Source: Caldicellulosiruptor saccharolyticus DSM 8903
Lineage (GTDB): Bacteria > Bacillota > Thermoanaerobacteria > Caldicellulosiruptorales > Caldicellulosiruptoraceae
NCBI RefSeq assembly: GCF_000016545.1
Contig: NC_009437.1
Location: forward strand, 723,501-787,500
Direction: 5' to 3'
Length of the DNA: 64,000 nucleotides
In this document: piece after piece, positions 1 to 64,000 of the stretch
How positions within the stretch are numbered: the first letter of the stretch is position 1
Layout: each line of letters starts with the position of its first letter
Made by a program: the position numbers and the translations under genes
Notes under the pieces: model-generated
What the model saw: only the letters and a program-made list of their open reading frames with translations
What the model was told of the DNA's origin: nothing
Database searches by the model: none

Positions 1-109
1 AGTAAAACCCAAATTTTTGAAGGTCCATAATTTGTTAAAGTTACAGTTTTAGCAATTAAATTTATTGAATTTGTTAAGTTTTTTGATAGTTAATTTAAAA
101 CAATTGAGT

Positions 110-948
110 TTAATTTTGTAAACAAGAATTAATAAGAGCGAAAAAAGTAATGGAGGATAGCAAGAAATCAGAAAAAATAGAAATATGCTTCTTAATACAG
201 CTACTGACAGAGCCCATATCCGATTTTAGGTGATGAATGATTTGCACCACGAAGACACGTTTTTTGTAAAGGTAACAAAACACTTGAGAATTTCTGTGGA
301 CAACAAGGAAAGAACAAGGATTATCTTTAGGTAAGCATATGCTATGGTCCATGATTTAGAATTGGTGCAAAGCTGGGGACAAGAGTAATTGTTTTTACCA
401 TGCATTGCAATATACTTTAAGCAAGTCCATTTAAAGCGCAGTGGCTATTTTTGCCTTGATATTTGCCTTCAAGATTTAAAAGTTTTTTTACTTTTTTAGA
501 TGGGGAGACTATCTTCAGAAATGACAATGTTAGGCTTTATTGTGGGTATATTATTTTTAGAAGCTCTTGTATTTAGTAAGGATAACAATTTTGTAGAAGT
601 GGAAAGAATTTTTTAAAGTATGGTGTATATGAATCCAGATTGCTATTGGCGATAAAGGCAGAAAAATCCTTGAAGTTCATAGTAGTTAAGAAGTACAGCA
701 CGAAACTGAGTAAAAGTATTAAGTTTGGGTAATTTTTGAACAAATAAGCACAGGAACTGAGATTCTAAGGAAAACCACCTTTACTTGCCAAAATGGTAAG
801 CATTGTAGAGGGAAGAAGAAATATAGTTTGGTAAGTTGATGAATTTATCGAACAAGTCCAAATAGTTTTCTAGCTTTTAGAAAGCCGAAGCCTTTATGTA
901 GAAATAGAAGTCTGTGAAAGAAAGTTGTTTAAATTTGGTGTTGAGCAT
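110..948 (-). pseudogene. Transposase pseudogene (internally deleted)
   Basis: Reading the minus strand from an ATG at 948, the first residues (a KQLSF motif shortly after the start) match the start of the intact transposase at 3087-4535. Further homologous segments follow with frame changes. Near 110-200 a segment with the motif ISIFSDFLLSSI matches SLFSDFLLSAI at the C-terminus of the intact enzyme. About 840 bp remain of an expected 1450 bp, so the catalytic core is mostly gone and no full-length product can be made. Several stops and frame shifts separate the blocks. Divergence from the intact copy is large, so this is an older insertion or a different member of the same family. Confidence 0.75.
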
Positions 949-952
949 TTGA

Positions 953-1013
953 GTTCTCCCCGTAGTAGAAAATATGTTTTATATACACATATTTTTCTAC
1001 AACTATGAGAAGG
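953..1013. promoter_or_regulatory. Leader hairpin of the decayed IS copy
   Basis: GTAGAAAATATGT (965-977) pairs with ACATATTTTTCTAC (987-1000) with one bulge, and flanking TTCTC/GAGAA can extend the stem. It sits at the position of the 4541-4602 hairpin in the intact IS. The sequences of both arms differ from that copy while pairing is kept. Confidence 0.6.
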
Positions 1014-1114
1014 AAGATGAATCTTTTTTTAATCTTCTAAAAATTGGTGACTCTCATTTTGAGCATTTTTACAAATGGCTATATAGTATTATCTTACTTG
1101 GAGGAGAAAATAAA

Positions 1115-2845
1115 GTGAAACAGGACATTATGTGGTTGATTAGCAAACAAAAGAAATTTTGGAAATTAAGTTTACTTTGCATCGTAGGCGAAATATTTTA
1201 TATTGCATTAATAGAGATAGCACCAATTGTTTCTATGATGTTAATAGAAGCTTTAATACATAAAGCTCAAAGTCATATTATTTATAAAAGTCTAATTTTT
1301 TTCACATTAGTATGGATATTGCAGCCAATTATGTGGTATATGGTGATTGTTTTAGCTATAAGTTTAAGTGAAAATATAAAAGAAAGCTTAAGAAATAATT
1401 GCTTTGAAAGCTTCATATTTTCATCAACGACTAATTTTCTTCAAAATAATTCAATGGGCACAATGGTAACTAGAATATTAGAGGACGTAGATGAAATTGG
1501 AAATTTTGCACAAAATTTGATTTTAAATTTTACAAAGAATTTACTTATAGCGACTATTTCTATGATAATTATGTTATCAATGGCTCCGGCACTTACAATA
1601 ATATTTATTGTAATATTTGGCATTTTATTCCTGTTCATTCTAAAAAAATCAAATCAACTTGGTGATTTACAAAATGAACTTCAGAGAGTTATTGACAAAA
1701 TGAATTCATTTTTACCAAACATAATAAGAAACATTATTACGATAAAAGTTTGTAATGCACAGTCTCTTATAAATGAGGAATTTCAAGTTACAAACAAAGA
1801 AATAAAAAGGAAAACAATAAAATTACTGAAAATATTGACACTAATAAGTATGTATGCATCTGCTGTTGCTGTGCTGGTAATTGTTATAATTTATGCTGGG
1901 GGTTCAATTTATATTCTTAGTGGGAAAGGGACGGTTGGAATATTAGTTGCGTTGACGATGTATTTTCAGAATTTTGTTGGTGCTGTGAATGAATTATTTG
2001 ATAATGGTATCGAACTAAGAAGAATATCGCCACTGATAAAGAGATTAAATGAAATTACAAATAATGATAATGATATTAAAAATTCTGGGATCAGAAAGTC
2101 CGATGAAGGACTTAGTACATCAATGTTATTGAACGGTGATAGATACAATTTACTGGTAAAAGATGTATGGTTTAAATATGTTGATTCAGATAATTACATT
2201 CTAAAAGGTGTTAATTTGTTTGCGGAAGAAGACACAGTTATTGCAATAATAGGAGAGTCTGGTGCAGGTAAAACGACATTGTTGAAACTTTTATTGGGAA
2301 TATATTCTCCAGAACGTGGTAAAATAACTTTATGTGGCAAAAATATTAATCACATTGGCTATCATAATTTATGGAAACTTGTTAGTTATATACCTCAAGA
2401 GATAGACTTGATTTATGGTCTTTCAATTAAGGAAAATATTAAATTAGGAAAGGCAATTGATCAGCGTGAAATAGAGGAATTGTGTCAATGGTTAAAAATA
2501 GAGAAAAAAATACTTAATTTGCCGTTAGGATACGATACCTTGTATACAGAAGAGGTAAATTTTTCAGGTGGTGAAAAACAACGAATTGTAATTGCAAGGG
2601 AATTATTAAAAGGAGCTAAAATATTTGTATTTGATGAGCCCACATCGTGGTTAGACGAAGAGAATGAAAAAAGGTTTTTAGAAATAATTCACAAATTAAA
2701 AAAAGGGAGAATAATTATACTGGTTAGTCATAAAAAAAACATAATCTTAGAATATGCAGATATAATTTATATTTTAGAAGACGGAGTTCTTAAACCAAAC
2801 ATACCAGCAAATAGAAATGTATATAGGCGTTTGCAAAATGCATAA
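1115..2845 (+). CDS. ABC exporter, fused permease and ATPase (half-transporter)
   Basis: A 576-residue half-transporter: an exporter-type membrane domain with about six hydrophobic segments (residues 1-320) followed by an ATPase domain. Visible motifs are Walker A GESGAGKTT (about residue 380), a Q-loop in YIPQEIDLIYG, the signature FSGGEKQR (about 483), Walker B IFVFDEP (about 504) and an H-loop in LVSHKK. Such proteins dimerise and export peptides, lipids or drugs; substrate unknown. The start chosen is GTG at 1115, preceded by GGAGGA at 1100-1105. The frame is open back to 974, but those codons lie in the end of an IS remnant and lack a ribosome site. It stands alone between two related IS copies, with no precursor-peptide gene seen beside it, and its codons are very AT-rich compared with the sugar-enzyme genes. 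A bacteriocin-type exporter is possible but there is no N-terminal C39 peptidase domain. Confidence 0.88.
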   Translation: MKQDIMWLISKQKKFWKLSLLCIVGEIFYIALIEIAPIVSMMLIEALIHKAQSHIIYKSLIFFTLVWILQPIMWYMVIVLAISLSENIKESLRNNCFESFIFSSTTNFLQNNSMGTMVTRILEDVDEIGNFAQNLILNFTKNLLIATISMIIMLSMAPALTIIFIVIFGILFLFILKKSNQLGDLQNELQRVIDKMNSFLPNIIRNIITIKVCNAQSLINEEFQVTNKEIKRKTIKLLKILTLISMYASAVAVLVIVIIYAGGSIYILSGKGTVGILVALTMYFQNFVGAVNELFDNGIELRRISPLIKRLNEITNNDNDIKNSGIRKSDEGLSTSMLLNGDRYNLLVKDVWFKYVDSDNYILKGVNLFAEEDTVIAIIGESGAGKTTLLKLLLGIYSPERGKITLCGKNINHIGYHNLWKLVSYIPQEIDLIYGLSIKENIKLGKAIDQREIEELCQWLKIEKKILNLPLGYDTLYTEEVNFSGGEKQRIVIARELLKGAKIFVFDEPTSWLDEENEKRFLEIIHKLKKGRIIILVSHKKNIILEYADIIYILEDGVLKPNIPANRNVYRRLQNA

Positions 2846-3002
2846 AGGTATAAACAATAAAATGGAAGCAGAGTAATAAAGAACAAGAAAAATGAGAAGT
2901 ATTCACACCAATAGTTACCAAAAACAACATTATCAACAATAAAAGAGCAGGCTAAAGAACTGGTAAATAATACTAAAAGCAAAGAAGACAAAACTATTTC
3001 AA

Positions 3003-3036
3003 ACCCTTTTAGAAAGTAACTTTAAAAGGGCTTTTA
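3003..3036 (+). terminator. Hairpin terminator after the ABC exporter
   Basis: CCCTTTT (3004-3010) pairs with AAAAGGG (3024-3030), extended by AAAG/CTTT inside, and is followed by CTTTT. It lies 160 bp after the exporter stop and touches the left end of the IS. Confidence 0.55.
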
Positions 3037-3086
3037 GAAGAGACAATTTATATTGAATAAAAAATGCAAATTTTTAAAAGTTGAAA

Positions 3087-4535
3087 TCAAGTGCAAACTA
3101 TGAGTTTTTTAAGTTTTTGAAGTTTTTTATAGGTAATAGATTTTTGAAACTTTAGGATAGCAAAAGAGAGAATAAAAATAAGGAGCATACAAATTGCAGA
3201 GAGCAAGAAGTCAGAAAAAAGAGAGATATGGTCGCGGGAGAACAAGGTATCATGACCGAGGGAAGATTTAAGCTGGAAGATAGTTTGCTCTATAGTAACT
3301 CTTGAATAGTAGAGTTTTTCGAACTGGATAGAGTTTCTGTTGATACCGGGGCAAAAGCGCAAGTTGGCATCTGGGTAGGTGTAGAACATTCTGCCCGATT
3401 TAGAAGAAGTACAGGGCTCAGGGCAAGAGCAGGTGCGTTTATTATCTTTGAAAGAGGAGAGAGGGCAGCGCCACTTAATTCTTGGCGAGCGATTTTTACC
3501 CCTGCACATACCTTCACATTTGAAAGGTAGATTGAATTTATTACAAATTGGAGTATCATCTGGTGAGATAGAGATATTGGGGTCAGAGGTAGGGGTATTA
3601 GAAGTAGATTTAGAGTTTCTGGGATTTAGAGGAATAATAGCTTTTGAGAAATTGAAGTCTTTGAATAAAGTGGAATAGATGGAATATGAGTCGAGTGCAC
3701 TGTCAGCGATAAAAGTAGAGAAAGAGTCATTTGTGAAGTTTTTCTTTAATGATATTAAAGCAGGAACAAGAGCTTTTGAGTCGGAGATAGTTTTAGACAA
3801 AGCAGGGTCGAGAGAATTATTGAAAGAATGAGCGGTAGCAGGGGAGATTACAAGAGGTATACCGAAGCCATTTGTGAGGATGGCAAATTTAAAGCCATAG
3901 CAGAAGTGTCCATTAGCGAACATAAGTGAGAAGATAGGAGAAGCAGAAGCGAACTTGGGGAGGTTAGAATATGTAAGTGAGTAGATGACAGATGTTTCGA
4001 CGTCAGGGTTTTGAGATTTAGTTTTTTTAAGTTGAGACTGGATAAATTTAGGGTTATTTTCTTTGAGCATAGGTTTAAGGGCAGTAGTATCGAAGATAAT
4101 GGTAGAAGCGAGTTCAGGATTTAGCTGGGAAGATAGATTTTGAGCGTATTTTGCGATATTGTAGAATAGAGTTTCTATTTCAGAGCAAAAGAATTTTCTG
4201 AATCTTGAGAAGGTAGAGATAGAAGGGACTTTAATGAGGTTACAGAAGTTTCTAAGTTCAAAGGAGTTAAGAAGAACAGCACGGAGCTGAGTGAGAGTAG
4301 ATAGTTTAAGTATTTTTTGGACGAAGAAAGCACATAGGATAGACTCTAATGAGAATTCTCTATGTTTACCGAAGTAGTGGTAGTAAGCTTTGTAGAAGGA
4401 TTGAGGGATGAATTGAGAGAGGTCGATGAAGTTATTGAAGAAGCCAAGGAGCGAATGAGGTTTGTTGAGAGCAACGTTTTTAACGTGCTCATAGAGTTCT
4501 AAGAAAGAAAGTTGTTTATGATGGTGTTTAAACAT
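3087..4535 (-). CDS. IS4-type DDE transposase
   Basis: A 482-residue transposase of the DDE fold. The first catalytic Asp lies in IIFDTTALKP (about residue 148) and the second in FIADSALDSY (about 270). The third catalytic residue lies in YYSRVTIEQTIFQLK (about 420), which fits the Y-2-R-3-E-6-K signature of the IS4 family exactly. The N-terminal 130 residues are helical and probably bind the IS ends. The start is ATG at 4535, preceded on the minus strand by GAGGAGGAAG (4541-4550). That ribosome site is one arm of a long hairpin (4541-4602), so read-through transcripts should be translated poorly. The frame is uninterrupted, so the element could still be active. Confidence 0.9.
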   Translation of the reverse strand: MFKHHHKQLSFLELYEHVKNVALNKPHSLLGFFNNFIDLSQFIPQSFYKAYYHYFGKHREFSLESILCAFFVQKILKLSTLTQLRAVLLNSFELRNFCNLIKVPSISTFSRFRKFFCSEIETLFYNIAKYAQNLSSQLNPELASTIIFDTTALKPMLKENNPKFIQSQLKKTKSQNPDVETSVIYSLTYSNLPKFASASPIFSLMFANGHFCYGFKFAILTNGFGIPLVISPATAHSFNNSLDPALSKTISDSKALVPALISLKKNFTNDSFSTFIADSALDSYSIYSTLFKDFNFSKAIIPLNPRNSKSTSNTPTSDPNISISPDDTPICNKFNLPFKCEGMCRGKNRSPRIKWRCPLSSFKDNKRTCSCPEPCTSSKSGRMFYTYPDANLRFCPGINRNSIQFEKLYYSRVTIEQTIFQLKSSLGHDTLFSRDHISLFSDFLLSAICMLLIFILSFAILKFQKSITYKKLQKLKKLIVCT

Positions 4536-4540
4536 TTTAA

Positions 4541-4602
4541 CTTCCTCCTCATAGAAAGTATGTTTTATATAGATAAATTTTACACTATCTATGAGGAGGA
4601 AG
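4541..4602 (-). promoter_or_regulatory. Hairpin sequestering the transposase ribosome-binding site
   Basis: CTTCCTCCTCATAGAAAGT (4541-4559) is complementary to ACTATCTATGAGGAGGAAG (4584-4602) over 18 of 19 positions, with a 24-nt loop. On the transposase mRNA the 3' arm contains the Shine-Dalgarno sequence, so a transcript entering from outside the IS would hide it. A promoter within the AT-rich loop would escape this. The arrangement resembles known anti-read-through structures of IS10 and IS50; the function here is inferred. Confidence 0.6.
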
Positions 4603-4700
4603 GAAGACTTTTTTAGAGATTTTAAAAAGCTTGATAACGCTCATTTTGAGCGTTTCTGCAAAAGGCTAAGAAATGTATAAGAAAGGAGGGCAAATAAATA

Positions 4701-5135
4701 ATGAAAAAGACAGTATACATATTTGCATTTCTGGCAATTGTGTATGAAATCTGTGTTGGAACACTTTTGATTCTTAAAAAAGAAAATATTTCACTGAGCG
4801 AGTACTGGGGGTGGGGATTATCAGTCATAGGTGTTGTTGCTTTTTTAGGTTTGTTGAGTGGTATATTTGGTGGTAAAAAACTTTTAAATATTTTAACAAT
4901 CAATATTTTTACAGTAATAATAATTAATATAATTTCTGCAATGTTTACACCTGTAATCTTAACTGAAGATGTAAAACAGAGATTGCTCAAAGAAGCTATG
5001 CAAAAAAACATGGAGCTTAATCTTGGGAACAACTTTGGCAATGTAATATCAAGTATTATGCTTTATTCTGTAATAGTAGCACTCTTGACGTTTTTAGGAT
5101 TTAAGATAGGCGCAATTTTGAGAAAAAGATCTTGA
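4701..5135 (+). CDS. Small membrane protein of unknown function
   Basis: A 144-residue, very hydrophobic protein with four predicted membrane segments (about residues 5-25, 38-57, 66-88 and 118-137) and short charged loops. Residues 95-117 form a more polar loop between the last two. No family recognised. The start ATG at 4701 is preceded by AAGGAGG (4684-4690). It lies between the IS and the export operon. A strong promoter (5153-5181) sits between it and the next gene, so it may be transcribed separately. Being adjacent to an export system it could be an accessory or immunity-like membrane protein, but nothing in the sequence shows that. Confidence 0.7.
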   Translation: MKKTVYIFAFLAIVYEICVGTLLILKKENISLSEYWGWGLSVIGVVAFLGLLSGIFGGKKLLNILTINIFTVIIINIISAMFTPVILTEDVKQRLLKEAMQKNMELNLGNNFGNVISSIMLYSVIVALLTFLGFKIGAILRKRS

Positions 5136-5152
5136 AAAAATAAATTAATATA

Positions 5153-5181
5153 TTGACTTTCTTTTTTTTTCAGTGTATTAT
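5153..5181 (+). promoter_or_regulatory. Sigma-A promoter of the export operon
   Basis: TTGACT (5153-5158), 17 bp, TATTAT (5176-5181), predicting a transcript start near 5188, about 28 bp before the adaptor gene. Confidence 0.7.
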
Positions 5182-5215
5182 TAATATAGAACACTAATAT
5201 GGTGGTGCAGTTGTA

Positions 5216-6817
5216 ATGAGATTTAAAAAGGGTATATCTTTATTTGTATTTGTAATTGTCTGTATAGTTATATTAATAGTGGTAAATGTATTTACAAAAA
5301 GCATAAAAACACGGCAGGCTGAAAAAATGCAAAATGAAAATGTTGTAAAAGTTATTAAGAGGGATTTGGATGAGGAAACGACATTGAGGGGTGTGGTTAC
5401 TTCTGAAGAAATACCAATATTTTCACCTGTAACTGCAAAAGTTAAGAATGTATTTATCAAAGAAAATAATTATGTCAAAAAGGGCGATTTAATTGCAATT
5501 TTGGATGATACGAAAATAAGACTTGAAATAAAAAGAAAAGAAAGAGAAAAACAAAGTTTGTATAAAGATTTGGAAAGTTTGTACACAAGGCTTGGGGAAT
5601 GTTCAGTGTATTCTCCGTTTGAAGGACAGGTTCTAGAAGTATATGTAAAAGAAAAAGATGTAATTTCAAAAGGAAGCCCAATTTGCAAAGTTAGCAAAAC
5701 TGATTTGGTGTACCTTACAGTAGCATTTCCCAAATGGCTTTTTAAAAACATAAAGCAGGGGGACCCAATCGAGATAATATTGCATGAGTTTGGACAAGAA
5801 ATAAAAGGATATGTAAGATCAAAAAGTTCTGTATTTTATACAGACGAAAATGGTTTTCCAGCATTTGATGTTGAAGTAGTCTTAAAGGAGAGGAGTATAC
5901 CTTTAAAGGCAAGAGCATTTTGCATATTTGAATATAATGGGCAAAAAGTTAGAAGTTTGAACGATGGTATAATCACAGCAGAAGAGGATGTTATAAAGTC
6001 ACCTACAGATGGTGTTGTAAAAAGTATATATATCTCAAAATTTTCACAAATAAATAAAAATCAGTTAATAATTGAACTTTCAGATGATGAGATTACAGAA
6101 CAGATTGAAAACAAGAAAACACAGATTGAGCAGATTGAAGAAGAAATAAGCGAATATAGAAAGGAACTTAGCAGGTTTGTAATAAAAGCTACATTGGATG
6201 GCATTGTGAGTGACGTTAATATTGTTGAGGGCAAAATATTAAATGAAGGTGAAAAACTTGCTGTTATTTGGAATCCTTACAATTTGATATTTGAATCAAA
6301 AATATCAGAACTTGAACTTGACAGGATCAAAAAAGGTCAGAAAGTAATGTTACAATTTAAAATTCCTGGTAGAATAGGAGTTCAAGAAATAATTAATGGC
6401 ACAGTAGAAATGGTAGGTTCAAAACCGCTTGAAGAGAGCAAGGATACCAATATAAGCTTCTATCCAGTTAAAATCGGGTTTAAAAGTGACAGAATTAAAA
6501 GAGGAATGCATGCCACAGCACAGATAAAAGTGTTGATAAAACAAAATGCACTCTGTATCCCTGTGGAAGCTTTAAGAGAAGAAAATGGTAAGTACTATGT
6601 GTGGGTAAAAAAGCAAAAGACAAAAAATATTACTAAAAAAACAGAAAAGGATAAGATTGTTGATGAATATGGTTCAAAAGAAAGTTATTATAACGATGCA
6701 GAAAAGAGAGAGGTTATTATTGGTGAAAGTAACAAAAGGTATGCAGAAATTTTAAAAGGCTTAAAAGAAGGAGAAGAAGTAGTATTGCCTCAGGCATATG
6801 AGAAAGACATAAAGTAA
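5216..6817 (+). CDS. HlyD/MacA-type efflux adaptor (membrane fusion protein)
   Basis: A 533-residue adaptor of a MacAB-like export system. Residues 7-27 form a single membrane anchor. The rest lies outside: a split biotinyl-lipoyl-like domain (VTAKVKNVFIKENNYVKKG near residue 70, and a second lipoyl-like stretch near 265-285 and 335-360), a coiled-coil hairpin rich in E, K and Q (about 295-325), then beta-barrel domains with a typical RIKRGMHATAQIKV stretch near 430. It is longer than MacA (about 370 residues) because there are two lipoyl-like regions and a charged insert near 465-500. The start is ATG 5216 with a weak GGTGGTG ribosome site. It heads an operon with the permease and ATPase. 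In Gram-positives such adaptors link ABC permeases to exported peptides or envelope processes; cargo unknown. Confidence 0.85.
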   Translation: MRFKKGISLFVFVIVCIVILIVVNVFTKSIKTRQAEKMQNENVVKVIKRDLDEETTLRGVVTSEEIPIFSPVTAKVKNVFIKENNYVKKGDLIAILDDTKIRLEIKRKEREKQSLYKDLESLYTRLGECSVYSPFEGQVLEVYVKEKDVISKGSPICKVSKTDLVYLTVAFPKWLFKNIKQGDPIEIILHEFGQEIKGYVRSKSSVFYTDENGFPAFDVEVVLKERSIPLKARAFCIFEYNGQKVRSLNDGIITAEEDVIKSPTDGVVKSIYISKFSQINKNQLIIELSDDEITEQIENKKTQIEQIEEEISEYRKELSRFVIKATLDGIVSDVNIVEGKILNEGEKLAVIWNPYNLIFESKISELELDRIKKGQKVMLQFKIPGRIGVQEIINGTVEMVGSKPLEESKDTNISFYPVKIGFKSDRIKRGMHATAQIKVLIKQNALCIPVEALREENGKYYVWVKKQKTKNITKKTEKDKIVDEYGSKESYYNDAEKREVIIGESNKRYAEILKGLKEGEEVVLPQAYEKDIK

Positions 6818-6838
6818 AAACAGAGGGTGATATTTAAT

Positions 6839-8035
6839 ATGGGATATGTGAAGTTTTTTGAGGCGTTTAAAATTGCTGCTAAGTCTTTAATTCACAATAG
6901 AACAAGAACATTTCTGAGTGTACTTGGGGTAATAATTGGCATATGCGCAATAATAGTTTCAGTGGGACTTGTTCAATCGGTTAGTATTAGCGTCTCAAAA
7001 CAATTAGAAGAGAGTGGTCTTGATAGTTTGATATTAGCTTTGCATTATGACATTGATATAGGTGAAATGTCCGGATATCTCAACAGCAAACAAAATTTAA
7101 TAGTGGGAATAACTCCAAGGAAAACTTATTACACAGAGGTATTATCATCTGATGGAAAAGATTATAAATGTGAAGTACTTCTTTTAAAACCCTCTTCATA
7201 TATTCTTGAAAATTTAAAATTGGTAAAAGGCAGATTTTTAAGTGTTTTAGATGAAGAGAAGTTAAATAAGGTTGCAATTGTTTTTGATGATCAGGCAGAA
7301 AAATTATTTAATAGCAAAAATGGAGTTCTTTTTAAAAAACTATTTATCGGGGGAGAGGAATTTGAAGTTATAGGAACTGTTGCAAAACAAAAACGCATGA
7401 CAGACATATCAATAGGCTCATCATATTACGATATTAACATTATTGTTCCATACAAAGTTGGTGAAAGTATATTTAATCTTGAAAAGGCCTCACAAATGTT
7501 TTACATAAAGAGTATAAACTCAATATACAATCCCAAAATAAAGGAATTATTAGAGGAATATTTGCAGAACAAAGGTTTAAATAAAGAGGATTATGCAGTT
7601 ATTGACGGTAGAGAGCTTGTTCAATCTATAACAACAATTTCATATCTGTTGAGTGGACTTTTGGGTGGCGTTGCAGCTATATCTTTGATAGTGAGCGGAA
7701 TAGGCATTATGAACATTATTTTAGTCTCTGTTACTGAGAGAACAAAAGAAATAGGAATTAGAAAAGCTGTTGGTGCAAAGAGTGGTGATATAAGACTTCA
7801 ATTTCTAATAGAGTCATTCTTAATATCTACTATTGGTTGTCTCGTGGGAATTGTTTTTGGACTGGGGATTGTATATGGAGTTATACCAGATGTATTGGGA
7901 GTAGAAGCCATTATTTCACCAATATGGATTATAATCTCAATAGGAATATGTTATCTTATTGGTTTGTTAGCTGGTTGGGCACCGGCAGAAAGAGCCTCAA
8001 GACTTAATCCTATCGTTGCTCTCAGATATGAGTAA
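6839..8035 (+). CDS. MacB/FtsX-type ABC transporter permease
   Basis: A 398-residue permease with one N-terminal membrane helix (about residues 21-45), a large extracytoplasmic MacB-type periplasmic-core domain (about 50-270) and three C-terminal helices (about 275-300, 325-350, 360-385). The FtsX stretch ERTKEIGIRKAVGAKSGDI (about 300-318) is the coupling-helix region characteristic of the MacB/LolC family. The start is ATG 6839, preceded by GAGGGTGA (6824-6831); a GTG four codons upstream overlaps the ribosome site itself. It begins 22 bp after the adaptor gene and is followed 30 bp later by the ATPase, so the three form one mechanotransmission-type transporter. Confidence 0.88.
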   Translation: MGYVKFFEAFKIAAKSLIHNRTRTFLSVLGVIIGICAIIVSVGLVQSVSISVSKQLEESGLDSLILALHYDIDIGEMSGYLNSKQNLIVGITPRKTYYTEVLSSDGKDYKCEVLLLKPSSYILENLKLVKGRFLSVLDEEKLNKVAIVFDDQAEKLFNSKNGVLFKKLFIGGEEFEVIGTVAKQKRMTDISIGSSYYDINIIVPYKVGESIFNLEKASQMFYIKSINSIYNPKIKELLEEYLQNKGLNKEDYAVIDGRELVQSITTISYLLSGLLGGVAAISLIVSGIGIMNIILVSVTERTKEIGIRKAVGAKSGDIRLQFLIESFLISTIGCLVGIVFGLGIVYGVIPDVLGVEAIISPIWIIISIGICYLIGLLAGWAPAERASRLNPIVALRYE

Positions 8036-8064
8036 TAATTCAATCCCAGGTGGTGTTTTAAAAA

Positions 8065-8742
8065 ATGATTGAACTTTATGACATTTACAAAATATACAAA
8101 ATGGGTGATATTAATCTATATGCTTTAAACAGTGTAAACCTCAAAATATTAAAAAACGAATTTGTTGCAATTCTTGGACCCTCTGGTTCAGGAAAATCCA
8201 CATTGATGAATATAATAGGCTGTCTTGACACACCAACTTCTGGAAGATATATTTTGGATGGAAATGAGGCAAGTAAACTCTCTGACAATCAGCTTGCAGA
8301 GATTCGAAACAGCAAAATAGGCTTTGTATTTCAGCAGTTCAATTTAATTCCACAGTTAACTGCTCTTGAGAATGTTGAACTGCCTTTAATATACAAAGGG
8401 ATGTCGGCATCAAAAAGACACAAGATTGCGAAAGAAGCACTTGAACGCGTAGGGCTTTCTGACAGGATAAATCACAGACCTCGACAGCTATCTGGTGGGC
8501 AGCAACAGAGGGTTGCCATTGCAAGAGCAATTGTGACAAATCCTTCAATAATTTTAGCTGATGAGCCGACAGGAAACTTAGATTCAAAATCTGGCGAAGA
8601 AATTATGCAAATTTTCAAACAACTTCATAGCCAAGGCTGTACTGTGGTGTTAATTACACATGACAATCACATTGCCTCTCAGGCAAAAAGGATTGTAAGA
8701 ATTCATGATGGGAAAATAATAGAAGATAGAAAAATTGCTTAA
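8065..8742 (+). CDS. MacB/LolD-type ABC transporter ATPase
   Basis: A 225-residue ATPase. Walker [10 protein letters not shown] (about residue 38), Q-loop [21 protein letters not shown] region (about 88-107), signature [14 protein letters not shown] (about 141), Walker [14 protein letters not shown] (about 160) and an H-loop in LITHDN. The conserved wording is typical of the LolD/MacB/YknY group that energises FtsX-type permeases. It starts at ATG 8065 after CCAGGTGGTG, in one operon with the adaptor and permease. It ends 40 bp before the SLH protein gene, which suggests co-expression with that surface protein. Confidence 0.93.
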
Positions 8743-8782
8743 ATTTTTTAGATTTATTGTTTGCAAGGGGTGATATAAGAAA

Positions 8783-11700
8783 ATGAAAAATAAAAATATA
8801 CACAGATTTTTATTTTTGATTATCTGTGTTATTACTCAACTTTTAATAATGAAAACTGTGAGTGCACAAACAAAAGAATATTTATCGACTGATATGTACA
8901 AGCTTGCAGTGGAAAAGTTGTCTAAGATAGGTGTTGTATCATCAAAAGATTATCTCAAGCCAAACAGTTACGTGACTCGTCAGGAGTTTGTTAGGGCTAT
9001 TGCAAAAATTTCAAATGTTGATGAAAAAATTTTAGTTCAACAACCATTTTCATACTGTATAGATGTAAAATCTAATACAGAACTTTGTGGTTATGTGAAT
9101 TGGGCCGTTAAAAATAAGTATTTGAATATTTCAATAGATGGGAAATTTAGACCATTTGAAGAAATTACATTTTCTCATGTAGTAACTGCAATGGTAAAAA
9201 TGCTAAATTATACTGATTCAGATTTGGAGGGTATCTGGCCTTATAACTATATCAGAAAGGCTTCTGAACTTGGACTGTTGAAAGGCTTAAATGTGTCAGC
9301 TAAGAAAAAAGTTACAAAATATGATTTAGCCATTATGCTATATAGGCTGCTTGAAACAAATGTAAAAAATACAAATACAAAATATTCTGAATATGTTGGG
9401 CTTTACAAATCGTATGTTGTACTTGATACTGGCAAGACATCATCAAAGCTTCTTCCAAATGAGGTTTTGACAGACAGCGGAGTGCTTGTTAACACAACAA
9501 AAACGCAACTTGAAGTTGGGAAAAAGTACATGCTTCAGGTCGATGGCAATAAAATCACAAAAGTATTTGGGACAGAAAACTACTCTTTCCAGATTGTCAG
9601 CACAAAGGTAAGCAGCAGGACTGTATATTACAGTGAAAGCGGAAAGACAAAATCAATAACTTTGCCATCTTCGGCAACATACTATTACAATGGCTCCAAA
9701 CAAAGCTACGATGCAATTGAAAATGTTCTAAAACCAAACCAGAAAATAAGCTTTATATATTCTGAAGATAGGAGCAAAGTGGACTTTGTTGTAATTTCCA
9801 ACATATATGCACAAGAGATTTACGGAAACTACGATGAGGTTTTGATTTTGGCAACTCCAAAAACATCATCGGCACTGGATGCAAACCAGGTTCAGACAGA
9901 CAAGGGAATATACTTTGTTGCATCTTCAATAAAACCTGAAAACCTTGAAATTGGAGCAAAGTATGGAGTGTATATAAAAGATGATACAATCACAGTAGCT
10001 TTGCAAAAGGTATGGGTATCTGACAAGTTTACCATCAAAAATATAGATGATTACACACTTGTTGCTGAGCAAAACGGCAAGACACAGAAGATTCAGCTGA
10101 CAAGCAAACCTGTATATTACTATCAGGGGACAAAACAGAGCTATGAAAATCTGCCAAGCATTTTAAAAGAAGACCAGATACTTTATGTATCAAAAGACCC
10201 TGACACAGGCAAGGTTATGGCATACGTTATTCAAGACCCATACGGCAGTCAGTATGGCAATTATATTGAAGCAATAGTTTTGCAGGATGCACTTTTAAAC
10301 TCAAGCCTTGAGAACAACCAGGTTATGACTGACAAGGGCATCTTTTACCTTCCATCTGCCGAGACAAAGCTTGAAATAGGTGCAAAGTACGGACTTTATG
10401 TTAAAAACGATAAGATAACCCTTGTTGTAAGGAAGTTGAACAATACTCAGCAATATGAGATAACAGATGTTGTAGGTGATACTAACGTCAAGCTAAAAGG
10501 TACCCAGGGGCAGGAGAACATTATTCTGCCTCAAAAGCCAACTTACTATTACAACGGTGCGAAAATGAACTACACGGAGCTCAAGAATGTGCTAAAAGTG
10601 GGTCAGAAAATCTACTTTGGTTTTGCAAAGGACGGCAAGACATACGATTATGTTGTAATTCAGGACCCATACTCTCTTGAGTATGGCACATATACAGAGG
10701 TCATAGTGATGGCAGATAGCACTCTATCGAGCAAGCTTGCCACAGGTGAGGTTTTGACAGACAAGGGCATATATGTTGTGGGAAGATCTGCAGGAAAGCT
10801 TTCTGTTGGTGGAAGATATGGTGTGTACATCAAAGATGATACAATCACCAAGGTTGTGAAAAAGCTAAACAACGTGGAGTCAGCGGAGATCACAGCAGTG
10901 GTTAGTGATACAAATGTAAAACTCAAAAAAGGAAGCAGTGAAAACACCATGTTTCTTCCTCAAAAACCCACGTACTATTACAATGGAAATAAGCTCAGCT
11001 ATGACCAGCTAAAGAGCATTCTCAAAACAGGTCAGAAAATCTATTTTGGCTACAACCAGGCAGGAAGTTCGTATGAGTATGCAATCATCCAGGACCCATA
11101 CTATGATGAGTATGGAACATACATGGAAGTTATTGTAATGGGCACAAGTAAGATAACAAAAGGTCTTGCAGAAAATGAAGTTCTGACAGACAAGGGCATT
11201 TTGACCCTGCCATCAAACCAGAACACAAGCTTGGAGCTTGGCGCAAAATATGGGCTTTATGTTGATTCAGATAACAATATAACGTTTATATACAAGAAAT
11301 TCAACTCAGCAGATGGCATGACGGTATTATACGCACTTGGAAGCAAAGTAACAGTGGATAAAGGTGGAACACAGGTTGAGATGACTCTGCCACAGAACAT
11401 AACCTACTACTACAACGGCGCAAAGATTGACTACTTGACAGCTGTGCAGAAAATGCAAAGGGCAACATCGCTTGTGTTTGGAATATCCACACAAAAGAGA
11501 GGGTACGACTACTGTGTGATATTTGACCCGGTATACAGCAAACCATACCTTGCAAACGAGCAGACATATCTGACCTTAAAAGCAGGTGATCTGGATATAA
11601 GTGGTAGTAGCAAAGTTATAAAAGACGGGGATGTTGTGGATTACAGCTATATACAGAAAAACGATGTTGTCTATGCTGTGACAGACATCTGGGGTGGTAA

Positions 11701-11950
11701 TAAGTTCATACTTGTTGTAGATGATAAGGTTGAGGGTTATATCAAGAGCTACCAGCCAACAAGGTTCACACCAAAGTCAATTGTTGTAAGTGCAGTAGAC
11801 CTGACAACAGGAAGGCTTGTGGATAAGACATATGAGGTGAGTGAAGATTTTGACCCATCTGTGCTTCTTTCTGACACCTTCAAAGTTGGTCAGAGAGTAT
11901 ATCTAATTTTAGGATATGATGGCAAGGTTGTGAGTATGGTGAAACCATAG
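8783..11950 (+). CDS. Large SLH-domain surface protein with five tandem repeats
   Basis: A 1055-residue secreted protein. A signal peptide covers about residues 1-29. Three SLH modules follow (about 36-80, 90-140 and 150-195, the first with YVTRQEFVRAIAKI) and anchor it to secondary wall polymer. Residues about 205-940 consist of five repeats of 142-144 residues, each with a VLTDKGI-type motif (starts near 227, 369, 513, 656, 799), then LEIGAKYGLYV-type and YYYNGAK-type motifs. The C-terminal 110 residues differ. The repeats look like all-beta modules; no enzyme signature is visible. It follows the MacAB-like operon with an AAGGGGTGAT ribosome site and only 40 bp gap, so it is probably co-transcribed, perhaps as cargo or partner of the exporter. 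Codon use is less AT-biased than in the neighbouring decayed region. Function unknown. Confidence 0.88.
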   Translation: MKNKNIHRFLFLIICVITQLLIMKTVSAQTKEYLSTDMYKLAVEKLSKIGVVSSKDYLKPNSYVTRQEFVRAIAKISNVDEKILVQQPFSYCIDVKSNTELCGYVNWAVKNKYLNISIDGKFRPFEEITFSHVVTAMVKMLNYTDSDLEGIWPYNYIRKASELGLLKGLNVSAKKKVTKYDLAIMLYRLLETNVKNTNTKYSEYVGLYKSYVVLDTGKTSSKLLPNEVLTDSGVLVNTTKTQLEVGKKYMLQVDGNKITKVFGTENYSFQIVSTKVSSRTVYYSESGKTKSITLPSSATYYYNGSKQSYDAIENVLKPNQKISFIYSEDRSKVDFVVISNIYAQEIYGNYDEVLILATPKTSSALDANQVQTDKGIYFVASSIKPENLEIGAKYGVYIKDDTITVALQKVWVSDKFTIKNIDDYTLVAEQNGKTQKIQLTSKPVYYYQGTKQSYENLPSILKEDQILYVSKDPDTGKVMAYVIQDPYGSQYGNYIEAIVLQDALLNSSLENNQVMTDKGIFYLPSAETKLEIGAKYGLYVKNDKITLVVRKLNNTQQYEITDVVGDTNVKLKGTQGQENIILPQKPTYYYNGAKMNYTELKNVLKVGQKIYFGFAKDGKTYDYVVIQDPYSLEYGTYTEVIVMADSTLSSKLATGEVLTDKGIYVVGRSAGKLSVGGRYGVYIKDDTITKVVKKLNNVESAEITAVVSDTNVKLKKGSSENTMFLPQKPTYYYNGNKLSYDQLKSILKTGQKIYFGYNQAGSSYEYAIIQDPYYDEYGTYMEVIVMGTSKITKGLAENEVLTDKGILTLPSNQNTSLELGAKYGLYVDSDNNITFIYKKFNSADGMTVLYALGSKVTVDKGGTQVEMTLPQNITYYYNGAKIDYLTAVQKMQRATSLVFGISTQKRGYDYCVIFDPVYSKPYLANEQTYLTLKAGDLDISGSSKVIKDGDVVDYSYIQKNDVVYAVTDIWGGNKFILVVDDKVEGYIKSYQPTRFTPKSIVVSAVDLTTGRLVDKTYEVSEDFDPSVLLSDTFKVGQRVYLILGYDGKVVSMVKP
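9461..11605 (+). repeat. Five tandem ~429-bp coding repeats in the SLH protein gene
   Basis: The codons for the (E/Q)V(L/Q/M)TD motif start at 9461, 9887, 10319, 10748 and 11177, giving steps of 426, 432, 429 and 429 bp. Nucleotide identity is highest between the middle copies, for example ACAGACAAGGGCAT recurs in the fourth and fifth. Unequal recombination could change copy number. Confidence 0.85.
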
Positions 11951-12768
11951 AAAAGTAGATTTCTATTGACTTAAAGCTAAAATGAAGGATTGGAGATAAA
12001 TATTATTAAAAAGTTGAAATTATTATTAATTAATTATTATGATCAGAACACAAAAAGCGGCAGTTATTGAAATGGGTCAGAGAGTAGTGGAAAAATAGTT
12101 TAATAAAACTAACGGAAAAGGAAATAAAAATTGATGCAAGTAGAGAATTTTTGTACAAATATTTTAAACCAGAAAAATGTAATAATATTTATCTGTCAAA
12201 AGTGAGGGTGAATTTTCTGAATGCTCACCCTTCAGTTTTTTGGCTAAAAAATAAATTGTTGGGGTGGTTAAAGGGAAAGATTTACAAGAATTTAGGATGT
12301 TCGATAGTATGGAGTGAAGATTTAAATTCTGGTCAGTACTTTGGGGAAATAAAAGTAATAAATCCTTTTTGTCTTTAAGTACATGGTGAAAATTTGAAAT
12401 AGATTAAATATCCTTGGTTGTTCTGTTCTTTATTTTTTATCTTCCCTTATGTTTTGTTGCAGCTTGTCTCTAAAGATCAAAATTATAATACGATGAGGCT
12501 TTTTTTTGTTACTACAATTACTCTATATATGGTTATTTCTTTTATTCAACAAACTAAATTAAAAGATTATGTTATAGCGAAAAAAATTAAATTTCAAATT
12601 TATTGTATTTCACATATAATATCACAATAAAGGACATAGTTATAAATCATCGATTTCCATTTATCCATAAAATTCTATAAAATCAAGACATAATGTATAG
12701 TCATACCACAATGGTATTCTAGTAAAATTAGTATAAGAAGCTAAAAATTAGAGCAAGGTGAATGTTAA
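11951..12768. other. Gene-poor region with fragments of decayed genes
   Basis: There is no convincing intact gene. A frame from about 12068 to 12378 encodes a lysine-rich stretch but has only a TTG start (12151) and no ribosome site, and contains a terminator-like hairpin. A second frame (12418-12630) encodes a hydrophobic fragment, again with only a TTG start. Both look like remnants. The codons GTAGTGGAAAAATAG near 12091 resemble the end of the DUF3267 gene downstream (13332-13344), which suggests an old partial duplication. Confidence 0.5.
12203..12241 (+). terminator. Possible terminator downstream of the SLH protein gene
   Basis: TGAGGGTGA (12203-12211) pairs with TCACCCTTCA (12225-12234) with one bulge, followed by GTTTTTT. 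It lies 250 bp after the SLH gene stop and is the first terminator-like hairpin I see there. Confidence 0.5.
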
Positions 12769-13344
12769 ATGAAATTTAGGTTAGGTAAACCACCAATTAA
12801 TGAAAATATTAACTTATCAGAGTGGAACTTGCTTAAAGAACCAAAAAGTTTAATAGTTACTCAGATAGTTACTCTACCAATAGGATTAATTTGTGTAGGA
12901 CTAATTTTTTTCATTTTGCATTATTTTAAAGGCATAAATTTACCTAAATTTGGGGTAGAATACATTTTGGCCTATTTTCTAATGATACCTCTTCATGAGA
13001 TGATACATGCTTTGTGTTATCCTGGTGGTTTGTTATCAAAAGATACAGTAATTGGATGTTGGCCTGATATGTTTATTTTTTATGCATATAACAGCAGAGT
13101 TTTGAAAAGAAACAGATATTTATTAGTTTATATTGCTCCATTTATTGTACTTTCAATTATTCCAACCATAATTATGTTATTTTTAGATTTTAAAAGTGAT
13201 TTGTTATTGCTAATTGTGCTTTTCAATGCTTTAGGTTCATGTGTAGATATATTTAGTTGCGTTTTAATTCTATTACAAGTACCCAAAGAAGGACTTGTGG
13301 TTAATAGTGAAGAAAAGACATATTGGAAAGTAGTGGAAAAGTAG
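12769..13344 (+). CDS. DUF3267-type membrane protein with HExxH motif
   Basis: A 191-residue integral membrane protein. Hydrophobic segments lie at about residues 25-50, 65-82, 118-145 and 150-172. The motif HEMIHALCYPGG (about residue 76) supplies an HExxH zinc-binding signature inside or beside a membrane segment, as in the DUF3267 group of putative zincin peptidases. A downstream Asp in the segment near residue 162 could be a third ligand; this is inferred. The start ATG 12769 follows an AAGGTGAA ribosome site. It is isolated in a decayed region without an obvious partner. Proteolytic activity is not shown by sequence alone; members of this group are found near membrane or sporulation genes. 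Confidence 0.75.
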   Translation: MKFRLGKPPINENINLSEWNLLKEPKSLIVTQIVTLPIGLICVGLIFFILHYFKGINLPKFGVEYILAYFLMIPLHEMIHALCYPGGLLSKDTVIGCWPDMFIFYAYNSRVLKRNRYLLVYIAPFIVLSIIPTIIMLFLDFKSDLLLLIVLFNALGSCVDIFSCVLILLQVPKEGLVVNSEEKTYWKVVEK

Positions 13345-14331
13345 GGTGGACAATTGTGATAATTATAGGAGGTATAACAAGTTTTGTTTGAAATGCGACA
13401 GCTGGAGTTTCGGCAGGTATTACGTTATGAACGGTAACCACGAGAGTTTAAGTAATTTTGTGTAAAGTATAGACTTCTTTTTTGGTAACAATTCTAAATA
13501 TAAACAAAAGATATCCAAGATAAACAATAAAATGTAAAAACAGACGGTATAATGTCAAAGAGGTTTTTAAAAAAATTTTTTAAATTGCAATATCGAATGC
13601 AATACTTTTTTAAAAGCAACTGGAAATTGATTATTTAAGTCCACACTGTGTATGATATTAGTATCCATATTATTCCAGCTTACCTGCAGGAGAGCTGATG
13701 ATTGGCATTTGTTGTTATATATGTATACTATTTTAACTACCTAAATCGTTGCTATAATCTCTTATATATCTTTTCCAACAAATATAGCTCTTAGTTCTTT
13801 CGTAAACTCTCCAATGCACTCTTGTACCTAAATATCCTCCTCGGCAGGCTATTACATCAATTTGTGCTCTTTCTTATCATTTCATGCTTATCTCACTTAT
13901 CGTTCTTTCCCTTTGGTATAAATCTTTTTATTATCCCATTTATCCTTTTGTTTCCCCCCTTTCTCTTTGCTTTAATGCAAGTATTTTATAAGCATAAAAT
14001 GATTTTCCAATATTTACAAAATATTTCTTCAAATTTTATTTCTGAGTACCTATGTAGTTTAATTTCCTTTCATTTTCAAGCACTCAGGAAATTTGCCCAT
14101 GCAAAATAAGATTTATCTGGTGCTTGAAATTTATAAAATTTTTATTGAATTTATCAAACCATCAAAATCTTTTAATCAACAGATTAAACAGTATTTATGA
14201 AGTGTTTAAAGAATACTAAGATATTTTTTAAAATTTCTGCATGCTAATTTATGATGTATTTGATATACTGCTGACTAAATCACGATAAAAACTGTTAAAA
14301 AAAGTCTTTATGAAGGGATGATGGTGTAGCT
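13345..14331. other. Long gene-poor stretch, no supported gene
   Basis: Only fragments are visible. A 31-codon frame starting with GTG at 13356 is interrupted twice by TGA. A plus-strand frame at 13822-14109 encodes a hydrophobic, low-complexity sequence without start context or ribosome site. A minus-strand piece near 13730-13850 reads as a short basic, aromatic-rich segment but is open for only about 30 codons. The final 100 bp should contain the GH26 promoter; TATACT at 14264-14269 is a possible -10 element without a good -35 partner. Confidence 0.5.
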
Positions 14332-15690
14332 ATGAAGATAAGCAAATATATAAAAGAAGCAATATTAAATGGAGTAAAAATTGTAAAAGAACATATCAGC
14401 GGGGAAGATGTTTATAGTGCTTTGCCTGAATCAGACAGATTTGAAATTGAGTTTTGCATAGAAATAGAAAAAAGTGGTTATTACAATCTATATTTGAATT
14501 ATAAAATAGAAAAGTACACAAAAGTTGTCTATCTTGTAGATATAGATGGATTGTGTCATGGTGATATTAGATTGCATTCTGAATCGGGTAAAGTTTCAAA
14601 AATGAAGATTGGGAGGGCCTTCTTAGAAAAAGGTCAGAAAAAAATCAAAATTTATGGTGGCTGGGGAGTAGCTCACATATATGCAATTGAACTTGAAGAA
14701 GATAAGTTGCAAAATTACAGTGCTCCTTCATTTGATCTTTCAAACAAAAATGCCTCTGATAAATGCAAAAAATTAATGGAATATTTTTCAAAGATTTATA
14801 GCAAGGCAATTATTGCAGGCCAGCACACAAACACAGCAGCAGGACCAGAAATTGCATATTTAGAGTATCAAACAGGCAAAAAAACAACTCTTCGTGGTTT
14901 TGATTTTCTAAGCTATACAAGACACACCATTACTAATAATATGACCTACGATGCAATGTTTGAAGTAATTTTAAATAAAGGCTCTGTTGAAGAAGCAATT
15001 AAATGGCACAAGGAGTTAGGAGGAATTGTGACATTTTGCTGGCATTGGTTTTCTCCAATAGGAGGCAACGATAAGACTTTTTATACAAAAAACACCGATT
15101 TTGATATTGAGGTTGCTCTTTGCCCTAATACTGAAGAAAACAAGCTGCTGATGGAGGATATATATGAAATCGGCAAGTGGTTGAAAATCATGGCAGATGC
15201 AGATGTTCCAGTTATTTTCAGACCATTACATGAGGCTGATGGCAGGTGGTTTTGGTGGGGAGCAAAAGGGTTTGATGCTTACAAAAAGCTTTACTATCTT
15301 TTGTATGATGTATATACTAATCACTTTAAATTAAACAATCTCATATGGGTTTGGAATGCACCCCATCCTGATTGGAGAATAGAAATGGACTACTATGATG
15401 TTGCAGGGGTTGACTTTTATGCCCCGGCCCAAAACTATGGTCCTCTTTCATTTTGGTATGATTATGTCTATGAACTTACAGAAGCTAAAAAACCCATAGC
15501 TTTAACAGAAAACGGACCAATTCCTGACCCAGATAAACTGCAAAGTTCAAAGACTTATTGGCTTTGGTTTATGCCTTGGTGGGGTGGATTTACAACTGAT
15601 GGCAAGATAAATTCGTTTGAACACCTGAGAAAGGTTTATAACCACCCTTACGTAATAACACTTGATAAATTCGACTTATTTAGAAGATGA
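14332..15690 (+). CDS. GH26 endo-beta-mannanase-like enzyme, no signal peptide
   Basis: A 452-residue protein. Residues 1-125 form a carbohydrate-binding beta-sandwich like CBM35/CBM6. Residues about 140-450 form a GH26 barrel. The acid/base Glu lies in FRPLHEADGRWFWWG (E301) and the nucleophile Glu in ALTENGPIPD (E393), both in the expected GH26 contexts, and aromatic subsite residues are present (FCWHWFSP near 238). No signal peptide or membrane segment is seen, so it should act in the cytoplasm on imported manno-oligosaccharides, unless the true start is lost. The start ATG 14332 follows AGGGATGATGG. It converges on the GH28 gene and shares a terminator with it. Other GH26 specificities (lichenase, xylanase) cannot be excluded. 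Confidence 0.88.
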   Translation: MKISKYIKEAILNGVKIVKEHISGEDVYSALPESDRFEIEFCIEIEKSGYYNLYLNYKIEKYTKVVYLVDIDGLCHGDIRLHSESGKVSKMKIGRAFLEKGQKKIKIYGGWGVAHIYAIELEEDKLQNYSAPSFDLSNKNASDKCKKLMEYFSKIYSKAIIAGQHTNTAAGPEIAYLEYQTGKKTTLRGFDFLSYTRHTITNNMTYDAMFEVILNKGSVEEAIKWHKELGGIVTFCWHWFSPIGGNDKTFYTKNTDFDIEVALCPNTEENKLLMEDIYEIGKWLKIMADADVPVIFRPLHEADGRWFWWGAKGFDAYKKLYYLLYDVYTNHFKLNNLIWVWNAPHPDWRIEMDYYDVAGVDFYAPAQNYGPLSFWYDYVYELTEAKKPIALTENGPIPDPDKLQSSKTYWLWFMPWWGGFTTDGKINSFEHLRKVYNHPYVITLDKFDLFRR

Positions 15691-15704
15691 AAAAAATAAA
15701 AGTT

Positions 15705-15767
15705 CAAGGCTGCCATTTGAAAAAGGTCATTTCATATGTTCTGGAGTGGACTGGCAGCCTTGAAATT
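15705..15767. terminator. Shared terminator between convergent GH26 and GH28 genes
   Basis: CAAGGCTGCCA (15705-15715) pairs perfectly with TGGCAGCCTTG (15752-15762). A T-run follows on the plus strand (AAATTTTG) and an A-rich stretch precedes it (AAAAAAATAAAAG), giving a U-tract on the minus transcript as well. Confidence 0.7.
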
Positions 15768-15798
15768 TTGTTGCAATTAGGATTTTAAACTTTTGACT

Positions 15799-17130
15799 TT
15801 AAGTAGCTACTTTTCTAATACCAGAAAAGGAAGAGTTATTTACATTTTGAAAAATTCCTTCTATGTCAAAATCAGTTTTTAAGCTTTGTAAATTGTATCC
15901 ATAGTTTATATCTTGAAGTTTAAGATTGAAAACATCTTTTGAAAAAATCCATGGAATTTTATTCATGTAATCAGGGAAAGGTGGACATTGACTTGGGAGA
16001 ATATCAATTCTTTTGCCAAAAAGTGGCCTGTTTTTGCCAAAGCTGAGGTATATATCAATATTTTTAAGCGAAATATTTCGGATATTATTATCTTTGCCAT
16101 AGATTAAGATCCCATTTTCTGAGTAAGCTTTTACATTGGAAATAGAGATATCTTCGATAAAATTACCTTCTTCAGGGGAAGCAATGACAATTGGTTCACC
16201 CTTTCCCCACCATGTACCAGCAAATATTTTTGTTGTGATGATAACATTTGAAATTGTGACTGATTTGACATACCCGTTTTTCCCGTTTGCGAATATTGCA
16301 ATTCCTCTGTTTGAATTAAGGATGGTAAGATTAGAAGCAATTACATTCTTTACTTTGCTATCTAAATGTCCCATTCTCACAGCTGCAGAGCGTGTTTGCA
16401 TAATACAGTTTGACACAATTATATTTTCACAAGGTTTGTCCCAGTTTGTAATGCCAGATATAGCAACACAGTCATCACCGCAAGTAAAGAAGCTATCTGT
16501 GATTATTGCATTTTCGCATGAGCAAAGATGTATACCGTCGCTGTTTGGAACTCTGAGATTGTTCATAATCCTTATGTTGTGCACCTTGATGTATTTTGAT
16601 GAGTGGATGCAAACTGTCCAGCAAGGTGAGTCAATAATTGAGATACCACTCAGACAAATATTTTCACAATTATAGAAGAATATGGGTTGATTTGGTCTGT
16701 AAATTGGATTACATTCTGTCTCTTCAAACTGCTCTTTATCAAGCTGAGATAGCTCTTCGAACTGATTAAATGCTCTTGAAAAATCCATAAAACTGCTTCC
16801 AGAAAGGTCAATTGTACCTTTTCCATCAATTGCTATGTTCTTTTCATTCATTGCATATAAAAAGGAAGTAACTTCTCCCCATTCGTTGTGGTAATAACCA
16901 ATTTGGTAGTAATCTTCAATATTGTTGGTTGCTTTGATTACAGCACCTTCTTCTAAATATAGGGTTACATTAGATTTTAACCTTATAGGGCGGCTCAAAT
17001 AAATTCCAGCAGGTATAACTACAACTCCACCACCATTTTCAAAACAGGTGTCAATAGCCTTTTGTATTGCCTCTGTACAAAAGCTCAAACCATCTGGTTT
17101 TGCTCCAAAGTCAGTTACAATTATTCTCAA
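15799..17130 (-). CDS. GH28-family protein (polygalacturonase-like), no signal peptide
   Basis: A 443-residue right-handed beta-helix protein. It opens with the typical IIVTDFGAKPDG sequence (about residues 4-15) and ADG-like PAGIYLSRPIRLKSNVTLYL (about 47-66). Catalytic Asp candidates are D198 in NSDGIHL and D219/D220 in CGDDCVAI. A His lies in RMGHLDSK (about 255), where GHG is usual, and the family RIK triad is not obvious (NSNRGIAIF instead), so substrate preference may differ from polygalacturonate. The start chosen is TTG at 17130: AGGAGG (minus strand, 17137-17143) lies 7 bp before it, whereas an ATG at 17163 has no ribosome site. No signal peptide, implying a cytoplasmic role on imported pectin or rhamnogalacturonan oligomers. 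It lies downstream of the nitroreductase gene on the same strand, with a 190-bp gap. Confidence 0.85.
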   Translation of the reverse strand: MRIIVTDFGAKPDGLSFCTEAIQKAIDTCFENGGGVVVIPAGIYLSRPIRLKSNVTLYLEEGAVIKATNNIEDYYQIGYYHNEWGEVTSFLYAMNEKNIAIDGKGTIDLSGSSFMDFSRAFNQFEELSQLDKEQFEETECNPIYRPNQPIFFYNCENICLSGISIIDSPCWTVCIHSSKYIKVHNIRIMNNLRVPNSDGIHLCSCENAIITDSFFTCGDDCVAISGITNWDKPCENIIVSNCIMQTRSAAVRMGHLDSKVKNVIASNLTILNSNRGIAIFANGKNGYVKSVTISNVIITTKIFAGTWWGKGEPIVIASPEEGNFIEDISISNVKAYSENGILIYGKDNNIRNISLKNIDIYLSFGKNRPLFGKRIDILPSQCPPFPDYMNKIPWIFSKDVFNLKLQDINYGYNLQSLKTDFDIEGIFQNVNNSSFSGIRKVAT

Positions 17131-17321
17131 GAGTGTACCTCCTATTACTTTGGGTTCATACATTTAAAATAACCTAAAAAATCACTAAAATCCTCTCAAT
17201 AATTTTGAGAAAATGTTAGATTTTGATGGTTGTAAATAACAGTGATTAAACATATTGTAATAAACAAAAAAATAAGGGGCATAAAGCCCACCTTGCAATC
17301 CCTATAGGGTTTGAGGAAAAA

Positions 17322-17897
17322 TTACTTTATCCATTCAACCACATTCCACTTTCTTTCAGGTACTGTTTGAGGATAATTTTCAGTGTATCCTAAAGCAATT
17401 GCCCACAAAGGTTTGTATCCCTCAGGGATTTTCAGAAGTTCTATATAATCTTGTGCTTTTGGACTTGAAAAAAGCATCCCGACAAATCCTATCCAGCATG
17501 TTGCCAAACCGAGAGATTTTGCAGCAAGAAGGATGTTTTGGGTTGCAGCTGCACAGTCAACCTGGGCAGATTGACTATTTTCTTTTCCTGAAACAATTAT
17601 AGCCACTGGGGCATTGTGGAAAACGTTAAAATCTTCTTTTGATGCAGACTTTTTTAAGTTTTCATCAGAAGACTGAAGCATAATATTTTTTATTTCTTGA
17701 TTCATTTTGTTTAAAATATCAAGATTTTGAACCACTGTAAAAAACCATGGCTGACCATTTACAGCAGAAGGAGCAAAGATTGCAGCTTCAAGTAAAAGTT
17801 TTATCTTTTCCTCTTCAACTTGGGTAGGTAAAAAACTCCTTACACTTCGACGCTCTTTAATTGCTTTTATTACTTCATTTTCAAAAACACTGCTCAT
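17322..17897 (-). CDS. Nitroreductase-family flavoprotein
   Basis: A 191-residue FMN-dependent nitroreductase-fold protein. Family features are KERRSVRSFLPTQVEEEKI (about residues 13-31, phosphate-binding Arg cluster), AAIFAPSAVNGQPWFF (about 40-55) and a C-terminal LGYTENYPQ segment. It probably reduces quinones, nitro compounds or related substrates with NAD(P)H as a homodimer; the physiological substrate is unknown. The start is ATG 17897, with GGGAGAG 9 bp upstream; a TTG seven codons earlier overlaps this ribosome site. The gene begins 38 bp after the stop of the TIM-barrel-like gene upstream, suggesting one operon. Confidence 0.88.
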   Translation of the reverse strand: MSSVFENEVIKAIKERRSVRSFLPTQVEEEKIKLLLEAAIFAPSAVNGQPWFFTVVQNLDILNKMNQEIKNIMLQSSDENLKKSASKEDFNVFHNAPVAIIVSGKENSQSAQVDCAAATQNILLAAKSLGLATCWIGFVGMLFSSPKAQDYIELLKIPEGYKPLWAIALGYTENYPQTVPERKWNVVEWIK

Positions 17898-17935
17898 TTG
17901 CAAGCACTCTCCCTTCAAAAGAGTTTCAAAAAAAT

Positions 17936-19651
17936 TTAGTTTTCTAATTTCAAGACTCTAAAACTTGTTGGTTCTAAGTTGATTTCATAGATATTTTCAT
18001 TTTCTGATATCATTGAGACTTTAAGATCAGAAGCTTTTAAAGGATCAATAAGTTTCTTATTTTTGTTCTTAATGTGTATATTTACCTTAGTTCTGTAAGG
18101 CAAGAAAGACTCTATTATGAATGTATCATTGCTGTATACAAAAATGCCTATCTTTTCCTCGGCTTCAATGTATAAATCAAAATTTTTCATAAATACCTTT
18201 CGAATTTCTGTCAAGACATCAAGTGGCCAGTTGTAGATGTCTGAGTAGTTTTCAGGTATTGTCAATGTATAAATAGTTCCTTTGCCATAAGAGTCTTTCA
18301 TCAGGACAGGAAAATTGTTTTCACCTGAGATTGCGACAATCTCTTGCCATGACGCATTTATCCTGTGCTCTAAGACAGGAATTAGTATTTCTTTTTTACC
18401 ATATACATACTTTGAAAATGAACACACTTCTGTTTTGATGGCAAATAAGTTTGTAAAAACCTTTTTGTCTGTCACTCTCACAGAGGTTAAATCTTCAATT
18501 CCTTTTCCTTGCATGGCCTTTAAAAAACCAGATGTCATTATTACATCTTTTCCAGCTAAAAGATGTTCTTTTAACTTTTGCAGGATATCTTTGTCATCTG
18601 CACAGTCAGCTGTGATAAAAACAATATTACTGCTTTCAGGAAAATATGGTGTGAGTTTGAAGGGTATTCCAACCATTCCTAAGTAGTCGTAAACATGGTC
18701 TTCACCATATGAATTAAATGGATGATAAACAGGAATTCCTATAGGATTTTCAATGTATTTACAAATCTCATCAAGATGACGCAGCTGCAGTCCAAGTGCT
18801 GGGACAAATACAGAGTTTCTCAGGTGCGAAAAGTCAAACAAGGTTATCTCTTTTGCCTTTGCGAATACAGTTAAATTTGCTTGTTCAAGGTAGCTGCCAA
18901 TATTATACAGACAATCTAAAGAGTCAAACCATCCACCAAGGTTTTTGCCTGGTTTTAGATTTTCAAACCATCTCAAAAGTGAATAGCTTGCATATCTTGG
19001 AAGATGCTGCTGTGTGTAAGCAGGGTCGCGGGTCTCTGTGCCTGTGTAGACATAGTCAAATAGTTCTACCTGAGTTTGAGGGTTGTAACCTGTCTCTTGA
19101 TAGGATTCTATCCAATTTGGGTATTTGATTATTAATTTTACATTTGGATTAACACTTTTTGCAGGCTTTATCACGTACTCTCTTGAAACCTCTGTCATTA
19201 AATTTAATCTAAATTCGCTCCAACTAAGGTTTCCTTTTGCACTAATGCAAGATGGGCATGTGCAGGCGGTGAAGAAAAAGTCATCTAAAATGATTTCATC
19301 AAACAAAGAAGATGTATATTGAACAATTTCTTTTAACTTGTCTAAGTGTTTTTGGTTTGTGTAACAGAAAGTATTAAAGATTCTATAATAATCAAGCTCT
19401 TCATTCCCGAACACCACAGTTGCAGTGATTCCACCAGATGTTTTAATATTTTGCCTCTCAAAAAGCTCTTTTATTTTGAGCATCTTCTCTCTTGGGACGG
19501 TATCTGCACCTCTGTGTGTCTCAAGGTATACCTTTGAGATGTCCAAATATCTTTTGAAAAACTCTAAATCTTTTTCAAGAGTTTCAAACTCTACATTTTT
19601 TAAAAATCCAGCAGGGCAGTATATTGCCAGTTTAAAGTTTTTGTATCCCAT
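17936..19651 (-). CDS. Uncharacterised TIM-barrel-like protein (glycosidase-like)
   Basis: A 571-residue cytoplasmic protein, no signal peptide. The first ~330 residues look like a beta/alpha barrel. One strand end carries EIILDDFFFTACTCPSC (about residues 114-130), with two adjacent Asp and three Cys, resembling the putative catalytic strand of uncharacterised glycoside-hydrolase-like barrels. Residues about 340-470 look like a glutamine-amidotransferase-like or beta-galactosidase-trimerisation-like domain (NIVFITADCADD, GKDVIMTSGFLKAM). The last 90 residues are a beta-sandwich. This order resembles GH42-type enzymes, but GH42 catalytic motifs are not recognisable, so no reaction is assigned. 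The start ATG 19651 follows GGAAGG. It heads the run with the nitroreductase and GH28 genes, which suggests a role in sugar-oligomer metabolism. Confidence 0.75.
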   Translation of the reverse strand: MGYKNFKLAIYCPAGFLKNVEFETLEKDLEFFKRYLDISKVYLETHRGADTVPREKMLKIKELFERQNIKTSGGITATVVFGNEELDYYRIFNTFCYTNQKHLDKLKEIVQYTSSLFDEIILDDFFFTACTCPSCISAKGNLSWSEFRLNLMTEVSREYVIKPAKSVNPNVKLIIKYPNWIESYQETGYNPQTQVELFDYVYTGTETRDPAYTQQHLPRYASYSLLRWFENLKPGKNLGGWFDSLDCLYNIGSYLEQANLTVFAKAKEITLFDFSHLRNSVFVPALGLQLRHLDEICKYIENPIGIPVYHPFNSYGEDHVYDYLGMVGIPFKLTPYFPESSNIVFITADCADDKDILQKLKEHLLAGKDVIMTSGFLKAMQGKGIEDLTSVRVTDKKVFTNLFAIKTEVCSFSKYVYGKKEILIPVLEHRINASWQEIVAISGENNFPVLMKDSYGKGTIYTLTIPENYSDIYNWPLDVLTEIRKVFMKNFDLYIEAEEKIGIFVYSNDTFIIESFLPYRTKVNIHIKNKNKKLIDPLKASDLKVSMISENENIYEINLEPTSFRVLKLEN

Positions 19652-19824
19652 TTGCGAAAACCTTCCTTTCAGAATTTGAGTAAATCGATTACAAAGAATA
19701 TTATACTACTTAAAATTTTCATTACAATCTTTTTTAAGTAAAATAAAAAGTAATGCCTACAAATACAATGCTGTATAGTATATAATAATTCTCAAAATTT
19801 GTCTTAAAGGAAGGTAGTTTTTAG

Positions 19825-20616
19825 ATGAAGCTATATCAGGTAGATGCATTTACGGACAAATTGTTTAAGGGTAACCCAGCAGGAGTTTGTATATTGGAAG
19901 ATTCATTGAGTGAAGAGGTAATGCAAAATATTGCAATGGAAATGAACTTGTCTGAAACTGCTTTTTTACAAAATCAGGGTGATTATTATTTGCTAAGATG
20001 GTTTACCCCTGAAACAGAGGTTGATCTTTGCGGTCATGCAACCTTGGCAAGTGCTCATATTTTGTGGGAAGAAGGATATGTTGAAAAAGAAAAAGAGATT
20101 GTTTTTCACACAAAAAGTGGTATTCTCAAAGCAAAAAGAGAAGGTGAGTATATTACACTTGATTTTCCTTTGGAAGAGCCCAAAGCGACAAGTGTGCCAG
20201 AATATCTTGTTAAGGCATTGAATATTCCGTTGTTGTACGTAGGAAAAAACAGAATGGATTACTTGGTTGAAACTGAAAGTGAAGAAATATTAAGAAATCT
20301 CAAACCAGATTTTGAATTACTTAAGAAAGTGGATACGCGAGGAGTAATTGTGACTGCCAAATCTTCAAGCCCTGAATTTGACTTTGTTTCAAGATTTTTT
20401 GCGCCAAAAGTAGGTGTAAATGAAGATCCTGTGACTGGTTCTGCCCACACTGCTTTAGCACCATACTGGAGCAAAAAGCTGCAAAAGACACAACTTGTGG
20501 CTTATCAGGCTTCAAAAAGAGGAGGAGTGCTAAAACTCAGAATAGATGACCAAAGAGTGTATATAAGTGGCAAGGCAATTACTTTTTTCAAAGCAGAAAT
20601 AAAGGACTGCCAATAA
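19825..20616 (+). CDS. PhzF-family isomerase/epimerase-like protein
   Basis: A 263-residue protein of the PhzF (diaminopimelate-epimerase fold) family. The N-terminus has YQVDAFTDKLFKGNPAGVCI (residues 4-23), the catalytic Glu is in MNLSETAFLQ (about residue 45), and the second half has a DPVTGSAHTALAPYW motif (about 203-217) typical of the family. Such proteins isomerise small acids; the substrate here is unknown and phenazine synthesis is not implied. Length is usual (about 260-290). It is transcribed divergently from the TIM-barrel-like gene, with TATAAT at 19781-19786 in the 172-bp gap. Its last codons lie in a palindrome that also ends the convergent gene. Confidence 0.9.
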   Translation: MKLYQVDAFTDKLFKGNPAGVCILEDSLSEEVMQNIAMEMNLSETAFLQNQGDYYLLRWFTPETEVDLCGHATLASAHILWEEGYVEKEKEIVFHTKSGILKAKREGEYITLDFPLEEPKATSVPEYLVKALNIPLLYVGKNRMDYLVETESEEILRNLKPDFELLKKVDTRGVIVTAKSSSPEFDFVSRFFAPKVGVNEDPVTGSAHTALAPYWSKKLQKTQLVAYQASKRGGVLKLRIDDQRVYISGKAITFFKAEIKDCQ

Positions 20617-20645
20617 GCATCAGTTCAGGCAGTCCCTGTTTTCTT
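20604..20645. terminator. Bidirectional terminator overlapping the ends of two convergent genes
   Basis: GGACTGCC (20604-20611) pairs with GGCAGTCC (20628-20635), followed by CTGTTTTCTTCTTT. The left arm encodes the last residues of PhzF (DCQ) and the right arm, on the other strand, encodes the last residues of the Fe-S protein (DCLN). Confidence 0.7.
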
Positions 20646-21120
20646 CTTTAATCCTTGTAGCCCTTTCAAATGCTTCTTTGACAACAGCAGCACAGCACTT
20701 TCCAGTTGGATTGTTTATCTCACATTTGCAATCTTTCATTGCACCTGTGATTTTACATGCTTCACTGAGAGTTTTTGCCCCTTTTTTTAAAACCGCATCC
20801 ATTATATCTTCTTCTGTAACCTTGCCACAATAGCATACATACTTGGGATTTGCATCTTTTTTAAGCCAAATTGGTACCTTTAGCTGTTGCTTGTAAAAGA
20901 CATTTTCGCCTTGGTAATGTCCTACATCACACTCTGGGTTTGTGCACAGGAAATAGTCATTAATTCCTATTTGAGGCAAATACTCATCTAAAACAATATG
21001 CTTTACAGTGAAATTCTTAACGAGTATTCCTTGGTGTTTGCAAATAGGACAGGTTTGAGAGGGAGTTTCAATGTAGCTGCTTTCACAGCATGAGAAGTTA
21101 GAAAGTGTGCAACAGTCCAT
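20620..21120 (-). CDS. CopZ-like iron-sulfur metallochaperone-type protein
   Basis: A 166-residue cysteine-rich protein. The N-terminal half has CPICKHQG (about residue 20), FLCTNPECDVGHY (about 57-69) and a hydrophobic core like the zinc/[2Fe-2S] domain of Archaeoglobus CopZ. The C-terminal half is BFD-like: CYCGKVTEEDIMDAV (about 96-110) and later CKC and CCA cysteines that could bind a [2Fe-2S] cluster. The heavy-metal-associated domain found in full CopZ is absent, so copper delivery is uncertain. The start ATG 21120 has GGGAGG just upstream, overlapping the end of the flavin reductase gene (6-bp gap), so the two are translationally linked. A redox pairing with the flavin reductase is plausible but inferred. 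Confidence 0.8.
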   Translation of the reverse strand: MDCCTLSNFSCCESSYIETPSQTCPICKHQGILVKNFTVKHIVLDEYLPQIGINDYFLCTNPECDVGHYQGENVFYKQQLKVPIWLKKDANPKYVCYCGKVTEEDIMDAVLKKGAKTLSEACKITGAMKDCKCEINNPTGKCCAAVVKEAFERATRIKEENRDCLN

Positions 21121-21126
21121 TATTTT

Positions 21127-21639
21127 TTATTCCTCCCTCTTTAGCACTTTAACAATTTCCCCAATAAACATTCTATGATAATCTTTTGCAATGTAAAAAT
21201 TGTCAATGCTTTTGTCAAGGAAATTCTCAGGGATTATATCTTGAAAATAAATCTTTTTGCAAATCAAGACAAGATTAGCTTCATCGAAAAACACTGTTTT
21301 GAACTCTTCATCTTCTCTGGGGGTGAGCTTTGCCATCTCAACCTTATTAACATCTTTGCCAGAATATTTGCCGCAGATTTCAAGAGCTGACCTATACTCC
21401 CTACCGAAAAACGAGAGTGTAAAGAATTCATTTTCTTCAACAAACTTTCTTGTAAACCTCTGGGGCCTTATTACACAAAAGGCAACAGGCCTTTCCCAAA
21501 TATAGCCAAGGCTTCCCCAGCTTGCAGTCATTGTGTTAAATGAGTTGATGTTCCCTGCTGTAATGAGCATCCACTCTTTTCCAATTAGAGTAAAGGGGTT
21601 AAAATTGAGGTCTTCAATTTTGACCATTTTGTGTGCCAT
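21127..21639 (-). CDS. Flavin reductase-like FMN-binding protein
   Basis: A 170-residue protein with the split-barrel flavin reductase fold. Family features are the early GKEWMLITAGNINSFNTMTA stretch (about 20-39), WGSLGYIWERPVAFCVIRPQ (about 41-60) and a downstream NEFFTLSFF strand (about 70-78). Such proteins bind FMN and either reduce free flavin or pass electrons to a partner. The start ATG 21639 follows GAGGTGA. It is the first gene of a two-gene unit with the Fe-S protein, which suggests that the two form an electron-transfer pair, an inference from position only. Confidence 0.88.
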   Translation of the reverse strand: MAHKMVKIEDLNFNPFTLIGKEWMLITAGNINSFNTMTASWGSLGYIWERPVAFCVIRPQRFTRKFVEENEFFTLSFFGREYRSALEICGKYSGKDVNKVEMAKLTPREDEEFKTVFFDEANLVLICKKIYFQDIIPENFLDKSIDNFYIAKDYHRMFIGEIVKVLKREE

Positions 21640-21832
21640 GAAAAATCACCTCGATAAAAATTTTGAAATTCTTAGAGTTTGCGATTGCCCTCTAAAACTT
21701 AAATATACTACAATGAATTTTAGTTTTCAAATCATCTTAACTGCAAAATTCAACAAATAGAGGAATTATAGTAGTCTTTTTCATTGGACAAACAAAACTC
21801 TGAATACTAATTAAAGACTGTCTTCAATAATA

Positions 21833-21861
21833 TTGCAAAAATAGTTGTAATGATGTATAAT
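21833..21861 (+). promoter_or_regulatory. Sigma-A promoter of the oligoendopeptidase gene
   Basis: TTGCAA (21833-21838), 17 bp, TATAAT (21856-21861). Transcript start is expected near 21868, giving a leader of about 70 nt. The leader has AAGGGGGAAG (21911-21920) and then a small GCGG/CCGC hairpin before the ATG. The rest of the 300-bp gap holds nothing else I recognise. Confidence 0.7.
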
Positions 21862-21940
21862 TTATACCAAATTTAATGTATAAAAGCACATATGAATACA
21901 ATTTTAAGAAAGGGGGAAGGCGGTAGTTTCCGCGAACAAA

Positions 21941-23821
21941 ATGAAAAGGATGCATTTAAGAAAACTTTTAGTCTTTGCTATTATCTTCTGTTTTATTGTC
22001 ACTACAGTTATTGGTTTTGCTTCAGAAGGTGTAAAAAAACGAAGTGAAATCCCTGACAAGTACAAGTGGAATCTTGAAGAGATTTATAGCTCTCCAGATA
22101 AATGGAATGCTGATCTAAACAAGGTTTTGAATTACTACATCCCTAAATTTAAGAACTACCAGGGTAAGCTTTCAGACAAGAATAAGTTACTTGAATGTTT
22201 GAAACTAAGAGATGAGATGATGAGAATTGCAGACAAAGTCTATGTTTATGCTCATATGAAGGCTGATGAAAATCAAGCTGATAACAAGGCAAATGAGATG
22301 AGGTCAAAATCTGAGACGATGTATGCACAAGTCTCAGCTGCTGTTTCGTTTATCCAGCCTGAACTTTTGCGGTTGCCAGAAAAGACTTTAAAATCATATA
22401 TGCAGGATAAAAGTTTTGCAGACTACAAAATGTATCTTGATATGGTTTTAAAGCAAAAGCCTCATACTCTATCTCCAGAAGGTGAACAGTTATTAGCCTT
22501 AGCTCAGGATTTTGCAGGTTCACCTTACAGTATATTTACTCAGCTAAAATATGCAGACCTTACATTCCCAAAAATAAAAGATGATAAAGGCAATGAGATT
22601 CAACTTACAGAAGCAAGCTATGGCAAGTATCTTGAAAGCAAAGATAGAGATTTCAGAAAGAGAGCATTTGAAGGTATATATTCCTCATTTGACAAAGTTA
22701 AGAACACATTGGCGGCTACATTGACTGCTGAGGTAAAGAAAAATGTATTTTTTGCAAAGGCAAGAAAATATAATTCAGCATTAGAGGCTTCTTTAGCACA
22801 GGAATTTATTCCAAGGAGTGTTTATGATAATCTTATCAAGGCAGTTAATAACAATATCAAGTATTTGCATAAATATGTAGAGCTTAGGAAGAAAGTACTC
22901 AATCTTGACAAGGTTCATATATATGATATGTATGTTCCGCTTGTCGCAAATTATGAAGTGAATATTGAATATGAACAGGCGAAGAACTTAATTTTAGAGG
23001 GTTTAAAGCCACTTGGGAATGATTATTTAAATGTTTTAAACATTGCCTTCAACAATAGGTGGATAGACGTATTTGAGACCGAGAACAAGTATACAGGTGG
23101 ATATCAATGGGGTGCATATGATACACATCCTTATATCCTTATGAACTATAACAATACTATGGATTCTGTTTTGACTCTTGCTCATGAACTTGGGCATGCT
23201 ATAAATTCATATTATACAAACAAGACACAAAAGTATATAAATTCCAATGTACCAATCTTCACAGCCGAGGTTGCCTCAACAACAAATGAGCTTCTTATGA
23301 TTAACTATTTACTTAAGAAAGCAAAAAGTGATGATGAAAGACTTTATCTACTAAATACCTTAGTAGAAAATATAAGAGGTACTGTTTATACTCAGGTTAT
23401 GTATGCGGAGTTTGAAAAGGAAATCCATTAAAGAGTAGAGAAAGGCGAAGCACTTTCTGCAGAAACTTTGTGCAATATTTGGGGTAACTTGATGAAGAAG
23501 TACTATGGTGATAATTTTGAAGTTGATAAGCTTGCAACATTGTGGTGGGCAAGGATACCACACTTTTACATGAACTTTTATGTTTATAAATACGCAACCT
23601 CTATGGCTGCTGCAAACGAGGTTGTAAAGAATATTGAAAAGGGCAATACTGCGAAGTATATAGAGTTCTTAAAAGCAGGAAGTTCAGATTATCCGATCAA
23701 TGTTCTTAAAAAAGCAGGTGTTGATATGACATCAACAAAGCCTGTTGACAATTTGCTAACTTACTTTGGACAGCTTGTTGACGAGATGGAAAAGATATTG
23801 AAAAAGCAAGGAAAAATATAA
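21941..23821 (+). pseudogene. pepF: Secreted oligoendopeptidase F (M3B), interrupted by an in-frame stop
   Basis: The full frame would encode about 625 residues. A signal peptide (residues 1-27) makes this an exported form, while most PepF enzymes are cytoplasmic. The helical M3B fold follows, with zinc motif LAHELGHAINSYYT (about residues 415-428). The frame is broken by a TAA at 23429-23431, between FEKEIH and RVEKGEALSAE. The downstream part (to 23821) continues in the same frame and keeps the conserved WWARIPHFYMNFYVYKYATS segment, which carries residues near the active site. One base change at that codon would restore the gene. The truncated 496-residue product lacks the last ~130 residues and is unlikely to be active. 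It may be a recent mutation, a strain polymorphism or a sequencing error. A strong terminator follows. Confidence 0.9.
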
Positions 23822-23854
23822 AAGCAGAGAGATTGGCATATATAAAGAATGTTG

Positions 23855-23905
23855 AAAGGGGACTATTCAAAAGGCAAAGTGAATAGTCCCCTTTTCGTTT
23901 TTTCA
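23855..23905 (+). terminator. Strong intrinsic terminator
   Basis: AAGGGGACTATTC (from 23856) pairs with GAATAGTCCCCTT (from 23881), followed by TTCGTTTTTT. It separates the peptidase gene from the pullulanase gene. Confidence 0.85.
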
Positions 23906-23998
23906 ATAAAACTTTTAGGGTATTAAAAAATCAATAAAGATGAATTAGAATAATCTTATTGTCATATTCTAAATCATAAGAATGATAGGGTGAGTTTG

Positions 23999-26476
23999 AT
24001 GATAGTGAAAGCATATATAGACGATTTTAACGAGATAACAGTAGTACTTGCTCAGATGGTTCATTCAGTTAAAAAGGAAGATTTCAAGGTTTTTTTAGAT
24101 GATCAGGAAATAGATATTGAAAAGGTAGAAAAGCTCATGCCACACTCAGAAAATCCATTTGAAGCAGAAACAAGAGGCTATGAAATCTGCGAACAAAAAG
24201 GAAAGATTAGATTTGTTTTAAAAGAAGGACACTTTGATTTTCACAGAAAGTCTACGGTAAGGCCAGTTTTTGTTATTGGGGATATGAACAACTGGACAAT
24301 TTCGCCTGAGTGGGAACTTACTTATTCAAAACTCAGGGGAAGGTATGAGCTTATAAAAGATTTAAAGGATATTAAGATTGGGCAAAAGTTTAAATTTGCA
24401 GAAGGAGCAAGCCGAAAACTTTGGTATCCTCCAGGATATGGAAATGATATTGTAATAGAGGACTATTTTGACAGAGAAGCAGCTTTCACAAACATGGTGA
24501 AAATTACAACTACCAAAAGGCTTTGGGCAAATTTAAAATACAAAGTAGTGTACAAAAACGAATACAAATATGCACGTCCAAGAGAGATTTTGACAAGAAA
24601 CGAGTATTTCTATGCTGGGGAGCTTGGTGCAAGGTATGAACCATATGGAACCTATTTTAGACTCTGGGCTCCAACTGCCTATAAAGTAAAGATTCAGATA
24701 TTTGATGAGCATGAAAATTTCAAATTTGGAAAGGAAATGTCAAGGGCAGAGAATGGTACTTGGGATGTATATCTCCCAGGGGATTTAAAGAATCATTTTT
24801 ACCTTTACGAAATCTGGCATTACAATTACGAAGATGATGAAGGCTATATTGTATATCACGTCCCAGACCCGTACTCTAAGGCATCTTCGTCAAACTCTGG
24901 CAAAAGTTATATATTTGACCCCGCAGATGGCTTGATAGATGGATGGCAAGCTGATAGTTTTGTTGATAATATTGAAAAGCAAGATGATGCTATAATCTAT
25001 GAGATGCATGTAAGAGATTTTACAATTGACCAAAGCTCTGGAATTGGTGAGAATTTAAGAGGAAAGTTTTTAGGTTTTTGTCAGGAAGGATATTACAAGG
25101 AAGGGATTTCAACCGGTCTTTTGCACCTAAAAGAGCTTGGAGTGACTCATGTTCATCTTTTACCAATATCTGATTTTGGGAGTGTTGATGACAAAAACCC
25201 AGACAAAAGATACAATTGGGGATATGACCCAGTGCTTTACCAGTGTCCTGAGTATTGGTACTCGACAAAAAGCGGTGGTATTGAAGCGCTGAAAGAACTT
25301 AGAACAATGATAAAAAAGCTTCATGAAAATGGAATTGGAGTGGTGATGGATGTTGTTTTCAATCACACATATCACACAAAGGGCGGAAAATTCTCTATAT
25401 TTGACAAGATTGTACCTGAATACTTTTACAGGGTAGATGACTATGGAGATTATTCAAATGCAACAGGGTGTGGGAATGAACTTGCAACAGAAAAACCAAT
25501 GGTGAGGAAATTCATCCTTGACACTATTATCTACTGGACAGAGGAGTTTCACATAGACGGTTTCAGGTTTGACCTGATGGGGCTTATTGACTGTAAAACA
25601 ATGAGGCAAGTTGCTAATGAGGTGCGAAAACGAAATCCCAAAGCGTTGGTTTATGGCGAAGGTTGGGTGATGGGCAACAGTACCTGCCTTGTCGAAGAGA
25701 TGGCTACAATCTTGTCATCTTGTCATCAAGGCTATTCAATCGGACTTTTTAACGACAGGATTAGAGACGCTATAAGAGGTGACCTTGACGGCTACAAAAC
25801 AGGATATGTGCATGGAAATCTATCAGATGTTGGGAGGCTAAAACAAGGTATCAAAGCGGCAATTGATGATTTTGCAAAAGAACCTGATGAATGTGTAAAC
25901 TATGTTTCCTGTCATGACAACTTGACACTTTTTGACAAGTTGCAAAAGACAATGGTTGGTGAGGACATCTTTTGGATTGACAGGGCATCAAGGCTTGCAA
26001 ATGCCATTGTGCTGACATCGCAAGGGGTTGCTTTTTTGCATGGTGGAGTTGAGTTTAACAGGAGCAAAGGTGGTCATCCTAATACCTATAACGCAGGAGA
26101 TAACATAAACAAAATTGATTGGAGTTTAAAAGAGAAATTTTTTGACACGTTTAAGTTTTACTGTGATTTGATAAACCTGAGAAGAAAGCACATTGCTTTT
26201 AGGATGAGGTCAAGCGGAGAGATAAAGAAATACTTAAGATTTATTCCTGCACCAGATGGGGTTGTTGCTTTTATAATAACATACCCATATGATGAGTGGA
26301 AAAAGATTATTGTTGCCTACAATCCTTTTAAGGAAAAGAAGATTTTGCAGCTTCCAGAAGGTAGCTGGTATGTAAAAGCAAATGATGGCATTGTGTTTCC
26401 CGACTCTTTTGAAAAAGAAGCAATAGGCAGCTTTGAAATTGCACCAGTGAGCCTTTTTATTGCATACCAGAAATAG
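23999..26476 (+). CDS. pulA: Type I pullulanase, cytoplasmic
   Basis: An 825-residue debranching enzyme of GH13_14 that cleaves alpha-1,6 links in pullulan and branched maltodextrins. Residues 1-200 are beta-sandwich domains with a starch-binding-like FVIGDMNNW stretch. A CBM48-like domain follows ([20 protein letters not shown], about 218-237), then the catalytic barrel with the type I signature YNWGYDP. Catalytic residues are D525 in FRFDLMG (nucleophile), E554 in VYGEGW (acid/base) and D640 in SCHDNLTLFD. There is no signal peptide, so it works inside the cell, unlike the secreted paralogue at 47.3 kb. The start is ATG 23999, preceded by AGGGTGAG; a GTG three codons upstream overlaps that site. 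It stands alone after a terminator, next to the convergent DUF58 gene. Confidence 0.95.
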   Translation: MIVKAYIDDFNEITVVLAQMVHSVKKEDFKVFLDDQEIDIEKVEKLMPHSENPFEAETRGYEICEQKGKIRFVLKEGHFDFHRKSTVRPVFVIGDMNNWTISPEWELTYSKLRGRYELIKDLKDIKIGQKFKFAEGASRKLWYPPGYGNDIVIEDYFDREAAFTNMVKITTTKRLWANLKYKVVYKNEYKYARPREILTRNEYFYAGELGARYEPYGTYFRLWAPTAYKVKIQIFDEHENFKFGKEMSRAENGTWDVYLPGDLKNHFYLYEIWHYNYEDDEGYIVYHVPDPYSKASSSNSGKSYIFDPADGLIDGWQADSFVDNIEKQDDAIIYEMHVRDFTIDQSSGIGENLRGKFLGFCQEGYYKEGISTGLLHLKELGVTHVHLLPISDFGSVDDKNPDKRYNWGYDPVLYQCPEYWYSTKSGGIEALKELRTMIKKLHENGIGVVMDVVFNHTYHTKGGKFSIFDKIVPEYFYRVDDYGDYSNATGCGNELATEKPMVRKFILDTIIYWTEEFHIDGFRFDLMGLIDCKTMRQVANEVRKRNPKALVYGEGWVMGNSTCLVEEMATILSSCHQGYSIGLFNDRIRDAIRGDLDGYKTGYVHGNLSDVGRLKQGIKAAIDDFAKEPDECVNYVSCHDNLTLFDKLQKTMVGEDIFWIDRASRLANAIVLTSQGVAFLHGGVEFNRSKGGHPNTYNAGDNINKIDWSLKEKFFDTFKFYCDLINLRRKHIAFRMRSSGEIKKYLRFIPAPDGVVAFIITYPYDEWKKIIVAYNPFKEKKILQLPEGSWYVKANDGIVFPDSFEKEAIGSFEIAPVSLFIAYQK

Positions 26477-26508
26477 TCAAAATTGGTGTTAAACGAACTC
26501 AAAATGGT

Positions 26509-27639
26509 TTATTTTACAATCTCTTTTGCCAAAAATACTCTCACATTTTCTGATTCTAAATCGAATACGCGTGGGTCATGTTCGAGCATAATAAGTGTAA
26601 ATTTTATTCCAAGAGATGAATAAAGTCTTATACATTCCTCCATTTCTTTGTTGACAAAGCATGTGATGATAAAAAGCTCTCTGAAGTTGTATGATCTTAA
26701 AACATCATACAGTAAAACCTCAAAGTACTGATTTACTTGAATTTTAATATGTGCCAAAGCCTCACACACCTTAACAAGCTGGTTTGCATCTTGAGAAGGA
26801 AGCAGAATTACAAGAGGCTGGTCTGTTTCCTCATCAAGTGAGTTACATGCAAATCCCACTGGTGTGGAGGCTTTTAGGCATTCATTAGCCAGGCTTGCTG
26901 CAATTTTAATTCCAAATTCAATGATGTTTTTATTAAAAACCTCTTTTCTTTCATACTCTGAACTTTGGACATTTAAAAGAATAATTGCATCACCCGATGA
27001 AGTGTATTCATATTTATTTACCATCAAAGTATGATACTTTGCAGTTGCGTTCCAGTTTATTCTGTTAAAGGCATCATGGCTCTGATACTCTCTTATTCCG
27101 GCAAAGTGGAAGATGTCTTCATAGTAATGTCTCTTAACAATTGTCTCACCACACAAGCTTGATCGAGGCAAAAGATGTTTTTGCAGGTCCAAAAATGCAG
27201 GGTACACAGTCAAAGTGTCATTTACATAGTAACATCTATCAGCAGTTGCCAGGCCAAACAAATCTCCTGTTACAAGATAGATTTTGTCAAGCTTATAAAA
27301 GCCTCGTTTTGTTGCGACAAATTTGTGACGTCTTACAATCTGCTGATAGGGCAGCAAGAAAAAGATAGAAATATATCTTAGCTTGTCTCCCACAACATAG
27401 TTTTTAGAATTTTCCATGAAAAAAGATGAAGAGATTTCAAACTCAGACTTTACCCATGGAAGAGGTAAAATCTTGCCGTTGTAAATTCTCTCAACTATAT
27501 GTATCTCTTGCCCTTCGCTACTTTTTACTTCTTCAAAATAAATTTCATATTCTACATTTTTAAGCCCATACCTTTTTGTGACAAAGAAGTTGAGAGCAAA
27601 CAGAATAGAACATATCAAAAACAACCAAAATGTTTCCAT
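26509..27639 (-). CDS. DUF58-domain protein
   Basis: A 376-residue protein with one N-terminal membrane segment (residues 3-18). A beta-rich region follows, and the DUF58 motif REYQSHDAFNRINWNATAKY lies at about residues 187-206, followed by a von Willebrand A-like half with IILLNVQSS (about 223-231). DUF58 proteins are often encoded beside MoxR-type ATPases and transglutaminase-like proteins; neither is next to it here, so it is an orphan. Cellular role unknown. The start ATG 27639 has GAGGT upstream. It converges with the cytoplasmic pullulanase gene, 32 bp apart, with no obvious terminator between. Confidence 0.85.
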   Translation of the reverse strand: METFWLFLICSILFALNFFVTKRYGLKNVEYEIYFEEVKSSEGQEIHIVERIYNGKILPLPWVKSEFEISSSFFMENSKNYVVGDKLRYISIFFLLPYQQIVRRHKFVATKRGFYKLDKIYLVTGDLFGLATADRCYYVNDTLTVYPAFLDLQKHLLPRSSLCGETIVKRHYYEDIFHFAGIREYQSHDAFNRINWNATAKYHTLMVNKYEYTSSGDAIILLNVQSSEYERKEVFNKNIIEFGIKIAASLANECLKASTPVGFACNSLDEETDQPLVILLPSQDANQLVKVCEALAHIKIQVNQYFEVLLYDVLRSYNFRELFIITCFVNKEMEECIRLYSSLGIKFTLIMLEHDPRVFDLESENVRVFLAKEIVK

Positions 27640-27743
27640 CCTGGATTTATTACCTCTTTTTAATTCTGTTTATTCTTATTATAGCCCATAATATTGAAAA
27701 TTCAAACTAAGAATTTGGCTAAAATTTTTGTTTAAAAATGCTA

Positions 27744-27773
27744 TTGAACATATTCAATTTCACATGTTATAAT
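27744..27773 (+). promoter_or_regulatory. Promoter of the crcB riboswitch transcript
   Basis: TTGAAC (27744-27749), 18 bp, TATAAT (27768-27773). The transcript should start near 27780, just before the fluoride aptamer. Confidence 0.75.
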
Positions 27774-27779
27774 ACTGCT

Positions 27780-27881
27780 GCAACGGCGAGGGAGTCCGCC
27801 GAACAAATGCCAATGATGGCTGATGACTCCTACAAATATTGCGTCTTTGTAAAAAGGCGTAATATTTGTAGGAGTTTTTTG
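27780..27881 (+). promoter_or_regulatory. Fluoride riboswitch (crcB motif) with transcription terminator
   Basis: The aptamer core matches the crcB motif: GGCGAGGGAGTCCGCC near the 5' end (27785-27800), a small GCC/GGC stem, and the conserved GCTGATGACTCCTAC (27819-27833). ACTCCTACAAATATT at the 3' edge is complementary to AATATTTGTAGGAGT (27860-27874), which is followed by TTTTTTG. Fluoride binding should hold the aptamer and prevent this terminator, turning on the two crcB genes. Confidence 0.93.
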
Positions 27882-27948
27882 TTTATATAGTCAAAATTGT
27901 CCTTCTAATTATGAGCAACTTACCCAGAAGGAAGGAGAGACAAAAAAG

Positions 27949-28350
27949 ATGAAAAACATAGCTGCAATCTCAGTAGGTGCATTTTTTGGTGCGATCAGCA
28001 GGTACTTAATTTCGCAGTTGTATGTAGCCGATTTTCCAATAGCCACACTTTTTATAAATGTGCTTGGCAGCTTTATTTTGTGCTTTGTTGCGCAGATTAC
28101 TATTGATCATATAAAAATAAAACCGGCTATCCGTCACATGATTACAACTGGGTTTATAAGCAGTTTTACAACCTTTTCAACATTTATAATTGAGATAATA
28201 AAGCTTATCTCAAAAGGCGAGGCGGCAAAGGCTTTTGTGTATCCTGTACTTTCAATTTTGCTTGGGCTTTTTGCAGCGCTGCTGGGCTATGAAGCAGCAG
28301 AGTTTGTTGCAACAAGAAGGCAAAAAGAAGAGGTGGCTCAGGAGGTATGA
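27949..28350 (+). CDS. crcB: Fluoride channel CrcB/Fluc, first subunit
   Basis: A 133-residue membrane protein with four hydrophobic helices, the size of a single Fluc subunit. It keeps the GAISRYL stretch near the N-terminus (about residue 14), LFINVLGSF (about 35-43, conserved Asn) and TTGFISSFTTFSTF (about 64-77), the family's pore-lining, sodium-binding region. Fluc proteins are dual-topology dimers that export fluoride. The start ATG 27949 follows AAGGAGAG. It lies 70 bp behind the fluoride riboswitch terminator and overlaps the second subunit gene by 4 bp (ATGA), as expected for a heterodimeric channel. Confidence 0.95.
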   Translation: MKNIAAISVGAFFGAISRYLISQLYVADFPIATLFINVLGSFILCFVAQITIDHIKIKPAIRHMITTGFISSFTTFSTFIIEIIKLISKGEAAKAFVYPVLSILLGLFAALLGYEAAEFVATRRQKEEVAQEV

Positions 28351-28703
28351 AACTTTTGGTTGTTGGACTTGGCGGGGTTGTAGGTGCAGTTTTGAGGTAT
28401 ATAATTTCTAAGATTTTCAAAGAAGTTATGGAAAGAGAACACCCAATTTCAACCTTGTTTATAAATGTAGCTGGGTGTTTTTTCATAGGTTTTTTGTCAT
28501 CAAAGCATTTACCACAAGGATACAAACTATTTTTGACAACAGGTCTTCTGGGTGGGTTTACTACATACTCTACCTTTATGCTTGAGACATCAATGTATGT
28601 AAAAAAATCAAAGCATAAAAAGGCTTTTGTGTATGTTTTCCTCTCTATTGTGTTTGGCATAATGGCAGCAGGTGCTGGGATTTGGTTGGCGAATGCCAAT
28701 TAG
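28347..28703 (+). CDS. crcB: Fluoride channel CrcB/Fluc, second subunit
   Basis: A 118-residue CrcB homologue with four helices. Motifs are GGVVGAVLRYI (about residues 8-18), TLFINVAGCFFIGF (about 36-49) and TTGLLGGFTTYSTFMLE (about 64-80), parallel to those of the first subunit. Its start overlaps the end of the preceding gene, so translation is coupled. Having two unequal subunits with probably opposite membrane orientation matches the paired Fluc genes known from other Gram-positives. A short terminator overlaps its last codons. Confidence 0.95.
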   Translation: MKLLVVGLGGVVGAVLRYIISKIFKEVMEREHPISTLFINVAGCFFIGFLSSKHLPQGYKLFLTTGLLGGFTTYSTFMLETSMYVKKSKHKKAFVYVFLSIVFGIMAAGAGIWLANAN

Positions 28704-28711
28704 CTTTTTTT
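28686..28711 (+). terminator. Terminator at the end of the crcB operon
   Basis: TTGGC (28686-28690) pairs with GCCAA (28695-28699), followed by TTAGC and a run of seven T. The hairpin includes the last codons of the second crcB gene. Confidence 0.6.
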
Positions 28712-28776
28712 GCCAAGATAGTAGATATAAAGTAGTAGATATAAAGAATATGAAAATGTGGTATAATTAAGAATGA

Positions 28777-29001
28777 ATATTATTAGATACAACAAAACCA
28801 ACAAGGTGTAAAGTAACAATAATTATAGGGCAGTATGAAAATGATTATCCTAATCCGAGTTGTTTACTCTCTTGGGTACCCAAAAATGGTTTACCACTTC
28901 ATGCAGTCTGTGCAGTTGGATATGGTTTTTTGTGGCTTATAACTGCATATTTTCCTTCTGAGGACGAATGGATGATTGATTTTAAAACGAGGAGGAAATA
29001 A
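28777..29001 (+). pseudogene. DUF4258-type toxin remnant, N-terminus lost
   Basis: An open frame of 74 codons encodes a DUF4258 core: GQYENDYPNPSCLLSWVP, then LPLHAVCAVG, LWLITAYFPSEDEWM and the terminal DFKTRRK. Those segments match the order in DUF4258 proteins, which act as RelE-like toxins next to YgiT-type antitoxins. No ATG, GTG or TTG lies at the head of the frame, and an upstream ATG (28773) is in another frame and soon meets a stop. The usual N-terminal 25-30 residues with the histidine are missing. It directly precedes the antitoxin gene, as expected for such a module, but should be inactive. Confidence 0.75.
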
Positions 29002-29003
29002 AA

Positions 29004-29227
29004 ATGCATTGTGTAGGACAGAAATGAAAGAAGGAAAGATTAAACATATTGTTGATGTTGGTAACCAAACTGTGATTATAAAAAACGTTCCAGCACTTGT
29101 ATGTGGACAATGTGGAGAAGCTTATCTTGATGATGAAACAGCACTTAAGCTTGAAAAGATAATGGATGAACTTCTTAAAACTAAAACAGAGATAATTATA
29201 GCAAACTATTCAGATATTGCAGCATAG
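29004..29227 (+). pseudogene. YgiT-type zinc-finger antitoxin, frameshifted at its start
   Basis: The ATG at 29004 has a good GGAGGAAA ribosome site but its frame reads MHCVGQK and stops. The body of the protein, from EMKEGKIKHIVDVGN onward, is in another frame and is otherwise intact, with ALVCGQCGEAYLDDETA (second zinc-binding CxxC) and a C-terminal helix. YgiT-type proteins need two CxxC pairs; the first has collapsed to a single Cys by a small deletion at the frame change. An internal ATG (29021-29023 region) could give a shortened product. It follows the DUF4258 remnant by 2 bp, so this is a decayed toxin-antitoxin pair. Confidence 0.7.
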
Positions 29228-29296
29228 ACAATTGTACAATTTTATGTTGGATTTAATTATCCCTTATAAGATGAGAGGCGATAATTACACGAAGCC

Positions 29297-29343
29297 AGCT
29301 ACAGGAGATATATAGATTTTTAACCATCCTGTAGCTTTTTGTT
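29297..29343 (+). terminator. Terminator upstream of hisS
   Basis: AGCTACAGGA (29297-29306) pairs with TCCTGTAGCT (29327-29336), followed by TTTTTGTTTT. It ends the toxin-antitoxin transcript. No T-box features are seen, and the hisS promoter lies after it. Confidence 0.75.
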
Positions 29344-29355
29344 TTATTTTAGAGA

Positions 29356-29385
29356 TTGAAACTTTCTTCACAGGTAGTATATAAT
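29356..29385 (+). promoter_or_regulatory. Promoter of hisS-aspS
   Basis: TTGAAA (29356-29361), 18 bp, TATAAT (29380-29385); predicted leader about 45 nt. Confidence 0.75.
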
Positions 29386-29437
29386 TTAAATATTGTAAAA
29401 ATCAAAAATAAATTACCTTCAAGGAGAGACAACTATT

Positions 29438-30697
29438 ATGAAAATCCAAGCACCAAAAGGAACAAAGGATGTCTTGCCAGAAGAAAGCTATATATGGCAA
29501 TATGTTGAGAGCAAATTCAGGCAGATTTGCAAACTTTATGGCTATCAAGAAGTAAGATTCCCAACATTTGAATATACAGAGCTTTTCCAGCGAGGCGTTG
29601 GTGAGACAACAGACATTGTTCAAAAAGAGATGTACACTTTTTTAGACAAAGGTGGAAGAAGTATAACATTGCGTCCAGAAGGAACTGCGTCTGTTGCGCG
29701 ACTGTTCATTGAACACGGTTTTGCCTCAAGACCAATGCCACAGCGTCTTTATTACATTATATCAGCATTCAGATATGAAAATACCCAAGGCGGAAGGTAC
29801 AGAGAGTTTCATCAATTTGGTATTGAAAACTTTGGTTCAAAGTCACCCGTGACAGATGCAGAGATTATTTCACTATCATACAATTTCTTTGTTTCTCTTG
29901 GGCTTGACAATATTGTTGTGAATATAAACAGTATTGGTTGTCCTGTTTGCAGAAAGGACTATGTAAAAAATCTCAAGGAATACTTTTTAGGCTACTATGA
30001 TAAGCTCTGTCCAACCTGCAAACAAAGGCTTGATAAAAATCCGATGAGGATTTTGGACTGCAAAGAAGATAATTGCAAGCTGATTGCCCAAGATGCTCCA
30101 AAGCCAATAGAGTATCTTTGCGATGAGTGCAAAACTCATTTTGAAGCTCTAAAAGGGTATTTGGATGCAGCAGGTGTTTGTTACAAAGTTGACCCTTACA
30201 TTGTAAGAGGATTGGATTACTATACAAGGACAGTTTTTGAGATTGTTGACGTTGTTTTGGACAAAGAGCTTGCAATCTGTGGTGGGGGAAGGTATGATAA
30301 CTTAATAGAGCAGATAGGTGGAAGCAGTACCCCAGGCATTGGGTTTGCAATTGGTGTTGAGAGGCTTATAATGCTTCTTTCACAAAAAGGTCTGATTCCA
30401 CAAAAGCCACAGGTTCCTCAAGTTTTTATTGCAACCTTAGGAGATTTGGCAACTAAAAAAGCGTTTGAAATTGCAAGTACTTTGAGGTTTGAAGGGATTT
30501 CAACTGTGATTGAGGAGCTTTCAAGAAGTCTAAAGTCTCAGATGAAATATGCAGATAAGCTGGGTTGTGATTTTGCGGTCATAATCGGCGATGATGAGCT
30601 TGAAAAAGGAGTTTGCAAGGTAAGAGAGATGAAGACATCATCAGAAGAGGTTGTAAGAATAGAAGGTTTAGCTCAACACATCAAAAGTAAGATATAA
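29438..30697 (+). CDS. hisS: Histidyl-tRNA synthetase
   Basis: A 419-residue class II synthetase that charges tRNA-His in the cytoplasm. The N-terminal QAPKGTKDVLP is typical. Motif 2 region FRYENTQGGRYREFHQFGIE lies at about 110-130, the histidine-specific RGLDYYTRTVFE at about 256-267, motif 3 GIGFAIGVERL at about 310-320, and the anticodon-binding domain from about 330. Length is normal (about 420). The start ATG 29438 follows CAAGGAGAG. It forms an operon with aspS, 27 bp apart, an arrangement widespread in Firmicutes. Confidence 0.97.
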   Translation: MKIQAPKGTKDVLPEESYIWQYVESKFRQICKLYGYQEVRFPTFEYTELFQRGVGETTDIVQKEMYTFLDKGGRSITLRPEGTASVARLFIEHGFASRPMPQRLYYIISAFRYENTQGGRYREFHQFGIENFGSKSPVTDAEIISLSYNFFVSLGLDNIVVNINSIGCPVCRKDYVKNLKEYFLGYYDKLCPTCKQRLDKNPMRILDCKEDNCKLIAQDAPKPIEYLCDECKTHFEALKGYLDAAGVCYKVDPYIVRGLDYYTRTVFEIVDVVLDKELAICGGGRYDNLIEQIGGSSTPGIGFAIGVERLIMLLSQKGLIPQKPQVPQVFIATLGDLATKKAFEIASTLRFEGISTVIEELSRSLKSQMKYADKLGCDFAVIIGDDELEKGVCKVREMKTSSEEVVRIEGLAQHIKSKI

Positions 30698-30724
30698 ACA
30701 AAATTTACAAAGAGGGTGATATTA

Positions 30725-32512
30725 TTGGAAAGCATCAAAGGCTTCAAAAGAACAAAGTACTGTGGAGAAGTGTCGCTTGAAGATGTTGGGAAAGAAGTGA
30801 TTTTGACAGGTTGGGTTGACACAAGACGTGACCTTGGTGGAATAATATTTGTTGATTTGCGAGACAGAACTGGAATTGTTCAGGTTGTGTTTGACGAGAA
30901 GATGGGCGAAGAACTTATGGAGAAAGCAGACAGTTTGAGAAGCGAATATTGTATTGGCATCAGAGGCATTGTAGAAAAAAGACCACCTGACACAGTAAAC
31001 CCTAAGATCAAAACTGGTGAGGTTGAGGTAAGGGCAAAGGAGCTTAGGATATTTAGCAAGTCCGAAACACCGCCATTCCCAATTGAAGAAGGGATAAATG
31101 TAAATGAAGCTGTAAGGCTAAAGTATAGATACCTTGACCTCAGAAGACCTGATATGCAAAGAAACCTAATGTTCAGGCACAAACTTTACCAAGTGGTTAG
31201 AAATTTCTTATCCCAAAACGGCTTTATTGAAATAGAAACACCAATGCTTACAAAATCAACACCAGAGGGTGCAAGGGATTATCTTGTTCCAAGCAGAATC
31301 TTTCCTGGCAAGTTCTTTGCACTGCCACAGTCACCACAGCTTTTCAAACAACTTTTAATGGTTGCTGGGTTTGACAAGTATTTTCAGATTGTAAAGTGCT
31401 TCAGAGACGAGGACTTGCGTGCAGACAGGCAACCTGAGTTTACGCAGATTGATATTGAGATGTCATTTGTTGATGTAGATGATGTGATTGAGATAAACGA
31501 AAGGCTTCTTCAGACAATTTTCAGAGAAATGCTTGGAATAGATCTAAAACTTCCTCTTCCAAGGTTGACATACAAAGAAGCAATGGAAAGATTTGGAACA
31601 GACAAACCTGACACACGTTTTGGAATGGAGCTTGTTAATCTCACTGACATTGTAAAACACTGTGAGTTCAAGGTCTTTGCAGATGCCGCAAACAAAGGTG
31701 GATCAGTTAGAGCAATAAACGCAAAAGGGTGTGCTGTGAAATTTTCAAGACGAGAGATAGATGCCTTGGTTGAGTACGCTAAGAATTTTGGTGCAAAAGG
31801 ACTTGCATGGATAGCAGTTGAAAGTGATGGATTAAAATCACCAATTGTCAAGTTTTTAAAGGAAGAAGAGATAAATGAGATTTTAAAGAGACTTGATGCG
31901 CAGGTTGGCGACCTTCTTTTGTTCTCAGCAGACAAAGACGAGGTTGTATTTGACGTCCTTGGAAATGTCAGACTTGAGATTGCAAGAAGATTGAACCTTC
32001 TTGACAAGTCTAAATTCAATCTTTTGTGGGTAACAGAATTTCCGCTTTTTGAATACTCAGAAGAAGAAGGAAGGTATGTGGCAAAACACCATCCATTTAC
32101 ATCGCCAATGGATGAGGACATAGAGTTTTTGGAGACAGATCCAGCAAGAGTCAGGTCAAAAGCATATGACATTGTTCTAAATGGAACAGAGATTGGTGGT
32201 GGGTCAATAAGAATTCACTCAACAGAGCTGCAAAAGAGAATGTTCAAGGCACTTGGCTTTACTGAAGAGCGAGCACAAGACAGATTTGGATTTTTGCTTG
32301 AGGCCTTCAAATACGGAACACCACCGCATGGCGGAATTGCATATGGGTTTGACAGACTCTGTATGCTTCTTTTAGGGCTTGATTCAATAAGAGATACAAT
32401 TGCATTCCCAAAAGTAAAGGACTCATCTTGCCCGCTCACAGATGCGCCATCAGAGGTTGAGCCAAAACAGCTTCGAGAGCTTCATATTAAGGTAGATGTT
32501 GTGAAGGTATAG
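30725..32512 (+). CDS. aspS: Aspartyl-tRNA synthetase
   Basis: A 595-residue bacterial-type class II synthetase. The OB-fold anticodon domain covers residues about 1-105 (VILTGWVDTRRDLGGIIFVD). The catalytic core follows, with motif 2 FRDEDLRADRQPEFTQID (about 215-232), the bacterial GAD insertion (about 290-415) and motif 3 HGGIAYGFDRL (about 535-545). The start is TTG at 30725, with GAGGGTGA 5 bp upstream; a GTG three codons earlier overlaps the ribosome site. Downstream gene of the hisS operon. Whether it is discriminating (Asp only) or also charges tRNA-Asn cannot be settled here. Confidence 0.97.
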   Translation: MESIKGFKRTKYCGEVSLEDVGKEVILTGWVDTRRDLGGIIFVDLRDRTGIVQVVFDEKMGEELMEKADSLRSEYCIGIRGIVEKRPPDTVNPKIKTGEVEVRAKELRIFSKSETPPFPIEEGINVNEAVRLKYRYLDLRRPDMQRNLMFRHKLYQVVRNFLSQNGFIEIETPMLTKSTPEGARDYLVPSRIFPGKFFALPQSPQLFKQLLMVAGFDKYFQIVKCFRDEDLRADRQPEFTQIDIEMSFVDVDDVIEINERLLQTIFREMLGIDLKLPLPRLTYKEAMERFGTDKPDTRFGMELVNLTDIVKHCEFKVFADAANKGGSVRAINAKGCAVKFSRREIDALVEYAKNFGAKGLAWIAVESDGLKSPIVKFLKEEEINEILKRLDAQVGDLLLFSADKDEVVFDVLGNVRLEIARRLNLLDKSKFNLLWVTEFPLFEYSEEEGRYVAKHHPFTSPMDEDIEFLETDPARVRSKAYDIVLNGTEIGGGSIRIHSTELQKRMFKALGFTEERAQDRFGFLLEAFKYGTPPHGGIAYGFDRLCMLLLGLDSIRDTIAFPKVKDSSCPLTDAPSEVEPKQLRELHIKVDVVKV

Positions 32513-32549
32513 ATAATCACTGGAGAAAGAGTTGATATAAAAAGATTTA

Positions 32550-32610
32550 AAGGGCTCATATCCTTGAGAAAAGTACCTAAACTTGAAAAAGGGTATGAGC
32601 CTTGTTTTGT
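32550..32610 (+). terminator. Terminator after aspS
   Basis: GGCTCATA (32553-32560) pairs with TATGAGCC (32594-32601), extended inside by TCCTT/AAGGG, then TTGTTTTGTTG. The 440-bp gap to the cellulase gene also holds an operator candidate (32738) and an AT-rich leader; I see no promoter with both good boxes. Confidence 0.7.
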
Positions 32611-32737
32611 TGTTATAAAATTTTTACTTCATTTCATTTCAATATAGTACAAATACCATGTCAAGGTTTCAAAACAAAAATTCAATATTCTTAATTCAAT
32701 TTAGTCAGAAGATGAACTATAGTAATTTCTAAAGAGA

Positions 32738-32751
32738 TGATAACGATTACA
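32738..32751 (+). promoter_or_regulatory. Candidate LacI-family/cre-like operator upstream of the cellulase gene
   Basis: TGATAACGATTACA is an imperfect palindrome with a central CG. It matches the cre-type consensus TGNAANCGNWWNCA at all but one defined position. It lies about 200 bp before the GH5 start. No LacI or CcpA gene is in this window. Confidence 0.4.
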
Positions 32752-32952
32752 TGTACTGGTAGTTAGATTTAGTTGTTTTAAAATTATTTAGACCTTTCAA
32801 AGTTGCGTATCTGAGAGGGATTTTTTTCTTTGACGAAAAAGGAGAAGATTTTACAAGAGAAGAGGAGACAAAAGGTGTGCAAGGTAAATTTTCATGCGGT
32901 ATTTAGGGAATTTTTTAATGATTACAAACGTTATTTTAGGAGGGTGAGTTTT

Positions 32953-35223
32953 ATGAAGAAAGAATGTCTTAGAGTTTTTGCAGTCTTTATGGTTTTTACT
33001 TTTTTACTATCTCTTTTTCCCTTTGTTACATTTGCTCAAAATACTGCGTATGAAAAGGATAAGTATCCACACCTGATTGGCAACAGCTTGGTAAAAAAAC
33101 CTTCTGTGGCTGGAAGACTGCAAATTATCAAACAAAATGGAAGAAGGATTTTAGCCGACCAAAATGGAGAGCCTATTCAGCTTCGTGGTATGAGCACACA
33201 CGGTCTGCAATGGTTTCCACAGATAATTAACAACAATGCGTTTGCTGCACTTGCAAATGACTGGGGTTGCAATGTAATTCGCTTGGCAATGTATATAGGA
33301 GAAGGTGGATATGCTACAAATCCTCAAGTAAAAGACAAGGTCATTGAAGGTATTAAATTGGCAATTCAAAACGACATGTATGTAATCGTAGATTGGCATG
33401 TTCTCAATCCCGGCGACCCCAATGCAGAAATTTATAAAGGGGCAAAAGACTTTTTCAAGGAGATAGCCCAAAAATTTCCAAACGATTTTCATATAATTTA
33501 TGAGTTGTGTAATGAGCCAAACCCAACAGACCCAGGTGTAACAAATGATGAAGCAGGGTGGAAAAAGGTAAAAGCTTATGCTGAACCAATTATAAAGATG
33601 CTTCGTCAGATGGGAAATGAAAACATTATAATTATAGGTTCGCCTAACTGGAGCCAAAGACCAGATTTTGCGATAAAAGACCCAATTGCAGATGACAAGG
33701 TCATGTATTCTGTTCATTTCTATACAGGTACACACAAGGTAGATGGATATGTGTTTGAAAATATGAAGATGGCAATTGAAGCAGGCGTTCCAGTATTTGT
33801 AACAGAATGGGGGACAAGTGAGGCAAGCGGTGATGGTGGACCATATCTTGATGAGGCTGACAAATGGCTTGAGTACCTCAACGCAAACAATATAAGCTGG
33901 GTAAACTGGTCCTTGACAAATAAAAATGAGACTTCTGGTGCTTTTGTACCCTACATTAGCGGTGTGTCTCAAGCAACAGATTTGGACCCTGGCAGCGACC
34001 AGAAATGGGATATTTCAGAACTTAGCATCTCTGGTGAATATGTACGATCAAGAATAAAGGGTATTCCATATCAGCCTATTGAGAGAACATTGAAAATTTC
34101 TCAAGATCAAGTCGCGTGTGCCCCAATTGGTCAACCTATTTTGCCATCTGATTTTGAAGATGGTACACGGCAAGGTTGGGACTGGGATGGACCATCTGGT
34201 GTTAAAGGTGCTTTAACAATAGAAGAGGCAAATGGTTCAAATGCACTTTCATGGGAGGTTGAGTACCCTGAAAAAAAGCTTCAAGATGGTTGGGCTTCTG
34301 CTCCAAGGCTAATTTTGAGGAATATAAATACAACAAGAGGTGATTGTAAGTATCTCTGCTTTGACTTTTACCTAAAACCAAAACAGGCAACAAAAGGTGA
34401 GCTTGCAATCTTCCTGGCGTTTGCACCACCTTCTCTTAACTATTGGGCACAGGCAGAGGATAGCTTTAATATAGATTTGACCAATTTATCTACACTGAAG
34501 AAAACACCAGATGACCTTTATTCTTTCAAAATTTCTTTTGATTTAGATAAGATAAAAGAGGGGAAGATTATTGGACCTGATACCCATCTGCGAGACATAA
34601 TCATAGTTGTTGCAGATGTAAACAGTGATTTTAAAGGTAGAATGTACTTAGACAATGTAAGATTTACAAATATGCTTTTTGAAGATGTTACCCCTCAGAC
34701 AACTGGGTATGAGGCTATTTCAAAGCTTTATTCTAAGAAAATAGTCAATGGAATTTCTACAAATTTATTTGGCCCTGAAAAGGCAGTCACAAGAGCTGAG
34801 GTTGCTGCTATGGCAGTCAGACTCTTAGATTTGCAAGAGGAAAGCTACAACGGAGAGTTTGTAGATGTAAGCAAAAATAGCTGGTATGCAAATGAAGTAT
34901 CTACGGCATATAAGGCAGGCATAATTTTGGGAGATGGCAAATATATAAAACCAGAGAAGGCAGTGACACGGGAAGAAATGGCAGTGTTTGCAATGAGAAT
35001 TTACAGGATTTTGACAGATGAAAAAGCTGAAGCTACTGAAGAGATTGCAATATCAGACAAAAACTCAATCAGTAGCTGGGCAAGACAAGATGTAAATGCT
35101 GCTATTTCGCTTGGACTCATGGATGTATTTACAGATGGAAGTTTTGGACCAAAAGTAAAGGTTACACGTGCAGAGGCTACACAAATAATCTACAAAATTT
35201 TAGAACTTACAGGAAAGATGTAA
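32953..35223 (+). CDS. Secreted GH5 cellulase with C-terminal SLH domains
   Basis: A 756-residue surface enzyme. A signal peptide covers residues 1-30. The GH5 barrel (about 55-365) has [12 protein letters not shown], acid/base E188 in ELCNEPNP and nucleophile E285 in [14 protein letters not shown], typical of endoglucanases of subfamily 2. Residues about 395-575 form a beta-sandwich carbohydrate-binding module of CBM17/28 type ([14 protein letters not shown]). Two or three SLH modules follow (about 580-755, with [34 protein letters not shown] and [14 protein letters not shown]), attaching it to the cell wall. The start is ATG 32953, preceded by AGGAGGGTGAG; the frame opens farther upstream but without a ribosome site. 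The architecture matches the Caldicellulosiruptor SLH-GH5 enzyme known as Csac_0678, recalled from memory. Confidence 0.93.
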
Positions 35224-35256
35224 AAGGATAGATTTTATAATAAGCTTGTACCACAT

Positions 35257-35290
35257 AAAGGGACTATCAAATAGGATAGTTCCTTTTTTT
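35257..35290 (+). terminator. Terminator after the GH5 gene
   Basis: AAAGGGACTATC (35257 onward) pairs with GATAGTTCCTTT through one G-U pair, followed by seven T. Confidence 0.8.
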
Positions 35291-35491
35291 CTGCCTTCTA
35301 CATTTTTTAATTTATACTTTTTTGACTGCTTTTAAATCAAAATAATGCAAATTTACATATCAATAATTAACAAAAAGAATGCAATTTTATCAATTCATTT
35401 TTTATAAGTAAGATTGTAAACTATAGTTGAAAATCAAACTCAGCACAAGGGATATTTCCAAAGATTTAACATAGAAAGGGGAACATGCAAG

Positions 35492-36436
35492 ATGAGAAGT
35501 GGTCAGCGCACATATTCACGCTCTGGTTTTGTAAAAGAACTTAACAAAAATTTTCCATTATTTATAATGGCACTACCTGGGGTAATTCTCCTGATTGCAT
35601 TTTCTTATCTTCCACTGTTTGGTCTTATCATCGCTTTTAAAGATGTACATTATGATGTAGGAATTTTAAAAAGTCCATGGGTTGGTTTTAAAAACTTTGA
35701 ATTTCTATTCAAAACGCCTGATGCATTTATAATTACAAGAAATACACTCTTATATAACTTAGCATTCATTGTTCTTGGTAATTTAGCTGCTATTGCAACT
35801 GCAATTGCCTTAAGTGAGATGAGAGCAAGATTTATGGCAAAGTTTTACCAGTCAGTAATGTTTTTGCCTTACTTTTTATCATGGGTTGTTGTTGCATACA
35901 TGGCGTTTGCATTCTTGAGTGTTGACCTTGGAATATTAAATACGTTGGTTTTGCCTAAACTTGGAATAGAACCGATTGCATGGTATGTTGAGCCAAAACC
36001 ATGGCCGGTGATACTTATTTTAGCAAATCTATGGAAATACACAGGATACAATGCGGTTATATATTTAGCTGCAATTACAGGAATCGATCCTGAGTACTAT
36101 GAAGCAGCGCTTATTGATGGAGCGAGCAAGTGGCAACAGATAAAACATATCACGTTTCCACTTTTGTCTCCACTGGTAGTGGTACTTGTCCTGCTTGGTA
36201 TAGGAAGAATATTTTATGCAGACTTTGGTCTCTTCTATCAGCTTCCTATGAACAGCGGTGCACTCTATGATGTTACAAACGTCATTGATACATATGTATA
36301 CAGGACATTAATGGGGATGAATGACATAGGAATGGCTTCGGCAGCAAGCTTTTACCAGTCGATAATGGGTTTTATATTAGTGTTGACTTCAAATCTAATT
36401 GTTCGACGACTTGATCCAGAAAAAGCTCTCTTTTAA
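35492..36436 (+). CDS. CUT1 sugar ABC permease, LplB-type
   Basis: A 314-residue permease with six membrane helices (first at about 22-45). The binding-protein-dependent transport motif EAALIDGASKWQQIKHI is at about residues 203-219. The N-terminal FPLFIMALPGVILLIAFSYL and a GFKNFEFLF stretch are typical of the LplB/YtcP group, which carries complex or uronic-acid oligosaccharides. The start ATG 35492 has an AAAGGGGAA ribosome site. It is followed by the partner permease (29-bp gap) and the binding protein; no ATPase gene is present, so it presumably uses a shared MsmK-like ATPase encoded elsewhere. Confidence 0.92.
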   Translation: MRSGQRTYSRSGFVKELNKNFPLFIMALPGVILLIAFSYLPLFGLIIAFKDVHYDVGILKSPWVGFKNFEFLFKTPDAFIITRNTLLYNLAFIVLGNLAAIATAIALSEMRARFMAKFYQSVMFLPYFLSWVVVAYMAFAFLSVDLGILNTLVLPKLGIEPIAWYVEPKPWPVILILANLWKYTGYNAVIYLAAITGIDPEYYEAALIDGASKWQQIKHITFPLLSPLVVVLVLLGIGRIFYADFGLFYQLPMNSGALYDVTNVIDTYVYRTLMGMNDIGMASAASFYQSIMGFILVLTSNLIVRRLDPEKALF

Positions 36437-36465
36437 CAATCAAAATAGGAAAGGCGTGAGGATTC

Positions 36466-37371
36466 ATGCATTCAAAAAGCAAATTTATGCAAATATCGAC
36501 ATCGGCAGAAGTGATATTACACATAGTGTTTTTATTAATAACTTTCTTATGCTTAGTTCCTCTTTGGGCAGTTGTTGCTATATCTCTAAGTGATGATGAG
36601 GCAATGAGACAAGTAGGCTATAGACTAATTCCAGTCAAATTTAGTGCAAAGTCATATGATTTTGTACTTGGGCAAGGGATTGCAATTGCACGTGCGTATG
36701 GTATTACAATATTTGTAACTGCGGTAGGTACACTTCTTTGTGTTGCGGTAGTTTCAATGTACGCATATGTACTGTTCAGAAAAGATTTTAAGTATAGAAA
36801 ATTCTTCACTTTCTTTGGATTTTTCACAATGTTGATTAACGCTGGACTTGTGCCGTGGTATATAGTTTGTGTAAATGTACTGCATTTGAAAAACACAATT
36901 TTTGCTCTCATCTTTCCATATGTAATGAATATGTGGTACGTCTTGATTTTTAGAACATACCTTTCAATGTCATTGCCTGACTCTATAATTGAATCAGCCA
37001 AGATTGATGGTGCCGGGGAATTTACTATATTTTTCAAAATAGTTATTCCATTAGTAAAGCCGGGACTTGCAACAATAGCACTCTTTGCAGCAATAATGTA
37101 CTGGAATGACTGGTGGCTTCCGTTTATGTTGATTGAAAAGGAAGAACTATATAACTTGCAATATTTGATGTACAGGGTTCAGCAAAAAATACAATACTTA
37201 GCAGAGATTGCTTCCAAATTAGCAATGAATCCATCTATTCCGCCTGACATACCTGCAGAATCTTCAAGAATGGCAATGGCAGTTTTGGGAATGGGTCCAA
37301 TAGTTTTAGCTTATCCATTCTTCCAGCGATACTTTGTTAAAGGTCTTACAATAGGTGCTATCAAAGGATAA
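36466..37371 (+). CDS. CUT1 sugar ABC permease, LplC/YtcP-type
   Basis: A 301-residue permease with six membrane helices and the EAA-loop IIESAKIDGAGEFTIFFKI (about residues 173-191). The C-terminus VKGLTIGAIKG is a hallmark of this subfamily. It pairs with the permease just upstream to form the translocation channel. The start ATG 36466 follows GGCGTGAGG. The binding protein gene begins about 90 bp downstream, after a hairpin. Confidence 0.92.
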   Translation: MHSKSKFMQISTSAEVILHIVFLLITFLCLVPLWAVVAISLSDDEAMRQVGYRLIPVKFSAKSYDFVLGQGIAIARAYGITIFVTAVGTLLCVAVVSMYAYVLFRKDFKYRKFFTFFGFFTMLINAGLVPWYIVCVNVLHLKNTIFALIFPYVMNMWYVLIFRTYLSMSLPDSIIESAKIDGAGEFTIFFKIVIPLVKPGLATIALFAAIMYWNDWWLPFMLIEKEELYNLQYLMYRVQQKIQYLAEIASKLAMNPSIPPDIPAESSRMAMAVLGMGPIVLAYPFFQRYFVKGLTIGAIKG

Positions 37372-37383
37372 TGCGTGGTGGAT

Positions 37384-37436
37384 ATAAGCCTCAAAAGTCT
37401 GGTTTTAACAGGCTGTGGGGCTTATAATAAAAAAAC
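37384..37436 (+). terminator. Hairpin between permease and binding-protein genes
   Basis: ATAAGCC (from 37384) pairs with GGCTTAT (to about 37427), with further pairing of CAAAAGTCTG-like and CAGGCTGTG-like inner parts; no strong T-run follows (AATAAAAAAAC). It may stabilise or partly terminate the transcript. Confidence 0.4.
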
Positions 37437-37460
37437 AAAAAGTTGGGGAGGTTGGTTTTT

Positions 37461-38963
37461 GTGAAACTCAAAAAGTTCTTTGTAGTGATGCTCATCTTAG
37501 CGTTTGCGTTGACAAGCGTGATTGGCATCGTAAGTGGCTTTGCAGCATCTTCATCTAAACTTCCTTATGTTAAACTCACATGGTATGTCATCGGTACACC
37601 ACAGAAAGACTGGGATTTGATTAACCAAAAGGTAAATGAGTACATTAAACCAAAACTCAATGCTGAAATCAAAATGACAATGTTTGACTGGGGCGAGTAC
37701 AACGACAGAATGCAGACAAAGATTGCAGCTGGTGAGCCATTTGACATCTGTTTTACAGCTATTTGGACAAACAACTACAGAACTAACGTTGCAAAAGGTG
37801 CGTTTTTACCACTCAACAAACCAGGAAATGACCTTCTTTCAAAGTATGCACCAAAGACAAAGAAGCTTTTAGGTGATGATTTTATAAAGGGTGCTTCAAT
37901 TAATGGCATTTTGTATGCAATTCCTGCAAACAAAGAAAAGGCTCATAACTGGGGATTTATTGTAAGAATGGACTTGGTAAAGAAGTATAAGCTTCAGGAC
38001 ATGTTCAAAAAAGTTAAGAAGTTAGAAGATTTAGAGCCATATCTGAAGGTTATTAAGCAAAAAGAGCCGGGAGTATATCCATTAGGAGCATATGCAGGTG
38101 AGTCTCCAAGATTCTTGCTTGACTGGGATAAGGTTGTAGATGATGATGTTCCTGTTTCACTCTATCCAAATAACAAGAGTACAAAGATAGTAAATGAACT
38201 TGAACAGCCAAATACAAAAGCTCTCTTTAAGACAGTAAGAAAGTATTACTTGGCAGGTTACATCAGAAAAGACGCAGCTCAGGTTACAGACTGGATGTCA
38301 GATTTGAAGGCAGGAAAGGTATTTGTAATGCCACAGTCTTTAAAACCTGGTAAAGATGCTGAAATGTCAATCTCAACAGGATATGAGTGGAAGCAGATTG
38401 ACATCACACCACCTGTGATGTCTACAAGAGAGAGTATTGGCTCAATGCAGGCAATAAATGCAAAATCTAAGAATCCTGAAAGAGCACTCATGTTCTTAGA
38501 GCTCTTCAACACAGACAAGTATCTAAACAACTTAGTAAACTTTGGTATCGAAGGACAGCACTACGTATTCAAAGATAAAAAGAAAGGTATTATTGCTCCT
38601 GGTCCAAAAGCAAAGGACTACAGCCCAGGTCTTGGTTGGATGTTTGGTAACCAGTTTATAAACTACATCTACGAGAATGAAGACCCGAACAAGTGGAAGA
38701 ACTTTGAAGAGTATAACAAGAAAGCACTGCCACTTTTGAGCCTTGGGTTTAACTTTGATGACTCAAAGGTTAAGACTCAAGTTGCTGCATGCAAGAGTGT
38801 ATGGAAACAGTACATTCCACTTCTTGAGACAGGTTCTGTTGACCCAGATAAGTATATACCACAGGCAATCCAGAAGTTTAAGCAAGCTGGGGTTGACATT
38901 ATAATAAAAGAAGCTCAGAAACAATATGATGAGTTCTTAAAGAAGACTGGAAGAAAGAAATAA
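37461..38963 (+). CDS. Sugar ABC transporter substrate-binding protein (LplA-type, large)
   Basis: A 500-residue secreted binding protein. The signal sequence (about residues 1-29) ends in GFAASS without a lipobox Cys. The mature part is a two-lobed CUT1 type with early LPYVKLTWYVIGTPQKDW and a FDWGEYNDRMQTKIAAGEPFD region (read in two parts). The start is GTG 37461 with GGGGAGG upstream. It is encoded after its two permeases, the reverse of the usual order, and a perfect 17-bp terminator follows. The substrate is unknown; next to the GH5 enzyme a beta-glucan or hetero-oligosaccharide is plausible. Confidence 0.9.
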   Translation: MKLKKFFVVMLILAFALTSVIGIVSGFAASSSKLPYVKLTWYVIGTPQKDWDLINQKVNEYIKPKLNAEIKMTMFDWGEYNDRMQTKIAAGEPFDICFTAIWTNNYRTNVAKGAFLPLNKPGNDLLSKYAPKTKKLLGDDFIKGASINGILYAIPANKEKAHNWGFIVRMDLVKKYKLQDMFKKVKKLEDLEPYLKVIKQKEPGVYPLGAYAGESPRFLLDWDKVVDDDVPVSLYPNNKSTKIVNELEQPNTKALFKTVRKYYLAGYIRKDAAQVTDWMSDLKAGKVFVMPQSLKPGKDAEMSISTGYEWKQIDITPPVMSTRESIGSMQAINAKSKNPERALMFLELFNTDKYLNNLVNFGIEGQHYVFKDKKKGIIAPGPKAKDYSPGLGWMFGNQFINYIYENEDPNKWKNFEEYNKKALPLLSLGFNFDDSKVKTQVAACKSVWKQYIPLLETGSVDPDKYIPQAIQKFKQAGVDIIIKEAQKQYDEFLKKTGRKK

Positions 38964-38973
38964 AAAAATATAG

Positions 38974-39022
38974 ACAAACGGGATACCAATAGTCAGTTTT
39001 ATATTGGTATCCCGTTTGTTAC
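38974..39022 (+). terminator. Strong terminator, 17-bp perfect stem
   Basis: ACAAACGGGATACCAAT (38974-38990) pairs with ATTGGTATCCCGTTTGT (39003-39019). It separates the transporter from the sensing genes. Confidence 0.85.
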
Positions 39023-39124
39023 TAATATTAGTCAATTAATTAAATTGATTGGAGTATGAAAGATAAGGTAAAATATAATTAAAAATGTAGTTATTCAAGC
39101 AAGAGTGTAAGGTTGGGATTTTTA

Positions 39125-40456
39125 ATGTTTAGTAAAAAGAAGATAGCTTACTTTAGCTTTTTCATACCGCTAATAACTACCATTACAATAATATTGATGC
39201 TAATTTTGAATACACAAAAAAACATTCAAGAAAACATAATGATTGCCAATGATGAAACAAATATTAAAACTGAGCTGAGATTTATTAGTTCATGGGGGGG
39301 TGTTGACCCTTATGCTGACACACTTTCATTTATTTTGAATAAGTTCCAAGAAGAGAATAAGGATATTATGGTTGTTAATGAGTCTTTATTTGGTGATGAT
39401 TTTTTGATAAAACTCCAAACTGATTTTGCTTCAGGAAATTCTCCTGATGTCTTTGGTCTTTTCCCAGGATCTGTTAGGGATATATTGATTAAAAACAATA
39501 AAGTTGCTGAATTAACAGATGTGCTAAAAAGTGATAGAAAGTGGTACGAAGGTTTTTATCCTAATATGTGGAAATATGTTATGTGGAATGGGAAAATTTA
39601 TGGACTCCCATTTGAGACAATTGTTGAGTGTCTTTTTGTAAACAAGGACATATTTGAAAAATATCATTTGAAAGTACCTCAAAATTTTACTCAGCTCAAG
39701 GATGTGTCTAAAAAACTCAGGGCCAAAGGGATCATTCCCATTGCTTTCAATGCTCAGCCAGAAGGTACGTACATATATCAAAACTTAGTAGTTGCAATTG
39801 GGACAAAGCAAGAAGTGGAAAACCCTTTAAAAGGTCATAAGATATCACCATCTTACATAAAAGCGCTGGATTACTTAAAAGAGCTCTACAAAATAGGAGC
39901 GTTTCCTGATAATTACTATACTCTTACTAGCAAACAGCGAAATGATTTATTTTTATCCAAAAAGGCAGCTATGATTGTTCAAGGGTCTTGGTTTATTCCA
40001 AAATGTGATCCAAAAACAGTTGATATATATTTTTTCCCTCAGGTAATATCAGGTGGCAAGAGACAGCTAATTTATGGGCTTGGTGGAGGAACATTTTATA
40101 TGAGCGCATCTTGCTGGAAAGACCCCAAAAAGAGGGATGCAGCAATAAGACTTTTAAAATATCTCACCTCAGAAAAAACAGCAAGAATCTTTGTTGAGAG
40201 GACGGGACTTATTCCAAACGTGAAAATAACAAATCCACCAAAAATTACAAATCCACTCAGAGCAAAGGCTGAAGGGCTTATTAAAGATGCAGAAGTGCTT
40301 GTTTCACCGCCTGACCATTTTATTGATAGGACTATTTGGGACGAGGTTGTTACTAAAAACATTCCTTATGTTCTAAATGACAAAATTACGCCTGAGCAGT
40401 TTTGGGCAAAAGCTATTTTGGCATGGGAAGAGAATATGAAAAAATTGGGTGAATAA
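39125..40456 (+). CDS. Membrane-tethered sugar-binding protein (CUT1 SBP-like), probable co-sensor
   Basis: A 443-residue extracellular solute-binding-protein fold with an N-terminal hydrophobic segment (residues 6-27) that lacks a clear cleavage site and lipobox Cys, so it is probably a membrane anchor. Mature features include FASGNSPDVFGLFPGS, MWKYVMWNGKIYGLPFE and VQGSWFIP, typical of CUT1 binding proteins. No permease genes follow it. Instead the sensor kinase starts 3 bp after its stop and the response regulator follows, so it probably presents a sugar to the kinase rather than to a transporter. The start is ATG 39125 after a GGTTGGGA stretch. It could also serve the Lpl-type transporter upstream. 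Confidence 0.85.
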   Translation: MFSKKKIAYFSFFIPLITTITIILMLILNTQKNIQENIMIANDETNIKTELRFISSWGGVDPYADTLSFILNKFQEENKDIMVVNESLFGDDFLIKLQTDFASGNSPDVFGLFPGSVRDILIKNNKVAELTDVLKSDRKWYEGFYPNMWKYVMWNGKIYGLPFETIVECLFVNKDIFEKYHLKVPQNFTQLKDVSKKLRAKGIIPIAFNAQPEGTYIYQNLVVAIGTKQEVENPLKGHKISPSYIKALDYLKELYKIGAFPDNYYTLTSKQRNDLFLSKKAAMIVQGSWFIPKCDPKTVDIYFFPQVISGGKRQLIYGLGGGTFYMSASCWKDPKKRDAAIRLLKYLTSEKTARIFVERTGLIPNVKITNPPKITNPLRAKAEGLIKDAEVLVSPPDHFIDRTIWDEVVTKNIPYVLNDKITPEQFWAKAILAWEENMKKLGE

Positions 40457-40458
40457 GT

Positions 40459-42291
40459 ATGGGAAAAAGTAAAGGAATTTTGGATAGGTTTTTAAAATAT
40501 TACAGAAGCATTTCAATAGACAAGAAATTTTTGGCAGTTGCATATATCCAAATCTTTATTCCAATAATACTGATAGGTGTTGTAAGCTTTAGAATTTCTT
40601 CCGACCTGATTTTCGAAAAGTATATTGGTTACACCTCTGATGTTATAAAAACTGCAAGATTGAGAATTGTTGATAAAATAAATGAATTAAATCTGATTAC
40701 CCAAGATGTATTGTATCAAAGTGAGTTATATAATGTACTTGAAAAAGCCCAAAGAAAAATTGACTATTACGACGATGTTGCCTCATTTACGAATAAACTT
40801 AGAAAGATAATCTTAGGACATCGTGATATTCAATCTATTGGAATTTTTACAAAAGACAAGAAACTGTGTATAGTTGACAACACATCTCAGAAAAAGGGGC
40901 TTGATGAGATTGTACCACTGGCCATTACATTTGAGAGACTCTACCGTATAGCATCAAACGGCGATGGAAAACCCGTATGGTATGTTGCAAATATCGATGG
41001 TGAAAACGAAAATAACCCAGCTGTTCTTATTGTAAGGCTCATTAATAATCCTAGGACGTTAAAATTTCAAGGAATTTTAGCAATTATGGTAAATAGCGAA
41101 CTGTTTACCAAGACATTTTCAGAGCTTGTTGCAGAAAAAAGTCAAGCAATTTCGCTCATTGGTCAAAACACCTTCGTTTGTACAAAAGGACAGCTCAACA
41201 AACAAGAGGTTATGAAGCTTACCGATAGTATAAAAAACGAAAATGGCGTTGTTACATATACCTCGAAAGAGTCTATTGTAAATGTCTTGCCGATAAAAGA
41301 AGTAAATTGGTATATTGTAACATCAATACCTGTAAAAGTTCTTTTTAGAGATATAGATAAACTTCGCATATGGTTAATTATCCTTTGCTTTTTGTCTTTC
41401 ATGATAACGTCTGCTACAGCTCTTTTACTCTCTATGGATTTTTTAAAGCCAATCTCGGCTATTGTTGAGGCAACAAAAAAAGTAAGAAGTGGGGAGTATA
41501 CTACAATAAATGACCTTGAGCGAAAAGATGAGCTTGGGCTTTTAATTGAGAACTTCAATAGCATGGTACAGAAGATAAATCATCTTATAAATTCTATCTA
41601 CAAAGAGCAAATAACGAGAAAAGAAGCTGAAATAAAAGCGCTGCAGAGTCAGCTCAATCCTCATTTTTTATTTAACATATTAGAATCAATTAACTGGCTT
41701 GCGCAGCTAAACGGGGTATCTCAAATTAGTGATGTTGTGATAGCCCTCTCAAGACTTTTAGAGGTGAATTTGAAAGAAGAAAAATTCTTGCCTCTTGAAG
41801 AGGAGCTAAAATACATAACTTCGTATATTTCTATTTTAAAGATAAACTTTGGAGAGGAAAATCTGAAACTTGAGATTGACGCAGACAAAAAGGCTTTAAA
41901 GTTTAGAATTCCAAAACTCTTAATTCAACCGCTTGTAGAAAACTCTGTTTTTCATGGGATAAGACCAAAAGGGAGAGGCAAGATTTTTATTGGATGTTAT
42001 GTGTTTGATGAAAAGCTCAACATAATTGTGAAAGACGACGGGATAGGGATGAATCCAGAAAAATTAAATAAAATTCGTGATGGTCTTGCAAATGAGCTTG
42101 AGTTTGACCAAGAAGAAAAATCATACACAAGAATTGGACTTCTGAATGTTGTAAAGAGATTAAAATTGATATATGGTAGTAATGCTCACTTTTCAATCGA
42201 AAGTGTGCCTAATAAGGGCACCACAATAAAGATAGAAATTTTGGTTGAGGCAATAGAAAAAGTCTATGAAGATAACTTAGAATACTTGTAA
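40459..42291 (+). CDS. Sensor histidine kinase, YesM/LytS-type
   Basis: A 610-residue membrane kinase. A first helix is at about 28-48, an extracellular Cache-like sensor domain follows (about 50-290), then a second helix at about 298-320, HAMP (about 322-375), a His-kinase domain with H402 in LNPHFLFN, and an ATPase domain with VENSVFHGI and DDGIGM (about 495-530). The LNPHFLFN context is the YesM family type, which pairs with AraC-type regulators controlling sugar uptake. Its start lies 3 bp after the tethered binding protein gene, and the regulator gene follows 17 bp later, so all three are one operon. Confidence 0.93.
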   Translation: MGKSKGILDRFLKYYRSISIDKKFLAVAYIQIFIPIILIGVVSFRISSDLIFEKYIGYTSDVIKTARLRIVDKINELNLITQDVLYQSELYNVLEKAQRKIDYYDDVASFTNKLRKIILGHRDIQSIGIFTKDKKLCIVDNTSQKKGLDEIVPLAITFERLYRIASNGDGKPVWYVANIDGENENNPAVLIVRLINNPRTLKFQGILAIMVNSELFTKTFSELVAEKSQAISLIGQNTFVCTKGQLNKQEVMKLTDSIKNENGVVTYTSKESIVNVLPIKEVNWYIVTSIPVKVLFRDIDKLRIWLIILCFLSFMITSATALLLSMDFLKPISAIVEATKKVRSGEYTTINDLERKDELGLLIENFNSMVQKINHLINSIYKEQITRKEAEIKALQSQLNPHFLFNILESINWLAQLNGVSQISDVVIALSRLLEVNLKEEKFLPLEEELKYITSYISILKINFGEENLKLEIDADKKALKFRIPKLLIQPLVENSVFHGIRPKGRGKIFIGCYVFDEKLNIIVKDDGIGMNPEKLNKIRDGLANELEFDQEEKSYTRIGLLNVVKRLKLIYGSNAHFSIESVPNKGTTIKIEILVEAIEKVYEDNLEYL

Positions 42292-42308
42292 AGAGGGGTA
42301 ATTTAAAG

Positions 42309-43949
42309 ATGTACAAGATTTTAATCGTTGATGATGATATGCTTATAAGAAAGGGAATTAGAAATGTAATTAGATGGAAAGATTTTGACTGTGAGATCTG
42401 TGCCGAAGCTTCAACTGGCGAGGAGGCCTTAGAGCTTATTAAAAAGTTTACGCCTGACATAGTCATTACAGACATCAGAATGCCTAACATGGATGGGATT
42501 GAGCTAATTGAGAGAATAAAGGCCATTTTGCCTCAGTGCAAGATTATTATTCTCACGGCTTACAGAGAATTTGAATATGCTCAAAGAGCCATAAAATTTG
42601 GGGCATTTGATTTTTTGCTAAAGCCAACAAAGGTGGAAGATATAATAAATGTTGTTCAAAAAGCTATTGCCGAGATAAATAAAGAAAAAACAATGATAGA
42701 AGAACTTGAGAAGATAAATAGACTTTTACAAGAGAAATTGCCAATTTTGAGAGAAAACTTTTTGTTCAATGTCATATTTGAGATGATTACAAATGAAGAT
42801 GAAATTGTCCAGATGGCAGAAGTATACAAAATTGATATAAAGAACTTTGTCATGATTTTGGCAGAATGTGGAATAAAAGAAGAAAACGAAAAACCAAATA
42901 GTCATTTGTATCTTTTGGGTGTTTCTAATATACTGAATGATTTTATTGATAAAGATTGTTCTATATATACAATATACCTAAACAATTCTCAAGCAGTCTA
43001 TGTTGTAAGTTTTGAATGTGAACCTTCTAAAAAAGAGGAGTTAGAGTTTTTTGAACTTTTAAAACAACTCAAAAAAGCAGCTATTGAATGTTTTAACATA
43101 GATCTGACATTAGTTGTCAGTACATGGGGTTACGGTATTGTAGAGCTTCCAAACAAATTCAAAGAGTGCATTGATGCTATTAACTACAAGTTTTACTTTG
43201 ACAATGAAGACATAATATATTACAAGGACCTTTCACATCTTTTTGTGTATGTTGATGATAAAAAATTAAAATATTTGAAAAATGAAATTATTTCAAATGT
43301 AAGATATGGCAATATTTCAAATATAGATATACTATTATCAGAACTTGAAGAAACATTAAAAAAATCAAAGGCTGACAAACAATATATATTCAATCTATAT
43401 TATCTTATGTTAATTGAGATCAACATGATAAAAGCTCAGGTTTTGTCAAGCTCAAGCCAATATGAACAAGAAGACAAGCTGCAAGACATTGAGTTTTTGA
43501 GTGAGATTTTAAAGTGTAAAAGTATTTCTGAGCTAAATGGTGTACTTAAAATGTCAATCCAAAAGACAATCGAGGAGGTACAGAAGCACAACCAGAGCAA
43601 GATGGGCAGCTTAATTAAAAAGGTGATTGAATACATTAAGGCAAATTACTCTTACAATGAAATATCACTTTCTGAGATTTCGGAAAAGTTCTTTGTAAGT
43701 CCATCATATTTAAGTAGACTATTCAAAAAGGAAACAGGAAAGAATCTTTCTGATTTTATAAATGAATACAGAATTGAGAAGGCTAAAGAGCTTCTTGCAA
43801 CAACTGATTTAAAAACATATGAGGTGGCTGATAAAGTTGGCATCCCGGACCCTCACTATTTTTCGAGGATATTTAAGCGATATACAGGTTATAGCCCCTC
43901 TGAGTACAAAGAAATAGTAAAGTTTAAGAATGTAAGGTTGAATGGATAG
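42309..43949 (+). CDS. AraC-type response regulator, YesN-like
   Basis: A 546-residue regulator. The receiver domain (residues 1-120) has the phosphoacceptor D55 in VITDIRMPNMDG, the acidic pair DDD near residue 8 and a K at about 105 (LKPTK). A long middle region (about 130-430) separates it from the C-terminal AraC DNA-binding domain (about 440-540) with FFVSPSYLSRLFKKETGKNL and PHYFSRIFKRYTGYSPSEY. It likely activates the neighbouring sugar transporter and/or cellulase genes when phosphorylated by the kinase just upstream. Start ATG 42309 follows AGAGGGGTAA. Confidence 0.93.
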   Translation: MYKILIVDDDMLIRKGIRNVIRWKDFDCEICAEASTGEEALELIKKFTPDIVITDIRMPNMDGIELIERIKAILPQCKIIILTAYREFEYAQRAIKFGAFDFLLKPTKVEDIINVVQKAIAEINKEKTMIEELEKINRLLQEKLPILRENFLFNVIFEMITNEDEIVQMAEVYKIDIKNFVMILAECGIKEENEKPNSHLYLLGVSNILNDFIDKDCSIYTIYLNNSQAVYVVSFECEPSKKEELEFFELLKQLKKAAIECFNIDLTLVVSTWGYGIVELPNKFKECIDAINYKFYFDNEDIIYYKDLSHLFVYVDDKKLKYLKNEIISNVRYGNISNIDILLSELEETLKKSKADKQYIFNLYYLMLIEINMIKAQVLSSSSQYEQEDKLQDIEFLSEILKCKSISELNGVLKMSIQKTIEEVQKHNQSKMGSLIKKVIEYIKANYSYNEISLSEISEKFFVSPSYLSRLFKKETGKNLSDFINEYRIEKAKELLATTDLKTYEVADKVGIPDPHYFSRIFKRYTGYSPSEYKEIVKFKNVRLNG

Positions 43950-43952
43950 AAA

Positions 43953-43990
43953 AATGGGGCAACAGCTTTTGATATTGAGCTGGCCCCAGG
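43953..43990. terminator. Hairpin between convergent regulator and MFS genes
   Basis: GGGGC (43956-43960) and CAGCT (43963-43967) pair with AGCTG (43978-43982) and GCCCC (43983-43987). No strong T-run on the plus strand; it may serve both directions. Confidence 0.5.
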
Positions 43991-44014
43991 TCATCAATTT
44001 TCGATTAACCATTT

Positions 44015-45235
44015 TTAGTCGCTTTTTAAGCTAAGCACTTTCAAAAGAGATATAGAAGCGATAATTGCAAGGACTGCACCAAATATAAACGGTGCGGAAG
44101 GTGAGATGTATTGCCACAAAAACCCAGCTATCAAACTTGCAGGAAATGCAAATATTCCAACAGCTCCATTATAAAGTCCATAAGCGGTTCCTCTTTTTTC
44201 AGGTTCTACTAAGTCGGCAACAAGTGCCTTTTCAACCCCTTCTGTCAGTCCATAGTAGAGACCATATAGAATGTACAGGATGACTATTTGGTATGTCTTT
44301 GTTGCAAGGCCGAAACCAAAGTAAATCAGAGCATACACAATCCAGCCAGCAACAATTAAATGTTGACGTTTTATTCTATCTGAAAGAAGTCCTGCTGGAT
44401 AGGCACTGATTGTGGTGATAAAGTTAAATGCCGCTAACATCAAAAATATCTCTAAGATACTCAAACCTCTGTTTTGAGCTTGAAGTATCAAAAACGCATC
44501 TGAAGAGTTACCAAGTGTAAAAATTGCAATTGTGAGAAGATACAGCTTAAATCTTTTGTTAAAACCTTTTAAAGAGAGGTTCACTTTGTTTGCACTGCTG
44601 CTTCCATTTTTAACATCTACAGCAAATGCAACTATGAGAAAAAGAGCAATAAATACTGGGAAGATTGAAATTAAAACTAAAATCTTAAATAGATGATCTG
44701 TGAGTTTAATGGCATTTTTTGAAGAAAAATAGATAACTACAGAACCTACCAAAAGAGCCAGGATTGCACCTGCCGGGTCCATTGCTCTATTAAAACCAAA
44801 CGCCTTTCCAAGCTCTTCTTTTTTTGTGGTGTTTGCAATTAGTGCATCTCTAGGAGATGTTCTAATACCCTTGCCTACTCTGTCGAGAAACCTTATTATC
44901 AGCACAAACACCCAGTTGTTTGCGAAGTACAAAAGCGGTTTTGAAATTGCAGAAAGGCCATAGCCCAAAGTGACAAGCCATTTTCGCTGATTTAACTTGT
45001 CAGAAAGATACCCTGAAAAGATTTTTAAAATTGTTGCGGTTGAGTCTGCCACTCCTTCTATAAGCCCTATAATAGATGTTTTTGTGTTCAGAACATTTTT
45101 CAAAAAAAGGGGAAGTGCTCTTATTGTCAGCTCACTTGAAAAGTCGTTTAAAAAGCTCACAAAACCAAATATAAACGCATTCCACGGTATACCAAAGACT
45201 TTCTTTTCCTGAATTTTTGAATTCTTATTATTCAT
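44015..45235 (-). CDS. MFS transporter
   Basis: A 406-residue major-facilitator permease with about 12 membrane segments. The motif-A-like loop GYLSDKLNQRKW (about 75-86) and RGVGKGIRTSPRDALI-like RVGKGIRTSPRDALIA (about 118-133) mark a subgroup often annotated as sugar or drug MFS permeases; the substrate is unknown. The start chosen is ATG 45235, with AAGGAG about 9 bp upstream. It overlaps the stop of the HTH gene by 8 bp, so translation is coupled. An ATG eight codons further upstream lacks that spacing. Confidence 0.88.
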   Translation of the reverse strand: MNNKNSKIQEKKVFGIPWNAFIFGFVSFLNDFSSELTIRALPLFLKNVLNTKTSIIGLIEGVADSTATILKIFSGYLSDKLNQRKWLVTLGYGLSAISKPLLYFANNWVFVLIIRFLDRVGKGIRTSPRDALIANTTKKEELGKAFGFNRAMDPAGAILALLVGSVVIYFSSKNAIKLTDHLFKILVLISIFPVFIALFLIVAFAVDVKNGSSSANKVNLSLKGFNKRFKLYLLTIAIFTLGNSSDAFLILQAQNRGLSILEIFLMLAAFNFITTISAYPAGLLSDRIKRQHLIVAGWIVYALIYFGFGLATKTYQIVILYILYGLYYGLTEGVEKALVADLVEPEKRGTAYGLYNGAVGIFAFPASLIAGFLWQYISPSAPFIFGAVLAIIASISLLKVLSLKSD

Positions 45236-45653
45236 CCTCTTCATCTCCTTTTTCTTCATTCAGCCATTCAAATTCAAGCTCAAACTTGATGGTGTCAACT
45301 CTTTTTTTAATTTTTACCTCCATCTCTACGTTATCAGGAAATTCAAATTTTTTGTCTTCAATGATAATTGATTTTTCTTGCGCAATTGTGTCAAGTATCT
45401 CTTTTGCGTGAGAGATTAAGTTTTCAGTTTTTCCACTTTTTACTTCTTCGAACCGTGTAATAGTTTGATTTTTGAAATAATCCCTTGATGAACCCTTTCC
45501 GAGCCACTCAAGCAAAGCCTTTTTTGAAAACCGCCACTCTCTTCCAATCTTTCGTGCAGGGATATCTTCATCCTTTAAAAGCTGATTAAACGTCTTGCTT
45601 GATATTTCCAAAAACTTAGCTGCCTCTTCAAAGTTCAAAACCTCTTTTTCCAT
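45228..45653 (-). CDS. Excisionase/MerR-type HTH DNA-binding protein
   Basis: A 141-residue protein. Residues 1-55 form an excisionase-type winged HTH (LNFEEAAKFLEISSKTFNQL, then IPARKIGREWRFSKKALLEW). The rest is a charged tail with coiled-coil character (about 60-140) and a strongly acidic end. The start is ATG 45653 with TGAGGTGAT upstream. It overlaps the MFS gene, which suggests it regulates that transporter, possibly through the three TATAGT repeats in its own upstream region (about 45669, 45692, 45703); that is inferred. Confidence 0.85.
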   Translation of the reverse strand: MEKEVLNFEEAAKFLEISSKTFNQLLKDEDIPARKIGREWRFSKKALLEWLGKGSSRDYFKNQTITRFEEVKSGKTENLISHAKEILDTIAQEKSIIIEDKKFEFPDNVEMEVKIKKRVDTIKFELEFEWLNEEKGDEEDE

Positions 45654-45781
45654 TAAAATCACCTCAAATTATAGTCAAGTTACAGTTAATTTATAGTTAT
45701 ATTATAGTTTAAATGAATCTAAATTGCAATGCCAAATAATCTTCACCAAGAAAAGATGCAAAAAAATAGAGGAGATGGTTC

Positions 45782-46489
45782 TCATCCAGCTAAAAGTTGT
45801 GAACTTGATGTAAAAAAATTTAGTAATCTCAGGTTAATATCTTCACTTTTCTTGTGCTCAGGCGAAAAGAAATTGACAGGTGGTTCTCCGCAAACATCAG
45901 AGCCAATTATGGTGTATTTAGAAGCAAAGTAAGAAAGAATATCAAAGAGGGTGGCGACATCGCAGCTTCCTTGGTCCCATGTTGTTTTTAAAGAAGAAGA
46001 ATTCAAAATATCTTTGTCAATGCTTATGTAAATATCAAATTGAGGCTGGATTTTTCTGTATTCTGAGGGTGAAATTATTTTTAGCTTTTGATTTTCAACA
46101 TTCTTTTTTTCCTCTGAAAGTACAAAGACCTCAGCAACATTTTCTAATTCACATGCGTCTTTTAACCACGATCCACAGCTGACAAATCCCTCAAAAAAGT
46201 CTGAGTAGTCAATGTGCTTATCAAAGACGATTAAAGAGATTTTTTGAGAAATGTTTTTGAGAAGCACCAATGAAAAATGATGAAAGTCACCTGAACCAAG
46301 AAAACACAACGAATTTTTTATATTTTTAATTCTCTCAGAAATCATTTTTAGAGTACTTTTTGAACACATATATCTTGTTGATCTTATATTGCTAAGATCA
46401 GCTATTTTGCATAAGCTTTTGAGTCTTGGCTGAAAAGAATAATAATTGTCAAACATTAAAATATAAGAAGAAGACAATAAGCACTTCAA
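45782..46489 (-). CDS. Arginase-family (ureohydrolase-like) protein
   Basis: A 235-residue protein, shorter than the usual ~300. Metal-ligand motifs of the arginase fold are kept: SGDFHHFS (about residue 66-73), the DxHxD motif in FDKHIDY (about 89-95) and the DxD motif in SIDKDIL (about 156-162), plus GSDVCGEPP near the C-terminus in place of the usual DxxE segment. Members hydrolyse guanidino compounds or act on acylated amines; substrate unknown. It begins with a poorly conserved N-terminus and is not in an operon with the HTH gene (129-bp gap). Start ATG 46489; the site GAAGGAGATGATGAG lies just before it on the minus strand. Confidence 0.7.
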   Translation of the reverse strand: MKCLLSSSYILMFDNYYSFQPRLKSLCKIADLSNIRSTRYMCSKSTLKMISERIKNIKNSLCFLGSGDFHHFSLVLLKNISQKISLIVFDKHIDYSDFFEGFVSCGSWLKDACELENVAEVFVLSEEKKNVENQKLKIISPSEYRKIQPQFDIYISIDKDILNSSSLKTTWDQGSCDVATLFDILSYFASKYTIIGSDVCGEPPVNFFSPEHKKSEDINLRLLNFFTSSSQLLAG

Positions 46490-46666
46490 TTGCTCATCAT
46501 CTCCTTCTTAGTTTTGTATATTGCTGCTTTCTACTTAAGATTATATCATTCTTTGCTTATCTTTTTTCTTTCTGTTAGAAATCCAAGAAATAGTGGTAAT
46601 ATATTTACTGAAACAGTGAAAAAATAGAATTAACATTTTAAAAGTGTGAAAGGAGAGATAGCAAAA

Positions 46667-46843
46667 ATGGATTCAAAAGAGATTGTGTTGCAGGCGCTAA
46701 AAAGCTCTGACCAGCCCTTGAAAACTCAAGACATTGTTGAAAAAACAGGGCTTGATAAAAAGGAAGTGGAAAAGGCAATAAAGGATCTTAAAGATGAAGG
46801 TCTGATAGAGTCGCCAAAGCGCTGTTATTATAAGGCAAAATGA
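46667..46843 (+). CDS. Small winged-helix protein (58 aa)
   Basis: A stand-alone DNA-binding domain. It starts with MDSKEIVLQALKSSDQPLKT, followed by a recognition helix in GLDKKEVEKAIKDLKDEGLI and an SPKRCYYKAK C-terminal wing. It resembles MarR/ArsR-type wHTH folds reduced to the minimum. The start is ATG 46667, with AAGGAGA 9 bp upstream; a GTG seven codons earlier is the ribosome site itself. It is transcribed away from the arginase-like gene. Target unknown; a weak terminator lies about 120 bp downstream. Confidence 0.8.
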   Translation: MDSKEIVLQALKSSDQPLKTQDIVEKTGLDKKEVEKAIKDLKDEGLIESPKRCYYKAK

Positions 46844-46964
46844 GAATGTCTGGAAACTTCGAAAAAGTAGAGAAAACCTTTGAGTGAAGGTGCAAAGAAA
46901 GTTGAAACAAAATAAAGAAACTTCCCTAATTAGGGTACTTATAATATAGAAGGTATTGATATGT

Positions 46965-47004
46965 AGAGGGTGGGCTAAATGATAGGCGCCCCTCTTCTTT
47001 TTTT
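46965..47004 (+). terminator. Weak terminator-like hairpin with long T-run
   Basis: AGAGGG (46965-46970) pairs with CCCTCT (46989-46994) with poor inner pairing, followed by TCTTTTTTTTT. It precedes a 300-bp AT-rich stretch holding the pullulanase promoter. Confidence 0.5.
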
Positions 47005-47147
47005 TAATGTATAATTTAATGTCACCTTTCAATACACAGAAAGCTTGATATTGGTTATTATTCAAGATTATTGTTTTTGAATAACTCTATTTATCTTTGT
47101 ATATTATTCATAAATTCGAACGACTAAAATATGCAATCTGCAGCATA

Positions 47148-47176
47148 TTGACAATTTTCATCAAAAATTATATAAT
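47148..47176 (+). promoter_or_regulatory. Consensus sigma-A promoter of the secreted pullulanase gene
   Basis: TTGACA (47148-47153), exactly 17 bp, TATAAT (47171-47176): a perfect match. The transcript should start near 47183, leaving a leader of about 135 nt. Confidence 0.85.
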
Positions 47177-47190
47177 CAAAACAAAGCCAA

Positions 47191-47202
47191 GCAAACATTT
47201 GC
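47191..47202 (+). promoter_or_regulatory. Candidate LacI-family (MalR-like) operator
   Basis: GCAAACATTTGC is an inverted repeat (GCAAA and TTTGC) resembling maltose-regulator sites of the GCAAACGTTTGC type. It lies about +9 to +20 relative to the predicted start, where a repressor would block transcription. Confidence 0.45.
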
Positions 47203-47316
47203 ATAAACTTTTAACCTCTTCAAATTTTTTAATTGTCAATTTTAATTTATGTATAAAGCTTGATTTAAACTTAGCTTTCCTTATTTCTTAATTTAATTTA
47301 AAGGAGGTTTATACTG

Positions 47317-50300
47317 ATGATTAAAACTAATTTGGGCAAACGTTTGATGTCAGTTTTAATTGTTTTGAGCTTTTTAGTTTCAATCATTTTGCCACTTTCA
47401 ATTTTTGCTGCAGATGAAAAAACAACTCTTATCATTCACTACTACCGTTACAACGAAGATTATCAGGGTTGGAACCTCTGGATTTGGCCTGTTGAGCCGG
47501 TTGGGACAGAAGGGAAAGCTTATGAGTTTACTTCTAAAGATGACTTTGGTGTAAAAGCAGTTGTAGAACTTCCCGGCAAAGTAACTAAAGTGGGTATTAT
47601 CGTAAGAAAGGGCAACTGGGAAGCAAAAGATGTTGCTGTCGATAGGTTCATCTCAGGAATCAATGGAACAAAAGAAGTTTGGCTAATAGAAGGTGAAGAG
47701 CAAATCTATACATCTCAACCTCAGAAAACTCCGAAAATGACAGCTTTTATCGATGGACTTAATACAATCGTTGTGAAGCTTGCAAAGAAGGCAGATATCC
47801 TTTCAAATAACAAGACTCAAGGGTTCAAAGTTACGGCCTTTTATGAAGAAATTCCTATCAAAAAAGTTGAGCCAGTTTTACCCAAGATAAATAAGAATTT
47901 TAAGCCAGAAGAAGCAGGGTATGAGCTCATTGATGGTGGCACAAAAGTGAGATTTATCTTAAAACCAGGTGCAGGTGATTTTAAGTTTACAGATACAAGT
48001 GGTAAACTTGATGTATACGTATCAGGAACTATGAACGACTGGGGTGGAACAGCTTCTTCCGAAGGAAAATATAAACCACTTCCTGAATGGAAAATGACAT
48101 GGAATCCGCAGAAAGGATACTATGAGCTTGTGAAAGAACTTGGCAAAGACGGTGTTGTAATTGGGGCTAAGTTCAAGTTCACATCATGGGATGGTACATC
48201 TGCAAAGTGGTACCCAGATGGAATGGGGAATGACAAGGTAATTGAAGAGCTTTACACAGGTAATGAGAAGATAACAAAAGTTGATACCTTTAAGATTACA
48301 ACTGAGGAAGAACTTGAGCCGCAGGTGCCATATGTTGTTTCTAAGGATGGCTTTAAGTCTACAATTGCTCAGGCAAGAAATATATTAGACAATCCGAAGT
48401 ATTACTATAAAGGCAACGATTTGGGATGCACATATACAAAAGCTTATTCAACATTCAGATTGTGGGCTCCGACAGCAATTGGAGTTATACTAAGACTCTA
48501 TGATGATTATAAAACTACCAAGTATAAAGAGTATGAAATGGAGCAGTCTGTCAACGGAACATGGTATCTTAAGATAAATGGAGATTTGAAAGGGAAATAC
48601 TACCAATATGAAGTTTGGCATGCTTCTAACTCTATAACCGACGATACAATCAGAAAATATGTTGTGCCAGACCCATATTCAAGGGCAACTTCGGCAAACT
48701 CTGAAAGAACTTTAATATTTGACCCAAAAGATACAAATCCAGTTGGTTGGGAAAAAGATACATTTATAAAGCTTGAAAACCAAGAAGATGCAATAATTTA
48801 TGAGACGCATGTTAGAGACTTTACAATAGATGCTTCAAGTGGAATAAGGCCAGAGTTTAGAGGCAAGTACTTAGGCTTTACTCAAACAGGTACAAAAGGA
48901 CCAAATGGCGTGAAAACAGGTATTGACCATTTGAAAGAGCTTGGTATAACCCATGTACATCTGCTTCCAACATATGACTTTGGTTCGGTTGATGAGACAA
49001 ATCCTGACAAAAGCTATAACTGGGGATATGATCCTGTACTTTATCAAAATGTTGAAGGTTCATATGCTACAAATCCAAATACAATTGCAAGAATTAAAGA
49101 GTACAAACAGATGGTTATGGCTCTGCACAAGGCAGGAATAGGTGTTATTCAAGACGTTGTATTTAACCACACATTCCAGATAGGAGATGCTAAATTCTCA
49201 ATTTTTGACAAGATAGTGCCAGGGTACTTTTACAGAAAAGACAAAGACGGTAACTACTCCAATGGCTCAGGTGTGGGTAACGAAATTGCAACAGAAAAGC
49301 CGATGGTAAGAAAGTTTATAATTGATACATTGACATACCTTACAAAAGAATATCACATAGATGGTTTTAGATTTGACTTAATGGCAGCAATAGACAGGGT
49401 TACTATGGCAAAAGCACAAGAAGAAGTAAGAAAAATTAATCCGTCAGCAGTAATTTATGGTGAAGGTTGGATGGCAGGTGCATCACCGCTTGACCCGTCA
49501 CTTAGAATGGAAATAGGCTCATTCAACCAGGCAGGACTACACATAGGGCTCTTTAATGACAGGATTAGAGAGGCTATAAGGGGTAATCTTGACAACGAGT
49601 CCAAGGGCTTTATGCAGGGGAACTATTCTTACAGGCTTGAGGACTTGAAAAGAGGTATCCAAGGCGGACTTGGTGACTTTGCAAAAGACCCTGATGAGTG
49701 TATTAACTATGTTTCAGCACATGACAACCTAACACTGTGGGACAAACTTCAAAAGAGTGTTCCAAATGAACCAGATTATATCAAAGATAAGATGGGCAGA
49801 CTTGCAAATGCAATCGTTTTGACAGCGCAAGGTGTTCCATTCTTACACGGTGGAGTTGAATTCAACAGAACAAAATATATGAACAGCAACTCATATAATG
49901 CGGGTGACAAAATAAACAAATATGACTGGAACTTGAAAGTAAAGTGGTACAATACTTTTAAGTACTATCAAGGTTTAATTGCACTAAGAAAAGCTCACCC
50001 AGCCTTCAGAATGACAACTGCAGAAGACATCCAAAAATACCTCACATTTATCCAGACACCAAAAGGGACTTTAGGATTCAGACTCACATATCCAAAAGAT
50101 ACATGGAATGACATTATAGTTGTTTACAACTCAACAAAGAAAGTACAAGAGGTCACACTGCCAGAGGGGAACTGGGTTGTTGTTGCAAATGGAGATGAAG
50201 TTGGCACAACACCAATTAAGAATCTGACAAACTTTGTTGCTGGCAAAGCATTGGTTGCACCAATTTCAATGTTTGTTGCATACAAGAGCAATGAATTTCC

Positions 50301-50727
50301 GCAAGGTTTTACTAAGGTAACCGGTAAGGACCCTGTATCGTTAGAAAGCTCAAGCACAGTAGCAGTTCCAAAAGTTTATGGTAATGGAAATATTGAGGTC
50401 ACATTTAAAGTAAAGGTACCAGCTGGGACAGATGATGATGTTATCTATTTGGCAGGTTCGTTTGGAAAAGCTGGACTTTCTGACTGGAATCCAGGAGATA
50501 AAGATGGAGCAATAGAACTTGTAAGATTGCAAGACGGAACATATACTGTGACTGTGAAACTTAACGCAGGTGAAACATTCGAATATAAATACACAAGAGG
50601 TAGCTGGTCTACAGTCGAGAAAGGTGCAAATAAAGAAGAGATAGAGAACAGAAAACTAACAGTTAAAGATGAAGGCGGCGGAAAGATGACAGTCAACGAC
50701 ACAGTTTTGAACTGGGCTGATAAATGA
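47317..50727 (+). CDS. Secreted multidomain type I pullulanase (amylopullulanase-like)
   Basis: A 1136-residue exported enzyme. Order of parts: signal peptide (1-31), CBM41 starch-binding domain (about 33-135, with [17 protein letters not shown]), a second beta-domain with a [13 protein letters not shown] stretch (about 225-330), CBM48 (about 370-470), the GH13_14 barrel with YNWGYDP (about 568-575) and catalytic D687 in FRFDLMA, E716 in IYGEGW and D803 in [10 protein letters not shown], and a C-terminal CBM20-like beta-sandwich (about 1015-1130). It debranches starch and pullulan outside the cell, and products can feed the cytoplasmic pullulanase at 24 kb. The central regions of the two align closely, so they are paralogues. 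The start ATG 47317 follows AAAGGAGG. A strong promoter and a MalR-like site lie upstream. Confidence 0.95.
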
Positions 50728-50745
50728 TAATGTTTAGTCTCTAAA

Positions 50746-50778
50746 GAGGCTGGTACTTTATTTAAAAGTGCCAGCCTC
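50746..50778. terminator. Terminator overlapping the end of the convergent nuclease-like gene
   Basis: GAGGCTGGTACTTT (50746-50759) pairs with AAAGTGCCAGCCTC (50765-50778) through one G-U pair. It stops the pullulanase transcript and includes the last codons and stop of the minus-strand gene. Confidence 0.7.
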
Positions 50779-51432
50779 ACACATTTTGTGTAAGCAACAC
50801 TTTTTGCATTCAGGTTTTTTATTCTTACAAATCTCTTTACAGTGTTTTACAATAAGTGCATGAAACTCGTTGAACAAAGATGTTTTATGTTCTAAATTTT
50901 CCATGATAGTAGATTGCAGCTGGTTGTAGTCAATTTTTTCACTTTCTATTAATCCAAGCCTGAAAAAAAGCCTTTTTGTATAAGCGTCAACAACAAAAAT
51001 AGGCTTTTCTGCTCCATAGAGTATTATACTGTCAGCAGTTTCGTATCCTATACCTTTCTGGGAGAGCAATTTTTCTCTTAGCTCAGAAATCTCAAGGCTA
51101 AAAAGCTTTTGCAAGTCAGAATTAAATTCGTTTTTCAAAAAACTACAAAAGTCTTTTAATCTTTTAGCTTTTTGATTGTAATAGCCTGTTGGACGAATTA
51201 GCTGAGCTAATATTTCGTCAGGAGTTTGCAGAATTCCTTCAATTGACAGAATATTCGCTTTTTTGAGATTTGAAATGGCTTTTTCAACTGAACTCCACGA
51301 TGTATTTTGAGTCAAGATTGCGCCAACAACCATCTCAAACTTTGTTTCAGCTGGCCACCAGTTTTGAGGGCCCCAAAATTCGTATAATCTCTGGAATATT
51401 TCATAGAGTTTTTGAGAGAAATTTACATTCAT
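50758..51432 (-). CDS. Endonuclease III-like DNA glycosylase domain protein
   Basis: A 224-residue HhH-GPD protein. The helix-hairpin-helix LSQKGIGYETADSIILYG lies at about residues 116-133 and the catalytic Asp in FVVDAYTKRLF at about 139-149. The C-terminal cysteines CKEICKNKKPECKKCCLHKMC (about 199-219, in two parts) fit a [4Fe-4S] cluster loop. The lysine typical of bifunctional Nth is not evident at the hairpin, so a monofunctional glycosylase of the MIG or AlkA-like type is possible. It removes damaged or mismatched bases; substrate unknown. It starts 10 bp after the stop of the membrane-anchored protein gene, so the two are one unit. Confidence 0.88.
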   Translation of the reverse strand: MNVNFSQKLYEIFQRLYEFWGPQNWWPAETKFEMVVGAILTQNTSWSSVEKAISNLKKANILSIEGILQTPDEILAQLIRPTGYYNQKAKRLKDFCSFLKNEFNSDLQKLFSLEISELREKLLSQKGIGYETADSIILYGAEKPIFVVDAYTKRLFFRLGLIESEKIDYNQLQSTIMENLEHKTSLFNEFHALIVKHCKEICKNKKPECKKCCLHKMCEAGTFK

Positions 51433-51442
51433 ATTTCCTGTT

Positions 51443-52105
51443 TTACTCTTCTCCTTTCTTTATAACAGTAAATTTGTAGACAGATTTTAAAAAGACATTA
51501 AAAAAGTCATTTGAATGTTCACCTTTTATTATAGAGAGCAAGGAATACTCCTCAGGAGTTTTGCTTCTATCTACATAAAGTGTCAAAACAATCATTTCAC
51601 CTTCGATCATAGAAGAATTTTTTGATTTTTCAATTTCTTCAAGAGGATAGAACATGACAGCTGCATTTATATACTTTGAGAAAAGATCAATTTTTTCAAT
51701 ATAGACATCATATAATCCCTGTTCAAATATATTGGATTCTAAAATCTGCTGTTTTATAAATCTTATTACTGGATTGTAATATTTCATTTCAGATGGTGAA
51801 ACCTTGTTTTTGTAATAGATTTTTTGTGATGAAGTTCCGTCCGAATTTTTATTGCTAACAATGTAAATGGCATCTGAAACCTTTTCTGTCGAGGTACCAG
51901 AGTATACAGTTGAATATACATTGCTGGCCTTACTGCCTTTCTTTGGAGTTTCTTTACTGGCTGATGTAATGTAATACTGCCTTTGATTGTTTGGAAAAGA
52001 AATCCTTTTAGTTTCCTGGGTATTGTCCACAATAGCCCAGATAATATACATAGGAACAAGTAAAAAAGCAAGGATTGTAAAGAGTTTGACTAATGCTTTA
52101 TTCAT
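51443..52105 (-). CDS. Membrane-anchored protein of unknown function
   Basis: A 220-residue protein with one N-terminal helix (about residues 6-26, FTILAFLLVPMYIIWAIV) and an outside domain that is mixed alpha/beta with Ser/Thr-rich stretches (TSASKETPKKGSKASN near 46-61). No family recognised. It is expressed from the start of a two-gene minus-strand unit with the endonuclease III-like gene and divergently from the xylan operon. The start ATG 52105 follows GAGGTTTGATACGAA. Nothing in the sequence gives a function; a sporulation or envelope role is only a guess. Confidence 0.7.
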   Translation of the reverse strand: MNKALVKLFTILAFLLVPMYIIWAIVDNTQETKRISFPNNQRQYYITSASKETPKKGSKASNVYSTVYSGTSTEKVSDAIYIVSNKNSDGTSSQKIYYKNKVSPSEMKYYNPVIRFIKQQILESNIFEQGLYDVYIEKIDLFSKYINAAVMFYPLEEIEKSKNSSMIEGEMIVLTLYVDRSKTPEEYSLLSIIKGEHSNDFFNVFLKSVYKFTVIKKGEE

Positions 52106-52361
52106 TTCGTATCAAACCTCAAATATTTTATTATGTAATTAAATTATAAAGCATTTTTTCAGAAAAATCAGCAGCTGAAAGTAAAGAAGGACCTATAGTA
52201 AAAGCTTTCCTCACAAAACTCACAAATATCTTCTTTTAAAATCAGCAATTCGTACAACAATTTTTTTTACAAATTAGTACCTCAAATTTTATGGTTTCAT
52301 GTTTAAAATTGCTAATTTAATAAAAAATCAAGAAGGAAAATTAAAATTTTTGGCGAAATAA

Positions 52362-52391
52362 TATAATTAGTTTATTTAGTAAACAAACTAA
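52362..52391 (+). promoter_or_regulatory. -10 element with overlapping XylR-type operator
   Basis: TATAAT at 52362-52367 is followed by a 25-bp near-perfect palindrome at 52367-52391, with arms TTAGTTTATTTA and TAAACAAACTAA around a central G. This closely resembles the Bacillus XylR operator type (TTAGTTTGTTTA half-sites). It covers the expected transcript start, so a bound repressor would block RNA polymerase. The rest of the 300-bp gap is AT-rich and shows no good -35 box. Confidence 0.75.
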
Positions 52392-52406
52392 AAAGGAGTG
52401 ATTGGT

Positions 52407-53717
52407 GTGAAGAGTTTTAAGAAAGCACTTACGTTATTGTTAGTAATTGTATTTGCTTTGAGTGTATTTTTTGCTTCATCACTTAGCTCTGAAAAGGCTT
52501 ACAGTGCTTCAGGTGCCACAAAAAAGATTGTGTTTTGGCACATTACAACAGACGAAGTTGGTAAGAAAATGATCCAAAATCAGGTAAACAGATTTTTAAA
52601 AGTACATCCGGATTTTAAAGTCGAAGTAGTACCTCTGCAGAACGATTCATTTAAAACAAAGCTCAAGATAGCTATGGGTTCAAATCAGGCACCAGACGTA
52701 TTTGTTACGTGGGGTGGAGGTCCTTTCTTTGAATATGTTAGAGCAGGTAAGGTAAAAGATATCACAGCTTATATGAATGAAAACAACTACAAAAACAGAT
52801 TTGTTGAGGCTGCTTTTGGACCAATCACTTATAACAACAAGATTTGGGCAGTTCCAGTTGAAGGTGCTGGTGTTGCACTTGTATGGTACAACAAAGAAAT
52901 ATTTAAGAAATATAATTTAAAAGTTCCAACAACATATGATGAATTTCTAAATATTGTAAAAAAATTAAAATCAAAAGGAATAATTCCTATAACACTTGCA
53001 AACAAAACCAAATGGCCGGGTTGTTTCTGGTATTGGAATCTTGTAAATAAATTAGCGGGGCCTTCTGCATTTGAAAAGGCAGCTGAAAGAAAAGGTGGAA
53101 GTTTTGCTGATCAGCCATTTATAAAAGCAGGTGAGATGCTTCAAGAGCTTGTTAAGATGGGAGCATTTCCAAAAGGGTTTAATGGTCTTGACTGGGATAC
53201 AGGACAATCAAGAATGCTTTTGTATTCTGGCAAGGCTGCAATGGAGCTTATGGGAACATGGCAAATACCAATAGTTAAAGCTGAAAAGAAGGAGTTTTAT
53301 GAGAAAAATCTTGATTTCTTCCCATTCCCAAATATTAAAGGTGGAAAAGGTGACCCGACAAGTTTAGTAGGTATGGCATCGTCAAACTACTATGCTATTA
53401 CAACATCTTGCAAATATCCAAAGGAAGCGTTCAACATGATCCAGTACTTGATTGATGACCAGGCTGTGAAAGAAAGAATTGCTTATGGTCAGATTCCACC
53501 TGTAAAAGGTTTGAAATTCTCTGATCCTATGCTTCAAAAAGTTTACAATATAGTAGCTAAGGCAAAGAGTATTCAGCTTTGGTGGGATCAGTATTTGCCA
53601 CCTCAACTTGCAGAAACCCACAAAGACATTGTTCAATCTCTCTTTGGTTTAACAATTACACCAAAAGCTGCTGCTGAAAAGATGGAGAAAGCTGCGAAGG
53701 ATTATTTTAAGAAATAA
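52407..53717 (+). CDS. Sugar ABC transporter substrate-binding protein (probable xylo-oligosaccharide)
   Basis: A 436-residue CUT1 binding protein. The signal sequence (about residues 1-33) ends near YSASG; no lipobox Cys. Mature features are KIVFWHITTDEVGKKMIQNQ, SNQAPDVFVTWGGGP, PFIKAGEMLQELVKMGAFP and YYAITTSCKYPKEAFN. The start is GTG 52407, with AAGGAG 6 bp before it. First gene of the operon with two permeases, a ROK repressor and a CBM22-GH10 xylanase, so the ligand is probably xylo-oligosaccharides, inferred from context. A strong hairpin after it should give more binding protein than permease. Confidence 0.92.
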   Translation: MKSFKKALTLLLVIVFALSVFFASSLSSEKAYSASGATKKIVFWHITTDEVGKKMIQNQVNRFLKVHPDFKVEVVPLQNDSFKTKLKIAMGSNQAPDVFVTWGGGPFFEYVRAGKVKDITAYMNENNYKNRFVEAAFGPITYNNKIWAVPVEGAGVALVWYNKEIFKKYNLKVPTTYDEFLNIVKKLKSKGIIPITLANKTKWPGCFWYWNLVNKLAGPSAFEKAAERKGGSFADQPFIKAGEMLQELVKMGAFPKGFNGLDWDTGQSRMLLYSGKAAMELMGTWQIPIVKAEKKEFYEKNLDFFPFPNIKGGKGDPTSLVGMASSNYYAITTSCKYPKEAFNMIQYLIDDQAVKERIAYGQIPPVKGLKFSDPMLQKVYNIVAKAKSIQLWWDQYLPPQLAETHKDIVQSLFGLTITPKAAAEKMEKAAKDYFKK

Positions 53718-53762
53718 ATATAAGAAATAATTAAAAAAATTAGCTTACCAAGCTGAAATAAT

Positions 53763-53815
53763 GTGGATTGGTATTAGCTAGAGCTTTGCTTTGGCTGATA
53801 CCAATCCACTTTTTG
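53763..53815 (+). terminator. Attenuating terminator inside the xylan operon
   Basis: GTGGATTGGTATTAGC (53763-53778) pairs with GCTGATACCAATCCAC (53794-53809) with one G-U pair, followed by TTTTTG. It lies between the binding-protein and permease genes. Confidence 0.75.
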
Positions 53816-53873
53816 TAATAAGAAATAATGGGAAATATAAATATGTATTACATAAAAGGGAGGAAATGGAAAG

Positions 53874-54764
53874 TTGCAAAGAGATAAATCTGCAAAGCTG
53901 TTTCAAAATTTGGGAATATTATTATTTTTAGCTCCAGCTTTAATACTGATTGGTATATACATTATATGGCCAATAATAATGTCTTTTGATTTGAGCCTGT
54001 ATGAATGGGATGGGGTATCACCTCAGAAACTGTATCTTGGTCTTAAAAACTGGAAAGATCTTATTCACGATAGCATATTTTGGCACGCATTTGGCAACAA
54101 CATTAAGTTTATATTTTTGTCAATAATAATTGAAATGCCAATCGCAATACTGATTGCCGTTTTGCTTGATAGGGGTGGAAAAAAGTTTAATGTATTTAAA
54201 TCTCTTTTTTACCTTCCAATGCTTATGTCATCTGTTGCTATAGGAGTATTGTTCAAATATATATATGATCCAAATTTTGGGCTTATAAGTGGAATACTGA
54301 GTTTTTTGCATCTCGACTCTTTAAATCAAGACTGGCTCGGTGATCCAAAGGTAGCTTTTTATTCAGTAGTGGCTGTTATATGCTGGCAATACATACCTTT
54401 TTATATGATATTTTTCATAGCAGCCCTTTCAAATATACCTCAAGAACTTTATGAAGCTGCAAAAATAGATGGTGCAACACAGGGACAGTATTTTTGGAGA
54501 GTAGAACTTCCTCTTTTAGCACCTTCTATAAAAACAGCTTGTATTTTGTCTTTAATTGGTTCATTGAAATACTTTGATTTGATTTACGTTATGACAGAAG
54601 GTGGACCTTCAAATGCAACAGAACTTATGGCAACGTATATGTACAAAAATGCTTTTGCTTCATTTAAGATGGGGTATGGAAGCACAATAGCATCTGCTAT
54701 GTTTTTAATAATTACAACTGCGGGTATCTTTGCTTATTTTGTAACCAAGAAAAAAGAAGAATAA
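53874..54764 (+). CDS. CUT1 sugar ABC permease, MalF-type
   Basis: A 296-residue permease with six membrane helices. The EAA loop is PQELYEAAKIDGATQGQYFW (about residues 190-209). The early YIIWPIIMSFDLSLYEWDGV is characteristic. The start is TTG 53874, with GGGAGGAAATGG upstream. It partners the permease that begins 37 bp downstream and the binding protein upstream; the ATPase is not encoded here. Confidence 0.93.
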   Translation: MQRDKSAKLFQNLGILLFLAPALILIGIYIIWPIIMSFDLSLYEWDGVSPQKLYLGLKNWKDLIHDSIFWHAFGNNIKFIFLSIIIEMPIAILIAVLLDRGGKKFNVFKSLFYLPMLMSSVAIGVLFKYIYDPNFGLISGILSFLHLDSLNQDWLGDPKVAFYSVVAVICWQYIPFYMIFFIAALSNIPQELYEAAKIDGATQGQYFWRVELPLLAPSIKTACILSLIGSLKYFDLIYVMTEGGPSNATELMATYMYKNAFASFKMGYGSTIASAMFLIITTAGIFAYFVTKKKEE

Positions 54765-54801
54765 TTTTACATCCTGACATTTTAAGGGGGTTAGAAATAC
54801 A

Positions 54802-55629
54802 ATGAATTCATTAAAGGAGACCAAAAAGTGGTATTTTATATTTTTAGCAGTATGGACATTAATTGCAGATGTTCCATTTTTGTTTATGTTGTTTACTTCT
54901 TTTAAAACGCAGTCAGAACTTTTATCTGGAAACACTTGGCAAATACCTAAGCAACCAACTGTTGGGAATTTTTCTACGGTGCTTGAAGGCAATTTTTTTA
55001 CGTATTTAAAAAACAGTATAATAGCAGTATCTATATCAGTTGTTCTAATTTTAATAATATCTTCAATGGCGGCTTTTGCTTTTTCAAGGTTTAAATTTGC
55101 ATTCAACAATGTATTGTATTCGCTTATAATTGCAGGGATGGCGATACCTATTCATGTAACCCTGATACCAATTTATGTACTTACAAACAAGATTAGACTT
55201 TATGATACAGTGTTTGCTTTAATTGGGCCATATGTTGCTCTGAGTTTACCCATGTCGATTTTTATTTTGACTGAGTTTATGCGTGAAATACCTATTGAAC
55301 TTGAGGAAGCTGCTAAAATAGATGGTTGTTCAATGTTCAGGCTATATTCTGATATTTTATTGCCTTTGTCCACCCCAGCTTTAATAACTGTTGGTATTTA
55401 CAACGGGACATATCTTTGGAATGAGTTTGTGTTTGCATTGGTTTTGACAAGTTCACCAACAAAAAGAACTTTACCACTTGGCATATGGGATTTTCAGGCA
55501 AAATATGGTTCAGACATTCCAGCTATAATGGCGTTTTTGACATTATCACTTTTGCCGATGCTAATAGCTTATGTCTTAGGTCAAGACAAGATTATAAAAG
55601 GCATGATGGCAGGTGCTGTAAAAGGTTAA
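54802..55629 (+). CDS. CUT1 sugar ABC permease, MalG-type
   Basis: A 275-residue permease with six helices, the EAA loop PIELEEAAKIDGCSMFRLY (about 168-186) and the C-terminal IIKGMMAGAVKG ending typical of MalG-type proteins. The start ATG 54802 has AAGGGGGTTAG upstream. It is second of the permease pair. The ROK repressor gene follows about 85 bp later with a possible own -10 box (TATAAT at 55673-55678). Confidence 0.93.
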   Translation: MNSLKETKKWYFIFLAVWTLIADVPFLFMLFTSFKTQSELLSGNTWQIPKQPTVGNFSTVLEGNFFTYLKNSIIAVSISVVLILIISSMAAFAFSRFKFAFNNVLYSLIIAGMAIPIHVTLIPIYVLTNKIRLYDTVFALIGPYVALSLPMSIFILTEFMREIPIELEEAAKIDGCSMFRLYSDILLPLSTPALITVGIYNGTYLWNEFVFALVLTSSPTKRTLPLGIWDFQAKYGSDIPAIMAFLTLSLLPMLIAYVLGQDKIIKGMMAGAVKG

Positions 55630-55714
55630 AATGTTTTAATGAAGAATATTTCATGAACATAAAGTTTTGAGTTATAATAATTTCCAAAAACATTTTAAAA
55701 AAGGACATGAAGAA

Positions 55715-56914
55715 ATGGGCAATCATACGTTACTGAAACAGATTAATAAACTGTTAGTTTTAAAAACTATATTAGATAACAAAACAATCTCAAGAGCAAA
55801 GATTTCGAAACTTGTAGATTTAAATAAAGCCACTGTTTCAAATTTGACAGACGAACTTATAAAAGAAGGGTTTGTTATAGAAAAAGGTTACGGTCATTCA
55901 AAAGGTGGAAGAAGGCCGGTTTTACTTGAGGTAAATAAAAATGTTGGGCTCATAATTGGGATTGACCTTGGAGTAAACTATATTCACTTGATTTTAACAA
56001 ACTTTATTGGTGAGATAGTTTGGGAAAAGAGCGCAAATATTAGACTTGGAGAAACTCAAGAAAGAATCTTAGAAGTTCTTTTTGAATTAATTGGCGAGGC
56101 CATAAAAGTGGCTCCACAGACACAAAAAGGAATTTTGGGCATAGGCATAGGAGTTCCTGGTATTGTTGAAAAAACCTCAGGCATAGTCCTTATTGCTCCT
56201 AATCTCCGATGGAAAGATGTGCCTTTAAAAGCAATGGTTGAAGAGAGATTTAATCTACCAGTTTACATTGACAATGAAGCAAACGCAGGTGCTTTGGGTG
56301 AAAAATGGTTTGGCAACTGGGGCGATGTTTCTCACCTTGTATATGTGAGTGTTGGCATAGGAATTGGTGCTGGCATTGTCATTGGCGATGAGATTTACAG
56401 AGGTGCAAAAGGATTTGCAGGAGAGGTTGGGCACACAACTATTGATTTTAATGATGACGTATGTAGTTGTGGCAATGTGGGCTGCTTAGAGAATTTTGCT
56501 TCAGAAAGGGCTCTTTTGAGTCTTATTCAAAAAATTGTTGAAAGCGGCTGGGAAGATGAGTATATAAACAAAAAGAATGTTGATAAATTGGATGCAAGTT
56601 ACATAATAGATTCTGCAAAACTGGGAAGCAAGGTTGCATTGCACGCTATAAAAGATATTGCTAACAAGCTTGGAATAGGTATTGCAAATTTGGTCAATAT
56701 ATTTAACCCAGATATAGTTATAATAGGTAATAAGGCTTCATTTATGGGTGACTTGTTTTTAGAAGAACTGAGGAGAATTGTCTTCAAAAGGTCATTTATT
56801 ACACAATACCATCATGTGAGGGTTGAAATTTCAAAGCTAAAAGACAGAGCTTGCGTTTTAGGTTGTGTTGCAATGGTGATTTCTGATATGCTTGCATTCC
56901 CTGATTATGTTTAA
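55715..56914 (+). CDS. ROK-family repressor, XylR-like
   Basis: A 399-residue ROK protein. The N-terminal winged HTH (about residues 1-65) includes NKTISRAKISKLVDLNKATV. The sugar-kinase-like domain has IIGIDLGVNYIHLIL (about 86-100), VPVYIDNEANAGALGE-like PVYIDNEANAGALGEKWFGN (about 182-201), GAGIVIGDEIYRGAKGFAGE (read in parts) and the zinc motif CSCGNVGCLE (about 249-258). Such proteins bind DNA without sugar and release it with xylose or related inducer. The start chosen is ATG 55715 with AAAAGGA 9 bp upstream; a TTG further upstream in frame has no ribosome site. It lies inside the operon preceded by the XylR-type palindrome at 52367, so autoregulation is likely. Confidence 0.92.
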   Translation: MGNHTLLKQINKLLVLKTILDNKTISRAKISKLVDLNKATVSNLTDELIKEGFVIEKGYGHSKGGRRPVLLEVNKNVGLIIGIDLGVNYIHLILTNFIGEIVWEKSANIRLGETQERILEVLFELIGEAIKVAPQTQKGILGIGIGVPGIVEKTSGIVLIAPNLRWKDVPLKAMVEERFNLPVYIDNEANAGALGEKWFGNWGDVSHLVYVSVGIGIGAGIVIGDEIYRGAKGFAGEVGHTTIDFNDDVCSCGNVGCLENFASERALLSLIQKIVESGWEDEYINKKNVDKLDASYIIDSAKLGSKVALHAIKDIANKLGIGIANLVNIFNPDIVIIGNKASFMGDLFLEELRRIVFKRSFITQYHHVRVEISKLKDRACVLGCVAMVISDMLAFPDYV

Positions 56915-56944
56915 AAAGCAAACTTTAAAAAAAGGAGTGTTTAT

Positions 56945-59005
56945 ATGGTAGTTAGAAGGTTAAAAAGTCGAAAGTTAGGTTTTATTCTTGCTTTGTTGTT
57001 TGTAATAAGTAGTATTGTACCTTTAAAATTTATAACTTATTCATCTGCAGAACAGGCAAGTTCAAAAAAGAAATACATTGAGTACAACTTTGAAGGCAAA
57101 AGTGTGTCTCCATTAGTGAAATATCCTTCCAGTGTAACTTTAAAGATTACAAATTCTGCTCGTGCAGAAGGTCTTTATTCAGTACTAGTATCAGGGAGAA
57201 AAAATGTAAGTGATGGAGTTGTAGTTGATATTACAAAACTTTTAGACTTCTCAAGAGAGTATGAAATTTCTTTTTATGCAATGCAGGCTACAAAAAAGCT
57301 TCAAAGAATTTCTGCAACCTTAGAGATTTTAGATTCAAGTGGTAAAAACCAACTTATTGTTGCTGAAAAGGTGTTATTGCCAAACATATGGACAAAGGTA
57401 AGTGGAAAAATCCAGGCCTATAATTATAAGAAGGCTAAGAAAATTAATTTGATTGTAAATATGCCAACAAGCAAAAGCGATTCTTTTTACATTGACCTGC
57501 TTGTAATAAAGGATTTAGAAAACGCTTATGTTCTCAAACAGGAGAATTTTGAGAACAAAAATACTGGCGGCTTTTTGCCCGAAGATAAAAACTGCAAGAT
57601 AGCACTCACAAAAGACAAAGCTTATAGCAGCACTTACAGCCTAAAGGTTCAGCCATCTCAAAAGAGCAAGAATGGAAAGATTCTCTTTCCAATAAAAGGA
57701 TTGCTCCAGAAAGGTAGAACATATGATTTTTCAGTGCTTGTTTACCAAAACAGTTCAAAACCTGTTAGCTTCTTAGCAGGGATAAAAATAAACGATGGAA
57801 AGTCGACAAAAGAGATTGTTTTGACAAAACAGAACGTCACACCTAAAAAGTGGGCAGAACTATTTGCAACTCTTGACCTTGATACCAAGTTTTCTGCAAA
57901 AGATGTTAGCTTTTTTGTAAAGCCAGCAGTTGCGATACCTTATTATATAGACCTTTATTCCATCACAGATGAAAATTGGGGGCAGCCTATACCAGATTAT
58001 AATCTACCCTCACTTTGTGAAAAGTACAAAAACTATTTCAAGATTGGAGTTGCTGTGCCGTATAGGGCTTTGACAAATCCAGTTGATGTAGAAGTGATAA
58101 AAAGACATTTTAACAGCATAACACCAGAAAATGAGATGAAACCAGAAAGCCTTCAACCTTATGAAGGTAGTTTTGATTTCAACATTGCAGATGAATATAT
58201 AGATTTTTGCAAGAAGAATAATATCTCGTTACGGGGGCACACTCTTGTTTGGCATCAGCAAACTCCAAGCTGGTTTTTTACAAATCCTGAAACAGGTGAA
58301 AAACTGACAAATAGTGAAAAAGACAGAAAGATACTCTTAGACAGGTTAAAGAAGCATATCCAAACGGTTGTTGGAAGATATAAAGGGAAAGTTTATGCAT
58401 GGGATGTGGTAAATGAGGCAATTGATGAGAATCAGCCAGATGGATATAGAAGAAGCGACTGGTACAATATCTTAGGGCCAGAGTACATTGAAAAGGCATT
58501 TATCTGGGCACATGAAGCAGACCCGAAAGCAAAGCTTTTTTACAATGACTATAGTACAGAAAATCCATATAAGAGAGAGTTTATATACAAACTTATTAAA
58601 AATCTGAAAGCAAAAGGTGTGCCAATTCATGGAGTAGGGCTTCAGTGCCATATTTCACTTGACTGGCCGGATGTAAGTGAAATTGAGGAGACCATAAAGC
58701 TTTTTAGCAAGATTCCGGGGCTTGAGATACATTTTACAGAAATTGATATAAGTATTGCAAAGAATATGATAGAGGGTGATGATGCGTATACCCGTTACCT
58801 TCTAATTGAACAAGCCAAAAAATTAAAGGCAATTTTTGATGTTTTAAAGAAGTACAAAAATGTAGTTACAAGTGTTACCTTCTGGGGGTTAAAAGATGAT
58901 TACTCATGGCTAAAAGGCGATTTGCCACTTTTATTTGACAAAGACTATCAGCCAAAGTTTGCGTTCTGGAGCTTGATTGACCCATCAGTTGTGCCAGAAG
59001 AGTAA
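56945..59005 (+). CDS. Secreted CBM22-CBM22-GH10 endo-xylanase
   Basis: A 686-residue exported xylanase. A signal peptide covers about residues 1-35. Two CBM22 modules follow (about 40-195 and 205-345), then a GH10 barrel (about 350-680) with [25 protein letters not shown], acid/base E491 in DVVNEAID and nucleophile E599 in HFTEIDIS. It has no SLH domain, so it is probably secreted free or held by other means. It degrades xylan to oligomers that the linked ABC transporter can import. Start ATG 56945 follows AAAGGAGTG, 31 bp after the ROK gene. Order and architecture match the Caldicellulosiruptor enzyme recalled as Csac_0696. Confidence 0.95.
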
Positions 59006-59016
59006 AAAGCTAATTA

Positions 59017-59045
59017 TTGACTAAAATTTCAAAACTTCATATAAT
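59017..59045 (+). promoter_or_regulatory. Promoter of the second fluoride riboswitch transcript
   Basis: TTGACT (59017-59022), 17 bp, TATAAT (59040-59045); the start is expected near 59052. Confidence 0.8.
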
Positions 59046-59069
59046 AAAGATTAAGAAAAAAAGTGAATA

Positions 59070-59166
59070 TAGAGGCGATGGAGTTCGCCTTAAATTGCCA
59101 CAAGAATGAAAAATACCTTGTGGCTGATAACTCCTGTCCGTATAAAGGTGCGGGCAGGAGTTTTTT
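59070..59166 (+). promoter_or_regulatory. Second fluoride riboswitch with terminator
   Basis: The crcB-motif core is clear: GGCGATGGAGTTCGCC (59073-59088), a GCCACAAG/CTTGTGGC stem, and GCTGATAACTCCTG (59123-59136). ACTCCTGTCCG (59130-59140) pairs with CGGGCAGGAGT (59151-59161), followed by TTTTTTG: a terminator that competes with the aptamer 3' strand. Fluoride should switch the downstream gene on. The downstream gene is not crcB. Confidence 0.9.
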
Positions 59167-59209
59167 GTTTTATATGCTCTTATTTTTGAGTATTTTGGGG
59201 GGATGGACT

Positions 59210-59842
59210 TTGGATATTGTGTATTTTGAAATGATAGAAAACTTCAAAGAAGATAAGTGTATAATTTGCTATTTAAAAAACAAGGCAATGGATAAATTCT
59301 TTGACGATTTTCTGTACGAATCGGTAAATGATTATAGTCTGCGTGACAAAATCAGAAAAGGAGGAATATGTCCGGCGCATGCAAGAAAGTTAGAGTCGTT
59401 TGGAGATGTGCTTGCCCATGCCATTATATATTCAGACTTGCTAAGTAATTTTAAAAACAACCACCATATTGAGATATTGCCTCGAAAAAAGAAAGCTAAA
59501 GAACAAAATATGTGTGTCTTTTGTGAAAAGGAAAATGGCTTTGAAGATACCTACACAAGAGCGTTTTCCTCCTTTTTTGCTACCCAGTCTCAATTTAAGT
59601 CTGCATTTGCTGAAAGAGGGTTTATATGTCAAAGGCACTTAAATCAAGTTTTGGAGAAGACAGCTTCTGTATCTGTGCAAAAGGAGCTTTTGTCAGTTAT
59701 GGGGGCTAAGATAGACAGAATCTTGAATCATCTTGAGAGAATAAAAGAAAAAAATGACTATCGGAACATTCACATCAATTACACACCTGATGAAATCAGG
59801 GCATGGCACATGGCTATTGAGTTTGTGGCAGGTGCGCAGTAA
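59210..59842 (+). CDS. Cysteine/histidine-rich protein (DUF6062-like) under fluoride riboswitch control
   Basis: A 210-residue soluble protein. It has two parallel metal-site-like units: CIIC (about residue 17) with CPAH (about 57), and CVFC (about 102) with CQRH (about 141), each a CxxC plus CxxH set spaced about 40 residues apart. The arrangement suggests duplicated treble-clef or zinc sites. The rest is helical and charged. It resembles the DUF6062 type, assigned from memory of the pattern. The start chosen is TTG 59210 with GGGGGG 7 bp upstream. The frame is open back to 59063, but that stretch is the riboswitch, so an upstream start would be an artefact. Control by a fluoride riboswitch implies a role in fluoride stress, for example protecting a metal-dependent process; this is inference. 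Confidence 0.8.
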   Translation: MDIVYFEMIENFKEDKCIICYLKNKAMDKFFDDFLYESVNDYSLRDKIRKGGICPAHARKLESFGDVLAHAIIYSDLLSNFKNNHHIEILPRKKKAKEQNMCVFCEKENGFEDTYTRAFSSFFATQSQFKSAFAERGFICQRHLNQVLEKTASVSVQKELLSVMGAKIDRILNHLERIKEKNDYRNIHINYTPDEIRAWHMAIEFVAGAQ

Positions 59843-60165
59843 GTTCATTGTCAGGCAGGCAAATGCTTTGTGATGACGTTGTAATGAGGTAAAAAGATAG
59901 GGCATAGCCAAAATGTGTTAATAAAAGTTGTAAAGTTGAAAAGTAAACTTTCTAAAATTATTTTTGAATTAAAATAAGAGGATACCAGTTTAAAACTTTA
60001 TTAATACCCTTTTTCATATGAGTTTACTTGATAGCCCCAGCACATAACATTTTTGATTTTATGTACGTTTAAATTGACAAAAAGGCAAAATTTGATACAA
60101 TATATGAAGTAGTAATTTTTGAAAGGGCTTTAAAAATAAACCTGTGTGAAAGGAGATTTAAACAG
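59843..60165. other. Intergenic region with promoter for the ABC-2 operon
   Basis: TTGACA (60074-60079), 16 bp, TACAAT (60096-60101) forms a plausible promoter with start near 60108. The rest is AT-rich with no gene seen and no clear terminator for the preceding gene. Confidence 0.6.
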
Positions 60166-62574
60166 ATGAGAAAAAGGCTGGTTGTTGTCTTATTTATTTC
60201 TTTGTTTTTACTGATAGGAAAGAGTATTACATATGCTAATAATAGTATAGAAATTACCAATATTGAGTATGGAATTGACAACAAAGTAAATTTATACAAT
60301 TTAATTGAGCTTAAGATAACCCTGCAAAACAGAAGTCAAGACTACTTCAAGGGCAAAATTTCTGTTGAATGGTGGGAGCCTAAAAATGCTGCATTTGCTA
60401 CTTCCTTAGCTTCAAGACCAAAGGAAAAGAAGTTTAGTTTTTCAAAGGAATTTGAGCTTGCAGCAAGTTCAAAAAGGTCTATTATTCTTCCCATGTGTTT
60501 TGGTGACATGATATATTCTGCAACATATGTTAAAATTTATAATTCAAAAGGAGATGTGATTTTAAGCAAGCAGATAGCCCCACCTAAGAAAGTATATAAT
60601 TTAAGCATTGGTCTTCTTTCAGACCAAAAGGATATAGTAAAATATCTGATAAAGCCATCTCAACAAGCAACAAGAAGTGTCACTGTGGTTCTATTGGATA
60701 GTTCAAATTTTCCTATAACCTCATCGTTATTAGAGAGATTTGATACCATAATAATTCACAATTATAAAACTTCAAATCTTTCTGCTGATCAATACAGAGC
60801 GTTGAAAAATTATATTATTAGAGGTGGCAAGTTAATTATATTCTTGGGCGAAAATTATCAAAAGAATTTGTCAATTTTTAAAGATAACTTTTTAGAAGGT
60901 AAAATTATGGGTATTAAAAAGGGAGATATCAGTCTTAATATAGATGAACAAAAGCTCAATTATACCTCAGTGGAGGCGAATGAAGAAAATTCAGAAGATA
61001 TTGTCTTGAATAATGCAAGATTTGTGGATTTTATTTTAAAAGATGGAGAAAAGATAAATCAGTTACATATTCAGCGAAAGATAATTGGCAATGGTGTTGT
61101 GCTTATAACCTCATTTGACCCATTTGAATTGGACATACCTCAAGAAAAGAGAGATAAATTATTAGGGTTTCTACTCCAAAGTTGTTATTCTGAATATTCA
61201 AGGCTTTTTCAAGGGATTACTACAAATTCCACCTCTTACTCCTGGGGTGTGCCTAACTCAATTTACAATTTAGCAGTAAATGTAAAATGGCCTCAGAATG
61301 GTTTGATAATTATTTTGATAGTTATATACATTTTTTTAATTAGCTTTGGGAACTATTTGATACTAAAAAAGTTTAATAGACGTCACCTTACATGGCAATT
61401 TATATTGTTTGGAAGTATAGTTTGGACAGGAGTTATATTTGGTGTTGCTAATGTGTATAAAATAAAACAGCCAAGTATTACAGAAACAAACTTTATTGTT
61501 TACAACACCGACAGGAAAGGATATATAGTGAACAAGTATTACCAGATTTTTACTCCACTTAAGAGTAGCTTAGAAGTTGAAGCTACTGACAGTCAAAAGA
61601 TAGAGCCATTGGTCAAATCTTTCAAAGCATTTGTTGTGAACTTGGATTATGCAGATGATTTTGAGTATTATCCATGGGAAAAGATTATCTTTAAAAATGT
61701 TCCGGCATTTTCTGTAAAGTTTGTAAGGAACTTGGAAACTTATGAACTTCCCAGTCCTTTAGTTGAGATGAAATTAAATTTAAAGGATATTTTAAAACCA
61801 TCTGTAGAGATAGAAAATAAATCAAACTATGAAATTAACCATTTGTTTGTATTTTTGTCTAACAACATGGCTTATGTAGAGAATCTAAAACCCAATGCTA
61901 AGGTTGTAAGGTCCTTTTCAAATATAGGCGCTGATATTGCAAGTGGTATTAGAAACCAGCTTTACAATTTTAGCAAGAACAGACAATTAAACTATATGTA
62001 CATTAATAGGTTAGTAGACCTTTGTATAACATCAATACCAGAAAATAATTATTCAACTTTTTATGCAATAGGTTATATCAAAAATTTCAATGATTCGCAG
62101 TTAAAAGTAAATTCTAAATTGGTGAAGACCAGAGGTGAAGCAATTTTCAGAGTTGACATAAAACCAACGTGGCTTGTTGATGGAAAAATGGTTATTCCTT
62201 ATGGCATTATAGTTCCGGTAATTATTAAAAATACATTCCAAAATTCAACTTCCTACGGAACAGGTGTTCAAGTATCTTATTATGGAAAAGGAGAGATAGA
62301 GATAGAATACAACATTGCAAGTGTTTTAGAAGATATTAAAAAGGTCTCGGTTAGAAATGATTCATTGTATGGGAGAAGTAATGTAAATGAATTTATTTAC
62401 AACTTCAAAAGCAAGAAATGGGATAGAGTTGATTTGAGCAAGGCCATCTTAATTTCAGAAAGTGATTTTGGCAAATATCTTTATAGAGGAAAATTGCGCA
62501 TTAAGGTAGTTGGATTTGATAATTCTTCAGTTGCTAGCATTCCTCTTATTTCAGTAGAAGGTGGTGGAAATTAA
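60166..62574 (+). CDS. Exported/membrane protein, GldG-like partner of an ABC-2 transporter
   Basis: An 802-residue protein of unknown family. The signal sequence covers about residues 1-25. An outside part of about 350 residues follows, containing a GATase-like alpha/beta region with VVLLDSSNFPITSSLLERFD and YIIRGGKLIIFLGENY. Two membrane helices are at about 380-403 and 412-435. A second outside domain of about 330 residues follows, predominantly beta. The arrangement of a GATase-like domain with membrane helices recalls GldG-type partners of ABC-2 transporters, but identity is not shown. It is followed immediately by an ATPase (2 bp) and a permease, so the three form one complex. Start ATG 60166 follows AAAGGAGA. 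Confidence 0.7.
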   Translation: MRKRLVVVLFISLFLLIGKSITYANNSIEITNIEYGIDNKVNLYNLIELKITLQNRSQDYFKGKISVEWWEPKNAAFATSLASRPKEKKFSFSKEFELAASSKRSIILPMCFGDMIYSATYVKIYNSKGDVILSKQIAPPKKVYNLSIGLLSDQKDIVKYLIKPSQQATRSVTVVLLDSSNFPITSSLLERFDTIIIHNYKTSNLSADQYRALKNYIIRGGKLIIFLGENYQKNLSIFKDNFLEGKIMGIKKGDISLNIDEQKLNYTSVEANEENSEDIVLNNARFVDFILKDGEKINQLHIQRKIIGNGVVLITSFDPFELDIPQEKRDKLLGFLLQSCYSEYSRLFQGITTNSTSYSWGVPNSIYNLAVNVKWPQNGLIIILIVIYIFLISFGNYLILKKFNRRHLTWQFILFGSIVWTGVIFGVANVYKIKQPSITETNFIVYNTDRKGYIVNKYYQIFTPLKSSLEVEATDSQKIEPLVKSFKAFVVNLDYADDFEYYPWEKIIFKNVPAFSVKFVRNLETYELPSPLVEMKLNLKDILKPSVEIENKSNYEINHLFVFLSNNMAYVENLKPNAKVVRSFSNIGADIASGIRNQLYNFSKNRQLNYMYINRLVDLCITSIPENNYSTFYAIGYIKNFNDSQLKVNSKLVKTRGEAIFRVDIKPTWLVDGKMVIPYGIIVPVIIKNTFQNSTSYGTGVQVSYYGKGEIEIEYNIASVLEDIKKVSVRNDSLYGRSNVNEFIYNFKSKKWDRVDLSKAILISESDFGKYLYRGKLRIKVVGFDNSSVASIPLISVEGGGN

Positions 62575-62576
62575 AA

Positions 62577-63509
62577 ATGCCGCTTTTGGAGATAGAGGGT
62601 TTGACAAAGTTTTATGGGAAGAAAAAGGCTGTTGACAATCTTTCGTTTTCGGTTGAAGAAGGTCAAATATTTGGATTTGTTGGTCCAAATGGTGCTGGAA
62701 AAACAACAACAATGAAAATTATGTGCGGGCTATTAAGAGCAGACGGTGGATGTGTTAAAATTAATGGTATGGACATCTCCAAAAACTTAAGCAAAATAAA
62801 GGCGCTGGTTGGTTATATGCCTGACTTTTTTGGTGTATATGATAATCTTAAAGTGAATGAATATTTAGAATTTTTTGCCCACGCATACCGAATAAAAGGT
62901 ACAAAAGCTCAAAAGATGATAGATGACCTTCTTGAACTTGTCCGCTTGACAGATAAAAAATATGACTTTGTTGACTCCCTTTCGCGTGGTATGAAACAGA
63001 GACTGTGTTTAGCACGATGTCTTATTCACAATCCTTTGCTTCTTGTGCTTGATGAACCGGCTTCTGGAATGGACCCGCAGTCAAGAATTGAGATGAAAGA
63101 GATATTAAAAAACCTAAAAGATATGGGAAAGACCATTATAATAAGTTCACATATATTACCAGAGCTTTCTGAACTTTGTACGCATGTGGGGATAATAAAT
63201 CAAGGCAGAATGGTTGCTCAGGGGGATATTGCACAAATTACAATGTTAGCTCATGGTACAAAGAGGATAAAGGTAAGGTTTGCAGAGGATTTTGAAGAAG
63301 CACTTACAGTATTTAAGGAATTTCCTGCTGTATCGAATGTTCAGGTAATAGAAAATGGGTACATTTTGAGCTTTGATGGCAATGACAATGATATTTTCTT
63401 GCTTATAAAAGGCTTGATTGACAGAGGAGCAAGGGTGTGTGAAGTAGGACTTGTTGAAGGCAGTTTGGAAGAGGCGTTTATGAAAGCAATTCAAGCAGTT
63501 GAAAACTGA
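62577..63509 (+). CDS. ABC-2 type transporter ATPase
   Basis: A 310-residue ATPase. Walker A GPNGAGKTTT (about residue 38), signature LSRGMKQRLCLARCL (about 134-148), Walker B LLLVLDEPASGMDP (about 155-168) and an H-loop in IISSHILPEL. The C-terminal 85 residues form the regulatory tail common in ABC-2/NatA-type ATPases. Start ATG 62577 lies 2 bp after the upstream gene. It energises the permease that follows. Confidence 0.94.
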   Translation: MPLLEIEGLTKFYGKKKAVDNLSFSVEEGQIFGFVGPNGAGKTTTMKIMCGLLRADGGCVKINGMDISKNLSKIKALVGYMPDFFGVYDNLKVNEYLEFFAHAYRIKGTKAQKMIDDLLELVRLTDKKYDFVDSLSRGMKQRLCLARCLIHNPLLLVLDEPASGMDPQSRIEMKEILKNLKDMGKTIIISSHILPELSELCTHVGIINQGRMVAQGDIAQITMLAHGTKRIKVRFAEDFEEALTVFKEFPAVSNVQVIENGYILSFDGNDNDIFLLIKGLIDRGARVCEVGLVEGSLEEAFMKAIQAVEN

Positions 63510-63540
63510 AGATTTTGTTAGGCAAAGGAGTGGTGAGGTT

Positions 63541-64000
63541 TTGCAAAGAGTAAATAAATTTTTAAACTCAATATTTGCAAATCCAATTGTCACAAAAGAG
63601 ATAAAACAAAGAACAAGAAGCATGAAATTTGCTTTGACGCTGGCAGGCTGGCTTTTATTGATAACAGTTTTCAGTTTTATTTTTTTGAAAAACTTTGCCA
63701 AGGAGTTTGTTGAGGTTGAAATATATAAAACTAATGCAATAGGCTTTCAGATATTTTTAATTATACTTTTAACAGCTTTTTTTGGTATGTTGATGGTTAT
63801 TTTAACCTCACAGGCGATAGCTAAGGAAAGAGAAAATCAGACTCTCGACATTCTTCTTTCAACTACCATGAGCAACTTTGAAATAGTAATAGGTAAGATG
63901 ATTGCAGCGGCAGGTGAGGTTATAATTCTATTTTTTGCTACCTTTCCGGTATATGCTTTACTTTATCTTTATGGCCTTATGAAATTTCAAGATATATTGG
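63541..64000 (+). CDS. ABC-2 type permease (partial, runs off the window)
   Basis: The visible 153 codons start at TTG 63541, with AAGGAGTGGTGAGG upstream. The protein opens with NPIVTKEIKQRTRSMKF, a stretch typical of gliding-type ABC-2 permeases before the first helix (about residues 28-50), then a helix (about 73-95), the conserved AKERENQTLDILLSTTMSN (about 99-117) and a third helix (about 122-146). The frame stays open to the window end, so the remaining helices are outside. It completes a three-gene unit with the ATPase and the 802-residue partner. Confidence 0.85.
   Translation, partial: MQRVNKFLNSIFANPIVTKEIKQRTRSMKFALTLAGWLLLITVFSFIFLKNFAKEFVEVEIYKTNAIGFQIFLIILLTAFFGMLMVILTSQAIAKERENQTLDILLSTTMSNFEIVIGKMIAAAGEVIILFFATFPVYALLYLYGLMKFQDIL

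What the first reader, a model, noticed from the sequence alone, without database searches (positions are those of the whole stretch)
59070..59842. Fluoride riboswitch controlling a CxxC/CxxH protein instead of a known fluoride exporter
A complete fluoride aptamer plus terminator lies before a 210-residue protein with two CxxC/CxxH units. Known riboswitch partners are mostly crcB, eriC-F and a few enzymes; I do not recall this type as an established partner. A metal-binding protein induced by fluoride would be a new arm of the fluoride response.
Basis: partly seen in the sequence, partly recalled or inferred. Interest (0 to 1): 0.85.

Follow-up and report, generated by a model that had tools for sequence, protein, structure and literature searches.

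The report
Fluoride-switched two-site cysteine/histidine protein
A fluoride-sensing RNA switch sits in front of a gene for an uncharacterised, probably metal-binding protein (DUF6062), and relatives in at least three bacterial phyla are wired to the same switch inside fluoride-defence gene clusters, so the protein is very likely an overlooked part of how bacteria survive fluoride.

Summary
Confirmed and extended. Window 59065-59143 is a full fluoride riboswitch (RF01734, 46.3 bits) with its own promoter-like site and a terminator that competes with the aptamer pseudoknot. The next gene, 59210-59842 (TTG start, 210 aa), belongs to Pfam PF19538/DUF6062, function unknown. All six cysteines lie in two CxxC...CxxH units whose eight putative ligands are invariant in 33 homologues; the halves are an ancient duplication, and AlphaFold gives a confident all-helical model with no clear PDB match. 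The pairing is not a one-off. All 13 genomes of the window's family keep the switch before this gene or its remnant; only switches facing deletion remnants have broken pseudoknots. Directly switched DUF6062 genes occur in 11 of 24 Bacillota families, 5 more have them inside fluoride clusters, and Omnitrophota and Planctomycetota have linked copies too. Neighbours are fluoride genes (Na+/H+ antiporter, Usp, MutS-like, enolase, crcB) and further uncharacterised proteins. But DUF6062 is mixed: 39 of 88 tree rows, including a paralogue in the same genome, have no switch. The genome also has a riboswitch-controlled crcB pair. Induction, metal binding and biochemical role are untested. I found no paper naming DUF6062. 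The switch is classical; the partner is new.

The parts
59017..59045 (+). promoter-like site TTGACT-17 nt-TATAAT
   Evidence: consensus scan, 11 of 12 matches; the number of such sites in the region is not above shuffles
59065..59143 (+). fluoride riboswitch aptamer (RF01734, crcB motif)
   Evidence: cmscan 46.3 bits, gathering 34; P1 and pseudoknot pairs form in 100% of cells over 36 aptamers, with compensatory changes at 6 of 9 pairs
59129..59162 (+). intrinsic terminator; its 5' arm contains the aptamer's pseudoknot strand AACTCC, so pseudoknot and terminator are mutually exclusive
   Evidence: terminator scan, fold, pairing check in 14 homologous leaders
59210..59842 (+). 210-aa DUF6062 (PF19538) protein, TTG start, two CxxC/CxxH units
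   Evidence: Pfam E 5.6e-18, 65.7 bits against cut-off 27; dN/dS median 0.11 among orthologues
59258..59380 (+). unit 1: C17xxC20 ... C54xxH57
   Evidence: ligand positions invariant in 33 homologues
59513..59638 (+). unit 2: C102xxC105 ... C140xxH143
   Evidence: ligand positions invariant; profile-profile match of unit 1 to unit 2, probability 97.2%, E 3.4e-11
27776..27839 (+). second fluoride riboswitch of the window, before tandem crcB
   Evidence: cmscan 47.7 bits
27949..28703 (+). two overlapping crcB (Fluc) genes, 27949-28350 and 28347-28703
   Evidence: ORFs; named by recognition of the family, not by an HMM search of these two ORFs

Best explanation
The element is a transcription-attenuating ON switch dedicated to a DUF6062 gene. 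Without fluoride the terminator forms. With fluoride the aptamer's pseudoknot captures the AACTCC strand, the terminator fails and DUF6062 is transcribed. The product is a soluble, all-helical cytosolic protein built from two duplicated CxxC...CxxH modules, each most likely holding a structural metal ion (Zn2+, possibly Fe), with a separate conserved polar signature (E37 and K181-x-D183-Y184-R185). It acts inside the cell as an accessory fluoride-tolerance factor alongside the export arm (crcB). In relatives it is a movable member of a fluoride module: DUF6062, Na+/H+ antiporter, Usp, dynamin-like GTPase, zinc-ribbon/HEAT protein, MFS, and enolase or phosphoglycerate mutase. In the window genome DUF6062 is the only part of that operon still attached to the switch. 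Shown here: switch anatomy, family identity, invariant ligands, conserved linkage, purifying selection. Inferred: fluoride induction and metal binding. The biochemical step is a guess: a zinc-stabilised binding protein or enzyme whose E37/KxDYR site acts on a fluoride-damaged Mg2+- or phosphate-dependent process (about 0.25).
For: RF01734 match and terminator. 13 of 13 family genomes carry the switch, 12 before a recognisable DUF6062 and G007 before a deletion remnant, about 90 nt apart. Only the two switches before remnants (G007, G002 extra copy) have lost pseudoknot pairs. Chance of a switch lying within 300 nt of a gene is about 1e-4 to 3e-4 per gene. Direct linkage in 11 of 24 Bacillota families and cluster linkage in 5 more. 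Omnitrophota: five directly linked genomes (L188, L192, L199, L202, L218) and one in the operon RS-PGM-DUF6062-MFS-enolase-zinc/HEAT (L189). A planctomycete has RS-phosphoesterase-ORF-DUF6062. Fluoride-module genes lie near 41 linked copies and near 0 of 25 unlinked ones (GTPase 19 of 41, p 1.5e-5). Eight ligands invariant. Median dN/dS 0.11. Model pLDDT 91.8, pTM 0.86.
Against: No expression or metal data. 39 of 88 tree rows have no switch, including gut Clostridia that are among the closest named homologues and the second DUF6062 copy in the same genome. Some genomes have lost or broken the gene (G007, G008, G018, G020), so it is dispensable there. The GTPase module also exists without DUF6062 (G034), so no fixed partner is shown. 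CxxC/CxxH could hold iron-sulfur or be redox thiols.
Confidence: 0.78

Rival explanations
1. The switch mainly serves a gene further downstream (802-aa protein and ABC transporter at 60166-63509) by read-through, and DUF6062 is a passenger.
For: Those genes lie downstream on the same strand.
Against: There is a 324-nt gap with its own TTGACA-16-TACAAT promoter-like site at 60074-60101. Downstream genes differ between relatives (gltX, GTPase, antiporter, this operon) while DUF6062 is constant. Switches decay when DUF6062 is deleted.
Confidence: 0.04
2. DUF6062 is an obligate adaptor or regulator of the dynamin-like GTPase of the operon, and together they protect the membrane against HF entry or repair it.
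For: The GTPase lies near 19 of 41 linked copies and 0 of 25 unlinked ones, often as the very next gene (G139, G068, G001, G003).
Against: The GTPase occurs without DUF6062 in G034, and DUF6062 occurs without a linked GTPase in the window genome, in Thermoanaerobacter-like genomes and in Omnitrophota. An unlinked GTPase elsewhere in those genomes was not sought.
Confidence: 0.15
3. DUF6062 is a nucleic-acid- or protein-binding regulator with zinc modules that tunes a wider stress response, with fluoride as one input.
For: Switchless paralogues exist in the same and other genomes; two zinc-finger-like units.
Against: No DNA-binding fold was recognised among PDB matches (inconclusive). The K-x-D-Y-R signature is not a known DNA-binding motif (my knowledge).
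Confidence: 0.12
4. The CxxC/CxxH units hold an iron-sulfur cluster or act as redox thiols, so the protein is an electron-transfer or redox-repair factor.
For: Three Cys plus one His per unit suits either metal; most hosts appear to be anaerobes (from record titles and general knowledge).
Against: CxxC and CxxH sit at helix starts in a compact all-helical model, which fits a structural site (one search gives secondary structure only; site geometry was not measured).
Confidence: 0.15

Closest known systems
Fluoride riboswitch / crcB motif (RF01734)
   Same: Aptamer sequence, pseudoknot and overlapping terminator are standard
   Different: Controls a gene of unknown function rather than crcB or eriC-F; the genome's crcB pair has a separate copy of the switch
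Pfam PF19538 (DUF6062)
   Same: Near full-length match at 65.7 bits, cut-off 27; all eight Cys/His ligands present
   Different: A divergent branch; the canonical copy in the same genome scores 220.7 bits and has no switch. The family has no assigned function and no paper naming it was found
Known accessory members of fluoride operons (Na+/H+ antiporter, enolase, pyrophosphatase, formate hydrogenlyase; reviewed in PMC11139923)
   Same: Same type of regulation, and shared operons in G005, G010, G011, G301, G281 and L189
   Different: Those have a stated rationale (pH, inhibited enzymes); DUF6062 has none. The passages of the review that I read do not mention it

Membership tests
Fluoride riboswitch (RF01734) | Covariance-model score above the curated cut-off | tested here: met
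   46.3 against 34 bits
Fluoride riboswitch (RF01734) | P1 hairpin loop to 3' strand pseudoknot | tested here: met
   All pairs form in the window; compensatory changes at 4 of 5 pseudoknot pairs across 36 aptamers
Fluoride riboswitch (RF01734) | Expression platform exclusive with the aptamer | tested here: met
   The terminator's 5' arm contains the pseudoknot strand
Fluoride riboswitch (RF01734) | Fluoride binding and fluoride-dependent read-through | not testable with these tools
   Needs in-line probing or transcription assays
DUF6062 (PF19538) | HMM score above the gathering cut-off | tested here: met
   65.7 against 27 bits, profile 10-218 of 243
DUF6062 (PF19538) | Two CxxC...CxxH units | tested here: met
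   Eight ligands invariant in 33 rows including the window
Fluoride regulon (functional group) | Conserved riboswitch control across independent lineages | tested here: met
   11 Bacillota families and Omnitrophota directly linked; a planctomycete in an operon
Fluoride regulon (functional group) | Contribution to fluoride tolerance | not testable with these tools
   Needs knock-out and growth assays
Zinc-binding protein | Bound Zn2+ in purified protein | not testable with these tools
   Only invariant 3Cys+1His sets were shown
Known PDB fold | Confident structural match to a solved protein | tested here: inconclusive
   Best Foldseek E 1.4; best Z 5.0 against helical repeats, within background for helical models

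The most novel reading that the evidence does not exclude
DUF6062 is a founding example of an intracellular, metal-dependent fluoride-defence protein, an enzyme or a fluoride/Mg-fluoride buffer distinct from export and from over-expressed targets, conserved across at least three phyla together with other uncharacterised partners (dynamin-like GTPase, zinc-ribbon/HEAT protein, c7).
Probability: 0.3. Interest if true: 0.85.

Novelty: new variant of a known kind. Interest (0 to 1): 0.62.

Why it matters
Most known fluoride responses are exporters, pH control or extra copies of inhibited enzymes. A switch-controlled protein family with two metal-type sites and no known function points to a further line of defence inside the cell. 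It gives a directly testable function for an orphan family and a defined set of uncharacterised co-operon genes, with possible use in fluoride-tolerant strains for defluorination chemistry.

Tried and rejected
Read-through to the downstream ABC operon: rejected on promoter, gap and changing neighbours. Chance adjacency: rejected. Exporter disguised as a hypothetical: no membrane span (best 19-residue Kyte-Doolittle mean 0.89) and an all-helical soluble-type model. Solved-structure homologue by sequence: none below E 0.24. Fold match: none convincing. NCBIfam: nothing for the window protein; one of 33 relatives hits TIGR04129 CxxH/CxxC at E 0.0028. A broad alignment was too diverse for the contig scan, so a narrower one was used. 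A custom RNA model was not built: P3 arms misaligned in MAFFT, and Rfam searches were enough. Baker et al. 2012, the primary gene table for this riboswitch, is not held, so a prior unnamed listing there cannot be excluded.

Full report
What is there. The window holds two fluoride riboswitches above Rfam's cut-off: 27776-27839 (47.7 bits) and 59065-59143 (46.3 bits). The first precedes two overlapping crcB genes. A promoter-like TTGACT-17-TATAAT lies at 59017-59045 and a strong terminator at 59129-59162. The leader folds at -48 kcal/mol, z -6.8. The terminator's 5' arm contains AACTCC, the strand that the aptamer pseudoknot must capture, so the two structures exclude each other. This is the standard ON-switch layout. 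Across 36 aptamers from related loci, P1 and pseudoknot form in 100% of cells, with changes on both sides at 6 of 9 pairs.

The protein. It matches PF19538/DUF6062 at 65.7 bits, cut-off 27. Its only six cysteines form C17xxC20/C54xxH57 and C102xxC105/C140xxH143. All eight ligand positions are invariant in 33 homologues. In a more diverse set of 26 mostly fluoride-linked rows, C140, H143 and Y184 are invariant and the other ligands plus E37, K181, D183, R185 and G208 are at 90% or more. Unit 1 and unit 2 are homologous (hhalign 97.2%, E 3.4e-11). AlphaFold from 33 sequences gives pLDDT 91.8, pTM 0.86, all helices. No solved structure matches by sequence, and no fold match rises above background, which leaves the fold question open. 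Median dN/dS among orthologues is 0.11, so the protein is under purifying selection.

Linkage in the window's family. In all 13 genomes there are riboswitches, and a divergent DUF6062 copy lies about 90 nt downstream of one in 12 of them. In G007 the switch faces an internally deleted remnant, and G002 has, besides an intact pair, an extra switch facing a similar remnant. In G008 the gene is broken by stops. The two switches facing remnants are the only ones of 14 with broken pseudoknot pairs and have the lowest scores of the set (38.8 and 40.7 bits). That is what one expects if the switch is kept for the sake of this gene, although it rests on two possibly related events. A second, canonical DUF6062 copy in each genome has no switch nearby.

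Linkage beyond. In the class, Thermoanaerobacter-like genus g5 has the switch directly before DUF6062 in 9 of 10 genomes; in the tenth, G016, about 650 nt of inserted DNA lies between them. G013 has two DUF6062 copies, both switched. In an even draw of 398 genomes of the phylum, 54 have DUF6062 hits, three of them below the family cut-off. By family, 11 of 24 have a directly switched copy and 5 more have one inside a fluoride cluster. In Omnitrophota, L188, L192, L199, L202 and L218 are directly switched and L189/L214 lies in an operon RS-phosphoglycerate mutase-DUF6062-MFS-enolase-zinc/HEAT; two further genomes have none. In a planctomycete, L212, it is the third ORF behind a switch, near switched PFK-enolase and formate-hydrogenlyase-like genes. 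The product names in L189 and L212 rest on sequence recognition, not on HMM searches. Chance placement would be about 1e-4 to 3e-4 per gene. On the tree the switch label needs at least 9 changes, so linkage was gained or lost many times.

Neighbourhood. Complete modules read RS-DUF6062-Na+/H+ exchanger-Usp-dynamin-like GTPase-c7-zinc ribbon/HEAT in G005, with close variants in G010, G011, G321, G281 and G301 (Pfam). Near 41 fluoride-linked copies: GTPase 19, MFS 14, zinc/HEAT 13, antiporter 11, Usp 8. Near 25 unlinked copies: none of these. Two linked rows (G185, G096) were labelled partly by neighbours; leaving them out, the GTPase association stays at p 2.6e-5. Antiporters, enolase and formate hydrogenlyase are established fluoride-switch partners (PMC11139923). 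In the window genome only RS-DUF6062 remains; the genes after it are unrelated.

Mechanism. Shown: switch anatomy, gene partnership, conservation, selection. Inferred: induction by fluoride and metal binding. Most likely the protein is a cytosolic accessory defence factor stabilised by two metal sites, with a conserved polar site (E37, KxDYR) doing the work. What that work is remains a guess. An obligate partnership with the GTPase is weakened because each occurs without the other in these loci.

Novelty. No paper in the held open library mentions DUF6062, and none combines the fluoride riboswitch, zinc and a domain of unknown function. The primary gene table (Baker et al. 2012) could not be read, so an earlier anonymous listing is possible. 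The riboswitch is ordinary; the partner family, its breadth and its metal-type sites are what is new. The name Caldicellulosiruptor for the window organism is my inference from gene content; no tool named it.

Noticed in passing
L137:9461-9871 +, L189:9149-9427 +: A small zinc-ribbon plus HEAT protein recurs in fluoride operons of Bacillota and Omnitrophota; another apparently unstudied fluoride partner.
   Followed up: partly
L137:9123-9464 +: A 113-aa protein (cluster c7) with no Pfam family lies beside DUF6062 or behind its own riboswitch (G034).
   Followed up: no
L137:7333-9111 +: A dynamin-like GTPase of about 590 aa is a frequent member of fluoride operons.
   Followed up: partly
L172:8024-11100 + and L173:3094-6122 +: Tandem pairs of MutS domain V proteins of about 500 aa lie in riboswitch-rich fluoride clusters.
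   Followed up: no
window 28976-29227 +: A CxxC antitoxin-like ORF (YgiT/MqsA type by eye) with an apparently truncated toxin partner lies just after crcB; a similar pair lies just upstream of the DUF6062 riboswitch in G005, and antitoxin-like ORFs also in G001.
   Followed up: no
L143:14480-15160: In G016 about 650 nt of extra DNA lies between the riboswitch and DUF6062, absent in G017.
   Followed up: partly
L145, L147 and L140 (G018, G020, G008): DUF6062 is broken by stops in these genomes while the riboswitch scores above cut-off.
   Followed up: partly
L136:4522-5280 +: Second, canonical DUF6062 paralogue of the window genome, without riboswitch and without fluoride neighbours.
   Followed up: partly
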